Source: Halanaeroarchaeum sulfurireducens (GTDB lineage Archaea; Halobacteriota; Halobacteria; Halobacteriales; Halobacteriaceae). Taken from it: DNA of 64,000 nucleotides. The position numbers and the translations under genes were made by a program. Location of the stretch: positions 930,001 through 994,000 of the forward strand of contig NZ_CP008874.1 of assembly GCF_001011115.1 (NCBI RefSeq), given 5' to 3'. Positions 1-64,000 of this stretch are shown piece after piece. The notes under the pieces were generated by a model. That model was given only the letters and a program-made list of their open reading frames with translations, did not search any database and was not told the origin of the DNA. Position 1 is the stretch's first letter. Each line of letters opens with the position of its first letter.

Positions 1-100
1 TGAGGGTGTTTTTGCCCCACGAGAACAGGTCGAGAACCGCGAACCGTAATATCCCAACGCGGTCGGGAATCCTCGCGCTTCAGCGCGGGGAGGATGTCAA
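1..100 (+). mobile_element. Right-end remnant of an IS200/IS605-type element
   Basis: Positions 71-90 form a stem-loop with loop TTCA, followed by GGAGGATGTCAA. The same right-end pattern, a hairpin and then GGAGGATGTCA, ends the complete element at 14798 and occurs inverted at 53187-53215. No transposase precedes it, so this is either the end of an element starting outside the window or a remnant. The motif CCTCGCGCTTCAGCGCGG recurs inverted near 31980. Confidence 0.6.
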
Positions 101-330
101 CGTTCAAAGAACAGAAACGTTCCCCTGAGACGGGGCCTGCGCGTAATCGATCCAGTAAGAACCTGTCTTGCCATCCCTGGAGTGGACCCACACCCAATCA
201 CCTGTATTTAATTACCCCCGCCGGCTCTGGAGAAACAATGCATCCACGTACCCGACAACGAAAAACAAACCGCTGTCCTCCGGTGAGCGAACACTCACCG
301 AACCGCCCGAACACCACGGGTGTGTGATAC

Positions 331-2691
331 ATGAAGGCTCGATTCTATCGCAAGACGTCCGTCCTTCTCATCGCTCTGGTTCTGGTCTGTAGTCTGCTCC
401 CGCTTGGCGCCGTGACGTACGCATCGACGACGAACGCAGAAGCTGCGGTCGAACACGAAGTACAAAACCAACTCCGTGCAGAAGTCGAGGGAATTTCGGA
501 ACGGACGGAAACAAACGCCGACGCCTCAGCCGAACAGGCCCGAATGTTGGCCTCCCAGAATAGCGTCCTCGAACTCACGGACCTCCGGCAAGAGTCCGGG
601 GACGTCTCAGGCACGGCGGCATACGAACGCGCCTTCGAATACACGAAACTGATCTCCCAACAAGACTCCGTCGTGCGGTCGGTTATCTACTGGGAGGATG
701 GCGATGCGCTCGTCGGTGCCCACGATGGCGATCCAGTCGACGACAATCGGGGGGAAATGCTGTGGTTCGAAAAAACGATGTCCCCGAACGCTGTCGAACA
801 CGGCGACGTCCGGGCGTCGTATCTGAGTATGTCCCGAGCGGTGGGCGAACCAGTCATCCGGTATACGTCCCCCGTCGAGCGAGACGGTGAACGGGTCGGT
901 GTCGCGCTCATCAGCTACAGAGCCGGCGAGATCGTCGAACCCATCAATCAACTCGAAGTGGGTGAGAACGGCTACGGTGCCATGATCGCCCCCGATTACA
1001 CGACGGCCGAGGGGACCGAGTTGGGGTCGCTGTTCGTCGCAAACGGTGCGTATCCGAACACGACGTTCGACGAAGAGCAAGCCGGCGAGCTATACATCCC
1101 GGACGAGCAACTCAGCGGGGATACCGGGTCTGTCACCTTTCGCAAAGATGGAAAAACGTGGCACGCCGAATATCAACGAACGCAAATCGGCGGGAAAGAA
1201 TACTATACACTCGCCACGATTCCCGAATCGGAGGTCCTCGCACCCGCGCTGGCCATCCGTAACCGGGGACTGCTTATCGGTGGTGTCGCAGGACTGCTGA
1301 TCGTCATCGTCTCGGTCGTTGCGACGCGGAGATTCACCGCCCCGATCAACCGACTGGCCGAAGACGCCCAGGCCGTAGCCGACGGTGACATGGACCGGGA
1401 GATCCGCCAGTCGACACTCACGACGGAGCTGAACCTGTTGACCGAGTCGACGCAGTCCATGAAAGAAAACGTCGTCGAGGCCCTCGATGACGCACAGGCA
1501 CAACGCGAGAAGGCCCAGGAGCAACAAGAAAAGGCCGAGACCGCAAAACGGGACGCCGATGCGGCACGACACGAAGCCGAACAACTGTCCGACCACCTCC
1601 AACAGAAAGCCCAGGCGTTCAGTCAGACGATGGACCGAGCTGCAGAGGGCGACCTGACCCAGCGGATGGATGCAGATGGTCAAAGCGAGGCGATGGCGGA
1701 TATCGCCAGGGCGTTCAACGGAATGATGAGCGACATCGAGGCCACGATGGAACGAATCCACTCGTTCGCCGATGATGTCGCGACGTCTGTCGAGGAGGTG
1801 ACCGCCAGCACCGAAGAGAGCGAAACCGCGAGCGAGCAAGTCAGCGAATCGGTCCAGGAGATTTCAGCAGATACCGAGGAGCAATCCACCAGTCTGCAAC
1901 AGGTCGCATCGGAAATGCAGAACCTATCGGGGTCGATCGAGGAGGTGGCAGCCTCGGCCGACGAGATCGCCACCCAGTCCGAACAGACCGCCGAGCTAGG
2001 CAGGGATGGTCGGGATTCCGCCGGGGAAGCGATGGAAGAAATGCAGGCCATCGAAGCAAAGTCCGAGGAAACGAGTGAAGAAATCGAAACGCTGGCGGCC
2101 GAGATCTCCGAGATCGGCGATATCGTCGAATTGATCCAGGATATCGCAGATCAGACGAATTTACTCGCGCTCAACGCGTCGATCGAGGCCGCACGTGCAG
2201 GCGAGGCCGGGGAGGGATTCGCCGTCGTTGCTGACGAGATCAAACAGCTGGCTGCCGAAGTGGGTAATGCCACCACAGAAGTCGAAACCCTGATCGAGGA
2301 TATTCATGCCTCGGCGGACACCGCCGTCACGGATATTCAGGAAATGAGCGAGCGGGTCACGACGGGCACTGCAACCATCGAAGCGTCACTCGACGCCCTC
2401 GAAGAGATCGCAGCGAGCGTCGAAGAAGTCAACGACAGTGTCCAGGACGTCCGCATCGCGACCGACGATCAGGCGAGTTCGACCGAAGAAGTCGCGAGCA
2501 TGATCGACGAGGTGGCTGACTCGGCCGAACAGGTCAATGGCGAATCTGCTACCGTGTCGGCGGCGGCCGAAGAGCAAACCGCGTCACTCAGCGAAATCGC
2601 GGGGAGTGCCCAGACGCTTGCCGAACAGACGGACGAATTACAGGACCTGCTCGACCAGTTCGAGATCGGAAGCGAGGACACCACACAGTAG
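331..2691 (+). CDS. Methyl-accepting chemotaxis transducer (dCache-HAMP-MCP)
   Basis: Membrane chemoreceptor of 786 aa that should sense a ligand outside the cell and control CheA. An N-terminal membrane segment lies at about residues 9-31. An extracellular dCache-like domain follows to about 305, then a second membrane segment at 310-333 and a HAMP domain to about 385. A coiled coil and a second HAMP-like stretch (about 430-480) precede the signalling hairpin. The highly conserved tip, NLLALNASIEAARAGE, is near residues 608-623, and Glu/Gln/Ala-rich methylation helices flank it. Length is normal for haloarchaeal Htr proteins. A TATA-like TATTTAATTA at 204-213 would give a leader of about 95 nt containing a small GGTGAG/CTCACC hairpin at 282-298. 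The ligand cannot be told from sequence. Confidence 0.95.
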   Translation: MKARFYRKTSVLLIALVLVCSLLPLGAVTYASTTNAEAAVEHEVQNQLRAEVEGISERTETNADASAEQARMLASQNSVLELTDLRQESGDVSGTAAYERAFEYTKLISQQDSVVRSVIYWEDGDALVGAHDGDPVDDNRGEMLWFEKTMSPNAVEHGDVRASYLSMSRAVGEPVIRYTSPVERDGERVGVALISYRAGEIVEPINQLEVGENGYGAMIAPDYTTAEGTELGSLFVANGAYPNTTFDEEQAGELYIPDEQLSGDTGSVTFRKDGKTWHAEYQRTQIGGKEYYTLATIPESEVLAPALAIRNRGLLIGGVAGLLIVIVSVVATRRFTAPINRLAEDAQAVADGDMDREIRQSTLTTELNLLTESTQSMKENVVEALDDAQAQREKAQEQQEKAETAKRDADAARHEAEQLSDHLQQKAQAFSQTMDRAAEGDLTQRMDADGQSEAMADIARAFNGMMSDIEATMERIHSFADDVATSVEEVTASTEESETASEQVSESVQEISADTEEQSTSLQQVASEMQNLSGSIEEVAASADEIATQSEQTAELGRDGRDSAGEAMEEMQAIEAKSEETSEEIETLAAEISEIGDIVELIQDIADQTNLLALNASIEAARAGEAGEGFAVVADEIKQLAAEVGNATTEVETLIEDIHASADTAVTDIQEMSERVTTGTATIEASLDALEEIAASVEEVNDSVQDVRIATDDQASSTEEVASMIDEVADSAEQVNGESATVSAAAEEQTASLSEIAGSAQTLAEQTDELQDLLDQFEIGSEDTTQ

Positions 2692-2894
2692 GCGCGACCG
2701 GACCACGGTCCTCGCGCGGATCGGTTTGTCGCGTCGACGACGGTGGGTGTCGCAGTTTGCACGATAGGCCTGTCTGCATTCACCGACTCGCGCATCCGGT
2801 GGTAAATCAACCGAGAGAGTAACAGCCTGAATTCGGCTGCAATCGGCCCGGATCGTCGCACATCTACTTCACGGGCCCGCCCGTAGGTTACAGT

Positions 2895-3464
2895 ATGAGT
2901 TCGAAACGAATGAGCGACCTTCCGTTCGTCGAGGGCGTGAGTGCTGGAATCGTCACCTGGATCCTCGGCTACGTCCTGGCGTATCTCATCGTCGCACCGG
3001 ACATCCGCGAATCCTCGATCAATCGACTCGTTGATGCCTTCGATGGAGCACCGGCCACGTACGAAATGGTCGGCTGGGTGTTCTACAACGCCCACTTCGT
3101 GGACACCGTCTTCCAGAGCGTCCCGTTGCTCGGAAGCACTGCCAGCACATATATCGGCGGCGAGGACGGATTCACGACGCTTCTGTACCTGATTCCCGTC
3201 GGCTTACTTGTGGCCGCCGGTCTCGCGCTCGCGCGCTATCAGGGATCGACGACCCCGACGCGGGGCATGCTGGTCGGAGTGACCGCCGTGCCCGGGTATT
3301 TGTTGCTATCGATCGCGGGCGTGTTCCTCTTCGAAGTGAACGCCCTCGGCGCGAGCGGTGCACCCGATCTCCTACCGGCAATCGGGCTCGCTGGAATCGC
3401 GTACCCCCTGGTATTTGCCGGCGCAGGCGGTGCACTTGGTGGATTTCTCGAGCAGCGAGAGTGA
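2895..3464 (+). CDS. Haloarchaeal multi-pass membrane protein, unknown function
   Basis: A 189-aa protein with about five hydrophobic segments: residues 12-32, 55-75, 93-112, 122-143 and 155-185. It resembles the uncharacterised DUF7978-type membrane proteins of haloarchaea, but no catalytic motif is visible. The ATG at 2895 begins MSSKRMSDLPFVEG, a cytosolic N-terminus typical of the group. It stands alone between the chemoreceptor and a small YgaP-like protein, so context gives no function. Confidence 0.75.
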   Translation: MSSKRMSDLPFVEGVSAGIVTWILGYVLAYLIVAPDIRESSINRLVDAFDGAPATYEMVGWVFYNAHFVDTVFQSVPLLGSTASTYIGGEDGFTTLLYLIPVGLLVAAGLALARYQGSTTPTRGMLVGVTAVPGYLLLSIAGVFLFEVNALGASGAPDLLPAIGLAGIAYPLVFAGAGGALGGFLEQRE

Positions 3465-3695
3465 GCCCAGGGGACCGAGCTTTAGCGGTGAGAATTGGTA
3501 ATTTCAGGGCGCTGTCGGTCCGTGTTCGCCCCGAACTGTGAGTCGAAATGACCGATACGACGAGAAAACCCGACCACAGAGTTTGCAGGGTTCGTCGTTT
3601 GCAAGAAAAACCCAATTTCGATGTGCTACTGGCGTCAATCGTTGATAATATCGGATTGAGGCCGGCATCCTCCCGACGGGAAAATGAAAATTACT

Positions 3696-3725
3696 CCTCC
3701 TCCACAAATTTAATTGAGGAGGAGG
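3696..3725. promoter_or_regulatory. 8-bp inverted repeat bracketing a TATA box
   Basis: CCTCCTCC at 3696-3703 and GGAGGAGG at 3718-3725 are perfect inverted repeats. Between them lies the TATA-like AAATTTAATT (3706-3715). Transcription from this TATA would begin near 3738, just before the ATG at 3742, giving a near-leaderless mRNA. The arrangement fits a repressor operator overlapping BRE and TATA. Alternatively, if transcription starts further upstream, the second arm is an SD-like sequence hidden in an RNA hairpin. Confidence 0.45.
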
Positions 3726-3741
3726 TGGGAAATTGAATAAT

Positions 3742-3966
3742 ATGGATAAAAATGTGGGGAGATACGACCGGTTGTTGCGAATCGGAATTGGGTCGGTACT
3801 ATTGATCGTCGGGATCCTGTCATTCACGGGAGCCATCCCCACCGGGAGCGCCACGGCGATTCTGGCGTTCCAATTCATCGTGATCCTGATTGGAGCCATT
3901 CTTTCCGTGACTGGTCTTCTACAGACCTGCCCAGTATACACCGCGCTTGGAACGAACACCCGATAA
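3742..3966 (+). CDS. DUF2892/YgaP-like small membrane protein
   Basis: A 74-aa protein of the DUF2892 (YgaP transmembrane-like) type: a short N-terminus with NVGRYDRLLRI, then two hydrophobic helices at about 13-31 and 40-62, and a conserved CPVYTALG ending. In bacteria this module is often fused to rhodanese domains; here it is free-standing. ATG 3742 is preferred because the TATA box at 3706-3715 would start the transcript near 3738. An in-frame TTG at 3733 sits at good spacing from GGAGGTG and would add three residues if a longer leader is made. Confidence 0.8.
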   Translation: MDKNVGRYDRLLRIGIGSVLLIVGILSFTGAIPTGSATAILAFQFIVILIGAILSVTGLLQTCPVYTALGTNTR

Positions 3967-4140
3967 TCGTCTCGGCTGCCGGCTCGGATTTTGATCTGTT
4001 TGCCAGTTCACGGCCCTCGGAGCGAGTGATTGGGTCGGCCAGTAAACTGTTTGGCTGCTCACTCGCTTTTCGGGATCCTGATCGAGGAAGGTCCTGCAGA
4101 CTCCTCGCCCCTCTCGCAAACTGATCAGGAATGTGGCCGA

Positions 4141-5535
4141 TCAGGTATAAATATAGAACACTTCCCTCGCCTTCTCGGCCCGTTCGTGTTGCTCCCGGGC
4201 GGTCTCCTCCATCTCCTCGACGGCCGATTCGTAAAACGCCAACTCGTCTCCGGTCAGTTCGGCCGTCTCGGAAAGGCGCTGGTTGAACGGTTTGACCAGT
4301 TCGTGAAACGCGAGCAACGGTCGAATGGATTCGATCGTCCGTTTGCCGTCTTCCATCAAATGCTGTGTCACCTGGATGAACGCACTCGTCGCGTTCTGGA
4401 GGCCGCGCTCGGCCATCTCGATATCGTCCGCGGCGATACCGTTGGCAAACGCATTGACGGCAAGCGACAGATCCTCGATGCTGTCCTGTGCCGCGAGAAG
4501 ATCGTTCACGCCGTCGAATAGTTGCTTGAACGAATACGCGAGCACCATCCGGTCGTATTTGTTCTTCTGTGTCACTTGCGTCTTGGCGGTTCCGAAGTTC
4601 TGGTTGGCGAGACTCTCAACGAACTCATCGGGGAACGAATCGACAAGCGAGGTATATTTCTCCCTGGCCTCGAAGAGTTCGGAGCGGGTCTGGGAAATGA
4701 TGTAATCCTCTTCCTCGAAGACGTTCGTCACGGTATCAGTCAGCAGGTCGTCGATATCGGATTGCAAGCCCGACGTCTCCGCCGTGCTATCGCCCTCCAG
4801 GATACCGTCGTCCGCCAAGAAATCGATACCTTTCTGGCTGGCCGCCTTCCGTCGTTCGGGCGTCGTCGTTTCCACGGACGTTTTCGAGATGATCGTCTCA
4901 GCGTCCGGCCCAAGCAGGTCATTCAACGTCTCCCAGTCCAGGCCCCATCCGAACCTGAATCGGTTATTGTCGATCGCCGCATTGATCGATCCCAGCTGGG
5001 CGAGCGAACCGGCATGCGAGAGACGCTCGGTCCTGTTTCTCCCGGAACTGGCTTTTTTGTTCGCGATGATTTCGGTCAGAAGCAAGGCAGCGAGCGTCTC
5101 CTCCCGGCCCAAATAGCGGTCGGTCGCAATATCGGCGATGGTCGGGATCCGTGTCTCCGTCCGTGTCGCTTCGCGTTCCATCTCGCGGATAGTCACCGTG
5201 TACTCGAAGGGGGCGAGTTCGTCGAGGTCCTTCGATTCGGCCCGATAGAACGTGAGTTGGACGGTTCGTTCGATTGGCTCGCCCTCATCGGAGACGTAAT
5301 TGAGCGTGAGTGTCTTTTCGACTAATACCTTGAACTGTGAGTCTTCTCCGACCCCTCCGACGATGTGAATCGTCCCCTCCGTGGCGTCTTCTGGCAGAAG
5401 CTCACCGCGTAAAATCCCGTCCTGCTCGAAATACGCGTTCTCGGAATTCTGGAGGTTCGCCGGTAAAATTTCCTGGATGTGGTTTCCCACTTTCCGGCTG
5501 AGCACGTCGCCGCTTCCCCAGTTCGCCTCAGACAT
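4141..5535 (-). CDS. Conserved hypothetical protein, 464 aa
   Basis: I do not recognise a family. The protein is soluble, acidic and shows no signal peptide or membrane segment. Residues about 40-130 read as a beta-rich domain (GTIHIVGGVGEDSQFKV and following strands). The rest is mainly helical, with long amphipathic stretches from about 260 to the end and a coiled-coil-like tail (residues about 430-460). The N-terminal beta domain plus long helices could suit a structural or signalling adaptor, but this is a guess. It is monocistronic, with neighbours on the other strand on both sides. The frame is clear because antisense alternatives are fragmented. Confidence 0.75.
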   Translation of the reverse strand: MSEANWGSGDVLSRKVGNHIQEILPANLQNSENAYFEQDGILRGELLPEDATEGTIHIVGGVGEDSQFKVLVEKTLTLNYVSDEGEPIERTVQLTFYRAESKDLDELAPFEYTVTIREMEREATRTETRIPTIADIATDRYLGREETLAALLLTEIIANKKASSGRNRTERLSHAGSLAQLGSINAAIDNNRFRFGWGLDWETLNDLLGPDAETIISKTSVETTTPERRKAASQKGIDFLADDGILEGDSTAETSGLQSDIDDLLTDTVTNVFEEEDYIISQTRSELFEAREKYTSLVDSFPDEFVESLANQNFGTAKTQVTQKNKYDRMVLAYSFKQLFDGVNDLLAAQDSIEDLSLAVNAFANGIAADDIEMAERGLQNATSAFIQVTQHLMEDGKRTIESIRPLLAFHELVKPFNQRLSETAELTGDELAFYESAVEEMEETAREQHERAEKAREVFYIYT

Positions 5536-5874
5536 CTGTTTTCTTGTGGTGTCGAACCGACGTTGACGGCCCCATCAGGGCGTTCTACGAGGTCTTTCCC
5601 GTTTGATGCGGTCGGGCCATGCGACTCGTTCCGTGTGGGTCAATAGCAGGGCCAGCCTATAACTTTTGTCGCTTCCAAGTGGTGGCGGTCTCTTAATTGG
5701 TGGGGGCGGTGGATCCCATTTGACTTCCACTGGCTTGATATCGATAGGGTGTGTGGAAGGTGGACAGTCGTGGTCTACACTGCCTGCTGTTAGTTTGTGA
5801 AGCGAGGGTTGCCCTGGAAACCGGCCAGGACCGCCGACCCAAATATTCATTGCCGATACAATAAATAATCCAAT
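5536..5874. other. Intergenic region upstream of 5875 gene
   Basis: About 340 bases without a convincing gene. The TATA-like AAATATTC at 5841-5848 lies about 27 bp before a start near 5872, so it can serve the membrane-protein gene at 5875. A GC-rich stretch around 5690-5715 (GGTGGGGGCGGTGG) has no recognisable role. The antisense open frame across 5575-6237 is judged a shadow. Confidence 0.5.
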
Positions 5875-6207
5875 ATGAACAAACGACTCGCCATCGGAAT
5901 CCTCATGGGGGCGTTTCTGGGCATCTTCTGCATAATCGGGGTGGGTCTTCGGATCGGATTCGAGGACACCAAACTGTTCCTCTTCGCGATGTGGTACAAT
6001 CGGGTCGTCATGGGACTCGTGATCGGGTTGGCGGGCGGGCTCCGAATCGTCGATTCCAGGCACAATGTCCTGGTCAGAGGCTTCGTGCTGGGTCTCGTCG
6101 TGACCGCGTCGATTACGTTCACGAGTGAGTTCCGCGATTGGCCGAGTTTCTTCGCGGGCCTGGCCTACGGCCTGATCATCGACTGGGTCGCGACCCGGTA
6201 TAGCTGA
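5875..6207 (+). CDS. Small membrane protein, unknown function
   Basis: A 110-aa protein with three hydrophobic helices: residues about 5-27, 37-60 and 66-105, the last broken by a short polar loop (SEFRDWPS). The pattern resembles small haloarchaeal hypothetical membrane proteins; no motif suggests an activity. The AT-rich stretch just before ATG 5875 and the TATA-like AAATATTC at 5841-5848 support this start. It stands alone in its orientation. Confidence 0.65.
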   Translation: MNKRLAIGILMGAFLGIFCIIGVGLRIGFEDTKLFLFAMWYNRVVMGLVIGLAGGLRIVDSRHNVLVRGFVLGLVVTASITFTSEFRDWPSFFAGLAYGLIIDWVATRYS

Positions 6208-6451
6208 TCGGTCGCAGCTAGAACCGATTCCCAGCATTCGGGTATTTTAGCCAGCAGAAAGCCGAATCAGTCCCCATCAGAAAGAGCCCGATATTCACCC
6301 CGGTACACCTCCAAAATATAGAGATCGGGTGTCACGCCTGGCCGGACCGCGGTCGGAGTCTTCAGGCGGAGTCCCCGCTCGGTCACCAGCTCGGATTCCG
6401 TCTAATTCAGCCGGAAATCGGCTGCGAGATCGCCGACCGCTCCGACCCCAG

Positions 6452-6460
6452 TACTTAAGT
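6452..6460 (+). promoter_or_regulatory. TATA box of the wtpABC operon
   Basis: TACTTAAGT at 6452-6460 is a good haloarchaeal TATA element. Initiation about 26 bp downstream, near 6482, would leave at most a few untranslated bases before the ATG at 6488. No other promoter-like sequence is seen between wtpA and wtpC. Confidence 0.55.
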
Positions 6461-6487
6461 CGCCGGAAGGAAACCGTTATCTCGTCT

Positions 6488-7588
6488 ATGGCACAACGAT
6501 CCGGGGGATCCACCGCCACGGGTCGCACGCGGCGGCAAGTGCTTGTGGCACTTGGCGGTGTGGGCCTCGCAGGGGTGGCTGGCTGTTCCGGTGACGGCAG
6601 AGCGAACTCGCCATCGGGGACGACAGCTGCTGGGGCGTCGACCGTGGCCGATGAACCGGCCACGTCTGAGAGGGGTCTCGCAGACACCATGACGATATTC
6701 CACGCGGGCAGCCTGTCGCCCCCGTTCGGAGCCGCCGAACCCGACTTCGAGGACGAGTACGATGTCGCCGTCAACCGCGAGGCCAAGGGCTCGGTCGCCT
6801 CGACCCAGAAGATCACCGAACAGGGGCGGCCGGCCGATGTTCTCGGGGTATCGGACTTCCGGCTCATCCGCGACCGAATCGTTCCCGAGTACGGCGACTG
6901 GTACACCATCTTCACCACGAACGCGATGTCCATCCAGTACCGGGAGGATTCGCCCGGTGCGGAGGAGATAACGGCGGACAACTGGTGGGAGATCCTCGGT
7001 CGCGATGAGGTTACCATCGGTCACTCAGACCCGGCCGTCGATCCTGGTGGCTACCGTGCCGTGATGATGCTCAAGCTCGGGAAGACGGCATTCGACGGCG
7101 AACGGCTCTACGGTGAGGATACCTACCAGAAGATGAGGGACAACACCATTGTTCCAACCGGGACCGAAACCAACCTCTACGGTCAACTCGAGGCTGGCGG
7201 CAAACTGGACTACGCCATCTACTACCAGTCCATCAGTTCACAGAACGACCTGCCCTGGATCACGCTCCAGCCCGAGGTCGACCTCTCGATGGCCACCACG
7301 GAGTACGCCGAGCACTACGCGAAAGCGACGGTCGAGACCGCGAGTGGCGACTTCACCGGCGCCCCGATCGCATACGGCATGACGGTCCCGACCGTCGCCG
7401 AAGCGCCCGAACGCGGCGCCCAGTGGGTCGAATTTTTCGGCTCTGACGCCGGCCGCACGCTCCTCGAAAACAAGGGCCTCCAGCCAGTGGACCCCATCGT
7501 CGTTCCGCAGGACGGCGCGGACGCGGTTCCCGACCGTGTCCGTGCCGTCGCCGAACCCAAGCAGACGCTCGGTCCGATGAACCTGTAA
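6488..7588 (+). CDS. wtpA: Tungstate/molybdate ABC transporter substrate-binding lipoprotein
   Basis: Extracellular oxyanion-binding protein of the WtpA class. The N-terminus has a twin-arginine signal (RR at 15-16) and a lipobox ending at Cys33 (LAGVAGC), so it is probably Tat-exported and lipid-anchored, as usual in haloarchaea. The mature part has the class motifs IFHAGSLSPPF, the GS of the oxyanion pocket (KGSVAST), ADVLGVSDFRLI and DWYTIFTTNAM. Then come the conserved DPGGYRA and the YAIYYQSIS stretch near the domain hinge. The open frame extends upstream to 6329, but the TATA at 6452 and the Tat signal fix the start at 6488. The permease gene follows after 51 bp. Binding of tungstate versus molybdate cannot be separated from sequence. 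Confidence 0.88.
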   Translation: MAQRSGGSTATGRTRRQVLVALGGVGLAGVAGCSGDGRANSPSGTTAAGASTVADEPATSERGLADTMTIFHAGSLSPPFGAAEPDFEDEYDVAVNREAKGSVASTQKITEQGRPADVLGVSDFRLIRDRIVPEYGDWYTIFTTNAMSIQYREDSPGAEEITADNWWEILGRDEVTIGHSDPAVDPGGYRAVMMLKLGKTAFDGERLYGEDTYQKMRDNTIVPTGTETNLYGQLEAGGKLDYAIYYQSISSQNDLPWITLQPEVDLSMATTEYAEHYAKATVETASGDFTGAPIAYGMTVPTVAEAPERGAQWVEFFGSDAGRTLLENKGLQPVDPIVVPQDGADAVPDRVRAVAEPKQTLGPMNL

Positions 7589-7639
7589 ATCAGCGGCGAA
7601 AACGATTCCCCTGTTCCAAACCGACGTCCCCACCTCCCC

Positions 7640-8812
7640 ATGGCCACACAGACCTCAAACGGACTGCGTCAGCGATTCCGGGGCCTGTCAGTCGTCGCGC
7701 TATTTCTCGCGGTGTACGGTCTCGCATTCGCCGTCGCCTATCTTCTCGGTCGACCGACGGGGTTCGCTGTCTTCGTCGTCTTCACCACCTTGGGGATTGC
7801 GTACGCCTACGAAACGCGCCGGCGGCCCAGACGCGCCGCTGTCCGCTTCCTTCTGGTCCAGGGAGTGGCCGGCGTCGGCGCGGTGATCGCGGAACCCGCA
7901 CTCCAGTCCCTGCTTTCGACGGTGTTCGGCGTGGGTGAGGTCTCCGTGCCGCTCTGGTTCGTCTTCTACGTGCTATTCGGGACGATGGGGAGCGCGATCC
8001 TGGTGGATCACGGGGGCTTTACGATCGTGATGGCGACGGCGGGAAGCCTGCTCGTGGCCGCACTCGGGCTCCCATTATTGCTGTTCGTAGCACGACAGGA
8101 GGTCGCTCTGGTGGTCGAAAAGGCCCTCGACCCGACCGTCCATCGTGTCCTCTATCTCGGTATCTTCGCCCCGCTTGTGGCGGCCCTGCTCAGCCTCTCC
8201 TTCGGAGTGCCCCTGGCCTATCTCCTCGCCGAGGGGTTCGCCGGCCAGCAGTTCGTCGAAAGCATGGTCGATCTGCCACTCGTGGTCCCGCACTCCGTCG
8301 CAGGCATCGTCATTCTCTTCGGGTTCGGCGCGGGTGGGGTCTTCCCCGGACTCGACGTGCTGGGATCGTTAGTCGGGATGATTTTGGCTATGATCTTCGT
8401 TTCGGCCCCATACGCGGTAAACACCACCCGAGAGGCATTCGAGGCAATCGACGACCGACTCGAATACGCTTCGCGGATTCACGGGGCTAGTCAGTGGCAG
8501 ACCTTCCGCCGCGTTCTCGCGCCGCTCGCTGTCCGAGGGATCATCACCGGCGGTGTCCTGGCCTGGGCCCGCTCCGTGTCGGAGTTTGGCGCTGTGGCCG
8601 TGGTTGCCTACAGCGTGACGTTCTTTTACCCCTTCGCGGGCGAAGCGGTCACGGCTCAGCACGCGCCCGTGTTCGTCTACAACACCTATCTGCAGGGGGG
8701 CCTCGCGGAGAGTGGTGCCGTCTCATTTCTCCTGCTCGCAGTCTCGGCGGTGATCTTCCTGATCGTGCGCTATCTGACAGATGAGGACACGGTTATCGGG
8801 GGGATGGTTTGA
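7640..8812 (+). CDS. wtpB: Tungstate/molybdate ABC transporter permease
   Basis: Inner-membrane permease of the ModB/WtpB type. The C-terminal half (about residues 165-385) is the usual six-helix unit, with the EAA loop around residues 275-297 (EYASRIHGAS...FRRVLAP) that docks onto the ATPase. The N-terminal 150 residues add about four extra hydrophobic segments (19-36, 40-55, 70-90, 95-145), making the protein about 120 residues longer than a typical ModB. This extension seems to be a haloarchaeal elaboration. The stop TGA (8810-8812) overlaps the ATG of the ATPase gene by one base, showing translational coupling. Confidence 0.88.
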   Translation: MATQTSNGLRQRFRGLSVVALFLAVYGLAFAVAYLLGRPTGFAVFVVFTTLGIAYAYETRRRPRRAAVRFLLVQGVAGVGAVIAEPALQSLLSTVFGVGEVSVPLWFVFYVLFGTMGSAILVDHGGFTIVMATAGSLLVAALGLPLLLFVARQEVALVVEKALDPTVHRVLYLGIFAPLVAALLSLSFGVPLAYLLAEGFAGQQFVESMVDLPLVVPHSVAGIVILFGFGAGGVFPGLDVLGSLVGMILAMIFVSAPYAVNTTREAFEAIDDRLEYASRIHGASQWQTFRRVLAPLAVRGIITGGVLAWARSVSEFGAVAVVAYSVTFFYPFAGEAVTAQHAPVFVYNTYLQGGLAESGAVSFLLLAVSAVIFLIVRYLTDEDTVIGGMV

Positions 8813-9771
8813 TGGGATTTTCCGCCGACGTTCGGGCCCGGTTCACCGCCGACGGGAGTGACGGGTTCACCGTCGACGCCGCGATCGACGTCCGGCGCGG
8901 GGAGAGTCTGGCGATCCTCGGCCCCAGCGGGAGCGGCAAGACGCTGTTGCTGGAGACAGTCGCCGGGTTTCACACCCACGACGGAACTGTCCGATGGGAC
9001 GGCCAGCCGCTTCAGGACCTGCCGCCAGAACGGCGGAATTTCGGCTTCGTGTTTCAGGAGTACGCCCTGTTCCCGCACATGACCGTCCGAGAAAACGTCG
9101 AGTACGGGACCCGGTATCACGATGAGATCGGGAACGTGGACCGCTTGCTCGAAGCGCTGGGCGTCGACGATATCGCCACACGGTATCCGCCGACGCTCTC
9201 TGGTGGCGAGAAACAGCGAGTCGCCCTTGCACGGGCCCGAGCCGTCAAGCCGCAGGTCATGTTGCTGGACGAGCCGCTTTCGTCCCTCGACGTGCCAACC
9301 CGCCAGTCCCTCCGTGAGGATCTTGCAGACGTACTCGCGGACGTGACTGCGGTCTACGTCACTCACAACCGAACGACCGCCCGCGCCATCGCCGACCGAA
9401 TCGCGGTGATGTTTGACGGAGAGATCGTCCAGACCGGCGACCCGAAAACGGTTTTCGAACGCCCGTGCTCTAGGCGGGTCGCCGAGTTTACGGGTGCCAA
9501 CACGGTGGACCTCGAACGGGCACCCTCTCTCCGGTCTTATCTCGGGATCGAACGCGGGGCGACCGTCTCGATTCGACCTGAGGCGATCGGGCTCGCCGAG
9601 GGGGAGGGCGAACTGACCGGAACAGTCGAACGCGTCGTTCGGGAGGACGCGACGAGCCGCGTAACCCTCGACATCGACGGAGCCACGATCGACGCCTTCT
9701 CGGAGCAATATTGGCCCGTCGGCGAGACGGTTTCGGTGTCGATTCCAACAGATCGGGTCCATCGGCTTTAA
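8812..9771 (+). CDS. wtpC: Tungstate/molybdate ABC transporter ATPase
   Basis: Cytoplasmic ATPase that drives oxyanion uptake. Walker A GPSGSGKT is at residues 37-44, the Q-loop near FVFQEYALFPH, the signature LSGGEKQ near 129-135, Walker B LLDEPLSSLD near 151-160 and the switch His in YVTHN. A TOBE/MOP-type regulatory domain occupies about 225-319. ATG 8812 overlaps the permease stop; a TTG three bases upstream is possible but less likely. It is the third gene of the operon, with the ModE-like regulator 45 bp downstream. Confidence 0.93.
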   Translation: MGFSADVRARFTADGSDGFTVDAAIDVRRGESLAILGPSGSGKTLLLETVAGFHTHDGTVRWDGQPLQDLPPERRNFGFVFQEYALFPHMTVRENVEYGTRYHDEIGNVDRLLEALGVDDIATRYPPTLSGGEKQRVALARARAVKPQVMLLDEPLSSLDVPTRQSLREDLADVLADVTAVYVTHNRTTARAIADRIAVMFDGEIVQTGDPKTVFERPCSRRVAEFTGANTVDLERAPSLRSYLGIERGATVSIRPEAIGLAEGEGELTGTVERVVREDATSRVTLDIDGATIDAFSEQYWPVGETVSVSIPTDRVHRL

Positions 9772-9816
9772 CCGGACGTCCGAATCGTTTTCCCCGATCG
9801 GCCCCACTATCCAGCC

Positions 9817-10515
9817 ATGGACCCCAGTTTCGAGGCGCAGTTGCAAGAGGGAGACGTGGACTTCACGGAACGGGACGCCTCCCTCCTCGAAGCCATCCAC
9901 GAGCAGGGGTCACTGAACAAAGCCGCTACTGCACTCGGCCGATCGTACTCCCGCTGCCAGAAGCGCATCGACTCCCTCGAGGACGCCTTCGGCACGCTCG
10001 TCGAACGAACCCGGGGCGGGCCGGGCGGCGGTGGCAGTCGTGTGACCGAGGCGGGGCGAGAGCTACTTGCCAGATTCGAGCGACTCCAGACCGGGTTCGC
10101 GGCCGCCGCCGGGGTAACCGAGACGGTTTTCTCCGGGACAGTCACCGACCGAAGCGGCGAGATCGCCGAGGTCGAAACCGCGGCTGGACCGATCCGGGCG
10201 CTCGTCCCCCCTGGAAGCGAGCAGGTACAGGTCGGGGTCCGGGCGGACGCCGTGACGCTTCACGCCCCGGAGGAGGCGCCAGCGGCCGATGGGACGAGCG
10301 CTCGAAACCGGTTCGATGGGGTCGTCGAGTCCGTTCGGGACGGGGAGAACGTGGGCCAGGTGGCGATCGACGTCGGTGCCGAGACACCGCTTTCGGTCCT
10401 GGTGACCGCCACCAGTCGGGAACGCCTCGGCCTGGAACCCGGGTGCCAGGTCGTTGCGACGTTCAAGGCGACAGCCGCTCGGTGCACGGACCGGAAACGC
10501 CGTGCGGATGAGTGA
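9817..10515 (+). CDS. ModE-family molybdate/tungstate-responsive regulator
   Basis: A 232-aa regulator. Residues about 12-85 form the LysR-type winged HTH of ModE (ASLLEAIHEQGSLNKAATALG...SYSRCQKRIDSLE). A glycine-rich wing (RGGPGGGGSRVTEAG) is typical of ModE. Two TOBE-like oxyanion-binding segments follow, at about 105-150 and 165-225. It lies directly after wtpC in the same direction and probably controls the operon according to molybdate or tungstate level. No ModE-box palindrome could be confidently picked out near 6450. Confidence 0.85.
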   Translation: MDPSFEAQLQEGDVDFTERDASLLEAIHEQGSLNKAATALGRSYSRCQKRIDSLEDAFGTLVERTRGGPGGGGSRVTEAGRELLARFERLQTGFAAAAGVTETVFSGTVTDRSGEIAEVETAAGPIRALVPPGSEQVQVGVRADAVTLHAPEEAPAADGTSARNRFDGVVESVRDGENVGQVAIDVGAETPLSVLVTATSRERLGLEPGCQVVATFKATAARCTDRKRRADE

Positions 10516-10646
10516 CCGGGGACGCTCTGGTGACCAGACCGTTTGAGGGCGTGGCTCCCGAGACCGGGTATTTCACCACGGCACGGCCGAAGCGGTCGAT
10601 TCTGATCGAACCCGCCGGCTTGGCGCTGCATCGGAGGTGGCACGAG

Positions 10647-10656
10647 GATATAATAT
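10647..10656 (+). promoter_or_regulatory. TATA box inside the extended ORF of the SRPBCC gene
   Basis: GATATAATATAC (10645-10656) is the best TATA match in this stretch. Initiation would fall near 10677, two bases before an in-frame GTG at 10679. It therefore argues against the longest start (GTG 10637), which lies upstream of the promoter. Confidence 0.5.
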
Positions 10657-10678
10657 ACAATATGTCGAACACGTACTC

Positions 10679-11140
10679 GTGTTCGGACTATCATCCGGCT
10701 GGTTGGACCGTCTCCGAGCCACGCTCGCGATAGCACGGACGCCGGAGGGACTCCGAATCGTCGTCTCACGTCGGATCGACGCGTCGCCGGAGCGGGTCTG
10801 GGGCCTGCTGGTCGACACCCGTCGGTGGCCCGACTGGGGGCCAAGTGTGCTCGACGTCGAAGCCCAACCGCCACGAATAGAGGAGGGGGCGACCGGTCGA
10901 GTCCGCACGTTCTTTGGTCGCTGGCTTCCGTTTACGATCACGAGAGTTTCCGAGTGGTCGTGGTCCTGGCGAATCGGACCCGTTCAGGCGACGGGGCATC
11001 GAGTGATTCCAGCGGACTCGTCGTGTCGAGTCGGGTTCGAGGTTCCGCTTTTCGCGTTTCCGTACGTTCTTGTCTGCTGGTGGGCGCTCCGGAGAATCGA
11101 GACGCTCGCGACAGCGCCTCCGACCGACAATGAGTGGTGA
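10679..11140 (+). CDS. SRPBCC/polyketide-cyclase-like protein
   Basis: A START-like small-molecule or lipid binding fold. It has the standard opening IVVSRRIDASPERVWGLLVDTRRWPDWGPSV, then beta strands (GATGRVRTFFGRWLPFTITRV) and a C-terminal hydrophobic helix. The hydrophobic VPLFAFPYVLVCWWALRRIE segment near the end suggests membrane association or a nonpolar pocket. The frame opens at GTG 10637, but the TATA box at 10647 would place the transcript start at the in-frame GTG 10679; TTG 10703 is another option. Its substrate is unknown. It is convergent with the membrane-protein gene at 11210. Confidence 0.7.
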   Translation: MFGLSSGWLDRLRATLAIARTPEGLRIVVSRRIDASPERVWGLLVDTRRWPDWGPSVLDVEAQPPRIEEGATGRVRTFFGRWLPFTITRVSEWSWSWRIGPVQATGHRVIPADSSCRVGFEVPLFAFPYVLVCWWALRRIETLATAPPTDNEW

Positions 11141-11209
11141 CCTCGACTCGATACCCACCACTATTCAATCAATTGTCGGACATATACGCCGGTCGATGGC
11201 AACACCGTT

Positions 11210-12655
11210 TCACGTCCCTCTGTTTTCGCTTGCGACCAGTCGCAATCCCGAAGCGTATGCCAGCGTGCCGATCCCGGCCACGATGAGCGCCCAGGGGACA
11301 TACAGGAACGGGAATGATTCGATTACGAGACTCATCCCAGTGTGTGGCGCGAATGCGACCACCACCGGGATGGGCGCCAACACGATACCGGCCGTGAACG
11401 GGAGGTGAAGCCGTGTCCCCCACCGGCGTGTGACTGCGAGCGGGATGAAGTATAGCGCTGGAAGTAATAGACTCACCAGGCCATAGACAGTGTCGTATCC
11501 GGCCGCGCCCGCCGCGGCCAACGGAAAGAGGAGCCATTGACCGGAGAGAACTGTCGCTGCGGGCAATAGGAGCTGTCGTGTCACTGCCTCCATCTCGGCG
11601 AACCCCGCCGTGCCCGTGTTCGTATTGATGACCCGTCGCGCCAGCAGTATCTGTCCAACGACGAGCGGTCCGCCCAGAAGGAAGACCGGTCCAGCACCCG
11701 TAGCGGCGACGGCGTATATAAGGTAGAACAGGAAATCGCCCACCTGTTCAGTCACCGGACCAGAAATCCCGACGAGTGTTTCGACGGTCGCTGCGGTAAG
11801 TCCGACCGCGACCAGCGGCCCGAGCACAATCGCCAGTAGCTGCGACCGAGGAAGTCCCGCCAGCCTGTGTCCGAACCTCCGCAGGAGCGCGACAACCGCG
11901 GCCAGTAGCGCCAGGGGAGCTCCAACAGCGACGAGATCTCCTGCCTTTTCGTGTGCCACGTCGACGCCGATCCCGAACGCAGTAGCGACACTGCTACCGA
12001 TGCCGGTATTCGGCGCGAAGACGACGTGACTCCGGACGTTGAGGGGATCGTACTGCTGGTCGCTTTCAACCCATGTGACGGCGTGGTCGTCAGGTGTCGC
12101 GTCGGCCGGTGCGTGCGAAACGACGGTTCCTGGCGGGCCGTACATCGTCATCGAGTCTGCAGCGAGGTAGAACCAGCGCGAATCGCCGTCGTTCCAGTAG
12201 AAGAAATCGACCACGTAGACGTCACCAGCACTCTCGTGGGCCATCCCGGGCACTTCGTACTCCACGACCAGAGTGTTCTCGCTCATTGACGTCGTGAGCG
12301 ATTGGGGCTTTGTTACCGCGACGTCCCCCCGTTCGTATACCCGGTTGACGATTCGGTCCCGGAGCGACGCATCGTCACGGAGTACATCGACACCAGATCC
12401 GGCGAGATCGACCCGTGCAGTCCAGTGGCCGGTTCCGGATTGGTCGATTCGTACGGTGAGCGAACTGTCCCGAACGTCGATGGCGAGGCCCTCCTCTGCG
12501 CCAGCTTCGACGATCCTGTCGCTACAGACGGCACAGACCGGCTGTGGCGGGGGACGAGCATCGACTGGTGTTCCGACTGCCGAAACCAACACAGCAACCA
12601 CTAACGCCGTAACGAGCACTCCCCGCAATACCACATTGTTCTCGAATTTTCCCAT
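11210..12655 (-). CDS. Exported multi-pass membrane protein with N-terminal ectodomain
   Basis: Starts at ATG 12655 (MGKFENNVVLRG), followed by a signal or anchor helix at about 12-30. An extracellular domain of about 200 residues follows, with beta-strand pattern and two Cys in CAVCSD. The C-terminal half holds about seven hydrophobic helices. The longer frame from 12691 would put 12 polar residues before the signal helix and is less likely. I do not recognise the family; the topology (ectodomain plus a 6-7 helix bundle) recalls haloarchaeal hypothetical envelope proteins. It is convergent with the SRPBCC gene. Confidence 0.7.
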   Translation of the reverse strand: MGKFENNVVLRGVLVTALVVAVLVSAVGTPVDARPPPQPVCAVCSDRIVEAGAEEGLAIDVRDSSLTVRIDQSGTGHWTARVDLAGSGVDVLRDDASLRDRIVNRVYERGDVAVTKPQSLTTSMSENTLVVEYEVPGMAHESAGDVYVVDFFYWNDGDSRWFYLAADSMTMYGPPGTVVSHAPADATPDDHAVTWVESDQQYDPLNVRSHVVFAPNTGIGSSVATAFGIGVDVAHEKAGDLVAVGAPLALLAAVVALLRRFGHRLAGLPRSQLLAIVLGPLVAVGLTAATVETLVGISGPVTEQVGDFLFYLIYAVAATGAGPVFLLGGPLVVGQILLARRVINTNTGTAGFAEMEAVTRQLLLPAATVLSGQWLLFPLAAAGAAGYDTVYGLVSLLLPALYFIPLAVTRRWGTRLHLPFTAGIVLAPIPVVVAFAPHTGMSLVIESFPFLYVPWALIVAGIGTLAYASGLRLVASENRGT

Positions 12656-12824
12656 AATCGGAACCTCATATATGGAGTCCAGCGACTCCACTCCCGTGTA
12701 TCATGCAGGTGAAGGGACAATCAGCTATATCAAGGTAAGCATTTTTGAATCCCGACGAAACGGCGATGCAGCCCCACCACTCCTATCTTGATTCAGCGAG
12801 TGAATCCCGCCGTTCACGGCGTTG

Positions 12825-12926
12825 ACGAGACGCGAAGCGTCTCGTTCGCACCTCAGAACGCTTCGCGTTCTGAGAACGTCACCAGAATCCACAGGATTCT
12901 GGTTGCCCGCCAGACGCAGTCTGGCG
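12825..12926. repeat. Array of four trinucleotide-loop hairpins before tnpA
   Basis: Four perfect hairpins start at 12825, 12852, 12881 and 12908, about 28 bp apart. Their stems are ACGAGACGC, CTCAGAACGC, ACCAGAATCC and CGCCAGAC (9, 10, 10 and 8 bp) with loops GAA, TTC, ACA and GCA. They differ from the terminal IS hairpin, which has a TTCA loop. Equivalent arrays occur at 14581-14663, 30290-30372, 31641-31684, 31777-31888 and 53828-53872. Confidence 0.85.
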
Positions 12927-13039
12927 AACGGGCGTGAATCGCGTAAGCCCGGTGCGACAGTCCACGCGGTTCTGTCCGACTGAATACCCAACGGCACAAG
13001 AGTTATTGGGATTGGGTGTCTTGTATTTGGTGAGGCCAA

Positions 13040-13432
13040 ATGGAGTATCACCTGCAATCCGGGTCGCACACGGTCTACGCGCTCCAATACCACTTCGTGA
13101 CCGTCACGAAGTACCGCGCCGACATCCTCACCGATGAGCGGTTGGAGCGCGTGGCCGAAGTCGCGCACGAGATTGCAGACGACTTCGAGGCCGACATCAG
13201 GAACGTGGACGGCGGCACCGACCACGTTCACATCCTGTTCACGACCAAACCCACCACTGACCTCACGAAGTTCATCAACTCGCTCAAAGGCGTTACGTCC
13301 CGCCGAATTCGGCAGGAGTACCCTGAAGTGAAACAGACGCTCGAAGATGCGTTCTGGCAACCGGGGTACTTCCTCGCCACGACCGGTCAAGTGAGTATCG
13401 ACGTGCTGATGGACTACGTGGAAAACCAGTAG
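13040..13432 (+). CDS. tnpA: IS200/IS605 Y1 transposase TnpA
   Basis: A 130-aa HUH endonuclease that cuts and rejoins single-stranded ends of the element. The metal-binding His pair is H62 and H64 (HVHILF) and the catalytic tyrosine is Y126 (DYVENQ). The typical YALQYHFVTVTKYRADIL opening is present. Length is standard and the frame intact, so the element may be active. It lies one base before tnpB. Confidence 0.95.
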   Translation: MEYHLQSGSHTVYALQYHFVTVTKYRADILTDERLERVAEVAHEIADDFEADIRNVDGGTDHVHILFTTKPTTDLTKFINSLKGVTSRRIRQEYPEVKQTLEDAFWQPGYFLATTGQVSIDVLMDYVENQ

Positions 13433-13433
13433 C

Positions 13434-14747
13434 ATGACCGCGACAACCACGAAAACGCTGGAGGCAACGCTCGCCCCGCCGACTGCCCACAAAGAGCGCA
13501 AACTGTGCGACCTGCTCGACACCTACCGGGCAGGACTCCATGAGGCGTTCGAGGCAGAGTGCGAGACGATGAACGCCACCAGCGACGTGGTGACGCCCTA
13601 CGACCTTCCGTATCAGGCGAAGGCGGCCCTGTGCAACTACGTCCCGCAACTACACGGCACCTACGACGCACAGGAGTTGGACGACGACCACCCAGTTCGG
13701 CTCACCAACCAAGCCGCCGAGTTCGACCACTCACCGGAACGGGACTACGAGTTCACGTGGTGGGTACCACAGCCCGGTCGCGGCACCAACTTCTGGATTC
13801 CGCTTCGTATCAACCCCGCACAGGAAGAACTGTGGCACGATCTCGTGGACGGTGAGGCGTCGGCAGGGCAACTCCGCCTGCAACGCCACCGCACGTCGTG
13901 GACGATTCACGTTACCGTCGAGTTCCCGGTTAAAGAACCGGACTACGAACCGACCGACGAGGATGTAACACCAGTCGGCTTCGACATTGGCGAAGCACAT
14001 CTGCTCGCGGGCTGTGCCTGCGAGCAGGGCACTCCGACCGACCCACTACTCATCAACGGTGGCCGCGCTCGCCACCTCCGCAAGGAGATGCACACGACGC
14101 TCAAGCGCCTCCAAGAGCGTGATGCCGTCGAGTGGCGGATTGACGAACGGTTCGACTACTACCAGAACGCACTCACGGACATCATCGAGAAGGCGTCTCG
14201 GCAGGCAATCGAGTACGTCTGCCGGTTCGAGAAGCCTGTGGTCGTGCTGGAGGACCTCTCGGACATCCGCGACGACCTCGATTACGGCGAGTGGATGAAC
14301 CGCCGCCTCCACGCATGGGCGTTCGCTCGCTTGCAGGAGCGCATTGAGGACAAAGCGCGAGAATCTGGCATCCCGGTCGAATACGTCGAACCGTCCTACA
14401 CGTCGCAGACGTGTCACGAGTGCGGCCACGTCGGGTATCGGGACGGCGATGAGTTCCGGTGCACGAACGACGAGTGTTGGGTGTCGGAGTATCACGCAGA
14501 CATCAACGCGGCGGTCAACATTGCTGACCGCCACGACCCGTGGGGTGAGAGCCTACCGCTGAAACCGGCGGGCGATGACATCCCACGGGGTGGGAGCGCC
14601 TGTGACAGCGTCCCCAGAAATCGGAGATTTCTGGTGTGCGAACGAGACGCGTTGCGTCTCGTTAACGCCGCGACCCCCACCGAGCAGAGCCAACCACGGC
14701 AGATGACGCTCGGAGAGGTCGGGTCGGAACCCTCTGCCGGCAGTTAG
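13434..14747 (+). CDS. tnpB: TnpB, RNA-guided nuclease of an IS605 element
   Basis: A 437-aa TnpB. The RuvC triad can be placed: D in GFDIGEAHLL (I), E in VVLEDLSDIR (II) and D in YHADINAAVN (III). A zinc finger lies between II and III (CHECGH...CTNDEC). The catalytic set looks complete. The C-terminal tail after the RuvC-III motif is odd. It is encoded by hairpins at 14614-14634 and 14641-14663 and reads RNRRFLVCERDALRLVNAA before resuming a Gln/Ser-rich tail. This suggests the hairpins were inserted in frame. The reprogrammable RNA, if made, should map to the right end after 14600. Confidence 0.93.
   Translation: MTATTTKTLEATLAPPTAHKERKLCDLLDTYRAGLHEAFEAECETMNATSDVVTPYDLPYQAKAALCNYVPQLHGTYDAQELDDDHPVRLTNQAAEFDHSPERDYEFTWWVPQPGRGTNFWIPLRINPAQEELWHDLVDGEASAGQLRLQRHRTSWTIHVTVEFPVKEPDYEPTDEDVTPVGFDIGEAHLLAGCACEQGTPTDPLLINGGRARHLRKEMHTTLKRLQERDAVEWRIDERFDYYQNALTDIIEKASRQAIEYVCRFEKPVVVLEDLSDIRDDLDYGEWMNRRLHAWAFARLQERIEDKARESGIPVEYVEPSYTSQTCHECGHVGYRDGDEFRCTNDECWVSEYHADINAAVNIADRHDPWGESLPLKPAGDDIPRGGSACDSVPRNRRFLVCERDALRLVNAATPTEQSQPRQMTLGEVGSEPSAGS
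14581..14663. repeat. Hairpin array inside the 3' part of tnpB
   Basis: There are three perfect hairpins. The first is 14581-14595 (TCCCAC, loop GGG), the second 14614-14634 (CCAGAAATC, loop GGA) and the third 14641-14663 (AACGAGACGC, loop GTT). The third stem equals the first hairpin before tnpA (12825) except for its loop. All are translated as part of the TnpB tail. Confidence 0.8.
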
Positions 14748-14800
14748 CCGGTATTCCCATGCAGGGAAGCCGCGCCGTTCACAGCGCGGAGGATGTCACT

Positions 14801-16630
14801 TCAAAAGTCCGATCCAGCAGTCAGGAGGAGATAGTATGCCACCAGCACACCGACAATCAACACAAAAACACCCATTTCACTCCGATCCCCCTGACCGGCT
14901 CCAGATAGCTCCGAATTCGAACCTGGCGTGTCTACCGTAAATGCCGAGGAGAATCGCTTCGAATTCGAGTTTGGCGACTCGTCGTCGTCAATTGCGGTGA
15001 CGGTAACGTCATACGTCGTCCCATCACGTAGACTCGTTTCTGTCTGCGAGAGGTACAGCGTCACTGTCTCCGTATCGTTTCTATAGTGCAATCCTGTCGT
15101 CGTTGTTGCATCCGAGAATGTCGTGACCGAAGGGCCATCTGTCTCACTGATGGTAACAGTGACAGTTGTCTCATCGACAGCGTTCAATCCATCACTCACG
15201 CCGTCAACCCTGATCGTCGGCGTGGTCGTGTTGGTCGGGTCACTCGGCGATTTCAGTGAACCGAACGTCGGTCCGCTCGTATCCACTGTGACGTTCGTGC
15301 GAGTCGTCTCCTCCAATGGAACCGTGTTTCTCCCGTCGCCGATCGAAGCCAACGCGACAGTGTACGTCCCGTCGCCCGAACCGTCCTCACCACCAGGCGT
15401 GTGCGTTACCGTGTACGAGTACGACCCGTCTCCAGTCACGGTTTCATTCCAGTCGGTGTACCTATACGTCGATGAGCCATCGATCGTGATGTCTCCCGAC
15501 GAGAGTTGCTCGTCGACCGTGAACGAAATAACAATTCTCGCGCCGGACTCAGTCGCACCGAACGACGACACCCTCGGTTTCACATCGTCGAGTGTCTCAT
15601 CTGCGTACCGATGGGACCCAGCAGCCACTGTGTTCCCTGCAGCGTCGGAAATCGTCCCGGCTGAAACGTCTATCGTGTCCGTTCCAAGGTCGCTGTTCGT
15701 GATCTCGGTGTCGAGGATCAAAACTGCCCTCGCATCGCCTGCCGTGTGCGACACCGAATGGATCCCGGACGCACCATCCGAGTTGGCGTCAGTATAGCCA
15801 AATTCGGAGGCAGTCAATGCGTCCGTGTCGTCCGTGTTCGCGTAGACGCCCTCATCGAATGCGAGTGTTATCTCGCTCGGGGCCGTGACTTCCACAGTCT
15901 GTACCGTCGGGTTGGCAGTATCGACAGCATACGTCGTCGATACTGCACGAGCTGTCCTGTTTCCTGACAAAACCCTCGCACCATCGACCGCAAGTTTGAC
16001 ACCAGAAACGTCTTCGTTATCGTCAAAGTACCGAACGTCAGCCTTGAACGTCCGAGAGTCGCTCCATCGTTTGTTTACCACACTCGGTGTGCTCGTCAGA
16101 TCGTCACTGACATCTGGCCTAACCGTCACGGCTGCCGGATTTTCAGCCATGACTTCGTCGTAGGTGACTTTGACCGTGACTTCGTTCCCGGCACCCGTAT
16201 TGTCATCACTTATCTCCTCGGTTGAAAGTGTGAGGGTGCCTCCTGTATTCGGTAGGGTCGAATTCGTGGCTCGAGCCACACCTTTTTGATCGGCTGCGTT
16301 GGTCGTGGTTGCGGAGCCGGTCGAACTGGAAATACCAAACGCGAAATTATCGGGCAGTCTGCGATTTTCCGGCTTGCTCCCCTCTCCTTTTTTCGCATCG
16401 TGCAGCTCGATCGATGGCTCATCTACCCGGCTCGCTTCACTACCTGAGGCCCCGATATTGCACGTCATCCGGTCAGCAGGACTATTATTTTCGAATGCGT
16501 CTTCGCTGAATACGTCCGCCGAAGCTGCGGCCCCGACTCCAGCCATCGTCACCGTTCCGGCGAAAATTGAAGAGACCAGCAGCACGATGACGACGATGGT
16601 CCGTATTTCCTTCCTTTTTCCCGACATCAT
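14801..16630 (-). CDS. Secreted, membrane-anchored surface protein with Ig-like domains
   Basis: A 609-aa cell-surface protein. A signal peptide at about residues 10-33 ends near GVGAAASA. The long ectodomain is rich in Thr, Asp and Ser. It contains beta-sandwich repeats of the SwmB/bacterial-Ig type, with recurring VDTANPTVQTVEV and VDTSGPTF openings at about residues 240, 340 and 450. A single C-terminal membrane helix (about 585-603) follows a short polar linker; no PGF-CTERM motif is seen. Likely role is envelope structure or adhesion. Its stop (14801-14803) lies immediately beside the right end of the IS element, so the element has probably replaced its original downstream sequence. Confidence 0.75.
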   Translation of the reverse strand: MMSGKRKEIRTIVVIVLLVSSIFAGTVTMAGVGAAASADVFSEDAFENNSPADRMTCNIGASGSEASRVDEPSIELHDAKKGEGSKPENRRLPDNFAFGISSSTGSATTTNAADQKGVARATNSTLPNTGGTLTLSTEEISDDNTGAGNEVTVKVTYDEVMAENPAAVTVRPDVSDDLTSTPSVVNKRWSDSRTFKADVRYFDDNEDVSGVKLAVDGARVLSGNRTARAVSTTYAVDTANPTVQTVEVTAPSEITLAFDEGVYANTDDTDALTASEFGYTDANSDGASGIHSVSHTAGDARAVLILDTEITNSDLGTDTIDVSAGTISDAAGNTVAAGSHRYADETLDDVKPRVSSFGATESGARIVISFTVDEQLSSGDITIDGSSTYRYTDWNETVTGDGSYSYTVTHTPGGEDGSGDGTYTVALASIGDGRNTVPLEETTRTNVTVDTSGPTFGSLKSPSDPTNTTTPTIRVDGVSDGLNAVDETTVTVTISETDGPSVTTFSDATTTTGLHYRNDTETVTLYLSQTETSLRDGTTYDVTVTAIDDDESPNSNSKRFSSAFTVDTPGSNSELSGAGQGDRSEMGVFVLIVGVLVAYYLLLTAGSDF

Positions 16631-16669
16631 AAACTCATCACGAAGTGACCCGAGGCTCTGTTACCCGTC

Positions 16670-18610
16670 TCAATTCTGTTCTGCGGCCTTCGGGAGTTTC
16701 ATGGTAACGATGCTTCCGCGCGGTTCGTTTTCCTCAAACGTCAGCGAACCGTTCGAATTTTGGACGATCAATTTCACGAGCCAGAGACCGAGACCGCTCC
16801 CGTGATACAACGGTTCGATCTCTGCTTCCTCGGTCAAAATCTTCCGTTCCATCGCCGGAATACCCGGACCGTCATCAGCGATTCGGATTGCCACGGTGTC
16901 GTCGCGGGTCTGGATAGTCACCGCTATCGACGGTTCCACCCGATCCGAATGGATGACGGCATTGGTCAAAAGTTCGGTCAGCGCCTGTTCGATCGACCCT
17001 ATCGCCCGGATACGACGGTCGGTTGGTCCCTCAACGGAGATCTGTGCCATCGGATACCGCTCCCGGAAGTCTGCCACAACGCGATCGATAATCTCCCCCA
17101 GTTCGATCGGTTCGGGGGATTGCTGTTCCCCGAGTAGTTTCGTTATCTCGCGTTCTTTATTGACGGTCGTGAGGAGTTGTTCACTTTCCTCGACGATTGT
17201 CGCGGCACTCTCAGCGGTGTCACCTTCGCAGGTCTCACGAATGGTCTCTGCATGGCCTTTGATGACGTTCATCTCGTTGTTGAAGTTGTGTCGAAGAACG
17301 CGGTCAATGACTTGCATTTGCTGCAAACTCGTCTGGAGATCCTCGGCGAGACGCTCGCGTTCCGCTTGCAGCTTCAGGCCATGTATCATGAAACCCATAT
17401 CGTCCGTCAATTCCTCCAAAAGGTCGGTTTCCTCGGCTGTCGGGGGCTTATCGGGTGTAAAATGAATCGTCAACACCCCGTAGGTCTGTGAATCGTACCC
17501 GATGGAAAGTGCAACACCCTCATGAGCCGGTTCATCCCCGAAGTGCTGTTGATTGGGTGGAACAGTAACGTCCTCGATCCGGACCAGATCCTGCTTTCGT
17601 ACCGATCGCAGGTACTCCTCCGAGTGACACGCTCGAATTTGCGCCGATGTCAGCGCTGTCCCGGACTCGTAGGCAAAATCGACCTGATCATCGTCGAGTA
17701 ACGCGATAATAACACAGTGGAACGAGGAGTGGTTGTGAAGGATTTCTGCAATGTCGGCAATCGTCGTTTCTACGTCCGCGGCTCGGACGAGTCGACGATT
17801 CACCTCACGGATCGTTCGAAGCGTCTCCGTCAGGTGTTCGAGTTCCTGCTCGTAGGATTTCCGTTCCGTAATGTCGATTCCCGAGGAGAGAACGCCCGTC
17901 ACGTTCCCCTGTTGATCCCGCAATGCCGTGTTATGCCATTTGACGAAAATCTTCTCGCCCTCCTTTGACTCGATGAAGTTCGTATTCTTTTCGATGGGTT
18001 CCGCGTCGTCGCTCCAGAACGCAGAGAATATCTCATCGATTTCGCCCTCGATCTGTTCGGGCACGACGTGATCGAACCAGTCCGAACCGACGAGTTCCGA
18101 GCGCTCGTACCCGAGGAGATCGCTTCCACGCTCGTTGATTCGAGCGACGGTCTTGTCCCGATTGAGAACGAGCATGATGTTTCCCGCAGTCTCGAAGTAC
18201 TGTTCTGCTCGTTCTTTTTGTCGCTTGAGTTCGGTCTCGCGCGCTTTCCGCTCGGATATATCCTGGGCCACGACGAGGGCATACTCATCACCAGTTGATT
18301 GCACGTGGGAAACGGACGCCTCGACGGGAACTGGTTCTCCGTTCGCAGTATAGAGTTCGATTTCGCCAAGGTGCTGATGGTCGGGCACCGACGGGAGGTG
18401 CTCGGGCCAGCTCCCATGGTCCCTATTGCCAATCACATCGGTAATCGTCGTGTTCAAAAGCGTCTCTTTGTCGTAGTCGAGCACATCGCATGCTCTCTCA
18501 TTTGCGTCAGCGATTCGCTCGGTTTTGACATCGTACAAAAGGAGAATTACACCAGACTGGTCGAAAAGTTCCGACCACGTCTCCGATGAGAACCGGGGCG
18601 ACTCCGGCAT
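16670..18610 (-). CDS. PAS-PAS-GAF sensor histidine kinase
   Basis: A 646-aa cytoplasmic kinase. PAS domains lie at about 12-125 and 135-255, each ending in the DISERK or DITERK motif. A GAF domain spans about 275-410. A helical dimerisation region carries the phospho-accepting His in LRHNFNNEMNVI (near residue 440). The HATPase follows, with N box TELLTNAVIHS, G1 ADDGPGIP and G2 GSGLGLWLV. No membrane segment is present. No response regulator is adjacent, as is usual for orphan haloarchaeal kinases. Its signal is unknown; PAS and GAF domains suggest redox, light or small-ligand input. Confidence 0.93.
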   Translation of the reverse strand: MPESPRFSSETWSELFDQSGVILLLYDVKTERIADANERACDVLDYDKETLLNTTITDVIGNRDHGSWPEHLPSVPDHQHLGEIELYTANGEPVPVEASVSHVQSTGDEYALVVAQDISERKARETELKRQKERAEQYFETAGNIMLVLNRDKTVARINERGSDLLGYERSELVGSDWFDHVVPEQIEGEIDEIFSAFWSDDAEPIEKNTNFIESKEGEKIFVKWHNTALRDQQGNVTGVLSSGIDITERKSYEQELEHLTETLRTIREVNRRLVRAADVETTIADIAEILHNHSSFHCVIIALLDDDQVDFAYESGTALTSAQIRACHSEEYLRSVRKQDLVRIEDVTVPPNQQHFGDEPAHEGVALSIGYDSQTYGVLTIHFTPDKPPTAEETDLLEELTDDMGFMIHGLKLQAERERLAEDLQTSLQQMQVIDRVLRHNFNNEMNVIKGHAETIRETCEGDTAESAATIVEESEQLLTTVNKEREITKLLGEQQSPEPIELGEIIDRVVADFRERYPMAQISVEGPTDRRIRAIGSIEQALTELLTNAVIHSDRVEPSIAVTIQTRDDTVAIRIADDGPGIPAMERKILTEEAEIEPLYHGSGLGLWLVKLIVQNSNGSLTFEENEPRGSIVTMKLPKAAEQN

Positions 18611-18901
18611 GTGAACGTAATCTCTGCCATCGACTATTAACGTTACTGTGGCGATGGATGTATAAAAAATATGTTACATGAATTACAAGTGACCATCCAT
18701 ACCAATTCGAGTTAATCACGCATTCTTTCCAGGTACCTCTGTCGGTGTGCTGATGATGGGACTGACTGATTCTGTAGAAACGGGGTACTCGTCCCGGCTG
18801 GACGGATATCGTAATGATACCACATCTTCGGCGTGGCTATCTCTTCTTCCGCTGGCTCGGCGTAGCGAATTGGAGTTTCTCTCAATATACTACACTGGCA
18901 G

Positions 18902-19783
18902 TTACGGCCTCGAGGGGAGCCCGGCAGCTTCTTTCCCAGGTGGGTCCCGGTTCGCGAGTTTCTTGGGCCCATAGACGACGAGGAGGCTGATCGCCACAAT
19001 CACGAGGGGTATCGCTCCTGTCACCTCTGAAAGGAGGCTGAGCCAGGGGTCGGGGACGCCCTTTGGCATCAGTACCGGGATGTCCGCAGGATGGTACAGA
19101 CCCATCCCATTGATGCCGGCGTGAAATACGGCGACGGCAAGCACACTTCCACCAGTACCGTTGTACATCCACGTCCAGAGGATGGCTCCGGCGAAGATCG
19201 AGACGATCCATAGCAGCTGTTGGGAGAGTGGCCACCCGCCGTGAGTCGTCGTCGGGTTGATGAACAACGGAAGATGCCAGCCCGCCCAGGCAATGCCGAT
19301 GAACATACTGGAGACGAAAGCGCTGTACTTTTCCTGCAGCACGGGGAGCATGAACCCGCGCCAGCCGAGGTCTTCTTGCCCGCCCCCCAGGACCGTGCCC
19401 CATGCAATCACGAAGAAATAGATAAACGGCGATTCGAAGGAGGTGAGATCGATGGGACCTCCGGCGACCACAAATAGCCCCACTCCCATGACGAGAATGA
19501 ACAATGGTAACAGGAAGACGATGGCCCACCATTTCGCTCCAATCCGCCATTTGAACATCTGGGACACCCACGTCCGGAGACTGCCACCGCTGGCCCAGAC
19601 GACGACAGCGGCACCGATAGGAGGGCCGAAGCCGCCGAATCCGATCAGTAATGAGTGCGTCCACGACGCTTCCATCCCCGACCAAGCCAGTGCGCCCTGG
19701 ACCGTCCACGTGAACCCGTAGGCGATAAGGATGAAACTCGCCAGCCGATGTCGATCGACCCACGAAAGGGTAGATGAGGACAT
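18902..19783 (-). CDS. CPBP-family intramembrane metalloprotease
   Basis: A membrane protein of 293 aa with about eight helices and the CPBP (Abi/Rce1-like) motifs. Motif 1 is a variant, QEDLGWRGF, with Glu then Asp in place of the usual Glu-Glu before the Arg. Motif 2 is the AWAGWHLPLF His and motif 3 the FHAGIN His-Asn. These side chains bind the catalytic zinc or activate water inside the membrane. In other organisms such proteins process prenylated proteins or give immunity to peptides; the substrate here is unknown. A TATA-like CTTAATTA on this strand near 19812 precedes the ATG by about 29 bp. Confidence 0.88.
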   Translation of the reverse strand: MSSSTLSWVDRHRLASFILIAYGFTWTVQGALAWSGMEASWTHSLLIGFGGFGPPIGAAVVVWASGGSLRTWVSQMFKWRIGAKWWAIVFLLPLFILVMGVGLFVVAGGPIDLTSFESPFIYFFVIAWGTVLGGGQEDLGWRGFMLPVLQEKYSAFVSSMFIGIAWAGWHLPLFINPTTTHGGWPLSQQLLWIVSIFAGAILWTWMYNGTGGSVLAVAVFHAGINGMGLYHPADIPVLMPKGVPDPWLSLLSEVTGAIPLVIVAISLLVVYGPKKLANRDPPGKEAAGLPSRP

Positions 19784-19973
19784 ACGGTATTTTTGACACA
19801 GCCAGTAATTAAGTAGTTAGGCTGCCGTCAAATACGATCGATCCGAAGCGCGCAGTCGGCGTGGAACCACAGGGAATGATATTTTCGAACTGATCCGTTG
19901 ACCACTTTTTCATTTACGAAAGGGTGAGGACAACTGCCATTCCGTACTGGGTGTTCCCTTCATTGCGCTTTGA

Positions 19974-20330
19974 TTAGACGTTTGAGCGGAGGTACGCGCC
20001 AAGATATCCACCGACAGCACTCAATCCGATTGTCCAGGCAAATAGTAACGGGAACATGACGAGAAAAATAATCGCAAGCTCAAGACCGCCGGGAATCCCG
20101 AGGGCTGACGGTTGGCCGAGGAAGAGCCCGAATCCGACAACGAACACCAAAAGAATCGGAATGACTGCGATACCTCCGGAGATGGCACCAGTCTTCGCAC
20201 CGCGTTTCGGCGGCACATCCTGTAGGTACCCCGCTACACCCCCGCCAAGTAGTGCCGAGAAGCCCGTAAACGAGAGGACGATCGTTACTACTGCACCAAT
20301 ACCTGCATTCCACAGTTCGTCTCGTTTCAT
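19974..20330 (-). CDS. DUF5518-like small membrane protein
   Basis: A 118-aa protein with four hydrophobic segments and a glycine-rich first hairpin (SALLGGGVAGYLQ). This matches the DUF5518 group common in haloarchaea, often with paralogues that protect or organise the membrane; no activity is known. It is followed downstream by other small membrane genes on the same strand but with wide spacing, so it is probably monocistronic. Confidence 0.75.
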   Translation of the reverse strand: MKRDELWNAGIGAVVTIVLSFTGFSALLGGGVAGYLQDVPPKRGAKTGAISGGIAVIPILLVFVVGFGLFLGQPSALGIPGGLELAIIFLVMFPLLFAWTIGLSAVGGYLGAYLRSNV

Positions 20331-20407
20331 ACCACTAGATGATATGAATTCCGATGAGATAGATGCTGACCATTATTCTATCTGGGTGAGAATTCCCGCA
20401 AATTCAC

Positions 20408-20629
20408 TCAGTACTTTTCGGCAATCGTCTCGACGGCCACGACGAATCGATAGAAGAGGTAGATAACGAAGAGGCCGAGACCGAGTTGCACCGCACCCCC
20501 CCAGATGGCAAGTATGAAAGCCGGGGTTCCCATGATGAATCCAAGGACGATGCTTCCAGTGATTGCGACGAGGACCAACACGGCTACCCAGGTCGGTACT
20601 TCGTAGTCCAACTCCCAGAATTGTTGCAT
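20408..20629 (-). CDS. Small membrane protein, unknown function
   Basis: A 73-aa protein beginning MQQFWELDYEVPTW, with two hydrophobic helices at about 12-35 and 40-65. The frame is open to 20746, but the preceding residues are polar and lack a reasonable start context. The ATG at 20629 fits the size of similar haloarchaeal proteins. Function unknown. Confidence 0.55.
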   Translation of the reverse strand: MQQFWELDYEVPTWVAVLVLVAITGSIVLGFIMGTPAFILAIWGGAVQLGLGLFVIYLFYRFVVAVETIAEKY

Positions 20630-20942
20630 ATTGTTAGCACGGGTGGGCTTTGGAAAAACCCTCTGGAGACCCAAACACCGATTGTATTCAATCATCCTGA
20701 ATACAGGGTGGCACCGAGGCTCACGAGGTGTGTCCGCCGAGTCCAATTTGTGGGATGGGAAACAATACCGTAAAGCGTGATATGAGGTTTCTGTCGCAAC
20801 CGAATTCGCCCCTTACATTCAGCAAAGCCGGTTCAAGATTGTTCAGAACAAAAAGAAAGTGCTGAGTTCGGGTATTTCATTTGAAATGAATGTATCTGAA
20901 GAGGACGTGCCCAATTCGAAGAATGAGCAATCAAACCCCGTA

Positions 20943-22400
20943 TCAGTGATTCTCTAATGTTGGAATCGTAACTGTAAATATACTGCCTCTTGGTTCATTG
21001 TCTTCGACCGTCACCGACCCATCATAACTGTCGACAAGCGAGCGTACGAGGTATAACCCAATCCCTGTGCTTTCACTATTCAACCCGGTTTCTCCTTTTG
21101 TGAATATCTGATCTTTCATTTCGTCTGGAATCCCAGGTCCATTGTCTGCAACAGAAATGGAAAGATGATCATCGCTCTCCTCGGCTGCTAGTGTCACCTT
21201 CGGGCGATCCGAATCGTTGTGCTTGACCGCGTTTTCGAACAAATTACGAAAAATGGATCCGATCATATCGTTTGCCCGTACCGAGACGTGTGGAATCGCA
21301 CCCTCGACTTCGACTGTGACATTCTCGTATGAGTTTCGAACTCTTTTGACTTCTTCCGTGAGAATGGGTTCGAGAGCAACTGGTTCGAGTTCCGTCTCGG
21401 ACTCGAGCATTACATTGGCGATATCACGCGCAGATTTGGTTAGGTCGACCGCGTTTTCCGCGTTTTCGTCGATCATCGATAGATACTCACTTTTCTCAGT
21501 TGTCATATCTATCTCCTCTGCCAACAGATTAGCCCCACCGAGTATGCCCTGTAAATGGTTGCGGATATCATGGCGCAGCATCTGATTCAAGAACGCAATG
21601 TTGTCCCGTTGTTTTACCAACTGCCGCTCTGCGTCCTTGCGAGCCGTAATATCACGCATCACGAACAATGTGCCGAGGGTCTGTCCGTGACTCGTGGCGA
21701 AGTTGGCGGTAGATACCTCGAGCGTGCGGGTTCCGGTTTCGGTATCGAGGCTCTTCTCAAATGTCGGAGTCGGCCCACCCTCGATCATATTCTCGTTTTC
21801 TTGACACGTGAACAGTGTCGATATCTGTGTTCCTGTAAGGGGCGTCGCGGTCTCAAGGAGTGTTAGCGCTCGCCGATTGGCGTCGATAATTTTCCCATCT
21901 GTATCAACGAGTAAATATCCCTCATTCATATTATCGATCGTCCGAGAGCGGGCAAGCGCCTTCGTGTCGAATATCTCGTACCGAAAGGCTGCGTAGCCGA
22001 CAGCGGCCATTCCAACAGAAAACGAGGTGGGTGTTAGGATCGTTCCAGGCGATTCGAACGGGAGGAATTGGAACGTTTGAGCCACGGATAGCAACATCGG
22101 AGCAAAGATACCAGGAACGAGAATAGCAGTTTGGCCCCGACTAAGACTCTGATCTGTCCAGGTCTGGTACACGATGTAGGAGAGGCCGATTGTGGCGATG
22201 ACGTAAAATGCAGACAGGTACAGAACATAGACCGAACTGTTCCCGTGTTCGATGACCGAGAAATTCCCGATCGAAACGAGCCTGGGATCCTGAAAGAGTA
22301 CGGGGACAGGATCGGTGAACAGCCAGACGAACACTGGCACCAGGAGTACGATGACGAATGATGCATTTTTCATATTCACCCATTTGCGAGCTTCTCCCAT
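20943..22400 (-). pseudogene. 3' part of a 7TM-PAS sensor histidine kinase split by an IS
   Basis: A 485-aa fragment. The first 140 residues hold only the last four helices of the HisKA_7TM input domain. A PAS domain (about 150-255), the phospho-accepting His in MLRHDIRNHLQG (near 275) and a complete HATPase (FENAVKHN, ADNGPGIP, GIGLYLVRSL) follow. The missing first helices lie across the insertion element at 24002-24280. Joining the parts at the duplicated CGAT restores one continuous frame (YALS-MGEARKWVN). ATG 22400 falls at the junction, so the fragment could be translated only from a promoter inside the element, and its input domain would be damaged. Confidence 0.88.
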
Positions 22401-22404
22401 CGAT

Positions 22405-24001
22405 GAGCCCGTCTAAGAAAACCGGACCACTCTGGAGCTAATTAGACCACTCATCGCCCCATTTTGAAATTGATCTCTGACGAAAACGGCTTTTTTATAG
22501 AAACTACCCCGACCGATTTTACCGACTTGGTCAGCCAGCCGACTCCCACCGCGTCCGCCACAGCTTCAAGAGATTATGCGTCGCCGAGAACAGCGACCAC
22601 TCCGCCGCCGCACCATCCTCTCCACGCAACATGAACCGATCCAACCCACGATTTACGTGCTGACCAAACACCGGTTCCACGCTTTGACCGCGTTTGCGAT
22701 AGATGTCTCTCCCACGTTTCGTCCGCAATTTTCGTTCCATCAACTCCTTTGGCCCGGCTGAATCCGGAATCGGTCCGCGTGGTGGACCGTTCTCTCGCAA
22801 CTCCTTGCGCCGTTTCCAGTCCTTCGTCGTGGCGATAAACAACTCCGTTTGTTCATCTTCGAGTTCGGCGTTCTCTTTGCTCCAGTAGCCAGCGTCCCCC
22901 AGCACAGCCGACGGGAGCTGTCCATTCACGTCTTCACACTCATCCAGCATCGGTTCGAGTTGCTTGACGTCGTTGGCGTCGGTCGTGACGTCTTGAGCGA
23001 CAATCACCTGAGAGTCACAATCCACCATCGCCTGACCGTTGTAGCCTTGCTTCCAGCCGTCCTGCGTTTTGAGTGTCTGGCTCTCCGGGTCGGTCGTATT
23101 TGCCTTGGTATCTTCGTCGAGTTCGACCTCCTCGGGCGGCGTGGGCTTGCGGCCTCGCATCGTTTCACCCGACTCCGTTTCCTCTTCGCGTTGGCGGATC
23201 TTCTCGGCCTGTTCGTCCTTCTGTATCTGTTCTTTCTTGTCGAGTTTCGCCTTCGCTTCCCGCAGCCGTTTCAGCCGACTCTCCTTGTTTTGGAGTTCCT
23301 CGGGCAGTTCGTCACCACGATTCTCCGGACCGTACTCCTCGTCCTCTTCCACGTCTACTTCGGCAGCCTCATCAAGGATCTCCTGGATCTCTTCTTCAAT
23401 CTGTTCTCTCGTTCGATTCTGTTCGAGCGCGGCATCGCCCTGAACGCGTCGGCCATCAAGCGCGACGTCGCCCATCTGCGCCATCCCAGCCTGCCGACAC
23501 ATCTGTAGAATCTCGACGAAGAGATGATGAAAGTCCTGGCGATGATCCTTGCGAAAGTTGCTGATGGTGCGGAAATCCGGCTGTTGGTTCGCGGCGAGAA
23601 AACGGAAGGCGACATCACGTTCGAGCAGGCGGTCGATCTTTCTGGAGCTACGGATGCCCTGAGCGTAGGCGAAGACCAGGACTTTGAGCAGCATCACGGG
23701 ATGAAACTGCGGTCTGCCCCGGTTTTCGTCGGTTTCCTCCGGGTAGAAGGTTTCGAGGCGATTCTGGTCGTCGAGGTAGTCGATAGTGTCGGAAACGAAT
23801 TGTTCGAGACTATCCTCAGCGACCCACTCCGACAGGTCCTTCGGCAGGAGGTGTTGCTGGTCTTGATCGTATCGGATAAAGTTGGACGTCACGGGTGGAA
23901 TCTTATGCAGTAAAGGGCTTCCCGTTAGTTAATATTTGGGAGAGGTTTCAACTGGAGACGGGCTCGGGCAGCGTAATTGGGGATGTTTTTCGGACAGGCT
24001 C
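22405..24001 (-). mobile_element. IS1182-like insertion element within a kinase gene
   Basis: The ends are imperfect inverted repeats. On the + strand the left end begins GAGCCCGTCTAAGAAAAC; the right end, read inward, begins GAGCCTGTCCGAAAAAC. They match at 13 of the first 17 bases. The flanks are CGAT at 22401-22404 and CGAT at 24002-24005, a 4-bp target duplication. The element is 1597 bp with one transposase gene. Removing it plus one CGAT restores the kinase reading frame, which fixes the boundaries. Confidence 0.88.
22531..23892 (-). CDS. DDE transposase, IS1182-type
   Basis: A 453-aa transposase. It opens with the IS1182-type N-terminal domain (PVMLLKVLVFAYAQGIRSSRKIDRLL and FRTISNFRKDH) that binds the ends. 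The catalytic core has Asp in DVALDGRRV and Asp in LGDAGYWSKEN; the Glu is expected in the VEPVFGQHVNRGLDRF helix. A charged insertion of about 90 residues (EEEIQEILDE... to about 245) separates the first two, as is usual for this group. The C-terminal HNLLKLWR is typical. The frame is intact, so the element may still move. Confidence 0.9.
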   Translation of the reverse strand: MTSNFIRYDQDQQHLLPKDLSEWVAEDSLEQFVSDTIDYLDDQNRLETFYPEETDENRGRPQFHPVMLLKVLVFAYAQGIRSSRKIDRLLERDVAFRFLAANQQPDFRTISNFRKDHRQDFHHLFVEILQMCRQAGMAQMGDVALDGRRVQGDAALEQNRTREQIEEEIQEILDEAAEVDVEEDEEYGPENRGDELPEELQNKESRLKRLREAKAKLDKKEQIQKDEQAEKIRQREEETESGETMRGRKPTPPEEVELDEDTKANTTDPESQTLKTQDGWKQGYNGQAMVDCDSQVIVAQDVTTDANDVKQLEPMLDECEDVNGQLPSAVLGDAGYWSKENAELEDEQTELFIATTKDWKRRKELRENGPPRGPIPDSAGPKELMERKLRTKRGRDIYRKRGQSVEPVFGQHVNRGLDRFMLRGEDGAAAEWSLFSATHNLLKLWRTRWESAG

Positions 24002-24280
24002 CGATAGGGCATAGAACAATACCGCAGGCGCGGTCGTGAACGAGCCGAAGTGGAGCATTTTGTACGCCCAATATGACAGGGCAAAATCAGTGGCGGTTAA
24101 CTGTAACATCGCGAAAAACGCCCAGACCGTGATGGTTGCAGCTAACACTGTGAATGTGGTTGCTTGTTTGGTCCCTCCGTATTTTTTCAGATAGTACAAT
24201 CCGTAGAGAGTCGTCAGCACGCCAACCGCGGTCGCCAACAAAATCAGAATCAGGGGAAGGTGTAGTTGGAAACCGCTCAT
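24002..24280 (-). pseudogene. 5' part of the split 7TM sensor kinase
   Basis: Encodes the first three membrane helices of a HisKA_7TM input domain, with the typical ITVWAFFAMLQLTATDFALSYW region. The genuine sequence ends at the CGAT target duplication; the frame then runs into the insertion element and stops at 23948. Together with 20943-22400 it would have made a kinase of about 580 residues. The promoter is intact (see 24302-24311), so a truncated membrane peptide is probably produced. Confidence 0.85.
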
Positions 24281-24301
24281 AGCGTATTGTAGACTATTGT
24301 C

Positions 24302-24311
24302 TTTATACCTT
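24302..24311 (-). promoter_or_regulatory. TATA box of the split kinase gene
   Basis: On the minus strand AGGTATAAAG is centred about 26 bp before the ATG at 24280, predicting a leaderless transcript. It shows that the original gene start is still intact. Confidence 0.6.
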
Positions 24312-24439
24312 TCACGCTCTCGTAAATTGTGTAGTTTCTATCGGATTGTACCTGACCAAACGTCGATAGACTCTGCCGAATTCGTGCCTTCAGTTTACTA
24401 AATGTAATGTACAGCCATTCGGTTCTGTTGGGTCTAAAG

Positions 24440-24860
24440 GAGAGACAGCGCGAGTTCCCCGCCCCACCGTGGGCGGGGGTGAAGCGCGTGCGCTCGGCCG
24501 CGCCCCGTTTTTAAGTATCGGGACGCCGTACATCGGATTGGAACCCACGTTATCGGCCTCGCAAAACCCGCGCACCCACTTCGGGGTAAGACGCGGTGCG
24601 CCGGGCCTGTGTCGCGCCCCCGTGAAGGGGCGGACGCCCACGGACACACCCGCCACGGCAGCAACAGACGACCTCTGTTGCGGTGGCACTCTCGGTGTGT
24701 TCGGGTGTTACTGGTTCCACGCGAGTCCCTGCCGGGGACGAGCGCGGGCGGAATTAAATTCGCCACCGGTCGTTCCGCTGGCCTCGTGCCAGAGACCACG
24801 GCGAAGCCACGGGCCACCGCGCCCGTGGTACTTCACAGTCGCTGTCGGCCGCTGAGGTAC
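24440..24860. other. GC-rich, highly structured non-coding stretch
   Basis: No gene is convincing here. Overlapping frames on both strands are short and lack family features. The stretch is full of stem-loops: CCCCGCCC/GGGCGGGG near 24459-24480; an interrupted long stem near 24645-24710 (ACACACC...GGTGTGT enclosing GCAACAG...CTGTTGC); CTGGC/GCCAG near 24780; and CCACGGGC/GCCCGTGG near 24807-24830. It does not show the conserved cores of RNase P RNA or SRP RNA. It could be a structured RNA, a decayed element or a MITE. The 680 bases between the kinase start and the MFS gene otherwise hold nothing I recognise. Confidence 0.4.
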
Positions 24861-24963
24861 CGCAAAAAAGGCCTGGGGATGAATCGCAATTTGAACCACA
24901 ATCACTCCGTACCATCGCAGAGATTGTGGTGGGGGCCAAGAGTTATGAAGATACGGATGAACG

Positions 24964-26208
24964 ATGGAAAGAGTGACGGACTCCACGAGCAGAGCTCGGA
25001 CAGCCGGTGCCTACCTGTTGGGGACCTGGGTTCTGTCGGCGGCCGTCCACGTCTACCTCATCTCGCCGGCTAGCGTTCTTCCTCGAATCGCTGACGGGCT
25101 GGGCGTGCCCGAAACGACAGCCATCTGGCTCGTCAGTGCTGTCCTCGTCGCGTGGGCCGCGACGAACTTCGGTGTCGGTGTCATCATCGATCGGGTTGGC
25201 GATGTCGCGACCATCTCAGCCGGCGGTGTTGCTGTCGTTGGGGCTGCTGGCGTTGGGTGGGCGTTCGCCGCTCGGGGCCTGTTCTGGCCCCTGATCGGAA
25301 CGCGGGTCTTCGCCGGTATCGCCATCGGCGCGGTCTGGATCGCGTCGACGACACTGGTCGGTCGCCTGTTTCCCATCGAGCGCCGCGGGACCGCGCTGGG
25401 TGTGTTCACGACGAGTGCGCCAGCAGGGTTCGCTGTCGGACAGGTGACCGGACCGTGGATCGCCGCGACAGCTGGATGGTCGGCGGTTCTCGCGGTTGGC
25501 GGAGTCCTCTCTGCGGTCGCGGTCGTGATCTTTGCCATTGCCCATTTCGTTGTCGGGGGCTCGGCGGTGAATTCCGAGGAGGCCACGACAGATAGTGAGA
25601 GCGCGAATTCGACGTCACCGTCGGTTCGTCAGGGTTTTTCAACCGTTCTCCGGAACAGGACAGTCGTCGTCGGCGCTGTGGTCGCGTTTGCCGCCTACTC
25701 GCTGTATCTATTTTTGAATAGTTGGCTTCCGACGTACCTGCTCGAGGAGTTTGCACTCTCACCCGGTACCAGTGGCCTGCTCGCCGCCGTTTTTCCCGCG
25801 ATGGGCGTCGTTTCGCGGGCCGGCGGCGGTATCATTTCCGATCGGCTGTTCGACCACCGGCGGTTGCCGGTTCTCAAATGGTCGTTCGTCATCGCGACTC
25901 CCGTCATGGTACTCATCATGGTGAGTCGGTCCGTACCGGTGTTGCTGGGATTGCTGATCCTGGGTGGCCTGGTGATCCAGTTGACGTTTGGCGTCGTCTA
26001 CAGCTACGTTCAGGAGGCTGTCGAACTCACGAACGAAGGGACTGCGTTGTCGATTCTGGGCAGTACCGGTATCGCCGGCGCGTTCAGCGCCCCCGTCATC
26101 GCTGGCACGCTGATCGACCTGACTGGGGCGTACACGGCCGCGTTCCTGTACGCTATTGCGGTGGCCATCGTGGGTGGTGTCCTCGTCTTCTTCGTCGCCG
26201 ATGAGTGA
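24964..26208 (+). CDS. MFS transporter
   Basis: A 414-aa major facilitator with 12 predicted helices and a charged central loop (about residues 200-220, EEATTDSESANS). The motif A-like loop between helices 2 and 3 is DRVGDVATI, and the equivalent in the second half is SDRLFDHRRLPV. The overall pattern fits the NNP/CynX-like or sugar-phosphate-like subfamilies, but the substrate cannot be assigned. It sits downstream of the structured non-coding stretch and is convergent with the AtoE-type gene. Confidence 0.88.
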   Translation: MERVTDSTSRARTAGAYLLGTWVLSAAVHVYLISPASVLPRIADGLGVPETTAIWLVSAVLVAWAATNFGVGVIIDRVGDVATISAGGVAVVGAAGVGWAFAARGLFWPLIGTRVFAGIAIGAVWIASTTLVGRLFPIERRGTALGVFTTSAPAGFAVGQVTGPWIAATAGWSAVLAVGGVLSAVAVVIFAIAHFVVGGSAVNSEEATTDSESANSTSPSVRQGFSTVLRNRTVVVGAVVAFAAYSLYLFLNSWLPTYLLEEFALSPGTSGLLAAVFPAMGVVSRAGGGIISDRLFDHRRLPVLKWSFVIATPVMVLIMVSRSVPVLLGLLILGGLVIQLTFGVVYSYVQEAVELTNEGTALSILGSTGIAGAFSAPVIAGTLIDLTGAYTAAFLYAIAVAIVGGVLVFFVADE

Positions 26209-26370
26209 ATATTTGCTCGGGACCGCCCTGTTGAGTCGTCTGCCTGACTCCTCCCCAGCCAGAATACGTGCGATGGATTCGAAATCCCCCATCCCAGAGC
26301 CACATTGCGCCCGCTGTGCGGGTGATCGACGAAGAATTACGATCACGAATCGGTCACGGTGTGTCTGGAA

Positions 26371-27780
26371 TCAGTACGGCACCATGATCAGGGCGATTGC
26401 GAGGAAGGGGGTCAAAAACAACATGACCGTCACGGCGTATCCGAACATGTCGCGAGCCCGTAGGCCAGTGATTCCGAGGAGTGGCAGTGCCCAGAACGGC
26501 TGGAAGAGGTTCGTGTGGGCGTCCCCGACGGAGTAGGCGATGACTGCCTGGCCGTACGGCACGCCCATCTCCTGGGCTGCTTCCAGGATGGCCGGCCCGG
26601 TCACGGTCCACTCGCCGCCCCCAGACGGGACGAAGATATTCGCGATCCCGGCAGTGATCCATGCGACGGCCGGGAAGGTGGTCGGTCCGGACAGCGAGAT
26701 CAGCGTCTCGGCGAGCGTCTCCGAGAGCCCGGACTGATTCATCATGCCCATGATCCCGGCGTAGAAGGGGAACTGGAGGATGACACCGCTGGTCGATGTG
26801 ACCGCTTCGGTGAACCGCTCCTGATAGACGTTCGGTCTGGTGAATAGTGCAAGTCCGATGAACAGAAACGCGAAATTCACCACGTTCAGGTTCAGGGCAC
26901 CGAGCCCCTGGCTGAGGAGCGAGTCGACGGTCATAATGATACCAAAGAGACCGAGAATCACCCCGAGAACACGAGAGTTGTTGAGCCGATCGGCGGGTGT
27001 AGCGGTCGCTTGAGCGTTACCCTCCCCGTCTCCGTCTTTTACCACATCGGCATTCGACGTCAGTTCCTCTTCGGGGACGAATTCGGTGATGCCTTCGGAC
27101 TCGGATGCAGGTGGAGACAGCAAGTAGAGAAGAACAGCAGTGTAAACGATGGCTCCGACCAAGAGCACGAGTGTGTAGGGGTGAAAGATCGTCGCGGTGG
27201 TCGGAATGAGCTGGTCGACGATGCCCTCGCTGATGAACACGTTCTCTGGGGTGTTCATCAGGAGTGGCGCCGACCCTGAGAGCCCCCAGTGCCATGTGAG
27301 TCCGAGTCCCATGTAGCCCGCGACACCGAGCAACGGATAGTGAACGGCCATTCCGCGCTCGTGTGCCTGCCGTCCGACCTCGCGAGCTAGAATCGCCCCG
27401 ATAATGAGGCCGAGACCCCACTGAATCCAGGCCAACACCATTGCGGAGACCCCGACGACGACCACTGCCTGGGCACCGTTCGAGGGGAGTCGCGCCAGCC
27501 AACGAATGCCGGACTGGATTCTCGGATGGTACGCGAGAACGTACCCGGTTGCCAGAATCAGGACCATCTGCATGGCGAATGTCAGCAAGTTCCAGAACCC
27601 CCCGTTCCAGTACTCCAGCATTCGCACCGGACCCTGATTTTCGATACCTATGCCCCCGACGTAGACGACCAGCGTCAGGATGATGGCAAACAGGAACGGG
27701 CTGGGCATCCACCGCTCGATGACCCTGGAAATGTGTCGCCCCGTCCGCTGTACCGCCGTTTCGTTTTCCGCAGGTGCCAT
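26371..27780 (-). CDS. AtoE-family short-chain fatty acid transporter
   Basis: A 469-aa membrane protein of the AtoE (short-chain fatty acid transporter) family with about 12 helices. Family features include WMPSPFLFAIILT near the start, a loop around GLTWHWGLSGSAPL, and the IFVPSGGGEWTVTGPA stretch that probably forms part of the substrate path. A charged loop of about 40 residues separates the two halves. It likely imports acetoacetate, butyrate or similar acids. A TATA-like element near 27806-27816 on this strand lies about 30 bp before ATG 27780. No degradation genes are adjacent. Confidence 0.9.
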   Translation of the reverse strand: MAPAENETAVQRTGRHISRVIERWMPSPFLFAIILTLVVYVGGIGIENQGPVRMLEYWNGGFWNLLTFAMQMVLILATGYVLAYHPRIQSGIRWLARLPSNGAQAVVVVGVSAMVLAWIQWGLGLIIGAILAREVGRQAHERGMAVHYPLLGVAGYMGLGLTWHWGLSGSAPLLMNTPENVFISEGIVDQLIPTTATIFHPYTLVLLVGAIVYTAVLLYLLSPPASESEGITEFVPEEELTSNADVVKDGDGEGNAQATATPADRLNNSRVLGVILGLFGIIMTVDSLLSQGLGALNLNVVNFAFLFIGLALFTRPNVYQERFTEAVTSTSGVILQFPFYAGIMGMMNQSGLSETLAETLISLSGPTTFPAVAWITAGIANIFVPSGGGEWTVTGPAILEAAQEMGVPYGQAVIAYSVGDAHTNLFQPFWALPLLGITGLRARDMFGYAVTVMLFLTPFLAIALIMVPY

Positions 27781-28131
27781 ACCAGATGCAAATCGGTACG
27801 GCCGACGTTATACATTTAACGAATGGTGGCTACGACGTTTGTCGATAGCCCGTCCCGGTCGCCACGCTCGCCATCTCGAGAATGCATCCAATTTTGTCAC
27901 GATACCGCATTCGTCTCGTTGCCGGCCAACGACTTCACTCGGCAAACGGATCCCCGATTCGATTCCGTACCGGCGTCGCTCGTGGTTTGATGCACCCGGA
28001 TAGTTCGACGTGGCCCTGCTGTATCCGACCGGGCAGGCAAACCACACTATCCCAGACGCAATCGGGATCGTTTTGCTCTCATCCATTTACGGTCGGTAGG
28101 GCGCTGCTCCCAGGCGGAGAAAAAACCTGTA
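27781..28131. other. Intergenic region with promoter of the AtoE-type gene
   Basis: About 350 bases. On the minus strand the TATA-like AATGTATAAC lies near 27806-27816, upstream of ATG 27780. The rest shows no gene, repeat or stable hairpin that I can support. Confidence 0.45.
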
Positions 28132-28851
28132 TCAGTCAGTTTGGGGGGTTGGCGACTCGACGGTAGTGCGACCGGTCTGGACGCTCTCGACGTACGCCAG
28201 GAAGTTATCGAACAACTGTTTCGTCTCGCTGGCTGCTCGATAGTTCTCATCGGTAATGGTTGCGAGGACAGCGTCGATCCGCTCCTCATCGAGGTCCTTC
28301 TTTTTTGTGATGGTGCGGGCCATCTCGAGATCGTATTCGGGATGGAACTGAACCGCAAAGACGCGATCCGTCCGGAAGCCCTGGATTCCGTAGTCGTTTC
28401 GAGCGAACACGTTCGCACCGGGAGGCGTCTGAGTAACCCTGTCGGAATGTGTCGTGAACGCGGTGAATTCCTCTTCGATGCCGTCGAGCAAACGGTTCTC
28501 GCCGTCGTGGTGAATCGTCCGGTAGCCGAGTTCATATTCGCCCATATCCTCGACTTCCCCGCCCAGAACGCTCGCCAGAAGCTGATGGCCATAACAGACA
28601 CCGAGAAACGGCAGTCCAGCCGCGACAGCCTCGCCGACCCACTGCTTGAGCCGCTCGATCCAGGGCTCATCCCAGTAGACCGAGGCCGCCGATCCCGTGA
28701 CGACACAACCGTCAAACGCAAACGACGACGGAAACTCTCCCTCTGGACAGTTGAACTCGACGAGTTCGGCGTCCAGTTCCCGCTCGAAGTTTCGCCGCGT
28801 CTCGACGGCTGCATGTCCTGCATTCAACAGTGCGATTCGTGGCGTGTCCAT
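28132..28851 (-). CDS. Class I glutamine amidotransferase-like protein
   Basis: A 239-aa protein of the GMP-synthase-like GATase1 group. The nucleophile Cys is in FLGVCYGHQLLA; the His and Glu are in AVQFHPEYD, completing the triad. Stand-alone members act as gamma-glutamyl hydrolases or as amidotransferases with unknown partners. ATG 28851 (MDTPRIALLNAGH) is chosen because the conserved fold begins there; the open frame reaches 28968. It lies head-to-head with gshA, the gamma-glutamylcysteine ligase gene. A role in gamma-glutamyl compound turnover is therefore possible, though this rests on position only. Confidence 0.85.
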   Translation of the reverse strand: MDTPRIALLNAGHAAVETRRNFERELDAELVEFNCPEGEFPSSFAFDGCVVTGSAASVYWDEPWIERLKQWVGEAVAAGLPFLGVCYGHQLLASVLGGEVEDMGEYELGYRTIHHDGENRLLDGIEEEFTAFTTHSDRVTQTPPGANVFARNDYGIQGFRTDRVFAVQFHPEYDLEMARTITKKKDLDEERIDAVLATITDENYRAASETKQLFDNFLAYVESVQTGRTTVESPTPQTD

Positions 28852-29070
28852 GCTGAAGGCGTGTGTCTCGATACTCAAGTACTCTCTCAAAAGGCAACGG
28901 CGGGCACGGTCTATTTTCCCAGAGCTGTGTATGAATACTGCAATTATTGCACGTCCCGACATACTCATTTCCCACCACTCAGAATGTCATGTGTGTTGGT
29001 AACATACCAACCTTTGTCGGATGCTGTCTGGCAGTTTGGGATGTAGGATCAGCAACTGAGGTAGGCAACA

Positions 29071-30177
29071 ATGACCGACGCAAGCCACGTCCGCCGGAGT
29101 GTCGAAGTCGAGTACTGGGTCGTCGATACCGACGGCGCCCTCGTAGAGCCTGGCGAACTCGTCGATGCATCGCCAGGAGCCGAGCGGGAGTTCGTCGAAC
29201 CGATGCTCGAGATCAAGACGACACCGTGTTCCACGACGGCCGAACTCCGTGCGGAACTGGTCGATCGCCTCGGGGCTGTGCTCGATCGGGCCGATGAACT
29301 CGGGAAGCGATTGGTCCCGCTTGCGACCCCGATCCACGAGGACGAAATCGCCGAGATCACGAGCGAACGGACCCGGGTCCAGAACGAGGTCGTGGGCGAG
29401 GACTTTCAGTACGTTCGTCACTGTGCCGGGACACACGTCCACCTCGAACAGCAGCCGGGCCAGACGATCGATCAGTACAACACGCTCGTCGCACTCGATC
29501 CCGCGCTCGCGCTGGTGAACTCCTCGCCGTACTTTCGGGGTCGTCGCCTGGCCGCTGGTGCGCGATCGAAACTGTACCGATGGATGGCATACGACTCTGT
29601 CCCCCATCAGGGGCGGTTGTGGCGCTATATCTCGGACCGGGAGGACTGGACGCGCCGGCTCGAACGCCGGTACGAGGACTTCCTCACGGCCGCCCGAGAG
29701 GCAGGGATCAACCGCGAGGCGGTCCACGCCGACTTCGATCCCGAGAGCACCGTGTGGACGCCAGTCCAGCTTCGGGAACGATTCGGGACCGTCGAATGGC
29801 GGTCGCCCGACACTGCCCTTCCGAGCCAGGTGATCCAGTTGGCCGACGACCTCGCCGATATCGTCGCCAACATCGAAACGGCCGAGGTTCGAATCGAGGG
29901 TAATCGGGGCCGTCGGACCGACACCGAGATCGTCCTCCCCGAGTTCGACGCGGTGATCGAGTATGTAAACGCGGCAATACGTGATGGTCTCCGGGCCGAC
30001 CCAGTCCGGGCATACCTCGATCGCATGGGATTTGATCCCGACGGCTACGACCCGCTCACAACCCAACTCGAACAGCAGCATGTCGTCTCCCCGTCGGCGG
30101 CCCGTAATCTCCGTCTCGAATACGCCGATCGCCTCGAAGCGGACGTCCGCAGTCGGACGTCACTCAAAGCCGATTGA
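29071..30177 (+). CDS. gshA: Glutamate-cysteine ligase (GCS2-type)
   Basis: A 368-aa ATP-dependent ligase of the GCS2/YbdK family. The conserved opening is SVEVEYWVVDTDG, the glutamate/ATP-binding strand. It is followed by EFVEPMLEIKTTPC, GTHVHLEQ, the NSSPYFRG and AAGARSKLYRWM loops, and VEWRSPDTALPSQVI. In haloarchaea the experimentally known gamma-glutamylcysteine-forming enzyme belongs to this family, and gamma-glutamylcysteine is the main thiol. I therefore favour this over a generic carboxylate-amine ligase. The divergent neighbour is a glutamine amidotransferase-like protein. Confidence 0.85.
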   Translation: MTDASHVRRSVEVEYWVVDTDGALVEPGELVDASPGAEREFVEPMLEIKTTPCSTTAELRAELVDRLGAVLDRADELGKRLVPLATPIHEDEIAEITSERTRVQNEVVGEDFQYVRHCAGTHVHLEQQPGQTIDQYNTLVALDPALALVNSSPYFRGRRLAAGARSKLYRWMAYDSVPHQGRLWRYISDREDWTRRLERRYEDFLTAAREAGINREAVHADFDPESTVWTPVQLRERFGTVEWRSPDTALPSQVIQLADDLADIVANIETAEVRIEGNRGRRTDTEIVLPEFDAVIEYVNAAIRDGLRADPVRAYLDRMGFDPDGYDPLTTQLEQQHVVSPSAARNLRLEYADRLEADVRSRTSLKAD

Positions 30178-30289
30178 TCCGGTTCGATCGACGTGTCGGG
30201 CGGGCCGTTCCACTATCAAGTATATCTCCTCGGAGGAGCAGTCACGATTCGTCAGCGGTTTCGAAGCGGAGCCTCCGGCCTCAAGTCGT

Positions 30290-30372
30290 GAGGGATCGCA
30301 GATCCCTCTGACCATCCGAACGGGCCTACGGCCCGTGAGGAGAGAGCGAGGACTTCCGACACCGGTCGGAAG
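30290..30372. repeat. Hairpin array upstream of tnpB
   Basis: Perfect hairpins lie at 30290-30308 (GAGGGATC, loop GCA), 30320-30336 (ACGGGCC, loop TAC) and 30353-30372 (CTTCCGAC, loop ACCG). The first two, with the linker GACCATCCGAACGG, recur as a module at 31642-31684 after tnpB. There the stem is GAGGGACC with GGTCCCTC, a compensatory change that keeps pairing. The module is therefore conserved as a structure. Confidence 0.8.
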
Positions 30373-30480
30373 GACGACGCGAGTAGGCCGGAGAGGAAGC
30401 CGACCACTCCGAGACAGACCACGGGATGAAGCCGTCTTTTCTCCCCAATATAAATAAATCACCGGCCACCCATCTGACGT

Positions 30481-31686
30481 ATGGAGGTGCGGCGCACTGT
30501 CCCGGTCAAACTCGACGTGGACAGCGACGACGCCGCACTTCTCCGCGAGACAGTTGATGAGTTTCTGTGGGCCGCCAACTACGTCGTTGACCACGCTTGG
30601 CAGGGCGAATACAAGACGACCAGCAAGGCACAGTTACAGGAAGAAACCTACAACGACGTGCGTGAACAGACGCGATTGCACGCCAATCTCGTCCAGAACG
30701 CTCGCAACAAGGCCGCCGACGCCGTACAGGGCGTGGTCGCCCGCTGGAAGGAAGGTGAGTACGCTGGCAAACCACACTTCTCGAACCCAACCGTGGTCTA
30801 CGACAAACGGTGTGCGACGTTCCACGACGAATACGTGTCACTGGCAACCGTAAACGGTCGCATCGAAGTAGAGTACGTCCTACCCGACGTGGACCGCGAT
30901 ACACCCCACAGCCGGTATCTCGACAACGACGACTACGAGGTGACGGGCGCGGAACTCCACAACAAAGACGGTGAGTGGTTCCTTCATCTCCGCACAAAGG
31001 CGGAGATGGAGTCTGACACGGTGGAACAGGCAACGACCGGGCACAGCACAGTCCTCGGCGTTGACCTCAACGTGAACCAACTCGCCGTCACTCCGACAGG
31101 CACCTTCTGGAGCGGCCACGAGTTCGACCACTGGCGGCGGGAGTACGAGAAGCGGCGGGCGTCACTCCAGCAATGCGGAAGCCGTCACGCTCACGAGAAC
31201 ATACAGGCAGTCGGGCGCAAAGAGACGGGCCGGTTCAAGATGATGCTTCACCGGATTGCGAACGGCATCATCGAAGAAGCCGCTGAGAATGGTTGTACGG
31301 TCATCGCCTTCGAGGAGTTGACCGGCATCCGCGACCGACTCTCCGGTGCCTCGTGGGGGCATAAGTGGGCGTTCGAGCGGTTGTACGAGTACATCGAATA
31401 CAAGGCCGAACTCCACGGCATCGACGTAGAGCAGGTGGACCCGAGGAACACGTCACGGCGTTGCTCGCACTGTGGGTTCACCCACCCAGATAACCGCGAC
31501 GGGGAAGATTTCGAGTGTCTGAAATGCGGCTACGAGAACCACGCTGACTACAACGCGGCAAAGAACATCGGACTGCGGTATCTCCGTCGTAACCAAACTG
31601 GGGACGGCGGAGGCGCACCCGTAGGCGTGCGCTTGAATAGCGAGGGACCGCAGGTCCCTCGGACCATGCGAACGGCGAAGCCGTGA
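30481..31686 (+). CDS. tnpB: TnpB with hairpin-truncated C-terminus
   Basis: A 401-aa TnpB with the RuvC residues in place: D in [13 protein letters not shown] in [13 protein letters not shown] and D in [13 protein letters not shown] zinc finger CSHCG...CLKCG precedes motif III. The original tail appears to have been cut by hairpin DNA. After VGVRLNS the frame enters the hairpins at 31641-31684 and stops at TGA 31684-31686. In the same frame beyond the stop, the usual haloarchaeal TnpB tail resumes (MVNANGEYEPPAG..., SGQSGSPRES) until TAG at 31798-31800. The insert is about 48 bp, a multiple of three. The tail lies outside the catalytic core, so the protein may still work. Confidence 0.92.
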
Positions 31687-31888
31687 GCAGACAGCGGGAT
31701 GGTGAACGCGAACGGAGAGTATGAACCTCCTGCCGGGGATTCCGGCCAGAGCGGGAGTCCACGCGAAAGCTCCATCACCAGAACCGAAGGTTCTGGTTAG
31801 CAGTCAGAAGCTCCGCTTCTGACGACACCCTCAACGAAGTCGTTCGAGAGACGTAGTCTCTCGTGATGACGAGAATCTTCGATTCTCG
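31641..31888. repeat. Hairpin array downstream of and inside tnpB
   Basis: Perfect hairpins lie at 31641-31661 (CGAGGGACC, loop GCA), 31672-31684 (ACGGC, loop GAA), 31777-31797 (ACCAGAACC, loop GAA) and 31803-31823 (GTCAGAAGC, loop TCC). Two more are at 31845-31863 (CGAGAGAC, loop GTA) and 31870-31888 (CGAGAATC, loop TTC). Spacing within groups is about 25-31 bp. Stems share an outer CGAGA or CCAGA/TCAGA part and differ in the inner base pairs, always with matching changes on both arms. The first pair introduces the tnpB stop codon. The 400 bases after tnpB hold no other gene. Confidence 0.85.
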
Positions 31889-32088
31889 AACCACGAGGTC
31901 GTCAGACCGAGCGAAGTAGGGTGGGGTAGTTTACGTGAGATTTGATACGCCCGAAGATCGTCACCTCTTTGATTTCCTCCCCGCGCTGAAGCGCGAGGCT
32001 TTCTCCTCGTACTTCCGTAACCCGGGAATTGAGAGGTTGATGTGGCGGTCTGTGCATGTTTGAGCGGCAGGGTTTCCGAGATGAGCCG

Positions 32089-32406
32089 TCAGGACTCGCG
32101 CCACTTGTGGCCGCACTCGACGCAGGTGAACAGCCGAACCTCATAAGAGCCGCCCGGCTTCGGCATCATTTCGTAGTATGCCCGGTCGCTGTCGCAGTCG
32201 TCCGCCGGACAGGGCTCCTGCATCGTCTCGGTGGAGCCCTGGGTCGCGTCGGCCACGGCGGGTGCCCCGTCGTCCCGCTGTCCATCCTGGGTCGCCATCG
32301 CCGCTTCTGCTTGCGAGTCCCGCGGCTCCTCGTTCTCACAGGAGCGACACACCCACGTGTCGCCCTCCGTGTGCATCAACGAACCACACTCGTCACAGAA
32401 TTGCAT
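32089..32406 (-). CDS. tfs: Transcription factor S (TFIIS/RPB9-like)
   Basis: A 105-aa archaeal TFS. The N-terminal zinc ribbon is CDECGSL...CRSCE (residues about 4-27). The C-terminal TFIIS-type ribbon is CPADDC...CVECG, with RLFTCVECGHKW at the end. TFS rescues stalled RNA polymerase by stimulating RNA cleavage. The usual catalytic DE pair in the tip of the second ribbon reads as YEMM here, so the acidic dipeptide is not obvious; this may be a paralogue with altered cleavage activity. The start is ATG 32406; on this strand ACATATATCC (32431-32440) is a TATA box 29 bp upstream, giving a leaderless mRNA. Confidence 0.85.
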   Translation of the reverse strand: MQFCDECGSLMHTEGDTWVCRSCENEEPRDSQAEAAMATQDGQRDDGAPAVADATQGSTETMQEPCPADDCDSDRAYYEMMPKPGGSYEVRLFTCVECGHKWRES

Positions 32407-32430
32407 ATAAAACTGAAATACACGGTTGTC

Positions 32431-32440
32431 GGATATATGT
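32431..32440 (-). promoter_or_regulatory. TATA box of the TFS gene
   Basis: ACATATATCC on the minus strand is centred 29 bp before ATG 32406, the spacing expected for a leaderless archaeal transcript. Confidence 0.5.
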
Positions 32441-32651
32441 GTTAACTCTCGATCCCTCGTGGATTTCAGGCAACTGCTCCTACTGATCGTGCTGAGGTAT
32501 CGAAGAGCCAACAGGCAACGTTTGATCTTGGCCCACGTCAATCAACTGGCCCGGGATGTAGTCAATATGGCTCAGAATCTCGGGGCGAAAGCGGACGTCG
32601 GTGTCGGAGTCATTCCTCGTTGCGAAACCTGGCTCTGAACAAAATATTAGG

Positions 32652-32726
32652 AGCCGGAGGGGGGATTCGAACCCCCGACATATTCCTTACGAAGGAATCG
32701 CTCTGGCCAGTCTGAGCTACTCCGGC
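32652..32726 (-). tRNA. tRNA-Thr (anticodon CGU)
   Basis: On the minus strand the acceptor arm GCCGGAG pairs with CTCCGGC (32653-32659 with 32720-32726). The D arm has GTAGCTCAG. The anticodon stem ATTCC/GGAAT encloses the loop TTCGTAA, giving anticodon CGT. The T arm is GGGGG TTCGAAT CCCCC. The discriminator at 32652 is U, as in archaeal Thr tRNAs. CCA is not encoded and no intron is present. It reads ACG codons. Confidence 0.97.
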
Positions 32727-32890
32727 AGGCGTCTGCCTGCATTGTTCGATATCCGGATGACGAAAATAAGGCTTCCGATCGATCACCCCTCGCCCGCCCT
32801 GGACGGATTCGTTTCCCAGGACATTCTGACCGTCGGTACGACCGCGCTGCAGCGAAACGCATTCGTAGGCTCCCTGGGTAGCGAAATCGT

Positions 32891-33247
32891 ATGACCGAAG
32901 ACCCCACCATCGACGGAACGCTCCAGCTCACTGAGGAGGGGACCATTCCGGCGCCTGACTGGTATGAGTCGTACGAAGGGGCCGTCGAGATCGTCACACC
33001 CGCATTGACTGTCACGATCGAGAGCCGGGCCACGTTGGACGGGGATCCTCGGAAACTGACTGGCGAGACCGCGCCGTTCCCACTGGAGACGGATCCCTGG
33101 CAGGATTACGGGACCGTCGACGGGATGGGCCTCGACCCCGAGACGGCGACGAAGACGAAGCTAACCCAGCCCGACAAAATCCTTTTCGACCTCGACGGCG
33201 ACCAGCGACTCTATCAAATCGAAGGGCTCTCCACAGGAAACGAGTGA
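32891..33247 (+). CDS. Conserved haloarchaeal protein of unknown function
   Basis: A 118-aa acidic soluble protein without signal peptide or membrane segment. The sequence alternates short beta strands and polar loops, for example AVEIVTPALTVTIESRA and the final ILFDLDGDQRLYQIEG. I do not recognise a domain. It follows the tRNA-Thr gene on the opposite strand and precedes the TRAM protein by about 100 bp. Confidence 0.6.
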   Translation: MTEDPTIDGTLQLTEEGTIPAPDWYESYEGAVEIVTPALTVTIESRATLDGDPRKLTGETAPFPLETDPWQDYGTVDGMGLDPETATKTKLTQPDKILFDLDGDQRLYQIEGLSTGNE

Positions 33248-33343
33248 TCCGGTCGGTCAGCCCGGCGACGGACTGTCAGACCAACCGGATGACGGGCCGG
33301 TAATACCGGAGGGCTAAAGGTGATTGAATCGCCGTATACAGGT

Positions 33344-33769
33344 ATGTCAGACGATTTTGTCGATTCGATTGCGTGTTTGTACTCCGCCACGATTACCGAA
33401 TCCGACGGCTCCTACAGTATTGATGTTCCTGAACGTGAGATCGAACTGGGAGAAATCGATCCCGATAGCACGATCCGCGTTGCGATTATGCGGGAGGATA
33501 CCGCCGAGACCGAGACCCCCGAGACCGTCACGACACCGCGGGCACCGGCCGAACATCCCGAACCGCCCGTGGAGGAGGGCGACATTCGTGAGGTCACCAT
33601 CGAGAGCACGGGCGACCAGGGTGACGGCATCGCCAAAGTCGACCGTGGGTTCGTCGTTATCGTCCCGGGCGCGCGGCCGGGTGACGACGTGACGGTCAAG
33701 ATCGACTCCGTGCAGCCGAACTACGCCGTCGCGGAGGTCGTCGAGGAAGAAACGACCTCTGCCTGGTAA
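33344..33769 (+). CDS. TRAM-domain protein
   Basis: A 141-aa protein. The C-terminal TRAM domain (about residues 80-138) has the pattern EVTIESTGDQGDGIAKVDRGFVVIVPGARPGDDVTVKI, an RNA-binding OB-like fold. The N-terminal part (IACLYSATITESDGSYSIDVPE) is a short beta unit seen in haloarchaeal TRAM proteins. An acidic, Pro-rich linker joins them. TRAM proteins are abundant in archaea and may act as RNA chaperones, including at low temperature. The ATG at 33344 is chosen over the frame start 33320 because the known family begins MSDDF-like. Confidence 0.88.
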   Translation: MSDDFVDSIACLYSATITESDGSYSIDVPEREIELGEIDPDSTIRVAIMREDTAETETPETVTTPRAPAEHPEPPVEEGDIREVTIESTGDQGDGIAKVDRGFVVIVPGARPGDDVTVKIDSVQPNYAVAEVVEEETTSAW

Positions 33770-33794
33770 CCCAGCCACGTCGATCGCCATCTCC

Positions 33795-33909
33795 ACTCCG
33801 TCGAGGGTGTCCCAACTTCGTCGAGAACCTCCAACTTCGTCGAGAGTATTTCACCACATCGAGAGTCGTCCACTTCGTCGAGAGTATTTCACCACATCGA
33901 GGTAGTGAT
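33795..33909. repeat. Imperfect 19-bp tandem repeats between convergent genes
   Basis: Six units of 19-20 bp start near 33795, 33815, 33834, 33853, 33872 and 33891. The commonest unit is ACTTCGTCGAGAGTATTTC; every second later unit is an ACCACATCGAG variant, so a 38-bp higher period also exists. A 30-bp segment is identical at 33834-33863 and 33872-33901. The array occupies the gap between the stops of the TRAM gene and hemG. Role unknown; iteron, recombination product or 3' UTR element are options. Confidence 0.85.
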
Positions 33910-33994
33910 TCGCCGAGAGAACACCCAGGATATTGCCCGTCGACGGCTTCACTGGAGCCCACTGCTCGCGTCGATGTGGTGCGGTTTTCTTCAA

Positions 33995-35326
33995 TCAGTG
34001 GCGTCCGGCCGACTTCGAGACGACCTGCTTTGCCGTCCGCCGACCGTCGACGATGCGGCCGATGACACCGGCCCGGCTCGTGTAACTCGAACAGATGGTG
34101 ATGCCGTCGGGGAGCGAGAGATTATCGAGGGCCGACCAGGATCGGTCGTACGCCGGCATGCCGGGCCGAATGACGTTCACCGAGAGCACCTCGGCCGATG
34201 TGCCCGTTATCTCCTCGAATTCGGCCGCCGCCCGTCGGCCGATCTCGGCGTCGGGCGCGTCGAGAACCGTCTCGTCCCCGCTGCCGACGTAGGACGTGTA
34301 GATACCGTCACGGTCCAGCATGCTATGATTCCACGTGCTGCCGTTGGTCACGTATCCGTCGTCGATGACGTGAAAGCCGTGTCCCTCCCCGTCGAAGTCG
34401 GATTCGAGGTGGACGACCCCGATGGGATTGTAATTGAAGCGCGCCAATACGTCGGCCGCGGGTTCGTCGATTCCCGCGAGGAGGTCGGCGGCTGTCGGGG
34501 CCGGCGTCGTCAACACGACCGAATCGACGGTATGGGTGCCGGCCTCGGAGACGATCCGGAAGCGCTCGCCATCCTGCTCGATCCCGGTTACCGCTGTATC
34601 GAGGGCGATGCGATCCGCGTTGGCGTCGTACATCGCGTCCGGGAGGGTCTTCACTCCCCGCTCGAAGGTGACGATCGGCGGCGTGTCGATGCCCTCGAGG
34701 AGTCGCTTCGCAACGGTCAGGAGGATGCTCCCCTCGATGCCCATGTGATCGAGTGCCCGTCCGAGGGAGTACTCGACGTACATCTCGTCCGGATCGGTCC
34801 CGTAGAGGCCACTGTAGAGCGGTCCCATGAATCGCGTCGCCGCCTCGGTGCCGAATTTGCGGGCGAGATACTCGTGGACGGTCTCGTCTGGTCTGGCCGA
34901 TTCGGTCAGTGGCTCCGCGAGAATGCGGGCCTTGCCACGCCACGATAGCAGGTCCGTCGTGATGGCGTGGCGGATCGACAGCGGCATCGGCCGCAGGGAT
35001 CCCTTGTAGAACGCGTAAAGCGGCTGGTCCTCGTGTCCGAACCGAAGTTCCTCCGTGAGGTCGAGTTCTTCGACGAGCGATTTGAGTGGTGCCGAGAGTC
35101 GAAGTCGCTGGGGGCCGTGTTCCAGCACCGTGTCGTCGATCGTCGTGGACCGGACGACACCGCCTGGACGACCCGCCGCCTCGAACGTCCGGACGTCGGC
35201 CTCCATCGACGCAAGCGAGTGAGTCGCCGATAAACCCGACAGTCCGGCTCCGACGACGCCGACGGTCGGGCCGCTGTGCGCTGATTGCGTTCCCACCTCG
35301 TCGGTGATGTCGTCACCGTTCTGCAC
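33995..35326 (-). CDS. hemG: Protoporphyrinogen oxidase
   Basis: A 443-aa FAD-dependent amine-oxidase-fold enzyme. The dinucleotide-binding motif is GVVGAGLSGLSATHSLAS with the acidic residue in VRTFEAAGRPGG. Family signatures include EHGPQRLR, KFGTEAATRFMGPLYSGLYGTDP and the C-terminal flavin contact ITICSSYTSRAGVIGRIVDGRRTA. It oxidises protoporphyrinogen IX, or coproporphyrinogen in the alternative route, for heme synthesis. The length fits. The N-terminal 20 residues are polar and could be trimmed. It stands alone; no other heme gene is nearby. Confidence 0.85.
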   Translation of the reverse strand: MQNGDDITDEVGTQSAHSGPTVGVVGAGLSGLSATHSLASMEADVRTFEAAGRPGGVVRSTTIDDTVLEHGPQRLRLSAPLKSLVEELDLTEELRFGHEDQPLYAFYKGSLRPMPLSIRHAITTDLLSWRGKARILAEPLTESARPDETVHEYLARKFGTEAATRFMGPLYSGLYGTDPDEMYVEYSLGRALDHMGIEGSILLTVAKRLLEGIDTPPIVTFERGVKTLPDAMYDANADRIALDTAVTGIEQDGERFRIVSEAGTHTVDSVVLTTPAPTAADLLAGIDEPAADVLARFNYNPIGVVHLESDFDGEGHGFHVIDDGYVTNGSTWNHSMLDRDGIYTSYVGSGDETVLDAPDAEIGRRAAAEFEEITGTSAEVLSVNVIRPGMPAYDRSWSALDNLSLPDGITICSSYTSRAGVIGRIVDGRRTAKQVVSKSAGRH

Positions 35327-35414
35327 ACCTGCCCTTGGATACCGGTCTACTAAGGTACGTTGAAACCGACGTCGTCACGGAGCCGCGGACAGCCAATCGG
35401 CGATCGAATCCGTC

Positions 35415-36287
35415 TCACGATTTCTCGCCGGACGGGTGACGGGTGACGAGAATTGGTCGGTCGGCCGTCCTGATCGTCCGTTCGGAGACGCTCCCGAGGA
35501 ACGTCCGTTCGATCGCCCCTTTCCCGTGTGACCCGACGACGACCAGATCGACGCCGTGTTGCGTGGCGTAGTCCCTGATGGCCTCGTGGGGTTCCCCTTC
35601 CAGAATTTCCGTGGTGACCTCGAGGCCCGCTTCGGTCACCGCCCCCTCGAGCGATTCGATGGCTCGTTCGGCTTCCTCTTCGAGGAGTAGGTCGATCATC
35701 TGGTTGCGAGTCAATCCAGTGTCTACCACGGATATTCCGTGGATTGTGGCCTCAACTGCTGACGCGAGGTCGATCGCCGTCTCGATGGCGAACGCTGCGT
35801 CGTCGCTCCCGTCTGTCGCCACCAACACGTCCTCGTAGGCCGTCTCCAGGGGCGGAGCGTCCGTCGGGACGGTCAGAACCGGCAGCTCGCACTGTCTGAT
35901 GACGGCTTCGGTGACACTCCCCAACAACAATCGCGAGATGCCGCTCCGTCCATGCGTTCCCATGACGATGAGGTCGATGTCGTTCGTCATCGCGTAGTTG
36001 GAAATCCGCACCGACGTTCGTCCCTCGAGAATCTCCGTCGTCCAGTCGACGCCCGCGTCTTCACAGCCCGTTTCGACGTCGTCGAGTGCGTTCCGTCCCT
36101 CCCGTTCCAGGGCTCCGTGGACGGATTCACTGTCGATCCCGCCCTCGAAATCGGCGGCGTAGGTGAAATTGATTACGTATAGACCGTGGACCGTCGCGTC
36201 GAAGGCCCTGGCCAGCAACGTCGCGTGGTCGAGAGCGCGCTGTGCGTTTTCGCTCCCGTCGGTGGGGACCAGAATCTCGTCGATCAT
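35415..36287 (-). CDS. Universal stress protein with two UspA domains
   Basis: A 290-aa tandem Usp. Each half starts with the strand ILVPTDGSENAQ or VLVATDGSDDA. Each ends with the ATP-binding glycine loop, GTHGRSGISRLLLGSVTEAVI or GSHGKGAIERTFLGSVSERTI. The G-2x-G-9x-G(S/T) pattern is intact in both, so ATP binding is likely. It is monocistronic. The role is in stress adaptation; no specific partner can be named. Confidence 0.93.
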   Translation of the reverse strand: MIDEILVPTDGSENAQRALDHATLLARAFDATVHGLYVINFTYAADFEGGIDSESVHGALEREGRNALDDVETGCEDAGVDWTTEILEGRTSVRISNYAMTNDIDLIVMGTHGRSGISRLLLGSVTEAVIRQCELPVLTVPTDAPPLETAYEDVLVATDGSDDAAFAIETAIDLASAVEATIHGISVVDTGLTRNQMIDLLLEEEAERAIESLEGAVTEAGLEVTTEILEGEPHEAIRDYATQHGVDLVVVGSHGKGAIERTFLGSVSERTIRTADRPILVTRHPSGEKS

Positions 36288-36309
36288 ACTTTTAAACTTC
36301 TAACGGGAA

Positions 36310-36577
36310 CACCTTAACTCTCACAGGCTAAGTCCCCGTCCTCAAGGAGCAACCACCGGGAGCGAGTAGGGTGGGGTAGTTCACGCCTGCGTGGACCACC
36401 CGACCGGGGCGAACAAGTTTCGGATGAAACCGAACACTCAACTTGTTGTGAACGTTTGTTTGTGATAGTTCGTGACCGATCGACCGTCCAGGGCGGTCGA
36501 GGGATCACGGACTGTCGCGACGGGTTGGTGGTGGTCGCGCGCTACGACCCATCGCGATACCCGCTTCAGCGGGGCGC
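36310..36577. mobile_element. Possible IS605-type remnant upstream of 36615 gene
   Basis: GTAGGGTGGGGTAGTTCACG at 36366-36385 repeats the flank of the tnpB element at 31916-31935 with a single change. Near 36563-36577 a CCCGC-TTCA-GCGGG hairpin has the same TTCA loop as the IS ends elsewhere in the window. Nothing between them codes for protein. It looks like a non-coding relic or a MITE; the limits are guesses. The 327 bases between the Usp gene and the 36615 gene contain nothing else I can name. Confidence 0.4.
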
Positions 36578-36614
36578 CGATAGAGTTAGATGATCGCCGC
36601 CCGACAGTATCTGT

Positions 36615-36812
36615 ATGGCGGTGAAACGTCTCGCCAGATCGTTCGTGGTACTGAGTCTCCTCGTCATCGGTGCGCTCACGGCGTACCATCACTACGTGGA
36701 CGGAAAGACGCCGTCGTCCGCGGCGCTCGACGCCGCAACGGAATACGAACGTGGCGTGTCAACGATAGCAAGCGTCGCTGTCGACGTGGTGAGAAATCGA
36801 ACGAAGAGCTGA
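36615..36812 (+). CDS. Small single-pass membrane protein
   Basis: A 65-aa protein with basic N-terminus (MAVKRLAR), a hydrophobic helix at residues 9-24 and a short polar C-terminal part. The helix could be a signal anchor. No family is recognised, but similar short haloarchaeal hypothetical proteins exist. An overlapping frame at 36590 on the same strand is judged less likely because it lacks any such pattern. Confidence 0.5.
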   Translation: MAVKRLARSFVVLSLLVIGALTAYHHYVDGKTPSSAALDAATEYERGVSTIASVAVDVVRNRTKS

Positions 36813-36942
36813 GATGATGCTTGACGCTGCCCAGTGATCGTCAGCACCTCTCAGACGCGGTCGTAATCGAATTTTATTCGAGGAGTGACGTGGTGGGGTA
36901 AGCGACGGTGGTATGAAAACTGGCTTCGACCCGTCGCACCCG

Positions 36943-36998
36943 GGCCGGATCGACCAGCAATCACTCGGCAGGCCAGATCGACCAACAGTCACTTGGTC
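36943..36998. repeat. Two tandem 28-bp repeats upstream of ilvD
   Basis: Copies at 36943-36970 and 36971-36998 match at 22 of 28 positions, sharing GATCGACCA.CA.TCACT.GG. They lie about 90-150 bp before ilvD and might be protein-binding sites for control of branched-chain amino acid synthesis or for the adjacent promoter. Two copies without spacer rule out a CRISPR array. Confidence 0.7.
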
Positions 36999-37089
36999 GT
37001 TCCCCACCCGATGACGGGTATGCACTATCACAGCATCGACACCGACCGTTCCCATTTCGGGTCCGATATCGTGACCCAGACCCAGTAAC

Positions 37090-38808
37090 ATGTCGGAAGA
37101 GCAACTGAAAGACCGGGATCTCAGGAGTTCCGAGGTGACAGAGGGGGCCGACCGGGCGCCCCATCGGTCGTTGTTCCGGGCCGCCGGCCTCGACGACGAG
37201 GACATTCACAAACCGCTCATCGGGGTGGCGAACTCGTGGAACGAGATCGTTCCGGGCCACGTTCACCTGGACGAACTGGCCGAATTCGTGAAAGCGGGAA
37301 TCCGCCAGGCGGGCGGGACACCCCTCGAGTTCAACACGATCGCCGTCGACGACGGCATCGCGATGGGCCACGACGGGATGCGATCGAGTCTCCCCTCCCG
37401 GGAGACGATCGCCGACTCGGTGGAGTTGATGACCAATGCCCACCGCTTCGACGGGATCGTCGCGTTGGCATCCTGTGATAAGATCGTTCCTGGGATGTTG
37501 ATGGCCATCGCGCGCCTCGACGTCCCGGCCATCGTCGTCACTGGCGGTCACATGGCGGCCGGCGAATACGACGACGAACCGGCGGACCTCGCGTCGGTCT
37601 TCGAGGGGGTCAGCAAGTACAACGAGGGCGAGATGAGCGAGGACGAACTGTACGACCTGGAGTGCAACGCGTGTCCGGGCGAAGGATCGTGTGCTGGGAT
37701 GTTCACGGCCAACACGATGGCCTGCGTCACGGAGACACTGGGCCTCTCGTGGACGGGGTGTGCCACGGTCGGTGCCACCGACGACCGGAAACGCAAGATC
37801 GCGGAGCAAAGCGGACGGGAGATCCTCCGTCTGGTCGAGGAGGATGTCCGCCCGTCGGATCTGCTCACGCGCGAATCCTTCGAAAATGCGCTCACGGTCG
37901 ACCTGGCGCTCGGCGGGAGTACGAACACGATGTTGCACCTCCCCGCCATCGCTCAGGAAGCCGGCGTCGACCTCACACTCGAGGACTTCGAGGCGGTGGC
38001 CGACCGAACCCCGCACCTGGCCCATATGAGCCCTGCCGGTCCCTGGCGGATGGAACACCTCCGTGACGACGGAGGCGTGCCGGCAGTGATGACACGACTC
38101 ACGGATCTTCTCCACGGCGATCGCCCGACCGTCGATCGCACGACTATCGAGGGTCGCATCGAGGACGCTGAGTGGGGCGGGGACGTAATCCGGTCCCGTG
38201 AGGATCCGGTTCACGAGGAGGGTGGGCTGGCCGTCCTCCGCGGCAACATCGCACCCGAGGGTGCCGTGGTCAAAGCCGCCGCCATGGACGACGAGATGCG
38301 GGAATTCGAGGGGCGGGCCCGGGTTTTCGAATCCCAGCAGGCCACCCTCGACGCGCTGGACGCGGGTGAGATAGCGCCGGGAGACGTCATCGTCATTCGG
38401 TACGAGGGGCCGCGGGGCGGTCCCGGCATGCCCGAGATGCTCGAACCCACGTCGAAGGTGAGTGGGTCGCCACGTCTCTCGGGGTCGGTCGCGTTGATCA
38501 CGGACGGCCGCTTTTCCGGTGCGACGCGCGGGGCGGCCATCGGTCACGTGAGCCCGGAAGCCGCGGCTGGCGGACCGATCGCGCTCGTCGAAGAAGGCGA
38601 TACCATTCGGATCGACACCGACGCCGGCCGGCTGGATCTGGCGGTCTCCGAGGAAGAGCTCCGCGATCGAGCCACAGAGTGGTCACCTCCGGAAATCGAG
38701 GCCACCGGGGTTCTCGAACGGTACGCTGCCATGGCGACGAGTGCCTCGACCGGGGGCGTTCTCGAGGCACCCGATCGGGCCGCCGAGACGGATATTCACT
38801 TCGAGTAG
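37090..38808 (+). CDS. ilvD: Dihydroxy-acid dehydratase
   Basis: A 572-aa enzyme that converts 2,3-dihydroxy acids to 2-keto acids in valine, isoleucine and leucine synthesis, using an Fe-S cluster and Mg. Cluster cysteines are seen in ALASCDKIVPGM (near residue 128) and ECNACPGEGSCAGMFTANTM (near 196-206). Further family signatures are DLALGGSTNTMLHLPAIA, the VRYEGPRGGPGMPEML-like stretch (IRYEGPRGGPGMPEM) and ITDGRFSGATRGAAIGHVSPEA with the catalytic Ser. The length is standard. A second frame of 528 codons on the other strand is a shadow caused by high GC. No other ilv gene is adjacent. Confidence 0.97.
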   Translation: MSEEQLKDRDLRSSEVTEGADRAPHRSLFRAAGLDDEDIHKPLIGVANSWNEIVPGHVHLDELAEFVKAGIRQAGGTPLEFNTIAVDDGIAMGHDGMRSSLPSRETIADSVELMTNAHRFDGIVALASCDKIVPGMLMAIARLDVPAIVVTGGHMAAGEYDDEPADLASVFEGVSKYNEGEMSEDELYDLECNACPGEGSCAGMFTANTMACVTETLGLSWTGCATVGATDDRKRKIAEQSGREILRLVEEDVRPSDLLTRESFENALTVDLALGGSTNTMLHLPAIAQEAGVDLTLEDFEAVADRTPHLAHMSPAGPWRMEHLRDDGGVPAVMTRLTDLLHGDRPTVDRTTIEGRIEDAEWGGDVIRSREDPVHEEGGLAVLRGNIAPEGAVVKAAAMDDEMREFEGRARVFESQQATLDALDAGEIAPGDVIVIRYEGPRGGPGMPEMLEPTSKVSGSPRLSGSVALITDGRFSGATRGAAIGHVSPEAAAGGPIALVEEGDTIRIDTDAGRLDLAVSEEELRDRATEWSPPEIEATGVLERYAAMATSASTGGVLEAPDRAAETDIHFE

Positions 38809-38814
38809 GTCGGT

Positions 38815-39249
38815 TCACCGAACGTAGGTGGCGTATTCGCGCCAGTGGCGGACCGACCAGAACACGAGCCCACTCGCGATGAGCGCGGCCGACACGAGAT
38901 ACATGATGAGATTCGAGACCAGCACTTCATCGGGGTGTTTGATCGCGAACGTTATGCCCTCGCCGGCGAGGGTCACGACCACGAATGTCGTCAGCGTCAG
39001 TCCCAGCGTCGCGACCAGTATCTGGGTCCCCTCCAGGGTCGGACGTTCCAGTAAGAAGAGCGCGACGACGAATCCGACCGCCATCAACAGGACGTAGTAG
39101 GGGAATCGATCGGCGAAGCCGGTCGCCCGATTGGTCAACAGGGCGAGGATGCCGAGAAACGCCGCCGTGAGCAACACCGTCGATCCGGCGACTGGGACCA
39201 CGGCCTGACCCACGGTTTCCACGTCCAGCGATCGCCCGCGTGTGTTCAT
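38815..39249 (-). CDS. Four-helix membrane protein, unknown function
   Basis: A 144-aa protein with hydrophobic segments at about 18-38, 48-66, 76-97 and 110-130, and charged ends. No motif is recognised; it resembles haloarchaeal hypothetical integral membrane proteins. Its stop is only 6 bp from the ilvD stop, so the two genes converge. Confidence 0.7.
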   Translation of the reverse strand: MNTRGRSLDVETVGQAVVPVAGSTVLLTAAFLGILALLTNRATGFADRFPYYVLLMAVGFVVALFLLERPTLEGTQILVATLGLTLTTFVVVTLAGEGITFAIKHPDEVLVSNLIMYLVSAALIASGLVFWSVRHWREYATYVR

Positions 39250-39341
39250 ACTCCTCCGATTGCCAGCGCGTGCCTAAAGTCTACTGGGCCTGGTCGTCCA
39301 CAGCAGGTATGTACCTGCGGGACGGACACTTCCGATAGAAG

Positions 39342-40868
39342 ATGTCGACGGAGAACGCCGAGCAACTCCGCATCTCCGATGACGGGACCACGGTGCCAGC
39401 TATCGAGGTGCTGACCGGCCGCGGAGTCATTTTCGGCAAGAGTGGTTCAGGAAAGAGTAATTCGTCCAGCGTCATCATCGAGGAACTCCTCGAGCGGGGC
39501 TTCCCGCTGCTCATCGTCGACATCGAGGGCGAGTACTACACCCTCAAGGAGCGATACGAGGTCGTGCACATCGGCGCGACCGACAAGGCGGATATGCCGC
39601 TTCGGGAGACGGAGCCCGAAGAGGTAGTCACGCTCTGTCTCGACCGGAATCGACCAGTCATCATCGACCTCTCCGAGGTCATGGACATGGATCCGGCGGA
39701 GTACTTCGTCGATCAGGTCATCACGATCCTCTTCAGCCGGGAGAAGGAGGCCCGAAAGCCATTTCTCGTGGTCGTCGAAGAGATTCACGAGTTCCTCCCC
39801 CAGCAGGGTGGCCTGGACGACCTGGGGGAGACCCTGATCCGGATCGCCAAGCGGGGCCGAAAGCGCGGACTCGGCATGGTCGGTATGTCCCAGCGACCGG
39901 CGGCCGTCGACAAGGAGTTCATCACGCAGTGCGACTGGCTGGTCTGGCACCGGTTGACCTGGAAGAACGATACGCAGGTCGTCCGGTCCATACTCGGCTC
40001 GGAGAAGGCCCAGGAGGTCCAGGAGCTCGAAACCGGCCAGGCCATCATGATGACGGACTGGGACGAAACGATTCGCACCGTCAAGTTCCGTCGCAAACGG
40101 ACCTACGACGCCGCGGACACGCCGACGCTCTCTCCCGAGGATCGTCCAGACCTGACGACCGACGGGGCCGACGCCAGGGCCGAACAGCCCCCCGGGGAGG
40201 GTCGGCAATCTACACCAGATGACCAGCCAACGAATGCGGCCGAAACGGTCTCTGCCGACCCGCAGGCCGACCCGCCGGACGACCTGGAAGCCGGCTCGGC
40301 CACCGATCTTGAGGACAATGAGCCCGCAGACGCGGTCGATTCCCCTCCTCAGGAAGAGCCGTCGGACGACGAGAGCGACGGGGCCACGCCATCGGGAGAT
40401 CGGGACGAGACGGGTCAGCGACGCTCCCAGGACCGAGAGCAGGATACCGTCGACGAGCTACAGATCAAGAGCTTCGATCCGCCCGACGATGGCGAGAACG
40501 TCCCGGACCGCTCAACCGGTGGAGCTCCCTCCTCGGCCACCGATCGAACCGCGCCGCCAGCGGAATCCGTCACGGACGTGCCGAAAAAACACGCCGATCC
40601 CCCGTTCGAGTCCGACGACGCCAGGACACCGCTCTGGGAATTCGGTCACATGGTTTCGTACGTCATCGCCACGTTACTCGCGATCGTCTCCCGGTCGCTT
40701 CGATACGGGTTCGAGTACGCGAGGGGGACCGAAGAGGGCCCGTTCGATCCCATGGCACCGGCATCGACGGCGAACGGCTCCGCACCGGTCTCACGCGATC
40801 AGATGGTATTGATCGTTTCGGCACTCCTGTTGCTGGTGGTTCTCGCTCTCGGGTTCGTCGTCGCGTGA
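39342..40868 (+). CDS. HerA/DUF87-type ATPase with C-terminal membrane anchor
   Basis: A 508-aa protein. Residues about 10-255 form a HerA-like AAA+ motor: Walker A GKSGSGKSN (about 32-40), Walker B LVVVEEIHEFL (about 142-153), sensor motif SQRPAAVDKEF and the conserved WHRLTWKNDTQ. A long acidic disordered region (about 265-425) follows. Two hydrophobic stretches end the protein (about 430-450 and 485-507), so the motor is probably tethered to the membrane. HerA-like ATPases pump or remodel DNA in repair and chromosome segregation. The membrane tail suggests DNA movement at the envelope, a role I infer only from architecture. No NurA nuclease is adjacent. Confidence 0.82.
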   Translation: MSTENAEQLRISDDGTTVPAIEVLTGRGVIFGKSGSGKSNSSSVIIEELLERGFPLLIVDIEGEYYTLKERYEVVHIGATDKADMPLRETEPEEVVTLCLDRNRPVIIDLSEVMDMDPAEYFVDQVITILFSREKEARKPFLVVVEEIHEFLPQQGGLDDLGETLIRIAKRGRKRGLGMVGMSQRPAAVDKEFITQCDWLVWHRLTWKNDTQVVRSILGSEKAQEVQELETGQAIMMTDWDETIRTVKFRRKRTYDAADTPTLSPEDRPDLTTDGADARAEQPPGEGRQSTPDDQPTNAAETVSADPQADPPDDLEAGSATDLEDNEPADAVDSPPQEEPSDDESDGATPSGDRDETGQRRSQDREQDTVDELQIKSFDPPDDGENVPDRSTGGAPSSATDRTAPPAESVTDVPKKHADPPFESDDARTPLWEFGHMVSYVIATLLAIVSRSLRYGFEYARGTEEGPFDPMAPASTANGSAPVSRDQMVLIVSALLLLVVLALGFVVA

Positions 40869-40978
40869 CTGTGCGGTTCGGTATTGTGGACCCCGCCCGT
40901 CAGGGTGAGAAGACGGGGAGGCCAAGACGGACGTGGGCTAGACCCTGATCGATCGATGCGCTCCAATGATAACCCCCG

Positions 40979-42526
40979 TTACCGCGTCCAGAATGCTGGC
41001 GTGAAGATGACCAACACCGAGAGCACTTCCAGGCGACCGATCCACATCAAAAAGACCATGTACAGTTTCGACAGGTTCGAGAACGGCAGGAAATTGTTCA
41101 TCGGCCCGACGACGCCGAATCCGGGACCGACGTTTCCGAGCGTGGCGATGGCGACACTCATCGCTTCGAGCCCAGCCATCGACACGCCGGCCGTCCGCAA
41201 ACTGTCGAGGTAAAGCAGTACCGTCGAAAGCGCGAACAACGCCACGAAAAGCACCACGAACACGAGCAGGTCGCGGATCGTCTCCTCGTCGATGGCATTC
41301 TCTCGCAATCGGATCGGCCTGACAGCATCGGGGTGGACGGACGTGAACAGCGTCCGTTTGATGGATTTCGTCGCGAGCACCCACCGCACGATTTTGATCG
41401 AGCCGGCCGCGGATCCGGCCGATCCGCCGAGAAAATACGCGAACAGCAAGATCGTCTGTGCAGAGGCGTGCCACGTGTTGACGTCCATACTCGCGTACCC
41501 GGTCGTCGTCACGATGGCGATCGCCTGGAAGAGCCCCTGTCGAACGGCGTCTTCGAAATTTCCCGGGATGAGGCCGACGTTCGCCGGCGTCTGGGCGAGC
41601 CCGACACCGGCGAAGAGGACCCCCGAGATCACGGCCCCGAACCCGACCATGGCGAACAGATATGACCGAAATTCGGGATTGCCTGTCAACCGATCTGGCT
41701 CTCCATGGAGGACGTACCAGAACAGCGCGAAGTTGGTTCCCGCGAGGAGCATGAACGGCATCACCGCCCACTGGACGGCGGGAGAGAACGCCTCGATACT
41801 CCGTGCCTGTGGCGAAAAACCGCCAGTGGGCAACGTGGTGAGGGCGTGTGCGACCGCGTTGTAGAGATCCATGTTCGGTGCGACGCCGCCCAGGTGGAGT
41901 CCGTAGTAGACGAGGACAGCGAAGACGGTAAAACCGGCGTATATCCCCCATAGCGCACGTGCCGTCTCCTGAATCCGGGGCGTCAGTTTCTCCAGGGCGA
42001 GTCCCGGCGCCTCGTTGTTGATGATTTGCGCGCCACCGACGGACAGCTGGGGGAGAATGGCGACCATCAACACCAGAATCCCCATGCCCCCGAGCCACTG
42101 GGTGAGCTGACGCCACAGCATCATCGCGTGGCCGTGTTTTTCGACCGAAATCTCCCCGAGGGCCGTTGCACCCGTCGTGGTGAACCCACTCATGCTCTCG
42201 AACAGTGCATTGACGGGGCTGCTAACGGTGCCGGTTCCGGCGACGAGATACGGTACCGTGCCCGCCAACGGAACGATGAGCCAGACGAGACTCACCAGGA
42301 GGAACGCCTCTCGATTGCCCAGTTCGCCGTCACCACGGACTCGCTCCAGAAGGAGGCCGGCTCCGATCATCGTCGCACTCGCCGCCACGAACGGAGTCGG
42401 ACTTTCGCCGTAGTAGAGTGCCAGCGCCAGCGGAAACAGTGGGGCACCGCCCATATACTTGAGAACGCTCCCGACGTAGGCGAGGCTCAACCGGTAATCG
42501 ACGTAGGGGGTGGGCCGGGAAACCAT
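40979..42526 (-). CDS. trkH: TrkH-family potassium uptake channel subunit
   Basis: A 515-aa protein of the TrkH/KtrB superfamily. Four selectivity-filter loops can be seen: SMSGFTTTGAT, HALTTLPTGGFS, AIAIVTTTGYAS and ATLGNVGPGFG, each supplying a Gly to the pore. The GSAGSAAGSIKIVR loop is the conserved gate or linker region. It imports K+, essential for osmotic balance in haloarchaea that keep high internal KCl. Regulation needs a TrkA/RCK protein, which is not next to it. Length is normal. Confidence 0.93.
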   Translation of the reverse strand: MVSRPTPYVDYRLSLAYVGSVLKYMGGAPLFPLALALYYGESPTPFVAASATMIGAGLLLERVRGDGELGNREAFLLVSLVWLIVPLAGTVPYLVAGTGTVSSPVNALFESMSGFTTTGATALGEISVEKHGHAMMLWRQLTQWLGGMGILVLMVAILPQLSVGGAQIINNEAPGLALEKLTPRIQETARALWGIYAGFTVFAVLVYYGLHLGGVAPNMDLYNAVAHALTTLPTGGFSPQARSIEAFSPAVQWAVMPFMLLAGTNFALFWYVLHGEPDRLTGNPEFRSYLFAMVGFGAVISGVLFAGVGLAQTPANVGLIPGNFEDAVRQGLFQAIAIVTTTGYASMDVNTWHASAQTILLFAYFLGGSAGSAAGSIKIVRWVLATKSIKRTLFTSVHPDAVRPIRLRENAIDEETIRDLLVFVVLFVALFALSTVLLYLDSLRTAGVSMAGLEAMSVAIATLGNVGPGFGVVGPMNNFLPFSNLSKLYMVFLMWIGRLEVLSVLVIFTPAFWTR

Positions 42527-42641
42527 CGAATATGCGTATGGTCGCTTTCCTGGGTGATGGTAGTTTTGGCACGGCCCGTTCTTCCGGAAATGTGTGGATG
42601 TCCCTCTCGCACGGGGCTACGTCGACCGTGGTCGTCGCCTG

Positions 42642-43139
42642 TCAGAACAGCATGGGGCGCACTTCGCTTCCGGCAATCACGCCCACAGTTGCGAGTCCTA
42701 CCCCCAGGAATAGCAGCGCGTAGTTCGCCACGGAATTGGCCGACTGAACGAGGTCGGCCGAATACCGACGGTTGTCCCGAAACGGCTTGACACCCATCGG
42801 GGTCAGTGCGTCGGCTCCGATATGTGAAACGATCGTCCCGAACCCCAGGGCGAACCCGAAGGCGGCAGCCGCTAACCCAGGAAGGTGTCCCTCGGGAATC
42901 GCAACGAGCAACCCGCCGGCGCCGAGGACCAGTCCAACGAGCACCGCGAAGGGGACCGTGTGGGTTATTCCCCGGTGTTCGACGAATGGAATCCGGTGGT
43001 CCCAATCGGGAACTATCGAGATGCCGGCAGCCACCAGCGCACCGAGCACACCGATTTCGATACCGCCGAAGAGGGTGGCAATGAATCCAGGAAGCGTGTA
43101 CACGAGGAGTGCTGCGCCGACGTGGCCGTTTCGATGCAT
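42642..43139 (-). CDS. YdjM/DUF457-like membrane-bound metal-dependent hydrolase
   Basis: A 165-aa membrane protein of the LexA-regulated YdjM/DUF457 class. Metal-binding motifs are the starting MHRNGHVGAALL His, SIVPDWDHRIPF (Asp-rich) and HRGITHT His pair, with a further His in FGTIVSHIGADALTPMGVKPF. Five or so hydrophobic helices place it in the membrane. Substrate unknown; phospholipid-like substrates have been proposed for relatives. ATG 43139 is preferred over the frame start at 43163 because the metal motif starts at MHRNGH. Confidence 0.85.
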   Translation of the reverse strand: MHRNGHVGAALLVYTLPGFIATLFGGIEIGVLGALVAAGISIVPDWDHRIPFVEHRGITHTVPFAVLVGLVLGAGGLLVAIPEGHLPGLAAAAFGFALGFGTIVSHIGADALTPMGVKPFRDNRRYSADLVQSANSVANYALLFLGVGLATVGVIAGSEVRPMLF

Positions 43140-43252
43140 GATGGAGGGGGTGGAGTTTCCCAACGAGCTACCACGCTCGCCGTAGTCATCGATCGTATCG
43201 GACCGCCACGGTTGTGTCTGGTGGTTTCACGGTCCTTAGAGATGAGTGGGTG

Positions 43253-44341
43253 TCATCTCTTGGTAGTGTCTTCGTTTTCGAGGGAGACGTCGATCGGATC
43301 CTCGACATCGCCCATGACCGATTCGAGGAGATCCGTCACCGTCACCAGACCGATCACGGTTTCGTCCTCGACCACCAGCGCGAGTTCCTGATTCTCGGCC
43401 TGAAACAGGTCGATGGCATGGCTGACGTCCTCGTCGGCCGGGACCGTCAGTGGCGGTGCGGCGATTTTCTCGAAATCGAGTGAATCCGGCCCGGAATCGC
43501 AATAGAATTTGGCCAGTACCGGAACGTAGACGATTCCGCGAAAATCGGACAGGGCCTCCCCGATCAGCGGGTACCGCGTTTGTGGCTGGTTTGCGATGCG
43601 TTCGAGGTTCTCGTTGACGCTGGCGGCCGTCGAGAGTGCGACGATATCCTCGGCTGGAACCATGACCTCCCGTACCGGTTGCTCGCCAATCGTGAGCGCG
43701 TTCATGATTTCCTCACGCCGCTCCTCGGGAAGGTCGCCCTTGTCGAGAAGTGTTCCCAGCCGATTGCGCAACTCCGATCTCGTTTCGATGACGTCCTGTT
43801 CGGTCTCCAGCCAGGCGCCGGTCATCTCGACGCCGAACATTCGGAGCGTTCCCTTCGCGATCCCGTCTCCGAGCGCGATGATCGGTGAGAGGATGCGGTG
43901 GAACCAGTACAGCGGGATCGCGCCGTACTTCGACACCCATCGCGATCGCTCGACACCGAGATAGGTCGGAGTCTGTTCCCCGTGGGTCAGGTGGACGAGG
44001 TTGATCAGGAGAAACGCGAGGATGGCGCCCGACCCGATCGAGGCGAGCATCGAATCCGCAAACAGCGGTTCGAACATTGCCGCCAGCGCTGGCTCCGCGA
44101 CGATCCCGACGGCGATGCTCGATGCCGTAATACCGACCTGACACGACGTCAGGTACAGTTCGAGGTCCTGGGTCATCTCCCAGGCACGCTCGAGGCCGGG
44201 AGACGAGCGATCTCCGAGGAACTCGTCTTTATCGTACTGTCTGGCTCGCGTGAGTGCGAACTCGATGGCGACGAAAAAGCCGTTCGTGAGGATGAGGCCC
44301 ACGCCAGCGAGCAGACGGATGACGATTTCTATGGAATTCAT
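43253..44341 (-). CDS. CNNM (DUF21) and CBS-domain membrane protein
   Basis: A 362-aa protein of the CorC/CNNM-like type. The DUF21 membrane domain (about 1-190) has the opening LLAGVGLILTNGFFVAIEFALTRAR and the conserved SCQVGITASSIAVGIVAEP. Two CBS domains (about 215-350) carry VMVPAEDIVALS and ALVVEDETVIGLVTVTDLLES. The HlyC/CorC C-terminal domain is absent, so this is the shorter form. Relatives export or regulate Mg2+ and other divalent ions, with ATP-Mg binding at the CBS pair. The start is ATG 44341. Confidence 0.88.
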   Translation of the reverse strand: MNSIEIVIRLLAGVGLILTNGFFVAIEFALTRARQYDKDEFLGDRSSPGLERAWEMTQDLELYLTSCQVGITASSIAVGIVAEPALAAMFEPLFADSMLASIGSGAILAFLLINLVHLTHGEQTPTYLGVERSRWVSKYGAIPLYWFHRILSPIIALGDGIAKGTLRMFGVEMTGAWLETEQDVIETRSELRNRLGTLLDKGDLPEERREEIMNALTIGEQPVREVMVPAEDIVALSTAASVNENLERIANQPQTRYPLIGEALSDFRGIVYVPVLAKFYCDSGPDSLDFEKIAAPPLTVPADEDVSHAIDLFQAENQELALVVEDETVIGLVTVTDLLESVMGDVEDPIDVSLENEDTTKR

Positions 44342-44510
44342 GTGGATCGATCGGGCATCGATGTTATCGCATCGTAGGTCGGGGGCTCCCAGAGGGGGAG
44401 GTACACCCACCTCTCTCGTGATGGGGGAGCCCGATCACTGCCTGTGTTTTCATGTCGCTGCCCGCGTCATGTTATCCTGTCGGTGTCTCAATTGCCGTCC
44501 GATGTCGTAT

Positions 44511-44550
44511 CACCGCTTCGTGGTCTCAATCACCGCTTCGTGGTCTCAAT
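44511..44550. repeat. Perfect 20-bp tandem duplication upstream of helicase gene
   Basis: CACCGCTTCGTGGTCTCAAT occurs twice without spacer at 44511-44530 and 44531-44550. A degenerate relative (CGGTGTCTCAATTGCCG) is found near 44481-44497. The 20-bp step is not a multiple of three, suggesting the region is not coding. It lies in the divergent promoter region between the CNNM gene and the XPB-like helicase. Confidence 0.85.
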
Positions 44551-44615
44551 TGCTGGGGGACGGGACAGAGCCACCGGTCGTAACGGGCTTACTTCCCCAC
44601 CGACTATCCTCGCTC

Positions 44616-46454
44616 GTGACTCGGTCAGGAACGGATCCCGAAATTGCCCCTGGCGACGATGAGACGGCGGCCATCGAGTCGTTCCGGGACGCACTCGAGA
44701 GTGTCGAACGACCGATCGTGACCGCGAGTGACGTCGCCACCCACCTCGCCGTCTCCCAGTCGACCGCGAACGATCTGCTCGAGCGCCTCGTGGCAGCGGA
44801 CGAGGTCTCGCGTGTCGACGTCGGAAACGACCCGGTCGTCTTTTACGCTCGACGGTGGGCCGATTCGACCCGGCGCGAACGGGTCGTTCCCTTCCCGGAC
44901 CGCCACGAGATCGTCGTGGATCATCCCGACCAGTTTACGCGGGCCCAACTCTCGCAGTTCGCCCGTCTCGATACGACGAATGGGAACGCAGGCTACGTCT
45001 ACGAGGTGCGTCGGGAGGACGTCTGGGCCGCCCCGCACGATTCCTTTTCCCGCCTCCGGTCGACCGTGCGCGAGGTTCTCGGCGGCGAGGAACCGACGTT
45101 CGAGGAGTGGATGGAATCGCAGTGGAACCGGGCCAGGCAGTTCACCCTCAGGACACACGAGGACGGATACACGGTGCTGGAGGCCGAGAGCGACTCGCTG
45201 ATGGGCAACGTCGCCCGCGAGGAACTCGGCGACGAGCACCTCCACGCGCCAATCGACGACGACACGAGCTGGGTCGTGGAGGGAGCCGAAGCCGAGATCA
45301 AACGACTGCTGTACGACACCGGCTATCCCGTGCGAGACGAACGCGACCTCGACGAGGGCGACGATCTCGACGTTTCGATCCACCTCGAACTGCGGCCGTA
45401 CCAACGCGACTGGGTCGATCGCTTTCTCGACGCGGGCTCAGGCGTCCTGGTCGGTCCCGCCGGGAGTGGGAAGACCGTCGCCGCGCTGGGTGTCGTCGCC
45501 GCGCTCGAATTGGAGACACTGGTCCTCGTTCCGAGTCGAGAACTCGCGGGCCAGTGGCACGAAGAACTGCTACGACATACCGACCTGGCCCCAGCCGACG
45601 TCGGGGAGTATCACGGTGGCACGAAGGACGTCCGCCCCGTCACGATCGCGACCTACCAGATCGCGAGTATGGATCGCCACCGGGGACTGTTCGACAGCCG
45701 CCGGTGGGGTCTCATCGTGTACGACGAGGCCCACCAGGTGCCGGCCCCCGTGAACCGACTGACCACTGACCTCCAGGGCCGCCATCGGCTCGGGCTGACC
45801 GCCTCGCCGGTGCGCGAGGACGACCTGGAACGCGATATTTACACGCTCATCGGTCCCCCGATCGGCACGGACTGGGACGCATTGTTCGAAGCCGGGTTCG
45901 TCGAAGAGCCCGCCGTCGAGATCCGGTACGTGCCCTGGCGGGATGAGGCAGCCAAGTCAGAGTACGGCGACGCATCGCGACATCGACAGCGACAGCTGGC
46001 AGCCACGAACCCCGCGAAGATCGACGCCGTCCGCGACGCCCTTGCCGAGCGACCCGACGCGAACGCCCTCGTCTTCGTCGAGTACCTCGACCAGGGTGAC
46101 GCCCTCGCCGAGGCACTCGACGTGCCGTTCATCAGTGGGGAGACGCCCCACGCCGAGCGAGCGAGCCTGTTCCAGGCGTTCCGCCGCGGCGATCTGGAAA
46201 CTCTCATCGTCTCGCGCGTCGGGGACGAGGGCATCGACCTGCCGAACGCGGAACTCGGAATCGTCGCCTCGGGGCTTGGTGGATCCCGCCGGCAGGGAAC
46301 CCAGCGAGCGGGGCGGACGATGCGTCCCTCGGGGAACGCCGAGGTCGTCGTCCTCGCTACCCAGGGATCCAGAGAGGAGGACTTCGCCCTGCAGCAGATG
46401 CACCACCTGGCGAGCAAGGGCGTCCCGGTTACCGAACGAACCCTCGCCGACTGA
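44616..46454 (+). CDS. XPB/Rad25-like DNA helicase
   Basis: A superfamily 2 helicase. The N-terminal 90 residues hold a winged-HTH-like stretch (VTASDVATHLAVSQSTANDLLERLV). A damage-recognition-like domain is followed by LRPYQRDWVDRFL. The motor has Walker A GPAGSGKTVAALG (near residue 281), DEAH as YDEAHQVPAP (near 368), LTASPVREDDLE, and in the second lobe the EYLDQGDALAE and GEQ-like RVGDEGIDLP and QRAGRTMRPSG motifs. The frame stays open to 44250, but that part overlaps the neighbour's promoter and contains a 20-bp tandem duplication. GTG 44616 is chosen; ATG 44502 and TTG 44550 are alternatives. Role in repair or transcription-coupled processes is likely. Confidence 0.88.
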   Translation: MTRSGTDPEIAPGDDETAAIESFRDALESVERPIVTASDVATHLAVSQSTANDLLERLVAADEVSRVDVGNDPVVFYARRWADSTRRERVVPFPDRHEIVVDHPDQFTRAQLSQFARLDTTNGNAGYVYEVRREDVWAAPHDSFSRLRSTVREVLGGEEPTFEEWMESQWNRARQFTLRTHEDGYTVLEAESDSLMGNVAREELGDEHLHAPIDDDTSWVVEGAEAEIKRLLYDTGYPVRDERDLDEGDDLDVSIHLELRPYQRDWVDRFLDAGSGVLVGPAGSGKTVAALGVVAALELETLVLVPSRELAGQWHEELLRHTDLAPADVGEYHGGTKDVRPVTIATYQIASMDRHRGLFDSRRWGLIVYDEAHQVPAPVNRLTTDLQGRHRLGLTASPVREDDLERDIYTLIGPPIGTDWDALFEAGFVEEPAVEIRYVPWRDEAAKSEYGDASRHRQRQLAATNPAKIDAVRDALAERPDANALVFVEYLDQGDALAEALDVPFISGETPHAERASLFQAFRRGDLETLIVSRVGDEGIDLPNAELGIVASGLGGSRRQGTQRAGRTMRPSGNAEVVVLATQGSREEDFALQQMHHLASKGVPVTERTLAD

Positions 46455-46514
46455 GGCCTCCCGATCCGGTCCAAATGCTACACGTTTTTCACCGCGATCG
46501 ACCAAGATCGAAGA

Positions 46515-47525
46515 ATGACGACTCCCGACGCGATCGATCTCGATTTCGTTTCCCTCGGCTCGACGGGCATCCAGACGAGCGAACTGCAGTTCGGAACCTG
46601 GCGGTTCGGCAAGGAGACCGAGACGGGAACCGTCGAGATCGAAGAAGAACGAGCGGACGCCCTCCTCGACACGTACGCGGCCGCAGGCGGGCGATTCATA
46701 GACACTGCCGACGTGTACGGCGGCGGCAAGAGCGAGCGGTGGATCGGGAGCTGGCTCGAGGACAGAAACCGGGAACGGTACACGATCGCGTCGAAGATCT
46801 ACTGGCAGATCCGTGACGGCGATCCGAACAGTGGGGGCACCAACCGAAAGAACCTTCGCCACCGCCTGGACGGCGTGCTCGATCGGCTTGGGACAGATTA
46901 CGTGGACGTTTTGTACATCCATCGATGGGATGACGAGACCCCAACGCGTGAGATGATGCGGACCCTCGATCGGTTCGTTCGCGAGGGCAACGTCCACTAT
47001 CTCGGCGCATCGACCCTGCGACCGAACGCCTGGAAGGTGGCGAAGGCGAACGAGATCGCCATCCGGGAGGGCTGGGAGCCGTTCACCGTCGTCCAGCCCC
47101 GGTACAACCTGGCCGATCGCGAGATTGAGGGCGACTATCTGGAGATGAGTCGCGACTACGGTCTCGGCGTCTGCCCCTGGAGCCCGCTCGGTCAGGGATT
47201 CCTGACCGGCAAGTACTCTCGAGAGAACGGACTCCTCGGGGAATCGCGGGTCGCTGGCTCGTCGCGATTCGAGGAGTCGTACCTAACGGAGGCAAACTTT
47301 GACCTCCTCGACGAACTCGAGGCCGTGGCGGACGACGTTGGTGCGACCCCCGCGCAGACGGCTATCGCCTGGCTCATGCACCGACCCGGAGTGACGGCGC
47401 CTATCCTCGGGGCACGAACGGTCGAACAACTCGAGGAGAATCTTGGTGCAGCGACGGTCGAACTGGACGCCGAACAGATGCGGCGGTTATCGGACGCGAA
47501 GGCGGGACCGTACCACCGACTCTAG
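46515..47525 (+). CDS. Aldo/keto reductase
   Basis: A 336-aa TIM-barrel NADPH-dependent oxidoreductase. The catalytic tetrad is visible: Asp in FIDTADVYGGGKSE and its Tyr, Lys in TIASKIY and His in VLYIHRWD. The coenzyme-binding stretch WSPLGQGFLTGKY and the C-terminal TAPILGARTVEQLEENL are typical of the AKR11/12-like subgroup. The carbonyl substrate cannot be told. Its last bases overlap the stop of the convergent phosphatase-fold gene by 4 bp. Confidence 0.92.
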   Translation: MTTPDAIDLDFVSLGSTGIQTSELQFGTWRFGKETETGTVEIEEERADALLDTYAAAGGRFIDTADVYGGGKSERWIGSWLEDRNRERYTIASKIYWQIRDGDPNSGGTNRKNLRHRLDGVLDRLGTDYVDVLYIHRWDDETPTREMMRTLDRFVREGNVHYLGASTLRPNAWKVAKANEIAIREGWEPFTVVQPRYNLADREIEGDYLEMSRDYGLGVCPWSPLGQGFLTGKYSRENGLLGESRVAGSSRFEESYLTEANFDLLDELEAVADDVGATPAQTAIAWLMHRPGVTAPILGARTVEQLEENLGAATVELDAEQMRRLSDAKAGPYHRL

Positions 47526-48400
47526 TGGACCTCGTCGACGACGAGCCACGGCACCTCGATCAGCGCCGGGATGGGCGTCTCGACGTGGTGTTCCCAGATG
47601 CCTTGCTCCCCGAACGCTTCGCCGTGGTCGGATGTGATGACGACCGTGCCCTCGAGGTCGTCGGCGAGGGTGGCCGCCGCCTCGAACCCCTCCCGGAGGT
47701 TGTCTTCGTAATACCGTTCGAGGGTTTCCCTGGTCCCGTCAGTTCCCACGTCGAAGACGCTCGACGGGTCGAGCTCCACCAGCATCCCCACTTTCATGGC
47801 GAGCTCGCTTTGCTCCAGGAACCGCTCGATGTGGGGTTTGACAGGGTCGATAAGCGGAGACAGGATGCCGCCATTGGTTCCCTGATCGTGTCCTTCCGCC
47901 TTCGCCTCCTCGAAACTCTTCCGGATCGTATTCACTTTTCTACCGGTCCCGTGGGCGATGAACGGGGCGTGAGGTTGCATATAGTGGACGACCGTTCGTT
48001 CATTGCTCTGCACCTCGTCCCAGTGATTGCGGACGTACTGGTTGACGTCGGCCGGGAGCACTGTCCCGAGGTCGTCGTCCCAGACCTCGTCCCAGACGTC
48101 GTGAATGGTTGCGATATGGTCGGTCGAGGTCCAGCTCGAATCGAAACTTGCCCCCCACTCCATCTCGTCCAGCGGAATGCCCAGTCCGTTGATGAAGGGA
48201 TTCGCAGAGAAGTACGTGATGTCGTGGTCGTCCTGAAACGTCTTGGCCGCCCACTCCGGCGTCGCGGACCCAAGGCTCTCCCGCTTTTCCAGGTCACCGT
48301 CGACGTAATCGCGGTATACCGATTCGAAGGTGTCGTATCGGCAGGCGTCGAGGACGATCAAGTGATCCCATTCGCTATCGGTGACGGCTTGACGTTTCAT
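47522..48400 (-). CDS. Alkaline-phosphatase-fold hydrolase (sulfatase-like)
   Basis: A 292-aa protein with the metal sites of the alkaline phosphatase superfamily: DHLIVLDACRYDTFE near the N-terminus, VVHYMQPHAPF in the middle, and VVITSDHGEAFGEQGIWEHH near the end. The usual sulfatase Cys/Ser-x-Pro-x-Arg is not seen, so it is unlikely to be a formylglycine sulfatase. A phosphodiesterase or phosphotransferase on a glycan or lipid is more probable. It shares this envelope cluster with a flippase-like protein upstream (64 bp apart, same strand) and a larger homologue at 49584. Confidence 0.8.
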   Translation of the reverse strand: MKRQAVTDSEWDHLIVLDACRYDTFESVYRDYVDGDLEKRESLGSATPEWAAKTFQDDHDITYFSANPFINGLGIPLDEMEWGASFDSSWTSTDHIATIHDVWDEVWDDDLGTVLPADVNQYVRNHWDEVQSNERTVVHYMQPHAPFIAHGTGRKVNTIRKSFEEAKAEGHDQGTNGGILSPLIDPVKPHIERFLEQSELAMKVGMLVELDPSSVFDVGTDGTRETLERYYEDNLREGFEAAATLADDLEGTVVITSDHGEAFGEQGIWEHHVETPIPALIEVPWLVVDEVH

Positions 48401-48464
48401 AGCGGGATGACACGTACGTGTCGGTAGGGAGACCGACGCCTAAAGCCTATGTGATATCCGGTGG

Positions 48465-49487
48465 TCACGCCATCACGTCGACTCCGTACGCCGTCGCGGA
48501 CACGCCGCCCAGCGCCACGGGCATCCAGTAGATGGCGACCCGAAAGACCAGGACCGCAGCGGTCACCACAGCCGCTTCGATACCGGTGATCGGGACGAGC
48601 AGGCCGACGAACGCCGCCTCGATTCCCCCGAGCCCCCCTGGAAGCGGGGTCATTCCGGCGAGATTCGCAAGCGGGATGACGAACAGCGCCACGACGACGG
48701 GAACGTCGTGACCGACCGCCGCGAACGCGGCAAGGAGCGCGGCGGCCTGCAACAGCCAGCCGGCCGTCGAGAGGGTGAGCGCTAGCGCGAGTCTCCGTCG
48801 GTCCGTCGCGACGACCTCCACGTTGCCGAAGAATCGTTCCATCCGGTCGACGATCTCGTCTTCGGTCACTGTGAGCGACGTGAATGGTCCCCAGCGTACC
48901 CGATCCAGTCCACCGGCGATCGGTCCGGCGATCCGGTCGACCAGCGCGTCGCGGTGTCGCCAGACGAGAGTGAACGTCACGACGATGGCAACCACGAGGA
49001 CGATAACCGACCCGACTGCCGCATTCAGTTCGGTACCGAGCGTGACCGAACTCGCATAGACGCCGACGGCGAGGAACACGATACCGACCGAGGAGACGAC
49101 GTTCAACACGTCGACGCTCGCGATGGAGACCAGGCCACGCTCGTACCGTGTCCCGGTAACGTTCGAGACCAGGAGCGCCGTCACGGGTTCACCGCCCGCC
49201 TGACCGAACGGCGTGACGTTGTTCGCGAAGACGGCGGCCGCGTAGACGAGAAAGGACGTTGGCAGGGAGACGGTGACGTCCATCGTCGCCAGGACCGTCC
49301 GAAGCGTGCCAGCCCACGCCAGAAGCCAGACGAGCGCGAAGCCGAGTGTCACAGCGAGCAACACGGGATCGGCCCGTCCGATGGCCGTTTTCACTCGATT
49401 GACGTCGACGAGCATCAGGAGCACGACAATAAGGACTCCAGCGCCGGCAAAACCGAGGACGACGGCTCGCCTGTCGTCCCCGTTCAT
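48465..49487 (-). CDS. Flippase-like integral membrane protein (UPF0104/LPG-synthase TM family)
   Basis: A 340-aa protein with about eight helices, belonging to the AglD/MprF transmembrane-like family. Conserved features are TSFLVYAAAVFANNVTPFGQAGGEPVTALLV (helix 3 and loop) and the late PLANLAGMTPLPGGLGGIEAAFVGLL motif. Relatives move or synthesise glycolipids in the envelope. It is next to two phosphatase-fold enzymes, a DedA protein and an arylsulfotransferase-like protein, so a role in surface lipid or glycan modification is plausible. It is divergent from the gene at 49584. Confidence 0.85.
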   Translation of the reverse strand: MNGDDRRAVVLGFAGAGVLIVVLLMLVDVNRVKTAIGRADPVLLAVTLGFALVWLLAWAGTLRTVLATMDVTVSLPTSFLVYAAAVFANNVTPFGQAGGEPVTALLVSNVTGTRYERGLVSIASVDVLNVVSSVGIVFLAVGVYASSVTLGTELNAAVGSVIVLVVAIVVTFTLVWRHRDALVDRIAGPIAGGLDRVRWGPFTSLTVTEDEIVDRMERFFGNVEVVATDRRRLALALTLSTAGWLLQAAALLAAFAAVGHDVPVVVALFVIPLANLAGMTPLPGGLGGIEAAFVGLLVPITGIEAAVVTAAVLVFRVAIYWMPVALGGVSATAYGVDVMA

Positions 49488-49583
49488 ACCAGGGATCTGG
49501 AGTCCCCACTACGAAATCGTTTGGATTCGTTCCGACGTGGACGACCGGGTGATTTATCTGTTGCTCACGGTGAGACATGGATA

Positions 49584-51146
49584 ATGAACGACGGGTCCCC
49601 TGAGAACGTCCTCTTCATCGTCCTCGACACCGTCCGGAAGGACCGTCTCGGCCCGTACGGGTACGGTCGAGACACGACGCCAAATCTCTCGGCCTTCGCC
49701 GAGGAAGCGACCGTCTTCGAGTCGGCCATCGCCCCCGCGCCCTGGACGCTTCCGGTCCACGCCTCGATGTTTACGGGCCTCTATCCGAGCCAACACGGTG
49801 CTGATCAGGAGAGTCCCTATCTCGAGGGTGCCCAGACCCTCGCCACGACGCTGTCCAACGCCGGATACGACACCGCCGCGTATTCGTCGAACGCCTGGAT
49901 TACGCCCTACACGAACCTCACCGAGGGGTTCGACGATGGCGATACGTTTTTTGAGGTCATGCCCGGAGACTATCTCTCGGGTCCGCTCTCCCGGATCTGG
50001 AAGGCGATGAACGACAGCGAGCGCCTTCGCGATCTCGCGTCGGGCGCGGTCCAGTTCGGGGCGAAGATCCACGAATACCTTGCCAGCGGTGACGGCGCGG
50101 ACACGAAGACGCCGTCGGTCATCGACAACACCACCGAGTTCGTGGCGGGAAGCGACGCCGAGGAGGGGTGGTTCGCGTTCATCAACCTGATGGACGCACA
50201 TCTGCCGTACTATCCGCCGGAGGAGTACCGACAGCGGTTCGCTCCGGACGCGGATCCGGACGCCGTCACGCAAAATTCGAAGACGTACAATTCAGGAGCC
50301 AGGGAGATCGACGATGCGGAGTGGGCAGATATTCGGGCGCTGTACGATGCCGAGATCGCTCACATGGACGCTCAACTCGGCCGACTCTTCGACTGGCTGA
50401 AGCAGACTGGCCGGTGGGAGAACACGACTGTCATCGTCTGTGCCGACCACGGTGAACTGCACGGCGAGCACGACCTGTACGGCCACGAATTTTCCCTCTA
50501 CGACGAACTGATCAACGTTCCGCTCATGGTCAAACACCCTGCGCTCGACCGGGAGCGTCGGGACGAGACCGTCGAATTACTGGATCTCTATCACACGGTG
50601 TTACACGCGACCGACGTCGTCCCGACGAACGCGCCGACCACCGGGGTAGACGACGGTCGCGTGGTCGAATTCGACCGGACCAGATCACTTTTCGAGGACA
50701 CTTATCGGCAATTCGATGACGTCGACACCCCCGATCCCGGACAGCGAGCGAACGGCGACGCCGATCGCGACTACGCCTTCGCGGAGTACGCCCAGCCGGT
50801 CATCGAACTCCACCACCTGGAGGAGAAGGCCGCGGACGCCGGGATCGCCATCCCCGACGATCACAGGGCGCGCGCCAGGCTCCGGACGGCCCGGAGTCAC
50901 GCGGGCAAATTCATCCGGGCGGACCGCATTCCCGACGAGGGATTCGACCTACGGGAGGATCCCGACGAGTCCCGCCCGCTGGATACGACCGACGACGCCG
51001 TCGCTGCGGCCGAACGGGTACTTTCCACGTTCGAATCGGCAACGGGCGGGGCGTGGACGGAGGCCGTCGACGGTCGGGCGGACGCACTCGACGACGCGGA
51101 CGAGAAGCTTCAACAGCGGCTGAGCGACCTCGGGTACATGGAGTAG
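49584..51146 (+). CDS. Sulfatase-like hydrolase with Thr in the nucleophile position
   Basis: A 520-aa alkaline-phosphatase-superfamily enzyme. It opens NVLFIVLDTVRKDRLGPYGY, binds metal through DTVR and later through VIVCADHGELHGEHDLYGHE. The nucleophile region reads APAPWTLPVHASMFTG, so the position filled by Cys or Ser in true sulfatases is Thr. This is the pattern of phospho- and phosphonotransferases such as LtaS-like enzymes. The long frame upstream to 48954 is a shadow of the neighbouring gene; ATG 49584 begins the family consensus. A TATA-like TTTATC near 49553 fits. The DedA gene follows after one base. Confidence 0.87.
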   Translation: MNDGSPENVLFIVLDTVRKDRLGPYGYGRDTTPNLSAFAEEATVFESAIAPAPWTLPVHASMFTGLYPSQHGADQESPYLEGAQTLATTLSNAGYDTAAYSSNAWITPYTNLTEGFDDGDTFFEVMPGDYLSGPLSRIWKAMNDSERLRDLASGAVQFGAKIHEYLASGDGADTKTPSVIDNTTEFVAGSDAEEGWFAFINLMDAHLPYYPPEEYRQRFAPDADPDAVTQNSKTYNSGAREIDDAEWADIRALYDAEIAHMDAQLGRLFDWLKQTGRWENTTVIVCADHGELHGEHDLYGHEFSLYDELINVPLMVKHPALDRERRDETVELLDLYHTVLHATDVVPTNAPTTGVDDGRVVEFDRTRSLFEDTYRQFDDVDTPDPGQRANGDADRDYAFAEYAQPVIELHHLEEKAADAGIAIPDDHRARARLRTARSHAGKFIRADRIPDEGFDLREDPDESRPLDTTDDAVAAAERVLSTFESATGGAWTEAVDGRADALDDADEKLQQRLSDLGYME

Positions 51147-51147
51147 G

Positions 51148-51672
51148 ATGCTCGTCGCACAACTCTCGGAAACGCCGTCGTGGCTCGACGCGATGTTGAC
51201 CTCCGAGCTCGGGTTGCTCGTGTTGTTTGGCATCAGCATCCTCGAGGGAATCATGCTGTTGCGCTTTATGCCGAGTGAGCTGGTCGTGCCGAGCGCGTTA
51301 TTGCTCATCGGTTCCTCGATACCGGAGGTGGTGGCCATCGTCGCCCTCGCCGTCGTGGGGACGACCATCGGTCAGACGGTTCTGTTTTATATCGCACGAC
51401 GTGGGGGTCGCGAGTACCTGCTGCAGAAGGGCTGGGTCCCGCTGAACGAGTCCCGACTCGACCGGGTGGACGGCTGGTTCGACCGCTGGGGGGTACTCGC
51501 CGTTCCGGTGACCAACACGATGCTGTTCGTTCGCGGACTGTTGACGGTGCCCGCCGGCCTCTCGGACATGGACGGACGCGTCTTCGTCGTGCTATCGGCG
51601 ATCGGTTCGCTCTCCTTTCAGACCATCCTGGCGCTCCTGTACCTGCTGGCAGGCGAAGTGATTGCCCTGTGA
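51148..51672 (+). CDS. DedA/VTT-family membrane protein
   Basis: A 174-aa DedA-like protein with the family loop motif LRFMPSELVVPSALLL and the conserved TNTMLFVRGLLTVPAGLSDMDGRVF stretch; about four helices. DedA proteins recycle lipid carriers such as undecaprenyl or dolichyl phosphate across the membrane. That role fits the neighbouring lipid or glycan genes. It begins one base after the stop of the hydrolase gene, so the two are co-transcribed. Its stop directly abuts the stop of the convergent gene at 51673. Confidence 0.85.
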   Translation: MLVAQLSETPSWLDAMLTSELGLLVLFGISILEGIMLLRFMPSELVVPSALLLIGSSIPEVVAIVALAVVGTTIGQTVLFYIARRGGREYLLQKGWVPLNESRLDRVDGWFDRWGVLAVPVTNTMLFVRGLLTVPAGLSDMDGRVFVVLSAIGSLSFQTILALLYLLAGEVIAL

Positions 51673-53100
51673 TCACAGACGCTCGCCCAGCGAGCGGAGA
51701 CGGGCCAGGATCTGCTTGCGGGCCACGATCAGTTCTGCCGATCCCCACACCAGGGCGATCATCGCGGCTCCGAGTGCGGATGCGAGCGTCCAGCTATCCA
51801 TCCACGCAGGCCTGATCCACGGGGTGAGATGTCGCCAGTGGGTGGTCAGGGTCTCGACCGGACCGTCCACGACCGTTCCCGCAGCCTGGCGGGAGAGCCA
51901 CCGATCGAAGGATTCGTTGCCGGATTCGCCCGGTTCAATATGCGCACTGCCCGTCAGTTGGTAGGTGCCTTCCGCGTCCTGATCTCGGATCGTGGGACCG
52001 TTCGAACTCCCGCCGTGAGCCACTCTATCGGCGTCGTACGGACCCCACGTGACGTAGGACTCCCAGACGATCTCGCCGGTGGGAGTTGCCTCGATGACGC
52101 GATGGTTCATCGTGTCCGTAATCAGCGTGTTCCCGTTGGGGAGTCGGTCGGCGTCACGCGGCCAGGTCAACTGGTCGGTGCCGACCTCCCACGTCCGGTC
52201 CCACTCGAAGGTGGGGAGACCTGCGTCGTCGGTGCCCGTCCGCTCGACGAGTTCGTACTCGACGACCCGGTGGTTTTCCGAGTCGGCGACGAGGATCGTC
52301 GGTGTGCCGTTCGCACTCTCGAGGTAGTCGGGATTGTGTTGTTCGTAGATCGTCGCTCGGTCGTCGTCCGTTCCGAGCCGGAGGTCGATCTCGTCGGTCG
52401 TCATGTTGACGAGAACGGCCTGATCGAAGTTGCGCGGGGAGAGGAGCAATTGATCGTCGCCGACGGGTTCGACGTCGTTTACGTGGGTCCAGTCCTCGTC
52501 CATGCCGCCGTCGGTCGAGATCGGGTAGTGATCGCGGAAGTGCCACTCCCAGGTAATCTCCCCGCTCGTGCGATTGTACACGAACACCCGGTCATCACTC
52601 CTGTCGGCGGAGTCGTTGTAATTGCGCATGTTCGCGATGGCCAGTCGCTCCTCGTCGAGCATCGTGACGTCGTGGGTGTCTTCGATATCGAACTCTTCCG
52701 TCCAGACCCGCTCGTGGGTATCAGGATCGTATTCGTAGACAGTAGTGGTACCGGGCTTCGTCGCGACCACGAGCACGTTCCCGTTCGGGAGCGGATCCGG
52801 TTCGTAGAACCACGTCGCTCCTTCAGCCGACCCGTTGTGCTGCCATTCCAACTCGGCACGCTCCCCGATCGAGACGAGACGTGCGGGCCGTTTGGGATCT
52901 TCCTCACCACCGAAGTGGTACCCCTGCACGCCGACGATCGTCGATCCGTTCGCGGGTGATTCGACGGTGCCAGGTTCGACGTATCCCGGGTCGTCCGGGC
53001 CGCCAGTCACGGCCGCGTACCCGACGTTCGCGGACAGGACGAGAACCACGACCGCCAGGAGGACTCGAATCGTCCGTCGTCGCGGAACGGGGATGTCCAT
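51673..53100 (-). CDS. Arylsulfotransferase-like beta-propeller membrane protein
   Basis: A 475-aa protein. An N-terminal anchor helix (about 10-30) is followed by an extracellular six-bladed propeller of the arylsulfotransferase (ASST) type. Repeated ...NGNVLVVAT, DVTMLDEERLAIANMR, DWTHVNDVEPVGDDQLLLSPRNFDQAVLV and ENHRVVEYELVE blades are visible. A C-terminal membrane helix (about 440-460) ends the chain. The His in THVNDV is a candidate catalytic residue by comparison with ASST. It may modify surface phenols or glycans, or simply bind. The open frame extends to 53520, but ATG 53100 starts the anchor helix. Confidence 0.82.
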   Translation of the reverse strand: MDIPVPRRRTIRVLLAVVVLVLSANVGYAAVTGGPDDPGYVEPGTVESPANGSTIVGVQGYHFGGEEDPKRPARLVSIGERAELEWQHNGSAEGATWFYEPDPLPNGNVLVVATKPGTTTVYEYDPDTHERVWTEEFDIEDTHDVTMLDEERLAIANMRNYNDSADRSDDRVFVYNRTSGEITWEWHFRDHYPISTDGGMDEDWTHVNDVEPVGDDQLLLSPRNFDQAVLVNMTTDEIDLRLGTDDDRATIYEQHNPDYLESANGTPTILVADSENHRVVEYELVERTGTDDAGLPTFEWDRTWEVGTDQLTWPRDADRLPNGNTLITDTMNHRVIEATPTGEIVWESYVTWGPYDADRVAHGGSSNGPTIRDQDAEGTYQLTGSAHIEPGESGNESFDRWLSRQAAGTVVDGPVETLTTHWRHLTPWIRPAWMDSWTLASALGAAMIALVWGSAELIVARKQILARLRSLGERL

Positions 53101-53237
53101 ACGTTTCTGTGTGGGACGTGGGGTTTGACGGTTTCGTTCGGGCAGCGAGCCCGTGTCCGGGTTGGATTGACCCGGTGGTCCAGACTTGACATCCTCCCAC
53201 GGCTGAAGCCGTGGGATTCCTCCGGTGGGGATGTTAG

Positions 53238-54605
53238 CTATGCCGTCCCCACGGAGGCAAGTTTCCCGTCGCCGGTACTCTGGTTTGTGCGCTCCTCGTT
53301 GGGACTGGCCCTCTCGGGAGAGTGTGGTATCTCCGACCAGTTGTGGTCGTCCCACTTGAGGCGCACGGGCCGTGCCATCGACCCGACTTCGGATTCGCCA
53401 GCCTGTCGTTCGAGGAACGTCCGCGAAGCGTCGAGGTCTGCGTGCCCTTCGTAGCCACACGAACACCGAAACACGTCGCCATCCCGCTCTGTATCGTCGC
53501 GCTCGCCACACACCGGGCACTCAACCGTCGTGTACGCTTCTGACTCGACTTCGACCGTGATGCCGTATTCCTCGGCCGTCGTCGCAAGCCGGTCGATGAA
53601 CGAGCGATACGCCCAGAACTGGTGGGTTTTCTCGTTCACGCGTGCCGACCAGTGTTCCGACAAGACATCGGTAAGATTGCCCACGTACACGGTGGCAACC
53701 CCGTCGCCGTACAGTCGTTCCATCAAGTGCCGCACGAGCGCGTCCTGTGCGTGGTCGCGTCGTCGTGTCCGCTTGCGGTACAGGCGTCGAATCCGGCGAC
53801 TGCTGTACCGTCCCTCGCGGAGTCGTCCGGAAGACTCCGTCTTCCGTGATTCCGAGAGACTTCGTCTCTCGGGCAATTTCGACTGCAAACGGGCAATCTC
53901 CTCGGTGGTTTCGCGGAAGCGGGCGAACAGGTCACAGCCTTCGTAGAGGTACTGCTGACCGGTTGTAGTCGTACAGGCGACGAGGTTGTTTGCGCCCACG
54001 TCCAAGGCAGCCGATTCCTCGGCTATTGGTAAATCCTGTCGAGAATCAGGTATAGTGACAGGCTGAAAGGCCCTGAACGTGCCGTCCACCTCGTCGTAGT
54101 ACAGCTCCAACCGACCCTGTTCGCCCTCCCATTTGGGGTCGCCAGCGACTTCGAGGCGCAGTCGGTCGTGGTAGCCAAGTCCATACTCGTCTTTCAAGTC
54201 TTGGCCAACTGGGATTTCCACCCGCGACCGTTCGCCGGTTTCGAGAGTGTACTGGTCGTTGCGGATGTACGTCCGCAACTCCCTGCCGTCGTCCTCGTTG
54301 CCCCAGTAGCCCGGAGGGGCGGTATCTTCGCCGTCTTCCCGGGCAGCGAAGAACGACCGCCACGCCTCGCCGTTCTTTCGGATGACTTGTTGGGCGGTGG
54401 CGGAGCCGAGAACGCCAACGTACCGTTTGCGGTAGTCGTCAGTATCCCACACGGAGTCGCTCTCGAAGAATTGCTGACGCCGTTCGTAGTTCAGTTCATT
54501 CCACAGGCTGGCGGAGGCGTCCAACAGGTCGCGGAGCAGTCGCTCGTCCTGTGTGGAGAGCGGTCGCACCGCGAACGTGTTGGTTCTCCTCACGACAACA
54601 GACAT
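53238..54605 (-). CDS. tnpB: TnpB-family protein, apparently lacking the RuvC-II Glu
   Basis: A 455-aa TnpB relative. RuvC-I Asp is in [14 protein letters not shown] and RuvC-III Asp in [15 protein letters not shown]. The segment that should supply the catalytic Glu reads [10 protein letters not shown], with Gly and Asn where the other two copies in this window have Glu-Asp or Glu-Glu. Nuclease activity may therefore be lost. The zinc finger CPVCGERDD...[11 protein letters not shown] is intact. An insertion of about 18 residues ([18 protein letters not shown]) near residue 250 is encoded by hairpins at 53828-53872. ATG 54605 is preferred over the frame start at 54638, which overlaps putative operator sites. 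Confidence 0.88.
53828..53872. repeat. Two trinucleotide-loop hairpins inside tnpB
   Basis: Perfect hairpins lie at 53828-53846 (CGGAAGAC, loop TCC) and 53852-53872 (CCGAGAGAC, loop TTC), starting 24 bp apart. They are translated within the TnpB frame between IARLQSKL and [15 protein letters not shown], two segments expected to be adjacent. Confidence 0.85.
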
Positions 54606-54638
54606 TTGTAGTTCTACGTCTAAATGTCTTTTGGACAT
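54601..54638. promoter_or_regulatory. GACAT half-sites in the tnpB/RHH divergent promoter
   Basis: GACAT occurs at 54601-54605 and 54634-54638, and the inverted ATGTC at 54624-54628. The first and second are arms of GACATTT...AAATGTC. They lie within the 38 bp separating the two start codons. Such half-sites are typical operators for ribbon-helix-helix proteins, so the small gene at 54644 may repress tnpB and itself. Confidence 0.4.
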
Positions 54639-54643
54639 ATACG

Positions 54644-54787
54644 ATGCGACCGAACATCGACATCTCGCACACGCTGAACGGGCGGGTAAAAGACTACGCT
54701 GAACAGCAGGACGTGAGCCTCGAAGACGCCTATCGAGAGATTATCGAAGCGGGGTTGAAAGCGGTGGAACATCCAGCCGAGTCGTAG
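54644..54787 (+). CDS. Small ribbon-helix-helix-like protein
   Basis: A 47-aa protein: a short strand with [12 protein letters not shown], then two helices ([23 protein letters not shown]), the ribbon-helix-helix layout of CopG/Arc-type repressors and antitoxins. ATG 54644 is chosen over the longer frame from 54551, which would overlap tnpB. It is divergent from the TnpB gene with 38 bp between the ATGs. It may be an element-encoded regulator or an antitoxin; no toxin gene is nearby. Confidence 0.65.
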
Positions 54788-55033
54788 CGCGTGGATTGCC
54801 GAACTATGCTGTCGCTTACACCCACCCGTAAACAGTAGTTCGGAACATGGATAATTCGTGCAAAATCGGCACGAAATGAAGGGTGGTTTTCGGAAGATTC
54901 AGCAACCAGAATTGGTGAAATAATCGAACGCCACACTCGGCATCAGATATCTTATACAAATCGTCGAATTCGAGGAAAAGTACGAATACCTGCCGCTATG
55001 CGTTTCTTGACAGGCAAGCCCGTTCTCACCTGG

Positions 55034-56653
55034 CTACGGAGATGGTGGTGGAGTGAAGAACCGTCGTAACTCGCGGAGTACGTCTTTCGCCGTTATCGGT
55101 GGTGTATCGCTCGGCGGAATCCCAAGCGCCTGCCTGACGACTGCGTTCGTCAGAATGTAGACGTTGTACAACAGCATCGAGAACAGATAGTAGAACACCC
55201 GGACCGCATACGATTTCGATGTGGTCTTGGCCCGGAAGTCACCTGCGACCCGGAAACTTGTCTCGGAACCCCAGCGGTCCCTGTAGTCTTCGACGATCTG
55301 CTCTGCTGATTCTTGTGTGATGGCGCGGTTCGTGATGAACGCGATATGACTGTCATCTTCACTAATGCCGGCGGCGACGATACGGTTCACCTTCGTCTTC
55401 GCATATGGCTTCGTTTTCCGTTCCATGGTGGACCCCAGCTCGAAATTCACGTCCTTGTCTTCTGGGCGGTTTTCCCACAACTCTTTGGACTTCTTCGTTA
55501 TCTGCGCCCGGATGATGAACGGATAACCCGCCCTCTGTAGGTCTACAACCAACTGAGTGTCGTAGTAGCCGCGGTCCATGTACACCTGTTTGACGGTGAC
55601 GTGTTCTTCGGCACGCTCAATCAGGTCTAAAACGGATGCACGCATCTCTTCTCGGTTGGTGACCGGGACGACGCCGAGTGTGAACCGGCGGCCATGGTCG
55701 CCAACGATGCATATCGTGGCGAATTTGTATCCGTAACTTGTCCCCGCCTTTGGCTTGATGTTCGTCACCATCGGCAGGTTCCGGTCACCGTAAAATGGTA
55801 CTGCGTTTTCGTCGATTGCAAGGTCTACCGGCTTGTCGAATAGACCGTGCTCTTTGGCGACCTGGAAGAGCCGGTCATTCAGTTCGTCGAACAACGTGAA
55901 CAACTCGTCCGGGTCGAATTTCCGGAGATGATGAATGAGTGAGTCGCCGGTTGGTACCGATGGGTCATCTTCTTCGACGATGTCTGCAACTTCGTCTTTG
56001 AACCCTTCCGCGCCGTTGTTTGCAAAACTGTTCTCCAGGCCAAGGTGCGCGAGCAGGTCGAGATAATCGTTATCGGAATACCTCGTCGGTCCTTCTCGGT
56101 GAAGTTCAATCCCGCTGTACAGCCAGTCGCGTGTGTTCTGGAGTACTTCTTTGCGTTTTTGCTTTTTCCTCCGCTTTTTCGTCCGAGATGACTCGCCAGA
56201 TGGCGGGTCAGGTTCATACGCAGCTGTATCAAGCGGGAGCGCTTGGTCGTGAATGTATTCGACGATCTCCTCAGCTGCAGATTCGATGGTGTCGCGGGCT
56301 TCAGAGATGAAATACTCATTCCACCAACGCGACAGTACAGACCGGTCGGGTATCTGTGCAGGGTCGAACCCCAGCTTTCGTGCAGTGGAAGGAGTATCCT
56401 GGAGGCCATCACTGAGGTCCTGAATGAAGTCTAGCCCTCGGAGGTGACGGTACAGGTGTGCGCGAACCATTGACTCCGCACTGAACGGCGACCGGTCCCC
56501 GCCATCAATACCTTCGCGCACGATTGGTGAGACGTCGATGGATGTTGCGATTCGTACCGTATCGATATCTGATTCGTCTGCCTCATCGAGTAGCGCGGCT
56601 ACCTGCTGGCGAGCGTCCAGCCCGGGTAGCGTGGTCGATGAGGCGTCGTTCAT
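55034..56653 (-). CDS. IS4-like DDE transposase
   Basis: A 539-aa transposase of the DDE_Tnp_1/IS4-like type. The N-terminal part has FSAESMVRAHLYRHLRGLDFIQDLSDGLQ, common in haloarchaeal transposases. Catalytic residues can be placed at DLAIDENAVPFYG (first Asp), VYMDRGYYDTQLVV (second Asp) and EDYRDRWGSETSFRVAGDFRAKT (YREK-type helix with Glu). A basic stretch KKRRKKQKRKEV lies near residue 165. No inverted repeats or target duplication were found at its flanks. It may be a degraded element or an orphan. A palindrome TCCAATTTGGA follows 15 bp upstream of its ATG. Confidence 0.85.
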   Translation of the reverse strand: MNDASSTTLPGLDARQQVAALLDEADESDIDTVRIATSIDVSPIVREGIDGGDRSPFSAESMVRAHLYRHLRGLDFIQDLSDGLQDTPSTARKLGFDPAQIPDRSVLSRWWNEYFISEARDTIESAAEEIVEYIHDQALPLDTAAYEPDPPSGESSRTKKRRKKQKRKEVLQNTRDWLYSGIELHREGPTRYSDNDYLDLLAHLGLENSFANNGAEGFKDEVADIVEEDDPSVPTGDSLIHHLRKFDPDELFTLFDELNDRLFQVAKEHGLFDKPVDLAIDENAVPFYGDRNLPMVTNIKPKAGTSYGYKFATICIVGDHGRRFTLGVVPVTNREEMRASVLDLIERAEEHVTVKQVYMDRGYYDTQLVVDLQRAGYPFIIRAQITKKSKELWENRPEDKDVNFELGSTMERKTKPYAKTKVNRIVAAGISEDDSHIAFITNRAITQESAEQIVEDYRDRWGSETSFRVAGDFRAKTTSKSYAVRVFYYLFSMLLYNVYILTNAVVRQALGIPPSDTPPITAKDVLRELRRFFTPPPSP

Positions 56654-56667
56654 ACGTATCTAATGGT

Positions 56668-56801
56668 CCAATTTGGAGTTAGTTCGTGGCGTGTCGCTTC
56701 CGGAAAAGAGTTCGTAACAACGGGATAAATGGGCTTGCTAACGGGTTCGCGTTGTGGAATTCCGGGTTCTCGCAAAATCAAACACCGCTCCAAATTGGAG
56801 T
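56668..56801. promoter_or_regulatory. Palindromes TCCAATTTGGA and TCCAAATTGGA
   Basis: TCCAATTTGGA at 56668-56678 and TCCAAATTGGA near 56790-56800 are exact reverse complements of each other. They lie between the IS4-like gene and the wHTH gene. They could be operator sites for the wHTH protein. A TTCCGGAA palindrome lies between them at 56698-56705, the same motif as the tandem repeat at 60936-60955. Confidence 0.5.
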
Positions 56802-56841
56802 GAAAGGTAGACCCAAGTCGACCCCGGTTCAGAGTGTATTC

Positions 56842-57441
56842 ATGAGTGAAGCGATTCTAGAGTTTCTTGACGCCAAGGGTGGCGTTGGCTTACTCGTCGC
56901 ACTTTATGATGACGAACGCACCTACTCCGATATCTTGGAAGACATAGATGCCTCATCTTCAACACTCTCAGAACGCCTCGGTGATGCTGAAGAGGCCGGT
57001 TTAATCGATTCCAAGAAAGGGCACCGTCACGGTCACCGAACAGATTTCTACAAAACAACAGAACTGGGCTACAAGATTGCAACCCGGCTAGCACAGGAAG
57101 GCGTAGTCAAGAACTATCGGTCGATGATGACGCTCAAAGAGCAGGTGGAAGACGGGACAGAGACAGTAAAGGAAGCGATTGCCGAAGGAGACATCGACAT
57201 TAGGGGATATGCCGACCCACGGAAGAGTGGCCGCGAACGCTACGAAGAAATAAGAGAGGCAGCGGATCCACTGGAGGAGCTACCAGCCGGTATGTTGGAA
57301 AAGGAATCTGACCAAGACGATAACGTGGAAGAACGTGAAGAAGATGAGGACAAACAAGCTCAGGAGAGAACACTCGATGCCTGGGAAGTGGCTGAAGAAC
57401 AGTCATCTTCGGCGGATTCTGAAGATAATGAATCGGGGTAG
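56842..57441 (+). CDS. Winged-helix transcription regulator
   Basis: A 199-aa protein. Residues 1-85 form a winged HTH (AILEFLDAKGGVGLLVALYDDERTYSDILEDIDASSSTLSERLGDAEEAGLI...) of the kind found in haloarchaeal accessory regions. The rest is acidic and probably disordered, apart from a helical stretch around 95-150. ATG 56842 begins the domain; the longer frame from 56686 is non-conserved in appearance. It lies upstream of the three-gene operon at 57548, on the same strand about 100 bp away, and might control it. Confidence 0.8.
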   Translation: MSEAILEFLDAKGGVGLLVALYDDERTYSDILEDIDASSSTLSERLGDAEEAGLIDSKKGHRHGHRTDFYKTTELGYKIATRLAQEGVVKNYRSMMTLKEQVEDGTETVKEAIAEGDIDIRGYADPRKSGRERYEEIREAADPLEELPAGMLEKESDQDDNVEEREEDEDKQAQERTLDAWEVAEEQSSSADSEDNESG

Positions 57442-57516
57442 TATTACCTAAACCAATGGAATACATGCGACAGTGATGCGGGCGTCTGTTACTATGCCAG
57501 TTGTATAGAGATGACA

Positions 57517-57526
57517 TTTATAAATA
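57517..57526 (+). promoter_or_regulatory. Strong TATA box of the QueC-like operon
   Basis: TTTATAAATA at 57517-57526 is centred 26-27 bp before ATG 57548, the classic spacing for a leaderless haloarchaeal mRNA. It supports this ATG, and thus the Met-Gly N-terminus, and shows that the three genes start a transcript here. Confidence 0.7.
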
Positions 57527-57547
57527 AATGGTAACAATATATGGTGA

Positions 57548-58021
57548 ATGGGTAGTGCTACACGCACCCGCTCCCCCAGCAGCCAGGCTGGGTACGATGA
57601 TGCAAAAGAGTTGATGCAGGAAGCCGCCGAGTCGGGTCATGCGCAAGCGGCTGTTGATGTTGGTGTGAAAGCCGCATTAGCTGTGCAACCAAATGGGCCC
57701 TCAAAGTATCTCATATACACGTATACTAAGCATACAGCAAAACTGGTCCAGGAAAGCCAGAAAAACGGGGTCGAATCAGGCATCAAAGCGGTGGGACAAG
57801 ACATTGTCACATCAGAGTTAGCCGGGGCTGCCGGGGACGAGTTAGTCAATGAAGCACAGAATGCTGTTTCGCAAGCTGCCCAAGAAGATATTGTGAAACA
57901 AGGTACCAGTGGCGCGAATAAAAATCTCTCAAACCCAGTGGAGATGGCCACCAAAGCAGCGATTTCCGAAACTATGAGTCAGGGCGCTAATGCCCTAATT
58001 ACGGATACTGACGATGAGTGA
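57548..58021 (+). CDS. Small Met-Gly-starting protein of the QueC-like operon
   Basis: A 157-aa protein with no recognised family. It begins MGSATRTRSPSSQ, a flexible Ser/Arg-rich start in which Met removal would expose Gly2. The rest is Ala-rich and helical, with amphipathic stretches such as YDDAKELMQEAAESGHAQAAVDVGVKAALAV and a C-terminal Ala/Gly/Thr-rich part. The next gene starts 8 bp before its stop and the third follows in the same overlapping way. In QueC-like conjugation systems, a partner protein with an exposed N-terminal glycine can be the target; this gene is the obvious candidate here. That is inference from position and N-terminus only. Confidence 0.75.
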   Translation: MGSATRTRSPSSQAGYDDAKELMQEAAESGHAQAAVDVGVKAALAVQPNGPSKYLIYTYTKHTAKLVQESQKNGVESGIKAVGQDIVTSELAGAAGDELVNEAQNAVSQAAQEDIVKQGTSGANKNLSNPVEMATKAAISETMSQGANALITDTDDE

Positions 58022-58439
58022 AGACGACACTACCCGGAAACAAGAAGAAAATATCAGAAGTTTCTTAGATGAGCATGGGCAGGAAGGTCTGTACGTCCTG
58101 ATTTTCCGCAATCTAATTTATCGATTCGTGATCCAAGAGCTGAAATCTCCACCAGAATCCGATGATGGTGATTTTGTAAGTATATTTCGGCAAGGTGACC
58201 CTGAGACAATCCAATCCCTAAAGAACGATATTCGAGAAAGAAGTGAGCATTGGGCGCGAGACCTTGTCTCTGGGCTAAAAGATGATGGTGAATTGGACGG
58301 GCTGTTCGAGTTGGAAGGTGGTCAAGATCTCGAAGTTGACTCAGACCGCTTCCAACACGCTATTCATGAGAAATTTATCGAGTGGCATGAGGATAGTGAT
58401 GACATAGTACAGGAGGTTAGAGAAGAATATGACTTCTAA
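58014..58439 (+). CDS. Uncharacterised protein of the QueC-like operon
   Basis: A 141-aa protein, acidic and helical, with no membrane segment. A hydrophobic helix GLYVLIFRNLIYRFVIQEL sits near residues 25-43. Ends are acidic, with Asp/Glu-rich C-terminus. No family is recognised. It overlaps the previous gene by 8 bp and the next by 11 bp, so the three proteins are probably made in fixed ratios and act together. Confidence 0.7.
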   Translation: MSEDDTTRKQEENIRSFLDEHGQEGLYVLIFRNLIYRFVIQELKSPPESDDGDFVSIFRQGDPETIQSLKNDIRERSEHWARDLVSGLKDDGELDGLFELEGGQDLEVDSDRFQHAIHEKFIEWHEDSDDIVQEVREEYDF

Positions 58440-59892
58440 ATTTTATGTCTGGCGAAGCAGGCATTCAGATAAACGACTCGTCGGTGGGTTAGATGAGAGT
58501 ATTGTCGACAAACATGATCATGAGGACTTAGCCTCAGTTATTGACTACGGTTCAGAGTCCCGCAATGCACGAGCCAAAGTTGGAGTCGAAGTTGGACTCG
58601 ACCTAGAGCGGCTGGCAACAATTTTTCCAGACCGGATACCCGACCTAATTTTAGACCTAGCCGAGATCGCGGCAGTTACATTTGCAATCGACAAGTCCGT
58701 TAATCGGGCAGTCGACGTCAGCGGAAATCCCGAAATTGACAGGGTTAACACGCGCAATATCAATATCCAAGTCCCGGTTCTTTCCAAGAAGCTTGCCACC
58801 GAGGAGGCTGAATCAATCGTCTCTGAAATTGTTTCACATGCTACGCGAGATATTATTGACTTCGACTTCATACATCATCCGCCCAAATCACCCACAATAA
58901 TCCCACCTTCTGGAGATCAATCGAAGCAAGCGGTGAGTTTGTTATCGGATGGGATTGACAGTACTGCTGGCGTATTCTACAACGAAAAAAGAGATATCGA
59001 CTCAAAATATGTCACTTTGAAATATACGAATGGTGTTGTGCCCACAGTCAATGAAGTCAGCAATGAGTTGGTAATTGACCCACATGTTTTTCGGATAAAT
59101 CTCAATAGAGGGGGCGAATTTACCGAGTTCTCACGTGGTTTCCTACATTTCACATACGGGTTAATTGCCGCTATTGCTTCTGGAGCAAGCAAGGTCCAAA
59201 GCTTCGAGAACGGAGTTGCAGCACGATTTTTAATTCTTCAAGATGGATGGATGACAACACGAACAGTCTCGCCATTCCTCATTGGCCATTTCAATACGTT
59301 CACTGATCGGGTTCTTGACCAACAGATAGAATTCACAAATCCGTTTGAACACTTGACCAAGACTGATATTTTAAACATCATCCCAGAATCCCACACGGGG
59401 ATTGTGAAAAAGACAGTATCCTGTCCTCACAGTAGCAATTATAACTTTGCCGACCAAAGCAACTGTAACATTTGCATCCCCTGTATTCTTCGAACAATTG
59501 GAATTCTAAATAGCCATCACGACATCTTCATTGATGAGATGGGCGTATGCAACTCATTTACAACGGCTGATTTCACGTCTTTCGAATTCCCTCCAAATGG
59601 CCAAGTCCACAAGACGTTCGGAAAAGCAGCCAGAAAAAACGATGAGGCGAATAGCCCAAGCGCATACCTTGATGGTATGGCCGAGATTGCGTATTTCTCT
59701 CGGTTAATTTTGACTGAAGACAAAGCGACGGTTCGCTCGGAATATCCATCGATGTATCCAGACGAAGTATATGAACAGCACAAACGATTTGCCCAATATT
59801 TCAATACTGCAATGAGAGAACTCCAAGACAGAAATCCCACAACAGATGCAATAACAGTCGATACAACGCGTTTAGCCCCAGAGTCATCCTGA
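58429..59892 (+). CDS. QueC-like PP-loop enzyme with zinc-binding site
   Basis: A 487-aa enzyme with a C-terminal QueC-like ATP pyrophosphatase domain. The PP-loop is SLLSDGIDSTAGV (residues about 170-182), with Asp in place of the first Gly of SGGxDS. A zinc site C332-C346-C349-C352 (C-x13-C-x2-C-x2-C) matches the QueC/QatC pattern. The N-terminal 165 residues are extra and predicted alpha/beta; QueC itself is only about 230 aa. In Qat and type IV CBASS, QueC-like proteins serve defence. The other Qat parts (KAP-type QatA, TatD-like QatD) are not in this window. The coding sequence is low in GC, pointing to transfer. The stop overlaps the convergent Orc1/Cdc6 gene by 9 bp. Confidence 0.85.
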   Translation: MTSKFYVWRSRHSDKRLVGGLDESIVDKHDHEDLASVIDYGSESRNARAKVGVEVGLDLERLATIFPDRIPDLILDLAEIAAVTFAIDKSVNRAVDVSGNPEIDRVNTRNINIQVPVLSKKLATEEAESIVSEIVSHATRDIIDFDFIHHPPKSPTIIPPSGDQSKQAVSLLSDGIDSTAGVFYNEKRDIDSKYVTLKYTNGVVPTVNEVSNELVIDPHVFRINLNRGGEFTEFSRGFLHFTYGLIAAIASGASKVQSFENGVAARFLILQDGWMTTRTVSPFLIGHFNTFTDRVLDQQIEFTNPFEHLTKTDILNIIPESHTGIVKKTVSCPHSSNYNFADQSNCNICIPCILRTIGILNSHHDIFIDEMGVCNSFTTADFTSFEFPPNGQVHKTFGKAARKNDEANSPSAYLDGMAEIAYFSRLILTEDKATVRSEYPSMYPDEVYEQHKRFAQYFNTAMRELQDRNPTTDAITVDTTRLAPESS

Positions 59893-60888
59893 GGGTGAGT
59901 ACGTTCGATCCCTCGTAGCACCCTTCGCCTCGATTAAATTGTAGTGTTGCATCTTGTCCAGGTGGTTCCGAACCATTCGCTTCGAGACCGGCTGTTCTGC
60001 CTGCTCTGTATATTCCTCGTACAAGTCCTTCGGGGCGATCGCATCTTCTTCCACGATAATCTCGTAGATGATGCGCTGGTCCTGCGTCAGCTTGCTCAGG
60101 CTTTGCTGACGGATTTCCGAAGCGGCTTCCGGTATCGCTTCATCGATGATGTCGTCAGTAATCCGCTCTTCCTGGCCTCGGTGAGCGGCTTTTGCGGCCT
60201 GCCGGAGAATCCCGATCGCCTTGCGCGCATCGCCCGCGGCCGCGTCCGCGATTGTTGCTATTTGGTCGTCGGTGATAGTCTCCGGCCGAAGCCCCCAGCG
60301 AACCCGGTCCTGGAGAATCGCTTCCAGTCCATCCTGTGAGTAAGGTTCGAAGCGGATGCGCGAACAACTGGTTAACCGACTCGCCAGCCGGTCGTCGAGC
60401 CCGGAGAACAACTCTTCTTCGCGGTTGCCGATGAGGACCATCGTGAGATTCTGGATGTGGTAGAGGTCATAGAGTACAGATTTGTCTTCGAGTTGGTCTA
60501 CCTCGTCGATGATGACGACGTACTGCCCGTTCTCGTAGTTCCGCAATCGCTCCAGCAGTTCGTCCGTGGGCGTGGACTGGCGGTGGATATCCAGCGTCTT
60601 CCCGACACCTTCGAGGATGCGATAAAGCAACTTGAACCGGCTGTGGTCCTCCCAGGCGTTGACGTACTGCGTCTCAATATCGATGGCATTCTCCCGCAAC
60701 CTCTCCAGGACGAACCGGCTGATGCACGTCTTGCCGACTCCACTCGGCCCGAAAATCATGGCCGTCTCGCCGGAGTCACCGTCCGTAACGGGTTCCAGTG
60801 CGTTCGTGAGGATATCCATCTTGTTGCTCCGGTGTTTCACCTCCTTGGGGACGAATTCCGGCTGGAGGACACGGGCGTCGACGATCAT
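59884..60888 (-). CDS. Short Orc1/Cdc6-family AAA+ ATPase
   Basis: A 334-aa Orc1/Cdc6-like protein. Walker A GPSGVGKT is at 47-54, Walker B VVIIDEVDQL at about 124-133, and sensor motifs LIGNREEEL and GDARKAIGILR follow. A C-terminal winged helix (about 255-330) includes EDAIAPKDLYEEYTEQAEQP. It is about 70-80 residues shorter than origin-binding Orc1 proteins and lies in an accessory region beside a large P-loop protein, so it may serve a mobile or defence system rather than an origin. No origin-like repeat set (ORB) is seen, only TTCCGGAAAG repeats upstream. The -strand TATA ACTTATGA near 60917 fits a leaderless start. Confidence 0.85.
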   Translation of the reverse strand: MIVDARVLQPEFVPKEVKHRSNKMDILTNALEPVTDGDSGETAMIFGPSGVGKTCISRFVLERLRENAIDIETQYVNAWEDHSRFKLLYRILEGVGKTLDIHRQSTPTDELLERLRNYENGQYVVIIDEVDQLEDKSVLYDLYHIQNLTMVLIGNREEELFSGLDDRLASRLTSCSRIRFEPYSQDGLEAILQDRVRWGLRPETITDDQIATIADAAAGDARKAIGILRQAAKAAHRGQEERITDDIIDEAIPEAASEIRQQSLSKLTQDQRIIYEIIVEEDAIAPKDLYEEYTEQAEQPVSKRMVRNHLDKMQHYNLIEAKGATRDRTYSPSG

Positions 60889-60934
60889 GGACTAGATGGG
60901 TTGGTGACGTGACATCATAAGTGGCAGGGTGACG

Positions 60935-60955
60935 TTTCCGGAAAGTTCCGGAAAG
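60935..60955. promoter_or_regulatory. Tandem TTCCGGAAAG repeats upstream of Orc1/Cdc6
   Basis: TTCCGGAAAG occurs twice in direct succession (60936-60945 and 60946-60955). Each contains the palindrome TTCCGGAA. They lie about 20-35 bp upstream of the predicted TATA of the Orc1/Cdc6 gene, in the region shared with the divergent ATPase gene. The sequence resembles a shortened ORB core and may be where the Orc1/Cdc6 protein binds. Another TTCCGGAA occurs at 56698-56705. Confidence 0.55.
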
Positions 60956-61113
60956 GGATTTCGGGGGTGTCGAGTGTTTGCAGACCTTTAAGGCAAACAA
61001 AGGATTACCACGTTAGTAAGAGCCTATGACACATCGAAGAAATACTCTTTGCGTGATGATGGGCAAGAATTCGCCCTCTGGACCATCTGTCGTCTTTGGG
61101 CAAGAGGGATACA

Positions 61114-63906
61114 ATGACTGAAAAAGTGATTTCGGATTTCATCACCCCAAGCGAGGAGATCACCACTGCAGATGGTGAAATTAGTTCAGCGGGACTTCTT
61201 GACGAAGTCAACCTTTACAATCTCTATGACGACCGTGAGTCCCCTGAGCAAAATGCTCAACGCATCCTCGAAATCACCTACCCAACAGAAACCCTCACCA
61301 CCATCATCAAAAATACTGCTCGCACGCTCAATGGTGATGATGAATTCACCGAAGGTGGTCAAATCATTGGTGGCGGATATGGAAGCGGGAAAAGTCACAT
61401 CGAACTAGTCATCTACCACCTTTTCAACTCTCCTTCCATCGGCCAAGACTGGCTCGACCAGCAAGGTATCGAAGCCACTCTACCAGATAGTACTCGGGCT
61501 GCCGCTCTCCAGATGTTTAATTTGGACACGGAGTACAACCTCCTCTCAGAAGCAGTCGCGGACCATCTCGGAATTGAGACATGGGAAGGCGACACCCGCC
61601 TCCCAACTGTCCACCAGATTCGAGACACACTCGAAGGGGTGCCCACGCTCGTTCTGCTGGACGAATTCGAGCGATGGTTCGGGATGGCTGACAGAGCCGA
61701 ATATCGAGAGGACAATAAAGCGTTCCTCCAGAATCTACTCGAAGCCGCCGGACGCGATGACACGCAACTTAGTGTCTTTCTCTCGCTACTTTACGAAAAC
61801 GATGATGTCCAGGCAGTCGCGCAGCGGACAAACCCATTTACGTACGATCTTTCCTCCCGCCGGGACGAGAAGATTGATTTTCTGCTTCACCGACTAGTCG
61901 GGTCCGTAGACGACCCACCGGGGATCGGTGATCTGGCCAAAGAGTATACCAACGTCTACCGGCAAAACGACCAAATCCAACTCGAAGACTACCAACACTT
62001 CCAGGACCGTATCGAGAGGTACTATCCATTCCATCCAATGGCGTTGGACCTGTTGATGGAGAAGTATTCTGAACAGCGCATCAGTTCCGATGCTCGTGGA
62101 CTTCTCAAGTTCCTCACCCAGATTCTTGCAGACACATATTCGAATGTCGATTTGATCCTAACTGGCGATATCGATGTATTCGATTACGCCGATCGCTTCC
62201 AGTACATCGACAACGAACTCGTTGGAAAGTACATTAATGACTATCACCGCCTCCAGAATTCGGACGATTCCTTCGACGAGTACATTGAGGAACTTATCAA
62301 CATCGTCTTGCTTCATAGTCTCGCCCGGGCGGGCGAAGAGGGCGCAAATAAACGACAGATTCTGATGGGGACGATGCGGAAAGGTATTAACGCCCATCGT
62401 ATAATTCAGACATTCCGAGAAGATGTCTACGGCCATGCCTGGCACATCCATCGAATCAATGGCGAGTACGCCTTCGATACTGATGAGAACCCTGCCGCTC
62501 GGATAGAAAAGAAAGCCGAAGATATCCATAAACACGATGCGATCCACCGCGTCGAATCACTCGTTCGAAGGGGCCTCTTCGACAACCACAACAATGTTTA
62601 CATTCTGGACCCAGTGAATACTGAACAAGATATTCCGGACAACAAGGCGTTAAAAATCGTCGTGATGCTAAATGCAAAGGAGAGTTACGATGAAGAATTC
62701 AAGGCTCTAACGACTGGACAAGAGCGAGAGTTCCACAACACGCTGGCATTAGTTACTCCAGGAAAGCGGTCTAGTATCGATAATAACACGGGCATTATCG
62801 AGCTGGCTCGGAAAGTCGTCGCCGGAGAACAGTTGGACCGAGAGGAAGAGGTTCTTCCAGAGGGATTCAAGGAAATCCACGAACAGAACAAACAGAACCT
62901 CCACGACAGGGTGAGAGACAAATTCGGCACAGTTCATCGTTCGACCGGTCGAGGATTGTATCCCGAAGACCTCCCCAACGGCGACCACGTCGATTTCTAC
63001 GACGCCACAATCGACATCGTCAAACCGGACTACAGTCACCTGAAATCAGAAGTCGAAGACGCTATCGAAGACGCGGGTGCGGGCGGAATCCAGTATGAGC
63101 ACCTCCGGAACGATTTCTACCGGAACACCGAATACCCGACCCTTACAGGCGACGACGAACTGGAAGACGCTCTTGACGACTTGTGCCGTGATGGGGCCAT
63201 CAAAGCCGGGAACTACTTCGAAGAACGGTTACCCAATGTCGGGAATGACACAAATCTCGTCCACGAAAAATACGTCGAAGAAGACGATGAAGATGACGAA
63301 ACAGCCGAGATAACCATCGATACGACAGGGGTAACTAGTGCGGGTGACGAGTTAGATGGGGACAGTACCACCGGTTCTCCAACTGCGACTGAAGGTGGGA
63401 GTGGCGGTGATAGTGGTGTCCTCGAATGTCCGCAATGTAGGCGAGAATTGATCGGAAACACCTGCGAGTGTGGCTTCGAATTCGATGCGAGCGACGTGAA
63501 AGAGGGTAAGGTAACAGTCGAGGGCGCGACAACTAATGAGATTCTCGACGAATTCGGCCTGGACAATGAGCCGTCTGGGCCGAAGACACAATCCGTCCCG
63601 ATCATGGGCACGCTAGAGGCGGACAACAAGCCCGATATGATCGACACGCTGGAACGGAAAATCGGAATAGAGTGGGACATTCACACTGCAACAATCACCG
63701 TCGAGGGAACGCTAACGACCGAAGACCTCGAACACTATGGAATCGCGGCTGAGGCCCTCAATGAGAAGGTTTCAGTCAATGAGACGTTCGAAGTCGAGCC
63801 TGACGAACCCTTCTCCAGGCAGTCATTCCTCAGCCTGGTTTGGGATTTAAATGTGCCTGAACACGCCTCACTCGACGTCAGCATGCAGGTGGATAAAAAT
63901 GAGTAA
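61114..63906 (+). CDS. Large P-loop ATPase, BrxC/DUF499-like, probable defence component
   Basis: A 930-aa protein. The Walker A-like loop GGGYGSGKSH is near residues 86-95 and Walker B VLLDEFERWF near 180-190. The ITYPTETL segment before Walker A resembles the DUF499 group, while YGSGKSH is like BrxC of BREX. The middle is helical, about 760-790 contains a zinc ribbon (CPQCRREL...CECGFEF), and the C-terminus has beta-rich repeats. Proteins of this kind sense or process phage DNA in several systems. ATG 61114 follows GAGGG; a TTG at 61096 would add six residues. It is divergent from Orc1/Cdc6 and overlaps the next gene by 8 bp. Confidence 0.75.
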   Translation: MTEKVISDFITPSEEITTADGEISSAGLLDEVNLYNLYDDRESPEQNAQRILEITYPTETLTTIIKNTARTLNGDDEFTEGGQIIGGGYGSGKSHIELVIYHLFNSPSIGQDWLDQQGIEATLPDSTRAAALQMFNLDTEYNLLSEAVADHLGIETWEGDTRLPTVHQIRDTLEGVPTLVLLDEFERWFGMADRAEYREDNKAFLQNLLEAAGRDDTQLSVFLSLLYENDDVQAVAQRTNPFTYDLSSRRDEKIDFLLHRLVGSVDDPPGIGDLAKEYTNVYRQNDQIQLEDYQHFQDRIERYYPFHPMALDLLMEKYSEQRISSDARGLLKFLTQILADTYSNVDLILTGDIDVFDYADRFQYIDNELVGKYINDYHRLQNSDDSFDEYIEELINIVLLHSLARAGEEGANKRQILMGTMRKGINAHRIIQTFREDVYGHAWHIHRINGEYAFDTDENPAARIEKKAEDIHKHDAIHRVESLVRRGLFDNHNNVYILDPVNTEQDIPDNKALKIVVMLNAKESYDEEFKALTTGQEREFHNTLALVTPGKRSSIDNNTGIIELARKVVAGEQLDREEEVLPEGFKEIHEQNKQNLHDRVRDKFGTVHRSTGRGLYPEDLPNGDHVDFYDATIDIVKPDYSHLKSEVEDAIEDAGAGGIQYEHLRNDFYRNTEYPTLTGDDELEDALDDLCRDGAIKAGNYFEERLPNVGNDTNLVHEKYVEEDDEDDETAEITIDTTGVTSAGDELDGDSTTGSPTATEGGSGGDSGVLECPQCRRELIGNTCECGFEFDASDVKEGKVTVEGATTNEILDEFGLDNEPSGPKTQSVPIMGTLEADNKPDMIDTLERKIGIEWDIHTATITVEGTLTTEDLEHYGIAAEALNEKVSVNETFEVEPDEPFSRQSFLSLVWDLNVPEHASLDVSMQVDKNE

Positions 63907-64000
63907 CGCACTCTTCGGTGGGTCTGAACTCGACGCCCTACTCACTGGAGATACTGTCTTCGACGGTGTATTCGAAGCACTTCGACGCATCTGGGGAGAC
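63899..64000 (+). CDS. Start of the next gene of the ATPase operon (truncated by window)
   Basis: ATGAGTAA at 63899-63906 is both start codon and the preceding stop. The 34 visible residues begin MSNALFGGSELDALLTG and continue in frame to the edge. In related loci such a position holds a DNA methylase or helicase, but nothing in this fragment decides it. The overlap shows translational coupling with the large ATPase. Confidence 0.6.
   Translation, partial: MSNALFGGSELDALLTGDTVFDGVFEALRRIWGD

What the first reader, a model, noticed from the sequence alone, without database searches (positions are those of the whole stretch)
57548..59892. Candidate new QueC-like conjugation/defence operon: MG-protein, unknown, QueC-like enzyme
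Three overlapping genes (8-bp and 11-bp overlaps) start at one strong TATA box. The last encodes a 487-aa protein with a PP-loop (LLSDGIDST) and a Cys4 zinc site as in QueC and QatC. The first protein starts Met-Gly with a flexible tail. From memory, recent work reports that QueC-like enzymes of type IV CBASS and Qat attach a 7-deazaguanine base to the N-terminal glycine of a partner. The classic Qat genes qatA and qatD are absent and the two small proteins are not recognisable to me, so this could be an undescribed branch. GC is visibly lower than the surrounding chromosome.
Basis: partly seen in the sequence, partly recalled or inferred. Interest (0 to 1): 0.85.

Follow-up and report, generated by a model that had tools for sequence, protein, structure and literature searches.

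The report
Archaeal QatC-type protein-tagging defence operon
Salt-loving archaea carry a three-gene operon that looks like the core of a bacterial virus-defence system thought to tag the front end of a partner protein, and half of the carriers checked cannot make the chemical tag known from a related system, so the tag is probably something else.

Summary
Three overlapping genes (g1 157 aa starting Met-Gly, g2 141 aa, g3 487 aa) lie behind one TATA box in a low-GC stretch of a haloarchaeal chromosome. g3 is not housekeeping QueC. It is a distant QatC homolog with QatC's remodelled active site, and haloarchaeal g3 proteins form a clade beside bacterial QatC. The same three genes, in the same order, occur in every complete copy found: about a dozen haloarchaea and two methanogens. 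g1 always starts MG[ST], and in a sample of 394 genomes it occurs only where g3 does. qatA and qatD are absent, and the neighbours are often defence genes. g2 looks weakly like the second half of QatB, so g1+g2 may be a split QatB. Seven of 14 carriers, including this near-complete genome, lack QueD, QueE and QueC and so cannot make CDG, the base that Cap9 attaches in type IV CBASS. I infer an A/D-less QatBC-type module whose enzyme modifies Gly2 of g1, probably not with CDG. Activity, modification and defence are untested.

The parts
57517..57524 (+). TATA box TTTATAAA, probable single promoter of the operon (leaderless start)
   Evidence: sequence; TATA-like element at a similar place before g1 in relatives
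57548..58021 (+). g1, 157 aa, starts MGSATRTRS; putative substrate protein modified on Gly2; possible N-terminal half of a split QatB
   Evidence: ORF; MG[ST] start in every copy; found only where an uncut g3 is found; QatB similarity of g1 alone not significant
58014..58439 (+). g2, 141 aa, helical acidic protein; possible QatB C-terminal body
   Evidence: ORF; conserved partner; weak profile similarity to QatB C-terminal domain; AF2 model of three helices, pLDDT 73
58429..59892 (+). g3, 487 aa, QatC-clade ATP-pyrophosphatase-type enzyme
   Evidence: NCBIfam, PADLOC and PDB matches to QatC; profile comparison E 2.7e-40; tree
58945..58962 (+). PP-loop SDGIDS (residues 173-178 of g3); SGG in bacterial QatC
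   Evidence: alignment
59206..59214 (+). ENG motif (residues 260-262 of g3)
   Evidence: alignment
59257..59265 (+). TRT motif (residues 277-279), the two QatC threonines in place of the CDG-binding Tyr/Asp of QueC and Cap9
   Evidence: alignments; role of T278/T280 in P. aeruginosa QatC from PMC13279940
59422..59484 (+). Cys4 zinc site C332, C346, C349, C352 of g3
   Evidence: alignments

Best explanation
The operon encodes an archaeal QatBC-type antiviral module without QatA and QatD. Shown: g3 is a QatC-clade ATP-pyrophosphatase-type enzyme, and g1 and g2 are its constant genetic partners. Inferred: Met1 of g1 is removed, exposing Gly2 on a short flexible tail; g2, alone or with the rest of g1, provides the QatB-like body that holds the tail in the g3 active site; g3 uses ATP to activate a carboxylate and joins it to the Gly2 amine; the modified g1 complex then restricts virus growth. 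Because half of the carriers have no de novo CDG pathway and the CDG-binding Tyr/Asp are replaced by Thr/Thr, the attached group is probably not CDG but another carboxylate available in all hosts.
For: g3 is QatC-like: NCBIfam QatC 4e-25, PADLOC QatC 8e-23, solved QatC 2-4e-8, profile-profile E 2.7e-40; QatC motifs ENG, TRT, TK, Cys4 kept; clade beside bacterial QatC. g1-g2-g3 in the same order in every complete copy; g1 in exactly the 11 of 394 genomes with an uncut g3; MG[ST] start everywhere. No QatA or QatD nearby, yet QatBC alone defends E. coli against lambda (PMC13279940). Defence-gene neighbours. g1+g2 align collinearly with QatB above all 160 shuffles. QueD, QueE and QueC absent from 7 of 14 carriers.
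Against: No biochemical or virus test. g2-QatB similarity is weak, is not seen for the window's own g2 in the QatB HMM scan, is not reciprocal and is not confirmed by structure. The SDG PP-loop departs from SGG. g3 is far below the NCBIfam QatC equivalog cut-off. Operons in CDG-less hosts might be idle, or CDG might be taken up.
Confidence: 0.6

Rival explanations
1. Same module, but the tag is CDG (7-deazaguanine) as in type IV CBASS; carriers without QueD, QueE and QueC take CDG up from outside or carry operons that are inactive there.
For: Cap9 uses CDG on an N-terminal glycine (PMC13279940); seven carriers do have QueD, QueE and QueC; CDG-less carriers keep archaeosine transglycosylase, so some 7-deazaguanine is salvaged.
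Against: Six of seven CDG-less carriers hold complete uninterrupted operons; the Tyr/Asp that hold CDG are Thr/Thr in all archaeal members, and T278Y/T280D abolishes Qat defence (PMC13279940); known salvage is of preQ0, a nitrile that lacks the carboxylate to be activated (established chemistry).
Confidence: 0.2
2. g1-g2-g3 is a defence or mobile-element module, but g3 does something else with its partners, for example adenylates or thiolates a small molecule, or modifies a viral target; the MG start of g1 is incidental.
For: QatC's reaction has not been reconstituted (PMC13279940); the SDG/SEG PP-loop is unusual; the g1 tail is much shorter than QatB's 30-90 residues.
Against: MG[ST] is kept in g1 proteins that are otherwise only 33-45% identical, and in methanogens; bacterial QatB G2D abolishes defence (PMC13279940).
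Confidence: 0.15
3. g3 is a substitute for housekeeping QueC in archaeosine synthesis.
For: In this genome the only other PF06508 hits are weak matches in argininosuccinate synthase and NAD synthase genes, so g3 is the only QueC-like gene.
Against: QueD and QueE are missing too, so there is no CDG to convert; seven other carriers have canonical QueC as well; QueC catalytic motifs are absent; bacterial QatC does not complement queC (PMC13329287).
Confidence: 0.03

Closest known systems
QatABCD (Qat) anti-phage system, QatB-QatC core
   Same: QatC-clade enzyme with N- and C-terminal extensions, TRT threonines and Cys4; a partner with MG[ST] N-terminus encoded just upstream; overlapping genes; defence islands and plasmids.
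   Different: No QatA or QatD; the QatB position is held by two genes (g1, g2) with only weak similarity to QatB; PP-loop SDG or SEG in part of the family; archaeal hosts, half of those checked without the CDG pathway.
Type IV CBASS (Cap9 with CD-NTase substrate)
   Same: QueC-family enzyme beside a protein with N-terminal Met-Gly; ATP-dependent N-terminal conjugation proposed.
   Different: No CD-NTase in the window's operon (a CD-NTase follows g3 in one close group of copies, but it does not start MG); no Cap10 identified; Cap9 keeps the CDG-binding Tyr/Asp and is about 185 aa.
[quoted passage not shown]
   Same: PP-loop Rossmann core and zinc Cys4 site; above the Pfam PF06508 cut-off.
   Different: 487 against about 220 aa; QueC catalytic motifs absent; separate clade; no QueD or QueE in the genome.

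Membership tests
QatABCD system | QatC: QueC-like enzyme with remodelled (Thr/Thr) site, Cys4 and extensions | tested here: met
   Profile E 2.7e-40 and motifs kept; clade beside QatC; but below the NCBIfam equivalog cut-off (88.6 against 280 bits)
QatABCD system | QatB: MGTS N-terminus on a helical partner protein encoded upstream | tested here: inconclusive
   MG[ST] start and upstream position met; body similarity weak and split over two genes; no QatB model match to g1 or g2
QatABCD system | QatA KAP-family ATPase in the operon | tested here: not met
   No match at E<=1 in about 1,800 ORFs of the archaeal loci; bacterial control positive
QatABCD system | QatD TatD-family nuclease in the operon | tested here: not met
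   No match at E<=1; bacterial control positive
QatABCD system | Anti-phage activity depending on QatB Gly2 and the QatC PP-loop | not testable with these tools
   Needs virus challenge of a haloarchaeal strain
Type IV CBASS | CD-NTase substrate starting MG beside the QueC-like gene | tested here: not met
   None in the window operon; where a CD-NTase follows g3 it starts MISRAKLN
Type IV CBASS | QueC-like enzyme with CDG-binding Tyr/Asp | tested here: not met
   TRT instead
Canonical QueC | Groups with QueC, keeps QueC motifs, works with QueD and QueE | tested here: not met
   Tree; motifs; QueD and QueE absent from this genome
N-terminal protein conjugation enzymes (Cap9-like chemistry) | Covalent adduct on N-terminal glycine of the partner | not testable with these tools
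   Needs mass spectrometry

The most novel reading that the evidence does not exclude
An archaeal defence module with a QatC-type enzyme and a QatB function split over two genes adds a group other than 7-deazaguanine to the N-terminal glycine of g1: a protein modification not yet described, with the naturally CDG-free haloarchaea as the place to identify it.
Probability: 0.4. Interest if true: 0.85.

Novelty: new variant of a known kind. Interest (0 to 1): 0.62.

Why it matters
What QatC attaches to QatB is stated as a key open question (PMC13279940). Compact archaeal QatBC-like operons in hosts without QueD, QueE and QueC make it directly testable: if modification or defence works there, host-made CDG cannot be the tag. 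The operons also extend the QatC clade into archaea and offer a small three-protein form for biochemistry.

Tried and rejected
Viral contigs: no g3 relative. PDB sequence search with g1 and g2 profiles: nothing credible. AF2 of g1: pLDDT 41, unusable. AF2 of g2: pLDDT 73, but the PDB fold search found no match; I did not check whether QatB chains are in that copy. Reciprocal search with archaeal g2 against bacterial ORFs: not significant, so the split-QatB reading is held at moderate confidence; the QatB similarity of g1 alone is no better than block shuffles (4 of 80 as high). The first decoy run timed out. An excess of QueE-less hosts among carriers is only suggestive (QueE in 6 of 13 carriers against 283 of 394 genomes, Fisher p 0.055) and is not claimed. 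A functional link to CD-NTase was considered because of L012, L013, L030 and L033 and set aside: those copies are close relatives, the CD-NTase has no MG start, and other loci lack it.

Full report
What is there. The window is haloarchaeal chromosome (G000, 2.2 Mb, 99.9% complete; window = C1:930001-994000). At 57548-59892 three + strand genes overlap by 8 and 11 bp behind one TATA box, at 51, 44 and 44% GC against 60% for the first 53 kb. Upstream lie a winged-helix gene and an ISH3/IS4-type transposase. Downstream lie a convergent Orc1/Cdc6 gene and a DUF499 - PglZ-domain - DUF1156 methylase - Cas4-like cluster.

What g3 is. Family libraries name QatC first: NCBIfam 88.6 bits, E 4e-25, below the equivalog cut-off of 280; PADLOC 8e-23. 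Canonical QueC is far weaker. Solved QatC chains 9vlk and 9zee match at 2-4e-8. A profile of archaeal g3 against 15 bacterial QatC aligns at E 2.7e-40. In a joint alignment the archaeal proteins keep the QatC marks ENG, TRT, NP[FY] or TPF followed by TK, and the Cys4 site. TRT carries the two threonines (T278 and T280 of P. aeruginosa QatC) that replace the Tyr/Asp with which QueC and Cap9 hold CDG; mutating them abolishes Qat defence (PMC13279940). In a tree of PP-loop cores the haloarchaeal g3 form one clade (99/92) beside bacterial QatC (83/91), with canonical QueC apart; the two methanogen g3 sit on a long, uncertain branch. One difference: the PP-loop reads SDG in the window's subfamily and SEG in the methanogens, where bacterial QatC and the second haloarchaeal subfamily have SGG. 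In the late-found G823 copy ENG reads ETG.

The unit. The same three genes in the same order were found in Natrinema DC36 (two plasmids), Halobiforma lacisalsi, Halolamina CBA1230, Halosimplex salinum, Halapricum CBA1109, Haloarcula vallismortis and further genomes, in two methanogen-class genomes, and in G823, found after the models were made. One copy (Natrinema salinisoli, L007) has a stop inside g2. Two more copies, L036 (G158) and L037 (G168), are cut by contig ends. In a sample of 394 Halobacteria g3 occurs in 13 genomes of 10 genera and 4 families, and g1 in exactly the 11 with an uncut g3. g1 starts MG[ST] in every copy, although haloarchaeal subfamilies are only 33-45% identical to the window's g1. 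By comparison about 4% of ORFs of 150 aa or more in these loci start MG[ST], copies of g1 included.

g1 and g2 against QatB. Bacterial QatB carries an MGTS start on a disordered tail and a helical body (PMC13279940). A profile of fused g1+g2 aligns collinearly with QatB across the gene junction (score 35.3, P 3e-4), mostly through g2. 80 column shuffles and 80 block shuffles of QatB reach at most 22.1 and 26.2. A QatB HMM run over 1,360 ORFs of these loci puts 11 of 12 g2 genes in the top 19, with reversed g2 sequences lower. The window's own g2 does not score, the reciprocal search is not significant, and structure gave no help. I therefore treat 'QatB split into two genes' as probable (about 0.65), not shown. 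No QatA or QatD relative lies in any of the loci.

Setting. Neighbours in other loci include IetA (L005), an Mrr-type nuclease (L008, L034), ThsB TIR proteins (L034), a CD-NTase about 67 bp downstream (L013, L030, L033, and L012 by its start), TmtA (L013), an Avs1b-like protein (L032) and an integrase with conjugation-type ATPases (L010). The neighbours differ from copy to copy, so the unit is g1-g2-g3 within defence islands and mobile elements.

The CDG question. Cap9 conjugates CDG, whose synthesis needs QueD and QueE. With the NCBIfam QueC and QueE models and with Natrinema QueE and QueD as queries, 7 of 14 carriers (G000, G089, G140, G158, G221, G327, G328) have none of QueD, QueE and canonical QueC, while G067, G101, G126, G156, G168, G383 and G590 have all three. 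G328 has one sub-threshold QueC-like ORF but no QueD or QueE. In G000 the other weak PF06508 hits are ArgG and NadE. QueE occurs in 283 of 394 Halobacteria, so the search works and absence is not rare. Archaeosine transglycosylase is present in all 15 genomes checked, so CDG-less hosts presumably salvage preQ0 (inference). Six of the seven CDG-less carriers hold complete, uninterrupted operons. Together with the Thr/Thr site this makes host-made CDG an unlikely substrate. It does not exclude uptake, and it does not show that the operons act in those hosts.

How it most likely works. g3 activates a carboxylate with ATP and transfers it to the Gly2 amine of g1 after Met1 removal, with g2 helping to present g1; the modified g1 complex acts against viruses. 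Shown: gene content, homology of g3, conservation of the active site and MG start, co-occurrence, absence of A, D and CDG genes. Inferred: Met removal, complex formation, modification, its chemistry, and defence. That QatBC alone defends E. coli against lambda (PMC13279940) shows that a module without A and D can work.

Relation to the known. It works like the QatBC core but does not meet the definition of qatABCD (A and D tested and absent; B in two pieces). The QueC family survey puts QatC in a mainly bacterial cluster and leaves small archaeal clusters unanalysed (PMC13329287). Among the few open papers that hold 'QatC' with 'archaea' or 'QatB' with 'QatC', the titles and abstracts and the two papers I read in part describe no archaeal Qat-like operon; most subscription papers were not searchable.

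Noticed in passing
window 61096-63906 and L039 67-5004: A DUF499 ATPase (HmaC/BrxC-like), a short PglZ-domain protein, a DUF1156 adenine methylase (HmaB/PglXI-like) and a Cas4-like PD-(D/E)XK nuclease in a row: a second, Hma/BREX-like defence module beside the operon.
   Followed up: partly
L013 9535, L033 10168, L030 8559 (-), L012 9426: In one close group of copies a CD-NTase starts about 67 bp after g3 on the same strand; in L013, L030 and L033 a small membrane protein and a second, convergent gene pair of similar look follow. Possibly CBASS inserted next to the module, possibly one transcript with it.
   Followed up: partly
whole genome G000; 111 of 394 sampled Halobacteria: Haloarchaea without QueE are common; G000 also lacks QueD and QueC yet keeps archaeosine transglycosylase, which suggests dependence on salvaged preQ0.
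   Followed up: partly
window 53238-54638 (-) and 55034-56653 (-): An IS605-type OrfB/TnpB gene and an ISH3/IS4-type transposase just upstream of the operon.
   Followed up: no
L007 5523-5744: The g2 copy of Natrinema salinisoli has a stop codon inside the reading frame while g1 and g3 are intact; a decaying copy.
   Followed up: no
G328:C1:388243-388791 (-): A QueC-like ORF of 218 aa below the QueC cut-off in a genome without QueD and QueE; role unknown.
   Followed up: no
L005 and L006 7101-9434: Natrinema sp. DC36 carries nearly identical copies of the operon on two plasmids (g1 identical).
   Followed up: no
L049 3717-4624: In a Rhodococcus plasmid qat operon the qatB position is annotated as two short ORFs; a frameshift, wrong starts or another split QatB.
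   Followed up: no
L042 9690-10139 (-) and L094 8038-8490: g1 of the two methanogen-class genomes has a hydrophobic stretch (FFAIAVAAILLIAIL) where haloarchaeal g1 has the conserved QPNG segment; possible membrane contact.
   Followed up: no
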